This document shows, in pieces, positions 1 through 23,174 of a DNA stretch of 23,174 bases (within the stretch, counting starts at the first letter, position 1; each line of letters opens with the position of its first letter). The stretch comes from a virus: positions 1 through 23,174 of IMG/VR virus record IMGVR_UViG_3300036651_002016. The stretch is one strand, 5' to 3'. The notes under the pieces are model-generated. The model saw only the letters and a list, made by a program, of their open reading frames with translations, had not been told where the DNA came from and made no database searches. Position numbers and translations under genes: made by a program.

Positions 1-447
1 GTTGAAGACGGCCGGCGTGCCTGTCGTGCCCGCGATGACAAGGTCGGCACTGGTCTCGAAGTAGATCGGGTCAGAATCAACCGACAGTGTGGAGACACGG
101 GTGCCCGCCGGAATGGTGGTCGAGCCGAGGTTGGGCGCGATGGTGAATAGCAGCGGCACGGTGGCTGCGTTGGTGCTGTTCGGTCGGTAGTCCAACATCG
201 ACGCGAGGTTCAGCACAGACCGTCGCTGCGTCGCGGTCTGCAGGAACGCCTCATTGGCGATGCGGTCACCGTAGTAACTCAAGATGTCGCCCATGTAGGC
301 GAAGAGCTCAACCATCACGACACCGAAGTCGTTGGTCGAACGCGACGTCCACTGCGGCAGCAGCGTGGTGGCCTGGGCCAGCATGTCGTCGCGCAGACCG
401 GCAAAGTCCTTTGAAGTATAGTCAATGACGAGGCTCGTCGACGCCAT
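1..447 (-). CDS. Baseplate wedge protein, gp6/J-like, N-terminal part (runs off the window)
   Basis: This is the first 149 residues of a baseplate wedge subunit of the T4 gp6 / Mu-P2 gpJ family (baseplate J-like), which joins gp25-like subunits to form the wedge ring around the hub. The reading frame stays open to base 1, so the gene is cut by the window edge. The family-typical start is visible: MASTSLVIDYTSKDFAGLRD, then an acidic aromatic stretch (VELFAYMGDILSYYGDRIANEAFL, residues about 46-69), then a beta-rich part with TIPAGTRV near residue 113. The ATG overlaps the stop of the upstream HNH gene (TGATG), and its ribosome binding site (AAGGAG) lies inside the last HNH codons. The position right after gp25, interrupted only by the HNH gene, fits the usual gp25-gp6 order. 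Its first eight residues are repeated at the start of the HNH gene. Confidence 0.9.
   Translation of the reverse strand, partial: MASTSLVIDYTSKDFAGLRDDMLAQATTLLPQWTSRSTNDFGVVMVELFAYMGDILSYYGDRIANEAFLQTATQRRSVLNLASMLDYRPNSTNAATVPLLFTIAPNLGSTTIPAGTRVSTLSVDSDPIYFETSADLVIAGTTGTPAVFN
424..447 (-). repeat. Copy 2 of recoded 5' gene end (codons 1-8 of the gp6-like gene)
   Basis: These 24 bases encode MASTSLVI as ATG GCG TCG ACG AGC CTC GTC ATT. The same eight residues are encoded at 903-926 by other codons. Eight of 24 bases differ, including a serine switch between the TCN and AGY families. Confidence 0.85.
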
Positions 448-926
448 CAGGGGGTCTCCTTCTGCTTGGCGCGGAAGCGCCGTGCGGTCTCGGCCCGACA
501 CGCCTTGCAGTGCCTCGCACCGTTCTTCTCCACCCAGAGATTGTCGCCGTCCAGAGGGTGGTCGTTCTTGCAGTGCGTCTTGTCATGGTTGACCTTGGCA
601 GAGCCCCGAAGGCCATGCTCCAACCAGTGAGCGGAGGCGGTCAGCAGCTCGAGGTGAGACAGCTCACGGCACCGCGTGTTGTGGCAGAGGTGGTGCAGAT
701 TGTGCCCGAGCGGCAACGGGCCATTGGCGTTCTCCCACACCCACTGGTGCACGCGGTAGGAGTGACCGCCGATCTGCACCATGCCGTAGCCCTTGGTGGT
801 CGCGCCGGTCCAGACGTAGCAGCCGTCTTCCTGGCGCACGCAGTAGTAGTCGACTCGCTCGGCCGGATCCATCGTGCGCGCCGCATGCCACGACAGTGGC
901 TCGATGACGAGACTGGTGCTAGCCAC
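447..926 (-). CDS. HNH homing-type endonuclease inserted between gp25 and gp6 genes
   Basis: A 159-residue HNH nuclease of the free-standing homing endonuclease type. The central part (residues about 45-101) has the HNH_3-like pattern GGHSYRVHQWVWE, then GHNLHHLCHNTRCRELSHLE, with His78/His79 and Cys81/Cys86 in the nuclease core. The C-terminal part carries a second Cys/His set (HCKNDHPL near 118-125 and HCKAC at 139-143) that looks like a small zinc-binding module followed by a basic tail. The GTG start at 926 overlaps the gp25 stop (GTGGCTAG), and the stop overlaps the ATG of the gp6-like gene. The first eight residues, MASTSLVI, are the same as the first eight of the gp6-like protein and do not look like nuclease sequence. 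The functional start could instead be Met19. Its role in virion assembly, if any, is unlikely; it is probably a selfish element. Confidence 0.9.
   Translation of the reverse strand: MASTSLVIEPLSWHAARTMDPAERVDYYCVRQEDGCYVWTGATTKGYGMVQIGGHSYRVHQWVWENANGPLPLGHNLHHLCHNTRCRELSHLELLTASAHWLEHGLRGSAKVNHDKTHCKNDHPLDGDNLWVEKNGARHCKACRAETARRFRAKQKETP
903..926 (-). repeat. Copy 1 of recoded 5' gene end, now the N-terminus of the HNH gene
   Basis: These 24 bases encode MASTSLVI as GTG GCT AGC ACC AGT CTC GTC ATC, starting inside the gp25 stop region. I infer this was the original start of the gp6-like gene before the nuclease gene was inserted, because it keeps the tight overlap with gp25 that is usual in this operon. 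Confidence 0.75.
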
Positions 927-1341
927 TGCGCTCCTCCTGGGTGACCTCGCCGCGGTAGAGCACCGCGGTATTGATCGGCAACGAGAGGGTCTGCAGCGGA
1001 CTGTTGGCCGCCGAGTACGTCACGTTGAGGGTGATGATCCCATCCAGCGCGTCCGTCGTATCGGGGTACACGCTCTGAACAACAACACCGGGCTCCCACC
1101 GGTCGATGGCCCGCTGGATGTCGGTGGTGATGATCGACGTCGTCATCTCGTCGTCAGCCTCGAACAGCAATGCGGCCAGAGGCGCGCCGTAGTCCGGCCG
1201 CATGACCCGCTCCTGCAGCGCGGTACCAATCACGGTCTTCACCCGGTTCCGCAGCACCTGCGCGGGGTCGCTGGTGAAGGCAATCTGTCCCTGCGCGTTG
1301 ATGCGGAAGGGCTGGTCGATCTCGACCTGCTGCTGGATCAT
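919..1341 (-). CDS. Baseplate wedge protein, gp25-like (GPW/gp25 family)
   Basis: A 140-residue protein of the T4 gp25 / P2 gpW family, a conserved baseplate wedge component that in known contractile tails contacts the first sheath ring and starts sheath assembly. The family core is visible: DPAQVLRNRVKTVIGTALQE, then RVMRPDYGAPLAALLFEADDE (residues about 45-65), followed by a predicted amphipathic helix with the EPGVVV segment and a final beta-hairpin region (IITLNVTYS). The length is normal for the family. The ATG overlaps the upstream stop as ATGA. Next to it in the expected order is the gp6-like wedge gene, but an HNH gene separates the two here. Confidence 0.92.
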   Translation of the reverse strand: MIQQQVEIDQPFRINAQGQIAFTSDPAQVLRNRVKTVIGTALQERVMRPDYGAPLAALLFEADDEMTTSIITTDIQRAIDRWEPGVVVQSVYPDTTDALDGIITLNVTYSAANSPLQTLSLPINTAVLYRGEVTQEERSG

Positions 1342-1763
1342 CCGAGCTCCCTCAGGGCCTTCGCCACTCGTACGACATCCTCATCCGACAACGACGGCGG
1401 CTCAGACAGTTTGGGATTGGCGGCCTGCCACGCCTTCTTCTCGCCGGCCGTCATTGCCCGCACCTGACTGGTGCTGTGGTCGTAGATGTGGCCCTCGTGC
1501 GTGGGCATGGGGTCAGTGTCAGCCAGAACATGAACGCCCCGCAGCGGTGTGGCTGCTTGGATCTTCTGGTGGGAGTCGATGAGTGAAGCGAGCTGAAGAC
1601 TGCGACCATAGGCGAGATGGTCGTCGATCTGCTTCTGCCACGCGTCGATCTCGGCCTGCGTGCCACCGCTCAACGCTGGGCTGGGACCAGTAGCGGGCGG
1701 GGAGATGAGCGCCTCACAGATGTGGAAGAGGTGGCCGTTCTCGTCGTACTCGACGTACTTCAT
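1338..1763 (-). CDS. Unknown tail-region protein, possible fibre accessory protein
   Basis: A 141-residue protein, mostly hydrophilic, that I do not recognise. It begins MKYVEYDENGHLFHICEALI and has a predicted helical middle (QAEIDAWQKQIDDHLAYGRSL, written here in part) and a helical C-terminal tail ending SLSDEDVVRVAKALRELG. The ATG at 1763 was chosen because it gives a TGATG overlap with the spike-fibre stop; a GTG three codons upstream (1772) is possible. It lies between the fibre-bearing spike gene and the gp25 gene, a place where fibre chaperones or fibre-attachment proteins often sit. That role is inference only. The mention of tyrosine/aspartate-rich N-terminus and helix-rich remainder is all the sequence shows. 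Confidence 0.75.
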   Translation of the reverse strand: MKYVEYDENGHLFHICEALISPPATGPSPALSGGTQAEIDAWQKQIDDHLAYGRSLQLASLIDSHQKIQAATPLRGVHVLADTDPMPTHEGHIYDHSTSQVRAMTAGEKKAWQAANPKLSEPPSLSDEDVVRVAKALRELG

Positions 1764-3772
1764 CAGATCCACTCCGTCACTTCGTACGACAGGCTTTGGT
1801 TGCCGGTCGCGTTGTACATCATCCCCCAGGTAATAGATGTCGACGACGCGAGTGCTGCAGCCCCTCCATTACCAAACATCGGGCTGCCGTTAGTACTGCC
1901 GCCCATTGTTGCCCGCAACTGTGCATTTGCCAGATTGACACTGGCGATGGTCACCGCTGTCCCTGCAGAGGCGGATCCACGAATGGTCTGGTTGATCCTC
2001 ATGCCGGCTCCCTGGCCCAGCACAACCCACGTCGTCCAGTTGATTCCGCCTGAGCCATTGTCAGATCCCCGTCGCGTGTAAATGACATCGGAGCCGCCAG
2101 TCATGTCGTAGACGTTCTGTCGTTGCCATAACGTGGTGTTCTCGTGGGCGAACACCTCGAGAAAGATCCAGCGGGTGTCCCCCCACGGGTTGTTGGTGGT
2201 GTTGCTGCCGTTGTAGACACCCGTGGTGAAGTTCTGATTCAGACTCTGGCTGTTGATGTCGGTGGTGTTCACCGCAGTGCTGCCACCGACGGTACTGGCT
2301 CCCAGTGCGCGTCCCTGAGTAGCCACGCGGTGGCCGTTGTCGTAGATACCGCTTGTGCCGGTGAGAGTTCCGCTGGCCGTGAGGTTGTTACCGACGAGGG
2401 CGTTGCCTGAAGCATCCACACTGAAGCGATTGGTGAGCGTAATCGCTGCCCCTGCCGCGACACCGGGCGCGTTTCCGAACGCAAATCCTCCGGTGCCCAT
2501 CTGGAAGAAGGAGTGCTGCCCAGCGCCAGAGCTAGTCGCAACTGCACGCCACGACGTACCGTCGTAGTAGGCGTTGTCCGACCAATAACTATTGCCCGTT
2601 GCAACGGTCGGGTTGTAGCTGAACCAGCCTGTCCGACTTCCCAGCCGGAGGGCATTTGCCGTTCCCGCAGAGCCCGAGGTGGCGTTGTCGACGTTGACCC
2701 AGAGTTGCCCGGTCATCGTGTCGCCGGCTTTCAGGACGCCCGTTCCCGTCGCCATCGCTCCGATGCTGGCCGGGGTGGGAGCTGCAGGTGTGCCGTGCGT
2801 GTGGTCATTGCGGGCGTACGCCGTGCCCGTCCCGACGACCGACGCGGCTCCGAAGGAGGTGGCTGCGACCACCGTGCTGGCGAGGTTAGGGTTGCCGGCG
2901 CTGTACTTCGTTGGCAGCAGATTGAGCACCGAGCCGACGATCAACGCGCTGCCCATCTGGGACTGCAGCGTCGAGATGTTGCTGTTGGCCCCAGCCAGCG
3001 CCACATTCGTGGCGAAGCTGGGGAGCTGGGCGTTGATGCTGTCCACTGCTGTCTGCAGCGCGTATGCCGGTACGCCCGACAGTCGTGCCCACGGCACGAT
3101 GCCCGAGGTCAACGTCCCGGTGAGGGCGATGTCACCCGAGACCGACGTCGTGGCTGCCGTGAAGGTCTTCGCCCCGCTGATTGTCTGCGCGGTGTCCGTC
3201 GTCGCCATATTGCCAGGCACCGGACCCCCGCCAGGCTGACCCGGCGCGGGGGGCGGGTTGGCAAAGCCGTACTTGCTGTCGAGCGCGGCCTGCAGGCCCG
3301 ACGTGTTGGCGATGCTCCAGTTGTTGGTCGGCACGGTGACAGTGCCGCTGAACGACCCGGTCGTGGCGGTCACTGCGCCGCTGAAGGTCGCCGAGGTGGC
3401 GGTCAGTGCCCCGGTGAAGGTGCTCGCACCGGCCGAGATGCCTGCGCTGAACGTCTTGCGACCGGTGGCAGTCTGCACGGTCGACAGCGACATGACATCG
3501 GCCGAGTCGTGCGGGATGGCCGAGCTGACCGCCGACACGGGTCCCAGGCCGATCCATACCGGCAGCCTTGTGTCGCCGCCCTCGTACAGGACCCACACCG
3601 GATCGCCTGGTGCAGGCACCACCAGGGGGATGGCCGGAGTCCGCATCGGCTTGGCCCAGCTCGAGGCCGCATTGCCATGCACCGCTGCGACGTGGGCAAT
3701 GATCCGCCCGCGGCCCTCGGGGTCGACGTTGTTGATGACCGTGCCGCGGTAGATGCCGTAGAAGTGGTTCAC
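1763..3772 (-). CDS. Baseplate spike (gp5/gpV-like OB domain) fused to a tail-fibre with pyocin-knob-like end
   Basis: A 669-residue chimera. Residues about 1-75 look like the OB-fold domain of the gp5/gpV spike family (GIYRGTVINNVDPEGRGRI, then PMRTPAIPLVVPAPGDPVWV and LPVWIG). Residues about 85-240 are S/T/A/G-rich fibre repeats of the type TFSGAVTATTGSFSG, with a Pro/Gly-rich hinge near 175-190 (PPPAPGQPGGGPVPG). A DHTHG motif near 322 resembles HxH metal-binding sites in fibre shafts. Residues about 500-585 match the pyocin-knob style domain (DINSQSLNQNFTTGVYN, then WIFLEVFAHENTT, WQRQNVYDM and WTTWVVLG), and the end is beta-rich. The GTG at 3772 forms a GTGA overlap with the hub gene; the open frame upstream of it overlaps the hub gene and is not real. 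Usually spike and fibre are separate genes. Confidence 0.85.
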   Translation of the reverse strand: MNHFYGIYRGTVINNVDPEGRGRIIAHVAAVHGNAASSWAKPMRTPAIPLVVPAPGDPVWVLYEGGDTRLPVWIGLGPVSAVSSAIPHDSADVMSLSTVQTATGRKTFSAGISAGASTFTGALTATSATFSGAVTATTGSFSGTVTVPTNNWSIANTSGLQAALDSKYGFANPPPAPGQPGGGPVPGNMATTDTAQTISGAKTFTAATTSVSGDIALTGTLTSGIVPWARLSGVPAYALQTAVDSINAQLPSFATNVALAGANSNISTLQSQMGSALIVGSVLNLLPTKYSAGNPNLASTVVAATSFGAASVVGTGTAYARNDHTHGTPAAPTPASIGAMATGTGVLKAGDTMTGQLWVNVDNATSGSAGTANALRLGSRTGWFSYNPTVATGNSYWSDNAYYDGTSWRAVATSSGAGQHSFFQMGTGGFAFGNAPGVAAGAAITLTNRFSVDASGNALVGNNLTASGTLTGTSGIYDNGHRVATQGRALGASTVGGSTAVNTTDINSQSLNQNFTTGVYNGSNTTNNPWGDTRWIFLEVFAHENTTLWQRQNVYDMTGGSDVIYTRRGSDNGSGGINWTTWVVLGQGAGMRINQTIRGSASAGTAVTIASVNLANAQLRATMGGSTNGSPMFGNGGAAALASSTSITWGMMYNATGNQSLSYEVTEWI

Positions 3773-4926
3773 GACTTGCTCACCCTTGAGGCCGTCGACC
3801 ACTGTGACCGCCACTGCCCATTCACCATGAGTGTCGGGGGATACGCGGACTTCGGCCGTCCCTGCGGGTTGGCGCGCGTCGCCACCACGCGGCGGGCCCG
3901 AGCGTCGGGAATGGTCACTGTCGAGCCGATGCCATCGCGACCCAGGTCGAGCTCCATGAAGTACTCGCGCTGGTTGAGAATGTGCGTCACCTTCTTGACG
4001 AACCACAGCCCGATGTAGTTGTCATCGACGTTGGACAGCAGCACCGGCCATGTCTGGTGCACGCGCGGGTTCCCCAGCCCGACCGCTGTGGCGGTGATGT
4101 TGAAGCGGTCGTTCTCAGCCATGGCCGCAAGATGCCAGCGGCCCTCCTCCGGCGTCGTGACCTGGGAGGCCAAGGAGATCTGGCCGCGAGGAAGCGCGGT
4201 CGTACGCGCGAGGCGCGCTTCCATGGGCCCGCCGGTCGTAGCGAAAGACATCCCGGTACGCGAGTTCGTTCCGTACAGCGTCGTGGCGGCGCGCACCTTG
4301 CCCGGAGGCGCGGCTCCGTCGACCGGCGCGAACTCGTAGAGAGTGCCCGAGTCGGACTGGGTGCCCCGCCGCAGCACCGGGGCCTGGCTGGCGTACTTGT
4401 CGACCATGGCCGTACGGGGGTGCATCAGCAGTCGAGTGTTCTTGGCGTAGAGGCTGTACCCGATGGTCTTGGCGCGCGCGACCATGAAGTCCCAGGTCCG
4501 GCCGCCATCGGCGTGCATCGCGTCGAACACCTGGCCGTGCGGGGTGATGTCGGCGTCGAAGCGATAGTCACGCGCGAGCTCGTTGAGCACCGACGGGACT
4601 GTTCGGTTGACCCATGTCTGCTGCAGGCCGTTGTCGAACACCTCGCTGGCTCCCCGGCACCACACTTCGACTGTGCTGGAGCTTGCGGCCGGGCTGGGCT
4701 CGACGTGGTGCACGACCCCGGTGAACGTGGCCGCGTCGCGCCCCTGCCGCCAGGTGATCGTCACCGGGGTGTCGCTGCGGTAATGCCGACGGCTGGGAGC
4801 GGCCATCGGCACCGTCACGATGGCGATGTCGTGCTTGTACTCCTCCTGCACCACGCGCAGGCCGGTGACTACTCCCTCGAAGACACCGGCTGCGGGGAAG
4901 CTGACGCTAGCTGTAGACGTAGCCAT
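3769..4926 (-). CDS. Baseplate hub protein, gpD/gp27-like
   Basis: A 385-residue hub subunit of the T4 gp27 / P2 gpD / VgrG-core type, which links the end of the tail tube to the spike. Visible features are an N-terminal beta-rich domain (GVFEGVVTGLRVVQEEYKHD; TPVTITWRQGRDAATFTGVV), the conserved helical insertion (SVLNELARDYRFDADITPHG, residues about 110-130; HADGGRTWDFMVARAKTIGY, about 138-157, which matches the typical 'D.W.F...A...G' pattern), and a C-terminal beta domain ending in a basic tail. It lies directly before the spike gene with a GTGA overlap and after the LysM gene with a 20-base overlap, the standard order for contractile tails. The ATG at 4926 is preceded by codons of the LysM gene. 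Confidence 0.87.
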   Translation of the reverse strand: MATSTASVSFPAAGVFEGVVTGLRVVQEEYKHDIAIVTVPMAAPSRRHYRSDTPVTITWRQGRDAATFTGVVHHVEPSPAASSSTVEVWCRGASEVFDNGLQQTWVNRTVPSVLNELARDYRFDADITPHGQVFDAMHADGGRTWDFMVARAKTIGYSLYAKNTRLLMHPRTAMVDKYASQAPVLRRGTQSDSGTLYEFAPVDGAAPPGKVRAATTLYGTNSRTGMSFATTGGPMEARLARTTALPRGQISLASQVTTPEEGRWHLAAMAENDRFNITATAVGLGNPRVHQTWPVLLSNVDDNYIGLWFVKKVTHILNQREYFMELDLGRDGIGSTVTIPDARARRVVATRANPQGRPKSAYPPTLMVNGQWRSQWSTASRVSKS

Positions 4927-5200
4927 CGGGGATCCTCAGCACCGTCCCAACCGGGATCTGGTCCGGGTAGAAGACCTCGGGGTTGGCGTTCGCGATCACC
5001 CAGGAGAGCTCGGGGTCGCCGTAAAAGCGCGCGGCTAGAAGGTCGAGGCGCTCGTTGTAGCCCGTCGAGTAGACGCTGTAGTTGAACGTCTGGGGGGATA
5101 GCGGCTGCTGGTGGAAGACGGTCGGCTCGTACACCCCGTCCTGGGTCATGATGCGGTCGATGGGGTCGTCCTCGTACCGCGACCCGGCGTAGATGGTCAT
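4907..5200 (-). CDS. LysM-like baseplate protein (gp53 / tail-protein-X type)
   Basis: A 97-residue protein whose residues about 40-92 form a LysM-like unit: FNYSVYSTGYNERLDLLAAR, then FYGDPELSWVIANANPE and IPVGTVLRIPDGY. This pattern is found in T4 gp53 and in P2 tail protein X, which help join the hub to the wedges. The N-terminal part is short and charged (MTIYAGSRYEDDPIDRIM). The ATG at 5200 gives an ATGA overlap with the upstream gene, which is why I choose it over an in-frame start at 5302 that would lie deep inside that gene. It precedes the gpD-like hub gene, as expected. Whether this LysM fold binds peptidoglycan or is purely structural cannot be told from sequence; in baseplates it is usually structural. 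Confidence 0.87.
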   Translation of the reverse strand: MTIYAGSRYEDDPIDRIMTQDGVYEPTVFHQQPLSPQTFNYSVYSTGYNERLDLLAARFYGDPELSWVIANANPEVFYPDQIPVGTVLRIPDGYVYS

Positions 5201-6048
5201 GAGCCCACCGCGGGTGATATCGAACTCCGTGCGGGGTCTGCCTTCGACGTAGCGCCGACCAAGGAGTTGGCTGAGATCGTGACGATGGTGCGGATCGGAC
5301 ACATGCGCGGGGTGAACTGCGTGTGGCTGATCTGCAGATTCGTGATGTAGCAGGGGAAGGGGGGCAACGGCCGGCCGTTCTGGGTGTAGCCGCCATTGGC
5401 CGAGGCCGGGCCCCAGAAGATCTCGACCGCACTCAGGTAGAGATAGCCGGGGTTGACCTCGCTGCCGTTGATGACGCGGTACAGCGCGTCGATGTCGACC
5501 TGAGTGCCCAAGGTCGTGAGTCCCTGCGCGTACGCGTCCTGCGTCCGATCCAGCATCAGGGCGAACGTTACGGTCTCCTGGCCGGGGAAGCGCATGTGCG
5601 GGTAGTCCGCAGACCCGGCGTATAGCGGGTCCACGAGCCCGGTGAACGTGCTGTTGCTGAACTCAAGCGACTCCGGGTTGTAGAGGAAGCGGAACTGGTA
5701 CCGGTCGCTGGCGGTCATCGGCTGTGCGGCGTCATTACCGGCCACAGCCGAGACTCGGCGGATCAGGCCGCGCTGCAGCGCCACCGCGTCACGGCCGAAC
5801 ATGAACGGGCTCTCAGACAGCGGGTGCAGCGGGGGGTTGATGAGGAGCCCTGGCGCGGGTTTCGCCGCAGCCGCGACATGACGATGCGCGGCTGCGTAGG
5901 CTGCCGCACCGGCTGCGGTGGCATGCCCGGTGCTGTTCGTATTGCCTGCGCCCCCTGGGCCGAGATCGTTTCGGTACTTGACCGTGCGTGGCGGGGCCGG
6001 GGCGGGGGCCTTGTTGCTCGAGCCCCCGGGGATCGCGGGGCGCACCAT
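5197..6048 (-). CDS. Tube initiator / hub-adaptor protein resembling contractile-injection-system tube protein (Afp7-like N-domain)
   Basis: A 283-residue protein. Residues about 1-70 are Ala/Pro/Gly-rich and look disordered. From about 110 the pattern fits the CIS-tube domain found in Afp7/Pvc7-like proteins: YQFRFLYNPESLEFSNSTFT, then GQETVTFALMLDRTQDAY, a helical link (GTQVDIDALYRVINGSE), and AVEIFWGP, ITNLQISHTQFTPRMCPIRT, VTISANSL at the end. Proteins of this type sit at the tube-hub junction. The start ATG overlaps the tape measure stop as TGATG, and the stop overlaps the LysM gene as ATGA. The combination with an immediately following LysM gene mirrors injection systems, where both parts can be fused in one protein. 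The family name is my recognition of the pattern, not a search result. Confidence 0.75.
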   Translation of the reverse strand: MVRPAIPGGSSNKAPAPAPPRTVKYRNDLGPGGAGNTNSTGHATAAGAAAYAAAHRHVAAAAKPAPGLLINPPLHPLSESPFMFGRDAVALQRGLIRRVSAVAGNDAAQPMTASDRYQFRFLYNPESLEFSNSTFTGLVDPLYAGSADYPHMRFPGQETVTFALMLDRTQDAYAQGLTTLGTQVDIDALYRVINGSEVNPGYLYLSAVEIFWGPASANGGYTQNGRPLPPFPCYITNLQISHTQFTPRMCPIRTIVTISANSLVGATSKADPARSSISPAVGS

Positions 6049-9000
6049 CAGTGACTCATCTCCCTCATGCGTGCCTGTGTCGCGATCTCGTCGACCACCA
6101 TCTTCCCGATCCGCTTGGCCTCTGCCTGGCTAACCTGCTGGGTCGTCAGGTGCACCTCGACCTTGCCGATGCGGACGCTCGATCCGCCGCGCGAGTGCAG
6201 GTTGATGTTTCCGCCCGAGACACCGCCTCCGGTGTGCGCCATCGGCGTCGGGACGTCTGCAGTCTGCGACATGGCGCGGCCGGGGCCGTCGCCGATCTCG
6301 GCCTTGGACAGCCCCTTCGTGACAGTCGGGCGCTCCTTGGCCGCTGAGCCGTTGTGCCAGGTAGACCACGGACCCCAGTTGGCCCCGCCATCGCTGATCC
6401 TGAAGGCGGCCCGGGCGTTCGCCAACGGGTCGAGCGGGTCCTTGACCTCGCTGTGCCAGTGGTCGTTGATCTGCCAGAGTCCCTTGTCGCGGCTGCCCCA
6501 CTGGTCGGCATTGGGCTGGCTGACCTCGGTGATGTACCCGCCGGACTCGGCCAGCGCCACCGACACAGCGTCGACGAGGTGCTCGCCGCGGAAACCCACC
6601 GAGCGCGCGAGCTGCGCGAGCTGGTGGATGTCGTAGTGGCCGCCGGTCGCCTTGGGGGCGGGGCCCCCGACCCGAGCCGTCGACGAGCCTGCCGATGTCG
6701 CCGCCTCGGTGGGGTCGACGACGGTACGGTGCGACCCCATCGAGGTGCCGAAGGCAGGGCCGAGGTTGTGCAGGAGCTGGTCGATCAGTCCGGCCTGGCT
6801 CATGCTGCCTGTTGCAGCGGCCCGGAGCAGGTTCACGCCCAGTGAACTGCTGCCGCCGCGCGAGGTAGGCCCTGAGCCGCTCTTGGTCGAGGGCTTGGCC
6901 TTCCCGCCGCCAAATAGGTGCTCGATACCAGAGACGGCCGAGGAGGCCAGGCTCTCAATGCCGCCGAGCATCCGGCTGAAGAAGCCCTTCCCCTTGCCCT
7001 TGCTCTTGAGATTCTTGAGCATGCCGGCGGTGGCCGCGACGTGGACGTGGTTGTGGTGGATGTCCATCACGTCCTTGCCGTAGAACGACGAGCTGACCTG
7101 ACGGCCGTCCTTGATGAGCGTCGCCCCGGGCCCGGCGTAGATGAGCTCGTTGAGCCCGGGCGCGAACTGCGCGAGGTACTTGTTGATCGCCAGGAGCTGG
7201 GGGGAGTCCACGCCCGGGGTGTTAGCGGTGAAGTCGACCGCGTTGCCGGTCGCGTGGTAGGAGACATTGCCGCTGACGGTGACGCCGCTCTGGCCGTGCC
7301 GAACAGTGGAAGAGACCTTGGCCCCGCCCGGGAAGCCCTTCATCAACTCCTCGAGGATGCCGAAGGTCTCACCACCTCGGGCCTTGGCGGCGTCGGCCTG
7401 CGCGTTCGCCGATCCGGGGCCGTCGCCCCACTCCTTGCCTCGGAAGGAGCCGCCCACGACGCCGGGGTAGGTCGAGCTGCCGATGGCAACGCGGCCGGGG
7501 CCATCGCCGTAGTCGTTGCCCTTCCAGAACTGCCACCAAGCACCCTTCGGCTTAGGCGGGCGGCCCCCGTGATGGACCCCGTAGTTGATGTCCCGGCCAG
7601 CACCGATCAGACTCTCTGCAGCGCCAAGAAGGCCGAGCGCGTCACCTCCGACCCGGCCTACCTTGCCGAGGAGTCCACCCGCCCCTTCTACGACGGGAGC
7701 GCCTTCCTCAGCCACCTTGCTGCCAGTGCCCTTGACGGCAGACCAGACTCTTTTAGCCACGAGTGCTCCACCCGCGAGGGCAGCAGTCCCCGTCCCGCTT
7801 GGCAGGCCGCCACCGTGCTTGGCCGCGCCACCCGCGCCCGCGGTGCCGAACAGCGCCTCCTTGATCCCATCCGGCATCGCCTTGATGGTGTTGGCGAGGT
7901 CGACCATCCCCGACGTGATCGCCTTCTGCGCCGTGATGTACCCGTCGGAGTACTGCTTCAGCGCGGCGGTAAGCGCATCCGTCTTGCCACTGGCCGCGCC
8001 CTGATCCGCGCCGAGCATCGTGTCGCCAGCCTTGCCCGGGACGGTGTCGGGCAGCCACTTGCCGGCCTTGCTGCTGTTCTGCATGTAGGTCTGAGCGGCG
8101 TTGATCTGGTCTTCGCTCATCCCCATCTTCTGTAGCTGGATACGCATCCGGCCGCGACCGTAGACGAAGGTATCCCCCACACGGGCCGCGCTGGGGACGG
8201 CATTGGGGTTCTTCTCCCCGGTCGACATCATCGCGCTCAACTGCTGCACGATGTTGCCCAGCGAGCGAGGTGCGCCGCCGGGGTCGAGGGTCTGGATGCC
8301 CATCATGCGGGCGGTGTTGAACATCTGCGCTGTGCCCAGCCCGAGCTGTACCTGGCTGGCCGTCGCGGCGGCCATCGGATCGCGCTGGGCGATACCCCGG
8401 GAGGCCGCGGCGACGGTGTTGAACTGGGCGCTCCCAGCCTGGCCTCCCCCCCGCAGCAGCGGCATGACGAACGCATTGCGCTCGGCGTCGTTGCGGAAGG
8501 AGTTCTGCGCCCACCCCAGCAGGTTGTTGGCCGCGCCCTGCTTGTTGTACGAGCCACCGCTCGCCAGCGCGGCGCGGTTCGCCAGGTAGTCGGCGCTGCG
8601 GAACGACGACACCGCTCCGGCAGAGGTGAGGCCGGTGAAGGCCGACGCTGCTGCACCGAGCGCGAACCCGCCGACCGCACGCCCCACGCCGCCGAACATC
8701 TCGCCGAAGCTCGGGACACTCCCGCTCGGGATCTCCCCGGCCGAGTCGACTCCACCCAGGCCCGGGATCATCCCGGCGGTACCACTGCCAGGGGTCATCG
8801 GCATGCGTGCGCCGCCGCCGTTGGAGGACGCCACCGGAGAGGCCATTCCGGCCGGAGCGCCCCGGGCGTACGCGGCCGCCGCGATGTCACGGCCGGTGCG
8901 GCCAGGCAGCACCGGCATGCTCGCGCCGCCACCGATGAGTGGGTTGGCCCGGCCGCCGCCGGCACCAATCTGCTCCATACTGGGGATGGAGGCGCGACGG

Positions 9001-9170
9001 CTGGCGACGCGGCTGGTCTTCTCCGCGTGGTCCGCAGCCTTGCCCATGTTCTTCTCGAACTGAGCGGACAGGTCAACCAGCTTCTTCAGGTCACCCGCAG
9101 CAGCCTCGGACGCGCGGCGACCCGGGTTGCCCCCCATGGGGGACCCCGCCCAACCAGTCGGCTCTGCCAC
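6048..9170 (-). CDS. Tail tape measure protein with peptidase-M15-like and lytic-transglycosylase-like domains
   Basis: A 1040-residue tape measure, which sets tail length and passes through the tube at infection. The first about 550 residues are Gly/Ala/Met-rich with a helical N-terminus (KKLVDLSAQFEKNMGKAADH) and a hydrophobic stretch near 165-190. Residues about 600-730 look like a zinc D,D-peptidase of the M15/VanY type: SYHATGNAVDFT near 636, ELIYAGPG, and HHNHVHVAA near 703 supply the His/Asp/His ligands. Residues about 844-942 look like a transglycosylase: AVSVALAESGGY (candidate catalytic Glu near 870), DKGLWQINDHWH and GGANWGPWSTWHNG. Start is GTG at 9170, five bases after the stop of the chaperone extension and preceded by GGGGTAGGA. 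It lies in the normal place, after the chaperones and before the baseplate genes. A tail with two different wall-cutting domains suits a thick cell wall. Confidence 0.92.
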   Translation of the reverse strand: MAEPTGWAGSPMGGNPGRRASEAAAGDLKKLVDLSAQFEKNMGKAADHAEKTSRVASRRASIPSMEQIGAGGGRANPLIGGGASMPVLPGRTGRDIAAAAYARGAPAGMASPVASSNGGGARMPMTPGSGTAGMIPGLGGVDSAGEIPSGSVPSFGEMFGGVGRAVGGFALGAAASAFTGLTSAGAVSSFRSADYLANRAALASGGSYNKQGAANNLLGWAQNSFRNDAERNAFVMPLLRGGGQAGSAQFNTVAAASRGIAQRDPMAAATASQVQLGLGTAQMFNTARMMGIQTLDPGGAPRSLGNIVQQLSAMMSTGEKNPNAVPSAARVGDTFVYGRGRMRIQLQKMGMSEDQINAAQTYMQNSSKAGKWLPDTVPGKAGDTMLGADQGAASGKTDALTAALKQYSDGYITAQKAITSGMVDLANTIKAMPDGIKEALFGTAGAGGAAKHGGGLPSGTGTAALAGGALVAKRVWSAVKGTGSKVAEEGAPVVEGAGGLLGKVGRVGGDALGLLGAAESLIGAGRDINYGVHHGGRPPKPKGAWWQFWKGNDYGDGPGRVAIGSSTYPGVVGGSFRGKEWGDGPGSANAQADAAKARGGETFGILEELMKGFPGGAKVSSTVRHGQSGVTVSGNVSYHATGNAVDFTANTPGVDSPQLLAINKYLAQFAPGLNELIYAGPGATLIKDGRQVSSSFYGKDVMDIHHNHVHVAATAGMLKNLKSKGKGKGFFSRMLGGIESLASSAVSGIEHLFGGGKAKPSTKSGSGPTSRGGSSSLGVNLLRAAATGSMSQAGLIDQLLHNLGPAFGTSMGSHRTVVDPTEAATSAGSSTARVGGPAPKATGGHYDIHQLAQLARSVGFRGEHLVDAVSVALAESGGYITEVSQPNADQWGSRDKGLWQINDHWHSEVKDPLDPLANARAAFRISDGGANWGPWSTWHNGSAAKERPTVTKGLSKAEIGDGPGRAMSQTADVPTPMAHTGGGVSGGNINLHSRGGSSVRIGKVEVHLTTQQVSQAEAKRIGKMVVDEIATQARMREMSH

Positions 9171-9174
9171 TGTC

Positions 9175-9384
9175 CTACCCCTTCATGCCACGAGCGAGCG
9201 CCGTACGGAGCCAGTGGTGGCGCTCGCGTACCGCCAGATCCCGTATCTCCGTCATGCTCCAGCCGGGGTTGGACCGTGTGAGTAGGCCGTACTGCGCGAA
9301 CACCTCTGGGTACAGCGTCAAGCCGCCCTTGTCAGGCGCGAAACAGGTCGAGAAGGCCGATCTGCAGGTCGAACTCCTTGTCAC
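9175..9384 (-). CDS. Tail assembly chaperone extension, probably made by +1 frameshift
   Basis: This frame (+1 relative to the upstream gene) encodes up to 69 residues, ending in KGGLTLYPEVFAQYGLLTR, then NPGWSMTEIRDLAVRERHHW. That part, helical with charged residues, looks like a real protein, but it has no good start of its own. The GTG at 9384 lies 53 bases inside the upstream gene and yields a Cys/Ser-rich lead that is probably not translated. Tail assembly chaperone pairs sit between tube and tape measure genes and the second part is often made as a C-terminal extension by frameshifting. I therefore infer a fused product with the 9332-10171 gene, shifting at TTT-C or at the TGA-C stop. 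Alternatives are re-initiation at the TTG near 9323 or at the GTG. Confidence 0.72.
   Translation of the reverse strand: MTRSSTCRSAFSTCFAPDKGGLTLYPEVFAQYGLLTRSNPGWSMTEIRDLAVRERHHWLRTALARGMKG
9332..9343 (-). other. Candidate programmed +1 frameshift site (TTT CGC GCC TGA C)
   Basis: The end of the chaperone gene reads CTG TTT CGC GCC TGA, followed by C. TTT is a rare codon in this GC-rich DNA, and a tRNA-Phe on TTT can slip one base forward to pair perfectly with TTC, which leads into GCG CCT GAC AAG and the downstream frame. The TGAC stop context is a weak terminator, as in the RF2 gene frameshift (CTT TGA C). This is inference from the sequence and known +1 sites; no product is proven. Confidence 0.5.
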
Positions 9385-10171
9385 ACGCGTTGCAGACGCG
9401 CTTGGCCTCTCCGAGCCGGGGACCAGGGGTCCGGTCGTTCAGGGCCAGCAGCAGAGCGCGCCGGTCACGGATCGACATGGCACGCAGCGGTCCCTCATTG
9501 AAGAGGAGCTGGCCGTTGATCTTCTGCACGCACTTGGCGAGCATCAGCGTGTTGATCTCACCCGGGTTCTCGGTGTCGCTGGTCAGGAGCGCGTCCTGGT
9601 CAGCGGCCCGAGGCAGGACGGCGCGAGCCACTGCACCACTGGGGAGCTCGACGTCGAAGCCCGAGATGGCGTCGGCCGGATCCTGCAGCGGCCGGACCTC
9701 CACCGAGGAGAGCTTGAAGACGTAGTGCGGGTCGACGTGCAGGCAGTGCGAGCACTGCGTGACGAGCTCAAGGTCGTCGCCGTACGTCACCCGCCGGATG
9801 CCCATGAGCAGCAGCTCACGGTCGCCGATGAGCAGTCCGTCGTACTCCTCGTTCGACGGCTTGCGGCCGCCGATGGTGAGGGTGCCGCGGCCGACGATGG
9901 CCTGCAGGTACTTGGCCGTCGAGCGCATGACGTTGGGCGAGGACAGCAACTCCTCGTCCGCACCGTTGAGCTCGCGCACAACGGCTTCTTTCTCCATCGT
10001 GCCGGCCAGCGGATCGATGATCCCTGCGATGAGCGTGACCGTGGTGTCCGGCGGCGGCTCGATGGTGGGCATCGCCGCAGCGGCGGCAGGGACCGGAGTC
10101 TCTGCCACCGCCGCGGCGAGCATGGCGTTGGCCTGCGCCGGGTTGACCCCGGCGTCGATCATCTGTGTCAC
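9332..10171 (-). CDS. Tail assembly chaperone / T4 gp26-like baseplate protein with split zinc-ribbon
   Basis: A 279-residue protein. The first about 45 residues are Ala/Pro-rich (NPAQANAMLAAAVAE). The core has the pattern of the T4_baseplate (gp26-like) family: VVRELNGADEELLSS near 64-78, RELLLMGIRRVTYGDD near 118-133, CVQKINGQ near 214-221, and a conserved IRDRRALLLALNDRTPG near 234-250. Two CxxC pairs (Cys140/143 and Cys260/263) probably bind one zinc. Start is GTG at 10171, preceded by GAGGA six bases upstream. The gene lies between tube and tape measure, the normal place of the tail assembly chaperone that binds the tape measure during tube growth. The stop TGA is followed by a second coding stretch in the +1 frame, which argues for a frameshifted longer form. 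Confidence 0.82.
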   Translation of the reverse strand: MTQMIDAGVNPAQANAMLAAAVAETPVPAAAAAMPTIEPPPDTTVTLIAGIIDPLAGTMEKEAVVRELNGADEELLSSPNVMRSTAKYLQAIVGRGTLTIGGRKPSNEEYDGLLIGDRELLLMGIRRVTYGDDLELVTQCSHCLHVDPHYVFKLSSVEVRPLQDPADAISGFDVELPSGAVARAVLPRAADQDALLTSDTENPGEINTLMLAKCVQKINGQLLFNEGPLRAMSIRDRRALLLALNDRTPGPRLGEAKRVCNACDKEFDLQIGLLDLFRA

Positions 10172-10206
10172 GAGTAGTCCTCTAGGTAGTGGGCCAGTGG
10201 AGCGGG

Positions 10207-10938
10207 CTAGAACGCGGCGGCCTGCTCGACGACGCCGTTGATGCGCGGGGCCGTGCTGTACGGCGCACCGCTGGCGTAGGCGACCATGAAGCCCTCGTGG
10301 ACGAGCGTCATCTGCTCGACCATGACGGCGTTGTCGCCAGCGTTGAGGTCGGACAGGGAGAAGCTCGTGATCCACGCGTTCAGGACATGGACGCGGAGCT
10401 TGACGGGGGTGATGAGGCCCCCGTCGGACTCCTCCATGTTGGTGATCGGGTGATCGAGCACGTCGATGTCGACGTTGCACCGGAACTGGTTGCCGGCCGG
10501 GTGGTTGCCCGGGCCTGTGCCCTGGCCGCCGACGACGTCGAAGAGCTGGCGGAACCACGTCCACGCGCCCTTCGAGTTGCCGCCCACCGTCACACCGCGC
10601 TGCAGCGTGATCGGCGAGAAGCTCGTCTGGCCGGGGAGCTGGTGCACCGTGGTGTTCATCCCGCCCTCGCGGTACGGGATGGACTCCGTGGTGGCGGCCA
10701 GGCCGGACACCGACATGAAGCCGATGCCCTGCGAGAGTTGGCCGCCGACGCTGTTGCCGGGGTCGTGGTTGATCGTCACCAGGAACTTGAAGTTCCTCAG
10801 CGGGTCGGTGAGATTGTGGCTTCCCGCCTGGAGGTACGGCGCGGGCTGGGCGGCGTACCCCTGTGATGCGGTCGCCCCCGGGTTGATCTGCGCGCCCGAG
10901 TAGGACGCGCCGCCCTGGTTGTTGTCGTATGTAGCCAT
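10207..10938 (-). CDS. Tail tube protein (gp19-like)
   Basis: A 243-residue tube subunit of the T4 gp19 family. Residues about 1-45 are a Gly/Ala/Gln-rich leader. The core begins DPLRNFKFLVTINHDPG and continues with GIGFMSVSGLAATTESIPYR, the characteristic 'F.kVsGL....E.i.yREG' segment, then QLPGQTSFSPITLQRGVT and AWTWFRQLFD, and ends with a beta-strand pair (LRVHVLNAWITSFSLSDLNA; VMVEQMTLVHEGFMV). These strands build the hexameter ring's beta-barrel and the loop contacts between rings. The start ATG is preceded by GAGGTAGGCC. It follows directly the sheath gene, a 9-base spacing, as in nearly all contractile tails. The length is somewhat greater than that of T4 gp19 because of the N-terminal leader and a Gly-rich loop (GGQGTGPGNHPAGN). 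Confidence 0.93.
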   Translation of the reverse strand: MATYDNNQGGASYSGAQINPGATASQGYAAQPAPYLQAGSHNLTDPLRNFKFLVTINHDPGNSVGGQLSQGIGFMSVSGLAATTESIPYREGGMNTTVHQLPGQTSFSPITLQRGVTVGGNSKGAWTWFRQLFDVVGGQGTGPGNHPAGNQFRCNVDIDVLDHPITNMEESDGGLITPVKLRVHVLNAWITSFSLSDLNAGDNAVMVEQMTLVHEGFMVAYASGAPYSTAPRINGVVEQAAAF

Positions 10939-10946
10939 GGCCTACC

Positions 10947-12470
10947 TCACCCTCCGGTGACGGTCGTGCCGGCCTCGAACTGGCCGACCTTGATGACAAT
11001 GAACTCAGCCGGCGTGATGAGGCTGACGCCCACCTCGACGTTGATGACGCCCTGCGAGATCGACTGCGTCGTGTTGTTCGTGCTGTCGCAGACGATGTAG
11101 TACGCCTGGCTCGGGCTGTTGCCCTTGAGCAGACCAGACGCCCAGCACGACGCCAGGAAGGTGTCGAGCACCGTCTGGACGCGCTGCCGCGTCTGCGTGG
11201 TGTTGGGCTCGAAGATCGCGAACTGGGTGAGGTTGATGACGTTGCTCTTGACGTAGATCAGCGAGCGCCGGATCGGGACGTAGCGCGTGCTCGCGCCCGT
11301 CTGCAGGGTGCGCGCACCCATGACCACGACGCCACTGCCCGGGAGCTGCCGGATGGCGTTGACCTGGGCGACGTTGAGGTCGTCGAGGTCGGTGCTGACG
11401 AGGTTGACCGCCGGGGCCAGTGCACCAGCAATGCGGGCCTGCAGCCCGGCCGGAGCCTTCTGGATGCCACGGGTGGCGTCGGTCAGGGCGATGAGACCCA
11501 GGATCGCGCCGGTCGAGTTCTGGATGCGGGTTGCCCCCGAGACCGTCGAGGCCGGGTTGGCGGCGATGACGGGCGGCCAGTAGACCGCACCGTACGACGA
11601 GGGCGTCAGGCCGCTGGCTGCGGTGATGGCCGCCGCCGAGGTGGTGATCGTCGTCGGCAGCTCGCAGACCGTGAAGACATCGCCACGGTTCTGCCCGTAG
11701 GAGATCGCCAGGCTCTGCTGCGCCGGGGTCGCGCCCGGCACGCCCAGGTTGACGGCCTCCGAGACGTTGTCGAGGAGCTGGATCGCGTTGCCGAAGTCAG
11801 CGTCGACCGGAGCCGCGCCATCCAGGCCGTTGGTGAGCTGACGACCGGCCTGCACCGCAGGCAGGTTGTTCGGCGCGGCCGTGACCGACGGCGTGGCGGG
11901 CTGGGCGACATTGATGTACGCCGACCCGCCCTGTGCGTTGTTGATGACGGTCAGGACGTAGTTGGGCTGCGTCGGGTCCATCGTCAGCCCGCTGAACCGC
12001 TCCACGATGTAGGACGTCGTGATGCCGTTGAGGTAGACCGTGAGGTCGAACTGCGTCGCCGGAGCACCAGACCCGGGGGTGTCGGTGATGTCGACGTAGA
12101 TGTTGTTGCCCCACGACCCGGGGTTGGCCGCGTTGATGACCAGGGTGGCGAGCGGGGTGCCTGCGCGGTCGGTCAGGGTGCGAGTCGCGGCAGCCGCGCC
12201 CGCACCGGGCACACGCCAAGCCCACAGCCGCGACCCGCCGTTGGCGAAGAAGCCGTACGCCTGGAAGGAGAGCTCGGAGGCTCCCACCGTGGAGACGTCG
12301 TGGAACAGCCGGGCGAACCCGGAGTAGCTGGTCACCACGGTCGGAACGACGGGACCACGAGTGGCCGCGCCGACGAGCGCCCCAGTCGAGGTGCCGACCG
12401 TGCCGGCCGGGTTGATCGTGAGCGGAGGACGCTCTTCGAGGAAGACGCCGGGGCGCTTCAGTGTCGCCAT
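10947..12470 (-). CDS. Contractile tail sheath protein
   Basis: A 507-residue sheath subunit, which surrounds the tube and shortens on infection. The start is typical: RPGVFLEERPPLTINPAGTV, then TGALVGAATRGPVVPTVVTS and SYSGFARLFHDV, and GSRLWAWRVPGAG. A variable beta domain follows (residues about 95-230, containing NPGSWGNNIYVDITDTPG). The C-terminal half has the conserved parts: GAVYWPPVIAANPASTVSGA, PAGLQARIAGALAPAVNLVS, LPGSGVVVMGARTL, RYVPIRRSLIYVKSNVINL and, at the very end, VEVGVSLITPAEFIVIKVGQ. The last strand and the N-terminus form the mesh that holds the sheath together. ATG start, GGAG seven bases before it. The order sheath then tube and the clear family pattern make this the anchor gene for the whole window. 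Confidence 0.97.
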   Translation of the reverse strand: MATLKRPGVFLEERPPLTINPAGTVGTSTGALVGAATRGPVVPTVVTSYSGFARLFHDVSTVGASELSFQAYGFFANGGSRLWAWRVPGAGAAAATRTLTDRAGTPLATLVINAANPGSWGNNIYVDITDTPGSGAPATQFDLTVYLNGITTSYIVERFSGLTMDPTQPNYVLTVINNAQGGSAYINVAQPATPSVTAAPNNLPAVQAGRQLTNGLDGAAPVDADFGNAIQLLDNVSEAVNLGVPGATPAQQSLAISYGQNRGDVFTVCELPTTITTSAAAITAASGLTPSSYGAVYWPPVIAANPASTVSGATRIQNSTGAILGLIALTDATRGIQKAPAGLQARIAGALAPAVNLVSTDLDDLNVAQVNAIRQLPGSGVVVMGARTLQTGASTRYVPIRRSLIYVKSNVINLTQFAIFEPNTTQTRQRVQTVLDTFLASCWASGLLKGNSPSQAYYIVCDSTNNTTQSISQGVINVEVGVSLITPAEFIVIKVGQFEAGTTVTGG

Positions 12471-12531
12471 GCTGGTACTCCTGCCATGAGGCGGTTGCGG
12501 ACGGAGACCGAGTGGAGTGCCAGGTGTGCGA

Positions 12532-13158
12532 TCACGGGAACGTGACCTCGATGGGGGTGAAGTCCGGCGTCAAGCCGGCGTCGGGAGTGTGGATGACCAC
12601 CGACTGAATGAGGCCAGCAGCCGAGAGCGCCTGAGACAGGAACAGCTCGGTGCTCACGCGCGCCGTGAAGACCTTGCGGAAGAGACGCTTGCCTGCCTCG
12701 TCCGTGGTGTCGGCGACTCGAGGGCCGCCCAAGAGATCCATCCGCACGGTGCGGTTGGTCTCAAGCAGGTGGAGCTGGCCGAACCGGATCGGCAGCTTGC
12801 GGCCGAGCAGCTTCATCAGGATCTCGCGGTCGTGCCGCGGGTGCCTCGACCACACCGTGACCTGATAGTCCAGGTCGTACGGCGTGGGGAAGTTGCTGGC
12901 CTGCAGACGACTGCTGGTACCAGGGTCGGTCCAGCCGTCGGGGATGTAGGTGAGGATCGGCAGCCCGTTCATCACCCGCTCGCGCGCCTCGTTGATGTCG
13001 ATGAGCTCGAGGCTGATGTAGGGATACGTCCGCGCCTTCAGCTCGAGGTCGGGCTGGCCGAACCAGACCTCGACAGGACGCGCCGTACGGCGGTCGTCCT
13101 CCACGGTGATGCCGGACAGGTGCGCCTTGAGCGCCTCGTCCTCCTCAAGCAGGAACAT
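12532..13158 (-). CDS. Probable tail terminator / tail completion protein
   Basis: A 208-residue protein directly before the sheath gene. It contains VEVWFGQPDLELKARTYPYI, then ELIDINEARERVMNG, a middle part PYDLDYQVTVWSRHPRHDRE, and LLGRKLPIRFGQL. The combination of a P-Y-D-L-D-Y-Q-V beta strand with a following H/D/R helix is what I know from tail terminator/neck proteins of contractile phages, which cap the tube and sheath and provide the joining surface to the neck. I do not recognise an exact family name. The ATG immediately follows the TAG of the upstream gene (TAGATG) with GAGGT upstream. Its place before the sheath supports the call. An alternative is a neck protein of another kind. 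Confidence 0.7.
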   Translation of the reverse strand: MFLLEEDEALKAHLSGITVEDDRRTARPVEVWFGQPDLELKARTYPYISLELIDINEARERVMNGLPILTYIPDGWTDPGTSSRLQASNFPTPYDLDYQVTVWSRHPRHDREILMKLLGRKLPIRFGQLHLLETNRTVRMDLLGGPRVADTTDEAGKRLFRKVFTARVSTELFLSQALSAAGLIQSVVIHTPDAGLTPDFTPIEVTFP

Positions 13159-13467
13159 CTAGTACCTCACCGCCTGGGCCTGGCGGGCGACGACGTCGTT
13201 GACAAGTTGCGTCAGCAGCTTCTCGGCGTCGGTCTCAAGGCGGGTCATGGCCTTGTGCACCGGCCGCGGAGCTGGGCCCTTGCCGTTGCCGTACTCGGCG
13301 GTGTCGAGCGAGACCGGGCTGTGCGCCTCGAAGGTGTCACCGGTCCAGACGAGGTTGAGGCTGTTGGCGAGGGTTGCCTCCAGCCCTGCCTCGCGCGCGT
13401 AGGAGCGCAGCAGCGGGGTGAGCTCGGAGCAAACGTGCTGAGCTGCGGCCGTCATCGGGTCAGCCAC
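13159..13467 (-). CDS. Small tail/neck completion protein, HK97 gp10-like by size and place
   Basis: A 102-residue protein from the GTG at 13467, chosen because CGAGG lies five bases before it; the ATG at 13455 (12 bases in) and the ATG at 13488 are alternatives. It has two helical parts, ELTPLLRSYAREAGLEATLA near the start and HKAMTRLETDAEKLLTQLVN near the end, joined by a hydrophilic beta-like part with the LNLVWTGDTFEAHSP and TAEYGNGKGPAPRPV segments. The 'tail completion' type (HK97 gp10-like) shows this helix-loop-helix plan with a terminal TRLE..A..LL.QLV.. helix. This is inference from pattern and place next to the terminator gene. The 8-base overlap with the upstream gene suggests translational coupling. 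Confidence 0.6.
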   Translation of the reverse strand: MADPMTAAAQHVCSELTPLLRSYAREAGLEATLANSLNLVWTGDTFEAHSPVSLDTAEYGNGKGPAPRPVHKAMTRLETDAEKLLTQLVNDVVARQAQAVRY

Positions 13468-13702
13468 GACGGCCTCGCAGGTATGCACCAGCGATCACGC
13501 CGAGGACGAAGGCCGCTCCACTGTTGGACTTCGCGCCCTCGTGGAACTGCGCGTTGCTCGGCGCGGTCGGCGTCACGACGGGCGTCTGCGTGGGGTAGGG
13601 CATGGCCCGGTGCACGCGCGCCGTGTTGCGGGTGCGCGCCTGGGCCTCACGCTGCGACTTCAGCCACGCGGGATCGCCCTGATGCTCAGTGAATCGAGCC
13701 AT
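13460..13702 (-). CDS. Small protein with C-terminal membrane segment
   Basis: An 80-residue protein of unknown role. It starts MARFTEHQGDPAWLKSQREA, with a basic amphipathic part (residues 10-33), a Pro/Thr-rich middle (YPTQTPVVTPTAPS) and a hydrophobic stretch, SGAAFVLGVIAGAYLRGRRG, at the end, long enough for a short membrane segment followed by a positively charged tail. A strong ribosome binding site lies upstream (see 13706-13716), the best in the window, so it is probably made in large amounts. Candidates include a minor virion or membrane protein linked to lysis or injection. I cannot tell which. The gene is the first after a 114-base gap, so it may begin a separate translational block with the tail genes. 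Confidence 0.65.
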   Translation of the reverse strand: MARFTEHQGDPAWLKSQREAQARTRNTARVHRAMPYPTQTPVVTPTAPSNAQFHEGAKSNSGAAFVLGVIAGAYLRGRRG

Positions 13703-13705
13703 GGC

Positions 13706-13716
13706 AGATCACCTCC
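13706..13716 (-). promoter_or_regulatory. Very strong ribosome binding site (GGAGGTGATCT)
   Basis: Reading on the minus strand, GGAGGTGATC pairs with ten consecutive bases of the 16S rRNA 3' end anti-Shine-Dalgarno region (GATCACCTCC), four bases before the ATG at 13702. This decides the start of the 13460-13702 gene. Confidence 0.7.
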
Positions 13717-13743
13717 GGTGCAGTCACGCGTGCAGGCCCTTCA

Positions 13744-13761
13744 TCGCCCTGCAGTGGGCGA
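13744..13761 (-). other. Small stem-loop in the 13703-13816 gap
   Basis: TCGCCC and GGGCGA form a perfect six-base stem around a six-base loop. No run of U follows, so this is not a good terminator. It lies between the hydrolase gene and the tail genes and could be a processing or mRNA-stability element. Apart from this and the binding site above, the gap shows nothing. Confidence 0.3.
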
Positions 13762-13816
13762 CATGACCAGCGTGGTGCGCGCGAGAGCGACTGTCTGGCT
13801 GAACTACGCGGCGTTA

Positions 13817-14578
13817 CTACAAGCCTTGGGCCGCGAGCCAGCGCGAGATCATCCCGACCGATCCGTCAGCGTCCACCAGATGCGACAGGAAGCCGTCTCC
13901 GTGGTTACCGGTGTTGGTGTAGACGGCACTCGCCTGCAGACCAGAGGCAAGGGTCGCGACAGTCGACGGGAGGACCACGGTGTCGTCGGTGGCATAGCCG
14001 ACCCAGGACGGAATCGCGGTCAAGAGAGGTGCGATGTCCACGGGGTTGTGCGTCGCCCCGTAGGTAGCCTCGGACCAGCCACCTGAGTAGGCGGCGTTCA
14101 GCAGTGCGGCGAAGCCGCCACGGTTGTTCGTGACGACATCGGTGATGTCCGAACCCGGCTGGAGCAGCACCATCGCGGCGACATTGTTCGGGTAGACGCG
14201 GGTGTAGTTCGTGGCGATCATGCCGCCCTCAGACCAGCCGAGAAGGATCACCTTGCCGGACTTCGCGCCCTTGGACTGCAGATAGACGCGGGCCTCCTCG
14301 ACGCGCGCCGTGCCGGTGTCGTTGCCGCATGGATCACCAGACAGGTCGGCGGTAAGCACAGGCCAGCCGCACTCGGCCAACCACGCCTGGATCTTCGGGT
14401 AGACGTTGCTGATCGTCGGGTTGGGGAACGCAGCAGTCGCCCGGGCGGTAGCCGAGTGGCACGCGATGATGCCGATCTTCGTCCCGTCCGCCTTGAAGTT
14501 ATGGTGGGTACGCAGCACCTGCGCCTCGGTCGGCGCAGCGGTGGAGTAGCCCGTGCCGTAGGTCGTATGCGTTGTCAC
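13817..14578 (-). CDS. Alpha/beta hydrolase (serine esterase/lipase type)
   Basis: A 253-residue alpha/beta-hydrolase fold enzyme. The nucleophile elbow is GWSEGG with Ser116; the likely acid is Asp198 or Asp199 in YATDDTVV; the likely catalytic His is 226 (GNHGDGF) or 233 (LSHLV). Residues 35-41 (IGIIACH) and the VYPNNVAAMVLLQPGSD stretch fit the central sheet and the strand after the nucleophile helix. No signal peptide or membrane segment is seen. The GTG start forms a GTGA overlap with the preceding fibre-like gene, so the two are coupled. I infer a virion-bound enzyme acting on the host surface (ester bonds in polysaccharide or cell-wall lipid) or a late lysis enzyme of the LysB kind. 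The motif is GWSEGG, not GYSQG, so a true LysB is not shown. Confidence 0.8.
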   Translation of the reverse strand: MTTHTTYGTGYSTAAPTEAQVLRTHHNFKADGTKIGIIACHSATARATAAFPNPTISNVYPKIQAWLAECGWPVLTADLSGDPCGNDTGTARVEEARVYLQSKGAKSGKVILLGWSEGGMIATNYTRVYPNNVAAMVLLQPGSDITDVVTNNRGGFAALLNAAYSGGWSEATYGATHNPVDIAPLLTAIPSWVGYATDDTVVLPSTVATLASGLQASAVYTNTGNHGDGFLSHLVDADGSVGMISRWLAAQGL

Positions 14579-15249
14579 GCGACACGCAGCGCAGTCAGCC
14601 GCGACGGGAACGTCGCGCCACCGACCACAACGACCGACCCCGCCGCCGACAGGGCGCTGAACGCGATGCGCGCCTTGTATGTCACCGACCCGGCGCTGGG
14701 CGTCACGAGCGCCTCGAGCGCGATGCGAATGCCAGCACTGTTGGTCTGGGTCACTCCCTGCACGTCGAGGATGTTGTTCGATCCGTCAGTGATCTCGCCG
14801 TACCCGGTGTTCGCTCCGGCTGCGACGGTCAGGCAGTAGAGACCCCGGATGGAGTAGGTCGCCCCGGCCATTGCCGTGAACGTCACCGACAGGCCCGCGA
14901 CGTCGACACCAGTGTTGGCTGCCACTCCCGAGGCCATCGAGTAGTTGGCTGTGAGCGCCGCCGACGCGGCCAGTGCGGGGGTCGCGGCCTGCGAGGAGCC
15001 GGGTGCGAGTGGGGTCCACGTCGCCGCTGCCGTGTCCTTCTGCAGCGTCCCGCCATTGAGATCCGAGACGAAGATCACCAGACCGGAGCCGGTCGCCGCG
15101 GGGCGACTGGCGAGCGTGTACGCGGGTGTGCCAAAAGTCGCATTAAGTCCTAGTGGATCTTGGGCGACAGGGTAAATCGGCTCAGTACCAGCACGCTGCG
15201 TCGACCAGCCGTCAGAGAGGGGGTTGTTCGGGTCGTACGCAGTCGCCAT
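14575..15249 (-). CDS. Fibre- or adaptor-like virion protein coupled to the hydrolase gene
   Basis: A 224-residue protein with an N-terminal stretch that looks like a virion anchor (MATAYDPNNPLSDGWSTQ, then YPVAQDPLGLNATFGTPAYT) and a Thr/Ala/Gly-rich, beta-rich remainder (ATPALAASAALTANYSMASG; GVDVAGLSVTFTAMAGATYS; VTYKARIAFSALSAAG), the second half resembling jelly-roll receptor-binding domains. No good Shine-Dalgarno sequence is seen at the ATG 15249; the start is the first ATG after a 54-base gap and may be wrong by a few codons. It ends in a GTGA overlap with the hydrolase gene, so they are made together. I infer it holds the hydrolase to the virion or is itself a receptor-binding protein. 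No family name is certain. Confidence 0.7.
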   Translation of the reverse strand: MATAYDPNNPLSDGWSTQRAGTEPIYPVAQDPLGLNATFGTPAYTLASRPAATGSGLVIFVSDLNGGTLQKDTAAATWTPLAPGSSQAATPALAASAALTANYSMASGVAANTGVDVAGLSVTFTAMAGATYSIRGLYCLTVAAGANTGYGEITDGSNNILDVQGVTQTNSAGIRIALEALVTPSAGSVTYKARIAFSALSAAGSVVVVGGATFPSRLTALRVA

Positions 15250-15303
15250 GACGACCAGGGTGGCCTGTGGGGGCTACCTCTGTCTGCGTGAACAGGCGCG
15301 GAA

Positions 15304-15576
15304 CTAGACCTCGTCGCCGGTCAGGAAGTGGCTGCACAGCCACGCGAGGAGCGTCACGAGCACGATCCGCCGGATGCGGACGTCGCGCTCCGGCGGCCGG
15401 TGCTGCGGGATACCGAACCAGGCCCAGACGTGATCTGACAGGGTGTCCTGCGGTCGGCCGCGGAACAGCGGCGGGAGCTCGAGGGCGAAGAACGCCGCGA
15501 TCCAGGCGAGCCAGAGCTTCGTCCAGGTCTTCGACGCGTCCGGCGGCACGCTGGTCAGCGCGGTGGGCTCAGGCAT
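15304..15576 (-). CDS. Small two-helix membrane protein, possible holin
   Basis: A 90-residue protein from the ATG at 15576, which overlaps the upstream stop. Residues about 21-38 (LWLAWIAAFFALELPPLF) and 70-85 (RIVLVTLLAWLCSHFL) are two membrane segments; the short loop between carries DTLSDHVWAWFGI and a basic stretch ERDVRIRR before the second segment. Small two-helix proteins with a 'DTLS.HVW' loop are known to me from actinobacterial phages as unassigned membrane proteins and some are called holins. This is recognition of the kind, not proof. It sits in the cluster of small genes before a hydrolase gene, which would suit a lysis role, but no endolysin is seen in the window. Topology and pore formation are inference. 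Confidence 0.7.
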   Translation of the reverse strand: MPEPTALTSVPPDASKTWTKLWLAWIAAFFALELPPLFRGRPQDTLSDHVWAWFGIPQHRPPERDVRIRRIVLVTLLAWLCSHFLTGDEV

Positions 15577-15757
15577 TGTTCCTCCGTGCCCGGAACTGGT
15601 CGAGGCTGATGACCTCGCCGCCCTGGTGCACCTCGTGGTTCGGGCCGTGCACGCAGATGACGCAAGCGTTCGGCTGGTCCGACCCGCGGCCGGTGAACGG
15701 GTGCCGACCGGTCGCGCGACCCAGCCTGGCAGCGTTCCAGTCATCGACCTTGCTCAC
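15569..15757 (-). CDS. Small protein with a single CxxC pair
   Basis: A 62-residue protein with GTG start overlapping the upstream stop (GTGA). It begins MSKVDDWNAARLGRATGRHP and contains ACVICVHGPNHEVHQGGEV; Cys32/Cys35 and the nearby His residues could bind one metal ion. It ends in a basic segment (DQFRARRNNA). I do not recognise it. Tight coupling to the neighbours suggests these small proteins are made together in the late phase. Confidence 0.6.
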   Translation of the reverse strand: MSKVDDWNAARLGRATGRHPFTGRGSDQPNACVICVHGPNHEVHQGGEVISLDQFRARRNNA

Positions 15758-15939
15758 GGCTGCATCCTGTTCTTACACCCCTTGCAGGTGACGTCGTCCT
15801 TGTTGCTCGACCAGCGAGCCGCGTCCTGTGGGCGGTGCACGGCGGGGATGTACTTGCCGCACGCCGCGCGCTCACCCGAGCGGTGCCCCATGAAGTGAGT
15901 CTTCCCCTTCTGGAACTGGGGGCCGAGGGAGTCGTTCAC
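15754..15939 (-). CDS. Small Cys-rich protein, possible zinc finger
   Basis: A 61-residue protein with GTG start, overlapping the upstream stop (GTGA). It contains KTHFMGHRSGERAACGKYIP and, at the end, DDVTCKGCKNRMQP; His and Cys of the first part with the CxxC pair of the second part could form one zinc site of the His/Cys-X-Cys-CxxC kind. A role in DNA or protein binding is possible, but the sequence does not prove it. Similar small proteins are common in late regions of actinobacterial phages (general knowledge). Confidence 0.6.
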   Translation of the reverse strand: MNDSLGPQFQKGKTHFMGHRSGERAACGKYIPAVHRPQDAARWSSNKDDVTCKGCKNRMQP

Positions 15940-16142
15940 TTGAGGAAGGTCAGACGGTCGCGGTGCACCAGCCGACGGTTGTCCTTGCGGTCGAGCACCA
16001 TGAAGCGCCCGTTGCCGTGGTAGTCGAGCACCTGGACGTGGCCGATGCCGGGCAGGTGCGCCTTCTTGGGGAGACTCGCGCCGGCTGCGAAGTGGTCGTT
16101 GCGGTCGTCATTCGGCCAGAGGCCGAGCTGCTGGTCGCTCAC
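15936..16142 (-). CDS. Small SH3/KOW-like beta-barrel protein
   Basis: A 68-residue protein with GTG start, overlapping the stop of the preceding gene (GTGA). After a polar lead (MSDQQLGLWPNDDRNDHFAA) it has LPGIGHVQVLDYHGNGRFMV, then LDRKDNRRLVHRDRLTFLK: a pattern of short beta strands with a 'G.V.V.D..G.G.F.V.D..G' turn, as in SH3/KOW-type barrels. It could be a nucleic-acid- or protein-binding module. The function is unknown; it follows the neck genes without a gap. Confidence 0.6.
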   Translation of the reverse strand: MSDQQLGLWPNDDRNDHFAAGASLPKKAHLPGIGHVQVLDYHGNGRFMVLDRKDNRRLVHRDRLTFLK

Positions 16143-16876
16143 GACGGTCTCCCGTAGATGCTGTCGTACCTGGAGTTACGGATCACCGGCTCGACGTAGG
16201 TCGTCGTGGCCGTCGGCTCAGCCTCGAGCTCAGTCTCAACAAGTTGTGCCGCTCCCGGCGCGGGAGTCAGGGCGGTGTCCAGCTCGGGAGAGGGCTCCGG
16301 GGCCTCCAGACCGGCGTCGATGGCCTCGAGCATCTCCACCATGCTGGCGTTATCCCCCGGGCCGGCGAAGGCCAGGAAGTCGACGTCGTTGATGAGCTCC
16401 TCAGCGTTCACCTGCCAGCCGTCGATCCCGAGCACCTCGTACCGCGGCCCTACCGGGCCCCGAACCTGGATGCTGCGGACCTGGAAGACCGTGTTGTTCC
16501 AGATGAAGCGGTCGCCCATGAAGAGCCGCCAGTTGATCGCCATGTTGCGGAGCCCGGCCTTCTCGGCCTGGTCGTAGGACACGACGAGGTGACATACGTC
16601 GGTGGTGTACTCGCCCTGGCCGACGTTGACCTCTACGCCCTCTGCTAGTCCGGCTGAGATTACGGGCAGCAGGAAGGGCGGGAAGAACTTGCGGCCGCCG
16701 GTTCCGCTGGACGCCCCCACGTCGTAGATGGGGTCCACCGTGCTGCCGGCGCGGTCGAATCGGTACCACGGGACGTACTGCCCGATGTACTGCTGAAGGT
16801 CTTCCCGCATCGACTCGTAGACCGAGTCGAGTTCGTAGCGGGTGTCGAAGCGCCCCTTGTTGCCAAAGCGCGACAT
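16139..16876 (-). CDS. Probable neck / head-tail connector protein
   Basis: A 245-residue protein. It begins MSRFGNKGRFDTRYELDSVY with an N-terminal helix (ESMREDLQQYIGQYVPWYRF), then beta-rich parts (DPIYDVGASSGTGGRKF; PFLLPVISAGLAEGVEVNV; NMAINWRLFMGDRFIWNNTVFQVRS in parts), and an Ala/Glu/Pro/Thr-rich tail from about 180 that looks flexible. The plan resembles head-completion or neck proteins. The ATG at 16876 gives a TGATG overlap with the preceding gene, which is why the longer open frame to 16996 (Pro/His/Gly-rich, inside the preceding gene) is rejected. Its place after the 358-residue protein and before the tail genes supports a neck role; the precise family is not recognised. Confidence 0.65.
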   Translation of the reverse strand: MSRFGNKGRFDTRYELDSVYESMREDLQQYIGQYVPWYRFDRAGSTVDPIYDVGASSGTGGRKFFPPFLLPVISAGLAEGVEVNVGQGEYTTDVCHLVVSYDQAEKAGLRNMAINWRLFMGDRFIWNNTVFQVRSIQVRGPVGPRYEVLGIDGWQVNAEELINDVDFLAFAGPGDNASMVEMLEAIDAGLEAPEPSPELDTALTPAPGAAQLVETELEAEPTATTTYVEPVIRNSRYDSIYGRPS

Positions 16877-17952
16877 CAGTACGGCGCTACCGGGCCGACG
16901 GACTCGTCCACACCCACCTGCTGGATGACCGTGACAGCGCCCTTGCGGAGCAGGATGACCTCCCGGGTGATGCGGTTGGTCAGGCGCAGATCCCAAAAGA
17001 GCTTCTGCGGGAGCTGCCCCGTCTGGCTGGGGGTCAGGTCAAGCTCGATGGCACCGCTGAGGGCGTCATTGACCGTCACGGTGAACTCGCGCAGCGAACT
17101 CGAGTCCTTGTACCGGCGGATGCGCGCGTCGACCTTGTAGTTCGTGACGTCCCGACCGAGCACGAGGGGGTAGGTGAAGTACCCGTACTCGTAGATCGAG
17201 ATGTCGTCGACGACCGCATTGGGGTCAACGATGGGAGCAACGCCGTGAGTGTCGATGGGAGTGAACACCCGCACCGGAGGCTGCCGGTCTTCCAGCTCCT
17301 GGGACAGGTAGACAGGTACCAGACGACCGGTCGAGCGACTCACACGACGAAGGTCTGTGACCTCGATGCGGTTCAGCCCCACGTTCAGCGCCGAGGCCAT
17401 CTCGGTGTACTGGGACTTGCGGATCTCCACCATCTCCTGAAGCTGGCGGAACCGCTGCGAGCGGGGGATGCCCACGCCCTCGGGCGTGGACACGTCGATG
17501 TCGAAGGCGGCATCGTTCATCAAGGCGTAGAGCGCCTCGACGGTGGCGAGCAATGCGACAAGGTAATCCTCGACGGGCGGCATCGTCGCCAGGGTCAGCC
17601 CACGGTTGTTCAGGTGCTGACCCACGGCTGTGCGGATGAACAGCAGCAGCTCATCGTCGGTGAAGTACTTCGATGCCGACCCTCGGACAGTGAGTGTGTC
17701 CCCCACGCCCAGCGGGGTCTGCAGGGTGATTACCCCCGCATCGACGTCGAGAGTAAAGCCGGTGGTCGCGGTCGGGACTGCTCCAGGCGTAGCCGCGGTC
17801 AGGAAGGCCAGCACCGTCGAGGCGCTGACAGGACTGCTCGGAAGCTCGTAGCGCCGGGTCACCCCGTCGCCTACGACAGTGGACTCAAACGGCGTCAGAG
17901 GGTCTGCCAGCTCAAGCCGCACTCGGGCGAGAACATCCGCCTCGGTCGTCAT
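16876..17952 (-). CDS. Probable head-tail adaptor protein with C-terminal baseplate/fibre-like beta domain
   Basis: A 358-residue protein. Residues about 1-100 have DVLARVRLELADPLTPFEST followed by a beta-rich part (GVTRRYELPSSPVSASTV; GVITLQTPLGVGDTLTVRGS). Residues about 105-200 are helical (FTDDELLLFIRTAVGQHLNN; VALLATVEALYALMNDAAFD; RQLQEMVEIRKSQYTEMASA), a plan like connector/adaptor bundles. The C-terminal 100 residues are beta-rich, with IRRYKDSSSLREFTVTVNDA and KLFWDLRLTNRITREVILLR, like the N-domain of BppU-type proteins. The start ATG is preceded by AGGGAGTACGC. Such a mixture of a helical adaptor and a beta end is known for neck proteins of actinobacterial myophages, but my assignment is inferential. 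Confidence 0.6.
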   Translation of the reverse strand: MTTEADVLARVRLELADPLTPFESTVVGDGVTRRYELPSSPVSASTVLAFLTAATPGAVPTATTGFTLDVDAGVITLQTPLGVGDTLTVRGSASKYFTDDELLLFIRTAVGQHLNNRGLTLATMPPVEDYLVALLATVEALYALMNDAAFDIDVSTPEGVGIPRSQRFRQLQEMVEIRKSQYTEMASALNVGLNRIEVTDLRRVSRSTGRLVPVYLSQELEDRQPPVRVFTPIDTHGVAPIVDPNAVVDDISIYEYGYFTYPLVLGRDVTNYKVDARIRRYKDSSSLREFTVTVNDALSGAIELDLTPSQTGQLPQKLFWDLRLTNRITREVILLRKGAVTVIQQVGVDESVGPVAPY

Positions 17953-17974
17953 GCGTACTCCCTCATTGCCCGGA

Positions 17975-19594
17975 TCACTGGGCCATCGTCCCAGTTACCG
18001 ACAACATTGCCCCCGTGAACGAGGACAGGATCCCCACCACGTCCACGAGTGCCCGGGGCGGCCCGAGCAAAGTGACGGGGTCGGCGTCTACCGCCACGGC
18101 CTGTGCTGAGAGGACTAGGTGCCCGGACGCTGCCACCGACGGGGCACCCGTACCTGCGCTCGCCACGAGCAGCAGGTAGGCCGAGAAAATCCCCGATGTG
18201 GCTACGAGACCTACGGCCTGCAGGGACACACCGGCCGAGAAGACGGTAGGGACATCCGGGGCCGCCCCAGCGGTGATCGTCACACTGCTGCCGGATGTCA
18301 CCACCGCCTGTATCGCCATGACGACCAAGAGTTGGATCGTGGCTGTCGCCGTGACCGCCGCGATGCCGACTCCGGTCGCTGCCGCAGTCAGGCCGATGGA
18401 GGCACCCCCCGAGGCGACCCCCCTCGGGGAGGCCGCGCTCCCGGTGAGCACCAGCGATGTCACCAGCGAAGGAGCAGTGCCCACATAGCCAGTGGCAGAT
18501 ATCAGCATCGAGGAGGCCGAGGGTATGGCCGGGACGGCGGTAGAGCCCACTGCGGATACCACCAGGGCCCCGCTGCCGACCACTGGCACCTGTCCAACGG
18601 CTGACACCGAGAGCAGCACCGCACCGACCGCGGTGATGGGCACCTGCATCACGGTCGTTGCGGTGATCTGCAGGACTCCAGTGGCGACTGACGGGGGGGC
18701 GGATGCCGTCGCCGTGGCGAGGACTGCGAGCTCTGCCAAAGTTGTCGACGACAACGACCCGGCTGCGCCTGTGCCCATCAGCAGCAGAATGGCCGTGCCC
18801 GTGGACGGGGCGGCCAGACCCGTATTTGCCGCCGACAGCAGCACGCCCGCGCCGTTGCTGATAACCGTGCCTTCGGAGGAGGCAGCGGCGGATACAAGCA
18901 GCGCGGCGCTTGAGCCGAATCCCGCACCTGGCCCCGCCGCCGCCACCAGGGACAGAGCCCCGGCGGTAGTCACTGGGGAGTTCGCCACTGCGGCAGTCGA
19001 TAGCACGAGACTGCCTGTGGCTGCCGTCCGTGCGTCAGCCTCCGCGACGCTCTCGACGAGCGACAGTGCAGCGGTGGAGCTGCCAACCCCTACCGCAGCA
19101 GCAGTCAGAGAGAGGGACAGCGCAGCACCTAGGAAGGCCGGAGTCGCGGCTGTAGCGGCTCCTGTCAGGGCCAACAGGGCCGGCGCGCTGGCCGGGGACA
19201 TGGCCGACATCGCGCCCGTCAGGGCCAGCGAGGCTGCTGCGGACAAGGAAGCTGTGGCTGCGGCCGCAGCGGTGAGTGCTACCGAACCAGTTCCTGCCGC
19301 GGTCGCCGTGGTGGTAGCAGATCCTGTCAGTGCAAGCGATGCTGACGAAGACAGGGGTGCTGCGGCGGTGGCCCCAGCAGTGAGAGACACGGATCCTGTG
19401 GTGGCCAGGCCGCCCTGCGCCGCAGCCGATGCGTTGAGGGAGAGGGACGCCGAGGCGGAAGCACCCGCCGGGGCGGCAGCACCCGCCGTGAGCAGTAGCG
19501 AGCCCGTCGCTGTCGCAGCAGTGCCGCTCCCGGTATCCGGGCCAGCCCACGGGTCAGACGCGGTCCAAGCGAGGCTGCCAGTCCATGTAGCCAT
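17975..19594 (-). CDS. Ala/Ser/Thr/Gly-rich repeat protein, about 18-residue units, probable fibre
   Basis: A 539-residue protein of very low complexity, with hardly any charged residues. From about residue 31 to 510 it is a tandem array of units of 17-21 residues, commonest 18, each with a core like GSLxLTAxA, for example ATGSVSLTAGATAAAPLSS, TGSVALTAAAAATASLS and AASLALTGAMSAMSPAS. The alternate hydrophobic/small pattern at each unit's start suggests one beta strand and a turn, as in beta-solenoid or trimeric fibre shafts. The N-terminus (MATWTGSLAWTASDPWAGPD) holds the only Trp residues and may be the attachment end; the last 29 residues (GPPRALVDVVGILSSFTGAM) are a different, more hydrophobic cap. 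ATG start with AAGGGG five bases upstream. No signal peptide. The role as a virion fibre or head-surface protein is inference. Confidence 0.8.
   Translation of the reverse strand: MATWTGSLAWTASDPWAGPDTGSGTAATATGSLLLTAGAAAPAGASASASLSLNASAAAQGGLATTGSVSLTAGATAAAPLSSSASLALTGSATTTATAAGTGSVALTAAAAATASLSAAASLALTGAMSAMSPASAPALLALTGAATAATPAFLGAALSLSLTAAAVGVGSSTAALSLVESVAEADARTAATGSLVLSTAAVANSPVTTAGALSLVAAAGPGAGFGSSAALLVSAAASSEGTVISNGAGVLLSAANTGLAAPSTGTAILLLMGTGAAGSLSSTTLAELAVLATATASAPPSVATGVLQITATTVMQVPITAVGAVLLSVSAVGQVPVVGSGALVVSAVGSTAVPAIPSASSMLISATGYVGTAPSLVTSLVLTGSAASPRGVASGGASIGLTAAATGVGIAAVTATATIQLLVVMAIQAVVTSGSSVTITAGAAPDVPTVFSAGVSLQAVGLVATSGIFSAYLLLVASAGTGAPSVAASGHLVLSAQAVAVDADPVTLLGPPRALVDVVGILSSFTGAMLSVTGTMAQ
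18065..19504 (-). repeat. Tandem protein-level repeat array, about 26 units of roughly 54 bases
   Basis: Codons of this part encode the repeated pattern GSLxLTAxA every 17-21 residues. The DNA copies have drifted, so the repeat is seen best in the protein; no two neighbouring units are identical. Confidence 0.75.
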
Positions 19595-19626
19595 GTCGGC
19601 CCCTTATGAAAGGCGCGCGGGCGTAC

Positions 19627-20679
19627 TCACCACGTCAGGTTGTTGAAGAAGGCAACCACCTCGGTGGAGGGGACGTTGCTGATCGCACCACTGTGCCCGC
19701 CAGTGACGGCGGGAGAGCGCGCGGTGATGTTGGCATTGCCAGTGCGAGCGATGAAGCCGTGGGTCGCGTCGTTGTTCATGGCCGGCGGGACCGTGGTGTC
19801 GTCCGTGGCCTGCACGATCTTGATGGGGAAGGTGAACCCGTTCCCGACCGAGAAGGCCGAGGCGTTCTGCCAGGGGCTATACCCCGGAGATTGCGTACCG
19901 TAGACACCCGTGACCGTTTGCCCCGACGTGATGACGATGGGGGTAACCCCGGTCGCGACGCACCCGTATAGATGCGTGTCGTCCTTGCTCGTATAGGTGA
20001 AGGTCGCAGAGTTCACTGTTGCCTGCGGCAATGCTGAACCACCGAGAGTGGTGGCATCCGAAAACGGCTTGCCGTTCGCGATCACCATCGTGATCCCTGC
20101 GCCACCAGCAGCGTTGATAGTGCCAGTCGTGGAGTGCGTCGTCGACGGCGCGTAGTCCCCATTTACCTCTGACGCGTAGGCACCAGCGGTAATACCGCCA
20201 GCAGAATAGGTCGGAGAGTACCCCGCGTTCTGCCAAAACTGAAGGTCCGTGGCCGGATTCCATGCCCAGAGGCCGGCGACCTTGGCCGGGTTACGTAGCG
20301 CCCAGTTGAGGGCCGTCAGACCGCCCATAGACCACGCCTGGATGCCGATCTTGGCGGTCGGCATCTTGAAGGTGTTGACGAGGTAGCTGTACGCGTCATC
20401 CAGCGCGCGCATGGCGTTCGGAGCGCCCCAGGCATTGATGGCAGAGTGGTCAACCCCGAGCACGACGAAGCCGTTGCCGTCTACCAGCGTCGGGGTGTGG
20501 ACTCCCGGCATTGCGGCCGAGGCTGGGGCGTACTGGTAGGAGTATCCCCCGTGACCGTGGCAGCACAGGATGACGTGCCGAGTCCCCACTCCCGAGCCGT
20601 ACGAACTCGGGTAAGCCAAGTAGGACGTATCTGAACCGTAGTTGGACGAGTACAACCCTGCCCGCATCCGGCCGATCAT
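19627..20679 (-). CDS. Alpha/beta hydrolase with inserted middle domain, probable virion esterase/depolymerase
   Basis: A 350-residue alpha/beta-hydrolase. An HGHGG oxyanion-type motif is at 41-45, the nucleophile elbow is AWSMGG with Ser117, the likely acid is Asp293 or Asp294 in QATDDTTVPP, and the likely His is 329 in TGGHSG. Between about 140 and 285 there is an inserted part rich in Thr/Ser/Gly/Tyr (NPATDLQFWQNAGYSPTYSA; TFTYTSKDDTHLYGCVA), bigger than a usual lid and possibly carbohydrate-binding. The ATG forms an ATGA overlap with the upstream adaptor-like gene. The acid motif ATDDT is shared with the 13817-14578 enzyme, so the two may be distant relatives. I infer an enzyme acting on surface glycans or lipids; the substrate is unknown. 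Esterase of the PHB-depolymerase kind is another possibility. Confidence 0.8.
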   Translation of the reverse strand: MIGRMRAGLYSSNYGSDTSYLAYPSSYGSGVGTRHVILCCHGHGGYSYQYAPASAAMPGVHTPTLVDGNGFVVLGVDHSAINAWGAPNAMRALDDAYSYLVNTFKMPTAKIGIQAWSMGGLTALNWALRNPAKVAGLWAWNPATDLQFWQNAGYSPTYSAGGITAGAYASEVNGDYAPSTTHSTTGTINAAGGAGITMVIANGKPFSDATTLGGSALPQATVNSATFTYTSKDDTHLYGCVATGVTPIVITSGQTVTGVYGTQSPGYSPWQNASAFSVGNGFTFPIKIVQATDDTTVPPAMNNDATHGFIARTGNANITARSPAVTGGHSGAISNVPSTEVVAFFNNLTW

Positions 20680-21185
20680 CGACGCACCGCTCTCATCTCG
20701 ACGCCTCCGGTGAGAGGACTTACAACGTAGGTGGCGTAGGTGAACGTGCCGGTCAGGGAGGCAGCGGTGAGTTGCAGCTTCACGACGGTGTCCGCTGTGA
20801 GTGGATCATTGCTCTGGGAGAAGTTCATTTCGCCGTACCAAGCCTGATTAGCGAGGCCATTGTTGACGATCTGGAAGATCCCGAACCCGTACAGGGCCGA
20901 CGAAGTAGCAGCATCCACCACGCGGGCCTGGACGTAGCAGTTGGTGCCGTTGGCTGGCATGGATGTCGCCGAGTTGTTCATCACCACCGGGACGAAGACT
21001 TCGGTGCGCCAAGCCGCACTGGCAGGCACCAGCATGGTCATGGCCGGCACGTCGTACCAAGTGCCAGTAGTCGGGATCGTGTATGCCTGATTGTTGACGG
21101 CCACCGCCAACTCGGGGGTAGCGCCTTGCAGGGCCGTGACAGCGTCCGTCACATCCTGGTGGATTGCCGGAGGCCAGGCGCTCAT
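20676..21185 (-). CDS. Unknown virion-like protein coupled to the hydrolase gene
   Basis: A 169-residue protein with a helical start (MSAWPPAIHQDVTDAVTALQ) and a beta-rich remainder (TIPTTGTWYDVPAMTMLVPA; WRTEVFVPVVMNNSATSMPA; GTFTYATYVVSPLTGGVEMR), the plan of a jelly-roll type fibre or decoration protein. The ATG is preceded by GAGGAGGG. The stop overlaps the hydrolase start as ATGA, so both are made together. By this pairing I infer that it fixes the hydrolase on the virion or serves as its trimer base. The family is not recognised. It has the same position relative to its hydrolase as the 14575-15249 protein has to the other enzyme. Confidence 0.65.
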   Translation of the reverse strand: MSAWPPAIHQDVTDAVTALQGATPELAVAVNNQAYTIPTTGTWYDVPAMTMLVPASAAWRTEVFVPVVMNNSATSMPANGTNCYVQARVVDAATSSALYGFGIFQIVNNGLANQAWYGEMNFSQSNDPLTADTVVKLQLTAASLTGTFTYATYVVSPLTGGVEMRAVRR

Positions 21186-21219
21186 GCCTAGCCCTCCTCA
21201 GAGACTCGTAGCACCCTCG

Positions 21220-21585
21220 TCAGGACGCGCCGAGGCTGATCGCGCCCGCCGCCACGGTGATCGTCGCGGCCGTGACGGCCGACGCGAGCTGGCCGCCGAT
21301 GGAGAATGTCCCCGCCGTCGCCGCCGACCACTCGCTGAAGTACGACACAGCGGTGGTCCCGGCCGTGGAGAAGCTCAACGCCGACGAGTTGGTCTTGGCC
21401 CCGGCCGACGCAGCGTTCCACGTCGTAGCCTGCCGGACGTAGCCGGACGTCGAGGGGTTCTCATTCGCCCCTGTCGTCGCCGGGTCGCCCGTGTTCAGAC
21501 CGGTGAACGGGACGGTGTTCGCCGCCCCGGTGCCATCGAGCCCGTTGAGGGCTGCATTCTCGGCTACTGCTGCTGCGCGAGGCAT
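21220..21585 (-). CDS. Phage tail fibre protein, Gp80-like family
   Basis: A 121-residue protein from the ATG at 21585. The pattern AALNGLDGTGAANTVPFTGL, then NTGDPATTGANENPSTSGYV, RQATTWNAASAGAKT, and AVSYFSEWSAATAGTFSIGG is the one I know from the mycobacteriophage Gp80-like 'phage tail fibre' family: 'vpfagLhtgdPgttGanE...sYaRqa.tw' followed by 'i.yfgvwda.tGGtf.g'. The domain covers almost all of the protein. Such proteins are short beta-rich domains linked to virion parts. The five-base gap to the upstream stop and the rejection of an upstream Arg/His-rich in-frame extension decide the start. Its true location (head, neck or tail) cannot be told from sequence. Confidence 0.82.
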   Translation of the reverse strand: MPRAAAVAENAALNGLDGTGAANTVPFTGLNTGDPATTGANENPSTSGYVRQATTWNAASAGAKTNSSALSFSTAGTTAVSYFSEWSAATAGTFSIGGQLASAVTAATITVAAGAISLGAS

Positions 21586-21590
21586 CTCGG

Positions 21591-21995
21591 TCAGCCCTTC
21601 TTGTTCGAGCCGGACAGCGCGGCCAGGACGCCCTGCGGGCTGGAGTCCTTGCCGGCCACGATGTGCGCCTCCACCGTCGAGGCGAACGCAGCGGACGGGG
21701 TGCCGTCCGACTCGTGCGTCACCTCCGACGGCGTCAGCGTGAAAGGCTGGTCCCCGTCGTGCAGCGGATGGCTGTACGTCTCGTAATGCCGACCGATGGC
21801 GTCGGACACCGCGAGCGCGTGCTCGGGGGAGTCTGCCTCGATCACGTCGGGGGTGACGTTCACGGTGCTGCCGTCCGCGAGCGTCACCTCGCCCGTGATC
21901 GGGCCGGTGATGACGAGGTGGCCGTCCGGATTGACGTACTGCCAACGAGGACTGCCGTCCTCGTTGGTGCCGACGTTGATCTTCTGCAGAGCCAT
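21591..21995 (-). CDS. Unknown small virion-region protein
   Basis: A 134-residue acidic protein. It begins MALQKINVGTNEDGSPRWQY with an N-terminal beta-rich part (GHLVITGPITGEVTLADGST), then an alpha-helical stretch (SPEHALAVSDAIGRHYETYS) and a polar C-terminal part (FTLTPSEVTHESDGTPSAAF) with a KKG tail. The ATG is preceded by GGAGGAATCAGC, a strong binding site. I do not recognise the family. By position near the head-tail junction it may be a minor capsid or decoration protein, which is inference. Confidence 0.65.
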   Translation of the reverse strand: MALQKINVGTNEDGSPRWQYVNPDGHLVITGPITGEVTLADGSTVNVTPDVIEADSPEHALAVSDAIGRHYETYSHPLHDGDQPFTLTPSEVTHESDGTPSAAFASTVEAHIVAGKDSSPQGVLAALSGSNKKG

Positions 21996-22072
21996 GCTGA
22001 TTCCTCCGAACGGCGCGTACGACCGAGTGTGGTGAACAGGAGCGAGAATGTCTGGCTGTACTGAGGCGGACC

Positions 22073-22528
22073 TCAGTGCCAGACGTACCCCTTCTCCTCG
22101 AGGTGGTCCGCGACGTTCATGGGCACCCGGTACTTCTCGCCCTCGAGGAACGTGTAGAGGTTGCCGGCCCCGATGGTGACGTCCTTGAGGTCGCTGTTGA
22201 CCCGGATCAGGCGCGTCTCCGGGCCCTTGGCGACGACGCCCTCGGCGTCGAGGATCTGCACGTCGTCGTCAGTACTGCCCTGATCGCGGTGGCCCTCGCG
22301 CTGCAGGAGCAGCTCGGCCTCGGCCACGACGTCGGGGTCTTCAATGACGACCGGGTGACTCGCGCCGCCCGAGTAGTCGGTGACGCGGTTCTTGGCGGCC
22401 TCGGCCTCGGCGGCCTCCATCATCGCCAGCTCGCCCTCACGGGCGGCCACGTCCTCGGCGTGCTGCTGCGCCAGCTTGGCCTTCTGGATGCCGGTGAAGT
22501 CGCCTGGGCGACCCTGCTGCTTTGCCAT
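22073..22528 (-). CDS. Unknown protein with acidic coiled-coil-like N-terminus, possible virion protein
   Basis: A 151-residue protein from the ATG at 22528, preceded by GGAGGAATTAC; an in-frame ATG 21 codons upstream has no such site and the extra part is Arg-rich. Residues about 14-45 are Ala/Glu-rich and helical (AKLAQQHAEDVAAREGELAM), a middle part is acidic, and the C-terminal domain is beta-rich with LIRVNSDLKDVTIGAGNLYT and a close FLEGEKYRVPMNVADHLEEK before the final KGYVWH. This ending, with 'tyTFkeG.kYrVP..vA.hLe.kGyv', is a pattern I know from small actinobacterial phage virion-region proteins without assigned role. The upstream gap of 139 bases (22529-22667) holds a GC-rich palindrome (CGGGCCCG at 22572-22579) but no clear promoter or terminator. 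Confidence 0.72.
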   Translation of the reverse strand: MAKQQGRPGDFTGIQKAKLAQQHAEDVAAREGELAMMEAAEAEAAKNRVTDYSGGASHPVVIEDPDVVAEAELLLQREGHRDQGSTDDDVQILDAEGVVAKGPETRLIRVNSDLKDVTIGAGNLYTFLEGEKYRVPMNVADHLEEKGYVWH

Positions 22529-22667
22529 GTAATTCCTCCGGGTGAGTGTCTCTGGTGGGGCTGAACGCGAACGGGCCCGGGCTGGTAGCACGGTCCTCGT
22601 GACATCACCGTCGAGACTGGAGGAAGCTGCTAGGTGCTGTCAGCCTGAGCGCGGTGCTTCTACACGG

Positions 22668-22979
22668 CTAGGTCGTGACATCCGACCAGGCGCGGGTGAA
22701 GTGCTCGGGCCGAAGTCGATGCGCGTCAATGCGGTAGTGCCGCTCGTTACCGAAGTCATCTTCCAGGTGGGCAGCACCAGGCGGCACCTTGATCTCGACC
22801 ACGCCCTCGCCGTAGTCGTAGGTGAATGACCCCTTCGGCGGGTTGGCCTTGTCCGAGGCGTAGACGTTGCCGGGGGTGTCAGGGTGCGGGTGGAACCGCC
22901 CCTCACGGAGGAGGTTAGCGGCGTTGTCAGGCGTCGTCCGGTGGTAGAGAAACTGCTCGCCCAACGCCCGATGACTCAT
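22668..22979 (-). CDS. Small protein resembling ADP-ribosyltransferase folds
   Basis: A 103-residue protein. FLYHRTTPDNAANLLREGRF (residues 10-29) resembles the first strand/helix of ADP-ribosyltransferase folds ('lYH.T......Il..G'), NVYASDK (38-44) resembles the second strand, and GEGVVEIKVPPGAAHLEDDF (57-76) followed by NERHYRIDAHRLRPEHF resembles the end of small ART-like domains. His13 and Tyr40 would be the H and Y of an H-Y-E type triad, with Glu79 as a candidate for the last residue. The fit is by pattern only and catalysis is not shown. The ATG overlaps the upstream endonuclease stop (ATGA). It may be an early-injected host-modifying protein, a degenerate toxin, or a structural domain. 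Confidence 0.6.
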   Translation of the reverse strand: MSHRALGEQFLYHRTTPDNAANLLREGRFHPHPDTPGNVYASDKANPPKGSFTYDYGEGVVEIKVPPGAAHLEDDFGNERHYRIDAHRLRPEHFTRAWSDVTT

Positions 22980-23173
22980 GTCGACGATGCTCCCACGAAG
23001 CTGTCCAGGTAGTCAGCAGCAGCGCGGAGCAGGGCCGGGTCGTCGCGGAACTTGCCCAGGCCCATGTTGCACTCACCGCAGAGCAGGCCGCGGGGTGCGC
23101 CCGTGACGTGGTCGTGGTCGACATGGACATTGCCATGCGCGGCCGAGCAGACAGCGCAACATCCTTCCTGACC
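22976..23173 (-). CDS. Recombination endonuclease VII-type nuclease, C-terminal part (runs off the window)
   Basis: The last 65 residues of an endonuclease VII (T4 gp49-like, Holliday-junction/branched DNA nuclease) domain; the start is beyond base 23174. Visible are a CCAVC cysteine set, then HVDHDHVTGAPRGLLCGECN, the HNH core with Asp/His metal ligands and the second CxxC pair for the structural zinc, and MGLGKFRDDPALLRAAADYL, a typical ending. In phages this nuclease clears branched DNA before packaging, or occurs as a free-standing selfish gene. The stop overlaps the ATG of the ART-like gene. As the 5' part is missing, completeness cannot be judged. Confidence 0.85.
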   Translation of the reverse strand, partial: GQEGCCAVCSAAHGNVHVDHDHVTGAPRGLLCGECNMGLGKFRDDPALLRAAADYLDSFVGASST

Positions 23174-23174
23174 G

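Follow-up and report, generated by a model that had tools for sequence, protein, structure and literature searches.

A homing-type, free-standing HNH endonuclease gene has probably (at roughly 80%) inserted into the 5' end of a phage gp6-like baseplate gene, captured the native start of that gene as its own, and brought along a replacement start written in different codons. The case was found in the window, the whole 23,174-nucleotide stretch of IMG/VR virus record IMGVR_UViG_3300036651_002016 that was analysed, and the same arrangement recurs at several other genes. Introns, inteins or intergenic gaps are usually regarded as the only places where homing nucleases can persist among essential genes. 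A captured start paired with a recoded replacement would be a third way, one that dispenses with splicing, provides the nuclease with a promoter and a ribosome-binding site at no cost, and, if true, makes any protein gene a harmless home for a nuclease without an intron or intein.

Two copies of one gene start

The minus-strand contractile-tail operon of the window carries a gp25-like gene, then an HNH_3 gene and, at its end, a gp6/Baseplate_J-like gene (Table 1) that matches phrog_6 (E=4e-17) and phrog_219 and, weakly, the Baseplate_J/Gp6-like families of Pfam. The HNH and gp6 ORFs lie in different frames and are tightly packed: the stop of gp25 overlaps the captured start and the HNH stop overlaps the restored one, and each of the two starts is preceded by a putative purine-rich ribosome-binding site inside the end of the preceding gene, the first of them in the last gp25 codons. 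Elsewhere in the window, a minus-strand ORF at 21220-21945 matches PF23140 (podophage GP4 fibre protein Gp80) despite the contractile tail sheath in the operon.

Table 1. Features of the window locus, in order of transcription
Feature	Position	Strand	Basis or remark
Tail sheath gene	10947-12470	-	Same window operon
gp25-like baseplate wedge gene, 140 aa	919..1341	-	GPW_gp25 PF04965 E=2.1e-14; phrog_43; translation
AGGAGG, putative ancestral gp6 ribosome-binding site, now preceding the HNH gene	933..938	-	Sequence; 6 nt before GTG
GTGGCTAG, 8-nt overlap of gp25 stop and HNH start	919..926	-	Same overlap for gp25/gp6 in many HNH-less relatives
Captured (probably ancestral) gp6 start VASTSLVI, now HNH N-terminus	903..926	-	Sequence; relatives' junctions; score test
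HNH_3 endonuclease gene, 159 aa, phrog_826 family	447..926	-	PF13392 E=2.5e-12; phrog_826 E=5.1e-34
ATG, possible original HNH start	872	-	Relatives' alignment begins near residue 15-19
HNH domain	approx. 627-758	-	Inside HNH_3 gene
AAGGAG, putative new gp6 ribosome-binding site, in final HNH codons	456..461	-	Sequence
TGATG, HNH stop overlapping restored gp6 start	445..449	-	Sequence
Restored, recoded gp6 start MASTSLVI, 5/7 conserved-aa codons changed	424..447	-	Sequence
gp6/Baseplate_J-like baseplate wedge gene, 149 aa visible	1..447	-	Runs off window at base 1

The HNH ORF (926-447) opens GTG GCT AGC ACC AGT CTC GTC ATC GAG, or VASTSLVIE with the GTG read as Met, and the gp6-like ORF (from 447) opens ATG GCG TCG ACG AGC CTC GTC ATT GAC, or MASTSLVID. 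The two 24-nt copies are identical at 16 positions, and all eight differences, including an AGC/TCG switch, are synonymous or ATG/GTG; the likeness of the captured-start DNA to gp6 extends two bases beyond the 24 nt (ATCGA / ATTGA). The initial annotation had described both genes as beginning MASTSLVI in copies that differ at 8 of 24 bases with a serine codon switch, and its coordinates and sequence hold up. So does the AAGGAG that it placed in the last HNH codons ahead of the downstream copy, which would serve there in ribosome binding. It had also raised the possibility that many unrelated HNH proteins open with these residues. A degenerate scan of viral contigs for MASTSLVI[DE] returned three unrelated genes, so HNH proteins have no general MASTSLVI beginning.

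Over the HNH core the window protein scores 46.7 bits against PF13392 (cut-off 24.8), and its relatives align only from about residue 15-19, which indicates that some 14 residues have been added at the front of the nuclease. The motif reads HH...RELSHL where the aligned relatives have DH...NP/xHL (NPxHL): the HH and the final HL are kept, with His-His for Asp-His, and RELSHL replaces NPxHL at the central Asn. With this Asn lost, the activity of the window nuclease is uncertain, and it may be weak or dead. Chromosomal phrog_826 HNH genes interrupted by two or three stop codons occur in three actinobacterial genomes (L264, L267 and L268).

HNH genes often reside in introns and inteins. Could this one be the ORF of a group I intron or an intein in gp6? 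The arrangement makes that very improbable: the HNH ORF with its stop fills the entire insert, and gp6 follows in another frame, which excludes an intein, with its own ATG and putative ribosome-binding site. Nor did intron RNA appear at either of two loci searched, window 1-2000 and the Malisha locus described below (L297), where Rfam gave no match up to E=5.

gp25-gp6 junctions in relatives

Which copy is the original? The gp6 gene has about 144 relatives in IMG/VR, and junctions were collected by fetching relatives with the gp6 N-terminus (two sets of 80 viral loci plus seven genomic loci); a gp25 query against IMG/VR found no relatives. The HNH gene is absent from all of ~110 distinct gp25-gp6 junctions. 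gp25 normally adjoins gp6 directly, and in most junctions the end of gp25 and the beginning of gp6 share 1, 4 or 8 nt, the 8-nt form RTGGCTRR (gp25 ...G-stop, gp6 Met-Ala start) being common among these HNH-less relatives. The junction shared by L053 and L054 reads GTGGCTAGCACC, the first twelve bases of the window HNH gene (in L053, gp25 ends ...RG* and gp6 begins GTGGCTAGCACC), and the gp6 start of L242, VAEIAPNIDYTS, equals the upstream copy of the window in length and in spacing to the IDYTS core. Since the gp6 start of the relatives overlaps the gp25 stop in the same manner, the window HNH gene begins where their gp6 begins. The upstream copy thus occupies the ancestral position, and comparison of these junctions supports the proposal of the initial annotation that it is the old gp6 start: HNH-less relatives have gp25 and then directly gp6, often with a GTGGCTAG-like overlap.

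The residues ahead of the conserved IDYTSKD core differ widely among gp6 relatives, and MASTSLV is found in none of them, so that the HNH-borne copy must derive from the gp6 of this lineage or a close one; the MASTSLVI match appears specific to the lineage of the window. The initial annotation had counted the absence of MASTSLVI-like residues from HNH-less relatives as evidence against insertion. The absence is literally true, but the refutation fails, because these relatives are at most ~57% identical and the N-terminal tail is conserved in none. The collections searched hold no close empty-site relative of the window (the best gp6 relative is at ~57%) and the phages searched no close DNA relative, so for the window the case for insertion draws on distant relatives and on parallels at other genes.

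Start sharing at other genes

HNH relatives came from viral contigs, bacterial genomes and phage records, and the N-terminus of the nuclease was set against the beginning of the following gene. The resulting table is limited to 135 distinct HNH genes with a downstream neighbour starting -12 to +25 nt from the HNH stop, and mismatched pairs serve as the null. A shared start at a score of at least 31 is seen in five of these tightly coupled genes against 0.06 expected, a count that depends on the threshold, of which several forms were tried. About 0.04% of mismatched HNH/downstream pairs reach 31, and the shared start of the window is not a product of chance. Besides the window with its gp6 target, the five comprise an N6_N4 DNA methyltransferase (L122; VTAVVLRGDARRLPLP / MTAIVIRGDAAHLPLP), a head-tail adaptor (L339; MAASPAQVPCEP / MAAPPEQVPCSP), a RusA-like resolvase (L325; LDLFGDRPLTV / LDLFGQRPLTV) and, with weaker residues, an unknown protein (L338). 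The Gordonia phage Malisha is a further case, absent from the table solely because its N-terminal part is longer than the limit applied. In start-sharing cases the HNH stop touches or overlaps the beginning of the gene that follows, and the HNH start is mostly coupled to the preceding gene too. The codons of unchanged residues are silently recoded throughout: 5/7 in the window, 13/18 in Malisha, 5/11 in L122, 5/8 in L339 and 7/10 in L325.

Local alignment without a fixed register leaves Malisha, L122, L325 and L339 clear and the other non-window cases near background, so that L120, L338, L333, L379, L345 and L425 are only suggestive; a stricter filter drops L122 and L338, for technical reasons. 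Among the weaker candidates, L333, L379, L425, L120 and L338 score 21-31, near or above background, with L120, next to RecT, at 22. The scanned cases all belong to HNH_3 (PF13392) / phrog_826, most examined members of which have an N-terminus not common to the next gene. The first seven HNH relatives (L002-L008) have no shared start with the next gene, and a comparison of HNH tails with upstream gene tails, as expected of C-terminus capture, gave nothing above the null. The shared start of L103 (MPLRFWAKVR / MPARFWAKVR) was rejected as start capture: it belongs to a tandem pair of HNH paralogues.

Two further patterns were seen in the collection. HNH genes repeatedly stand directly upstream of RecT, single-strand annealing protein, SSB or DnaQ genes with unshared starts (L294 and L299 in Gordonia phages, L293 in Mycobacterium phage Mutaforma13, L302 and L301); no shared start was found in the RecT-linked Gordonia genes L294 and L299, the DnaQ-linked L301 or the SSB-linked L302. 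At L345:1730-2504, the N-terminal part of the HNH ORF, MADNTPIEWADATVNAINGCSILSPDRGIIFSA..., resembles a DUF5131-like start and has a high match to an unrelated gene that follows HNH in L457, while the next gene in L345 itself starts MADKGVIFSAAMVRALL; possibly this ORF carries two captured starts in series.

Malisha and its sister Spooky, both cultured and sharing the host Gordonia terrae 3612, provide an inserted and an empty allele of the same site. Malisha gp29 (HNH) starts MRVVKLRGAGESLGGRNMLSSIAGEDLP and the following gp30 (lysin B) starts MTRVYKLRGAGEPLDGRNMLSSIPGHEV; Spooky has no HNH gene at lysin B. The two phages are exactly identical over the 2,787 nt before the start, and the first 83 nt of Spooky lysB match the front of the Malisha HNH gene at 83/83 positions, after which identity ends abruptly. 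The Malisha HNH gene has thus entered lysB behind base 83 and begins with the native start of that gene; after it comes another lysB, with a new start, 84% identical to that of Spooky to the right of the junction. The general mechanism put forward in the initial annotation is thereby confirmed in an unrelated cultured phage, and it is this comparison, and only this one, that proves start capture at the DNA level. Just past the break (L297:2374-2400), 25 nt match Spooky lysB at 14 positions, shifted by one base, and are perhaps the decayed remains of a longer captured segment in the donor.

The recoding in Malisha also ends at the insertion point. In codons 1-30 of the restored lysB, 71-73% of unchanged-residue codons differ from relatives, and in each later 15-codon block 13-45% do (about 35% elsewhere in the gene). 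The lysB relatives compared with each other over the same 5' region differ by 0.00-0.45, with no recoding excess. The whole change in Malisha sets in at the insertion point, and the replacement is one-sided, to the right.

Could neighbouring phage genes simply share eight residues by coincidence or convergence, MAST-like starts being common in phage genes? MA[ST].. starts are indeed frequent among gp6 relatives. The window identity is 8/8 and takes in SLVI, five pairs were seen where 0.06 were expected in 135, and Malisha and Spooky show a true common origin in DNA, which refutes coincidence as a general account and makes it highly implausible for the window.

The origin of the recoding is harder to settle. 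It may be unrelated to immunity, the restored start being the 5' end of a diverged foreign gene copy that arrived with the element by recombination. Right of the junction, lysB of Malisha is unlike that of Spooky along its whole length, the two starts of L122, L338 and L120 differ in amino acids too, and passages of two papers on fungal mitochondria trace replaced gene ends to foreign donors (PMC3630166, PMC7315562). Against such a donor, the excess divergence of Malisha is confined to the part upstream of the insertion point, with the remaining lysB ordinarily diverged; the window differences are all synonymous, in a segment otherwise variable between relatives; and phages with lysB relatives contain no similar patch, the best DNA match among 50,697 phage records being 74%. 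With no known phage carrying the recoded patch, recoding in situ and an unsampled foreign donor are indistinguishable, and a foreign origin is a serious contender that falls somewhat short of even odds.

A selective account looks to the repeats themselves. With the HNH gene between them, the captured start and the restored one form direct repeats of 24-84 nt. Homologous recombination between these repeats would cleanly delete the gene, and long identical stretches are broken in every case (16/24, 50/81, 33/45, 22/33 and 24/45 identical nt), as expected if recoding was selected against such loss. A 24-nt repeat is too short to be a strong recombination substrate in most hosts, and the window's 24-nt repeat is as recoded as the 84-nt one, which leaves selection on repeat stability rather doubtful as the cause, though it is not exclusive of immunity.

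Proposed mechanism and known homing elements

The preferred reading remains insertion of a homing-type HNH gene with capture of the native start. Its point of entry in gp6 would lie behind roughly codon 8-9 and border on the conserved IDYTSKD motif. The original start, ribosome-binding site and gp25 overlap of gp6 would have stayed in place and would now begin the HNH gene as an in-frame fusion, through which the nuclease would be expressed within the baseplate operon without a promoter of its own. Past the HNH stop, the element would carry the missing start once more, written in other codons, and complete gp6 would be read from the new ribosome-binding site at the end of the HNH gene. By analogy with homing enzymes, the nuclease would cut the uninserted junction, and repair of the break from an HNH-bearing co-infecting phage would copy element and replacement start together. 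Recoding, which the initial annotation read as a source of self-immunity, would make the inserted allele uncuttable and stop loop-out between the repeats; the recoding itself is real, but it could equally serve the stability of the repeats alone or reflect a foreign donor. The cultured inserted/empty pair makes homing and self-immunity directly testable.

Chances are about equal either way that phages carry a widespread class of homing elements that insert just inside gene starts, use the native start and its ribosome-binding site for the nuclease, and bring codon-shuffled, nuclease-immune versions of the first 8-28 codons. Such capture would swap gene starts between phages, and its recurrence at baseplate, lysin, methyltransferase, connector and resolvase genes may steadily yield mosaic and misannotated gene starts.

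Among phage systems, the T4 Seg/Mob enzymes are free-standing homing endonucleases that cut far from their own gene (PMC2988022), so a cut site need not equal the insertion site, and in mycobacteriophage cluster J HNH insertions lie upstream of lysA with exact junctions (PMC3706429). Passages of these papers describe free-standing genes among essential phage genes, with variable presence and empty-site relatives, and the present case is alike: the HNH gene is an ORF of its own outside any intron or intein, the window gene is missing from the ~110 junctions of distant relatives, and at one site the gene is present in Malisha and absent from Spooky with an exact junction. The T4 and cluster J genes are insertions between genes, unlike the window HNH gene, which probably lies inside a gene start, and a word search of the available text of both papers (PMC2988022, PMC3706429) gave no captured start with a recoded replacement. 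A word search of the available text of the wider literature retrieved no phage report of start capture; that it is new in phages is a lead, not proof.

The closest precedent comes from fungal mitochondria, in homing elements that duplicate the end of a gene. Passages of PMC3630166 describe mobile endonuclease ORFs (mORFs) with a C-terminal duplication in Allomyces macrogynus atp6 and in Glomus sp. atp6, atp9, cox2 and nad3. As in the phage case, an endonuclease ORF sits at a gene end, and a second, DNA-diverged copy keeps the host gene whole; for one fungal gene, one copy differs from a relative by synonymous changes only (PMC3630166). The same doubling of a host gene end around an endonuclease ORF is seen at 903-926 plus 424-447 in the window, and in Malisha the native copy is the HNH head and the divergent copy the lysB start. 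The fungal mORFs replace the 3' end and encode LAGLIDADG or GIY-YIG enzymes, and the displaced native end persists as a relic, not expressed for atp6 and cox2 where tested, according to these passages (PMC3630166). The phage elements encode HNH enzymes and replace the 5' end, and the displaced native start serves again, for translation of the nuclease. Other fungal mitochondrial elements, with duplicated N-termini, carry an N-terminal copy of the host gene able to replace the native one, and are mainly introns or downstream relics; unlike the phage case, the passages of PMC7315562 that describe them mention neither overlapping start/stop coupling nor a captured start used by the nuclease. The phage element follows the mORF principle without being a member of that group: an HNH gene at the N-terminus, not a mitochondrial LAGLIDADG or GIY-YIG ORF at the C-terminus.
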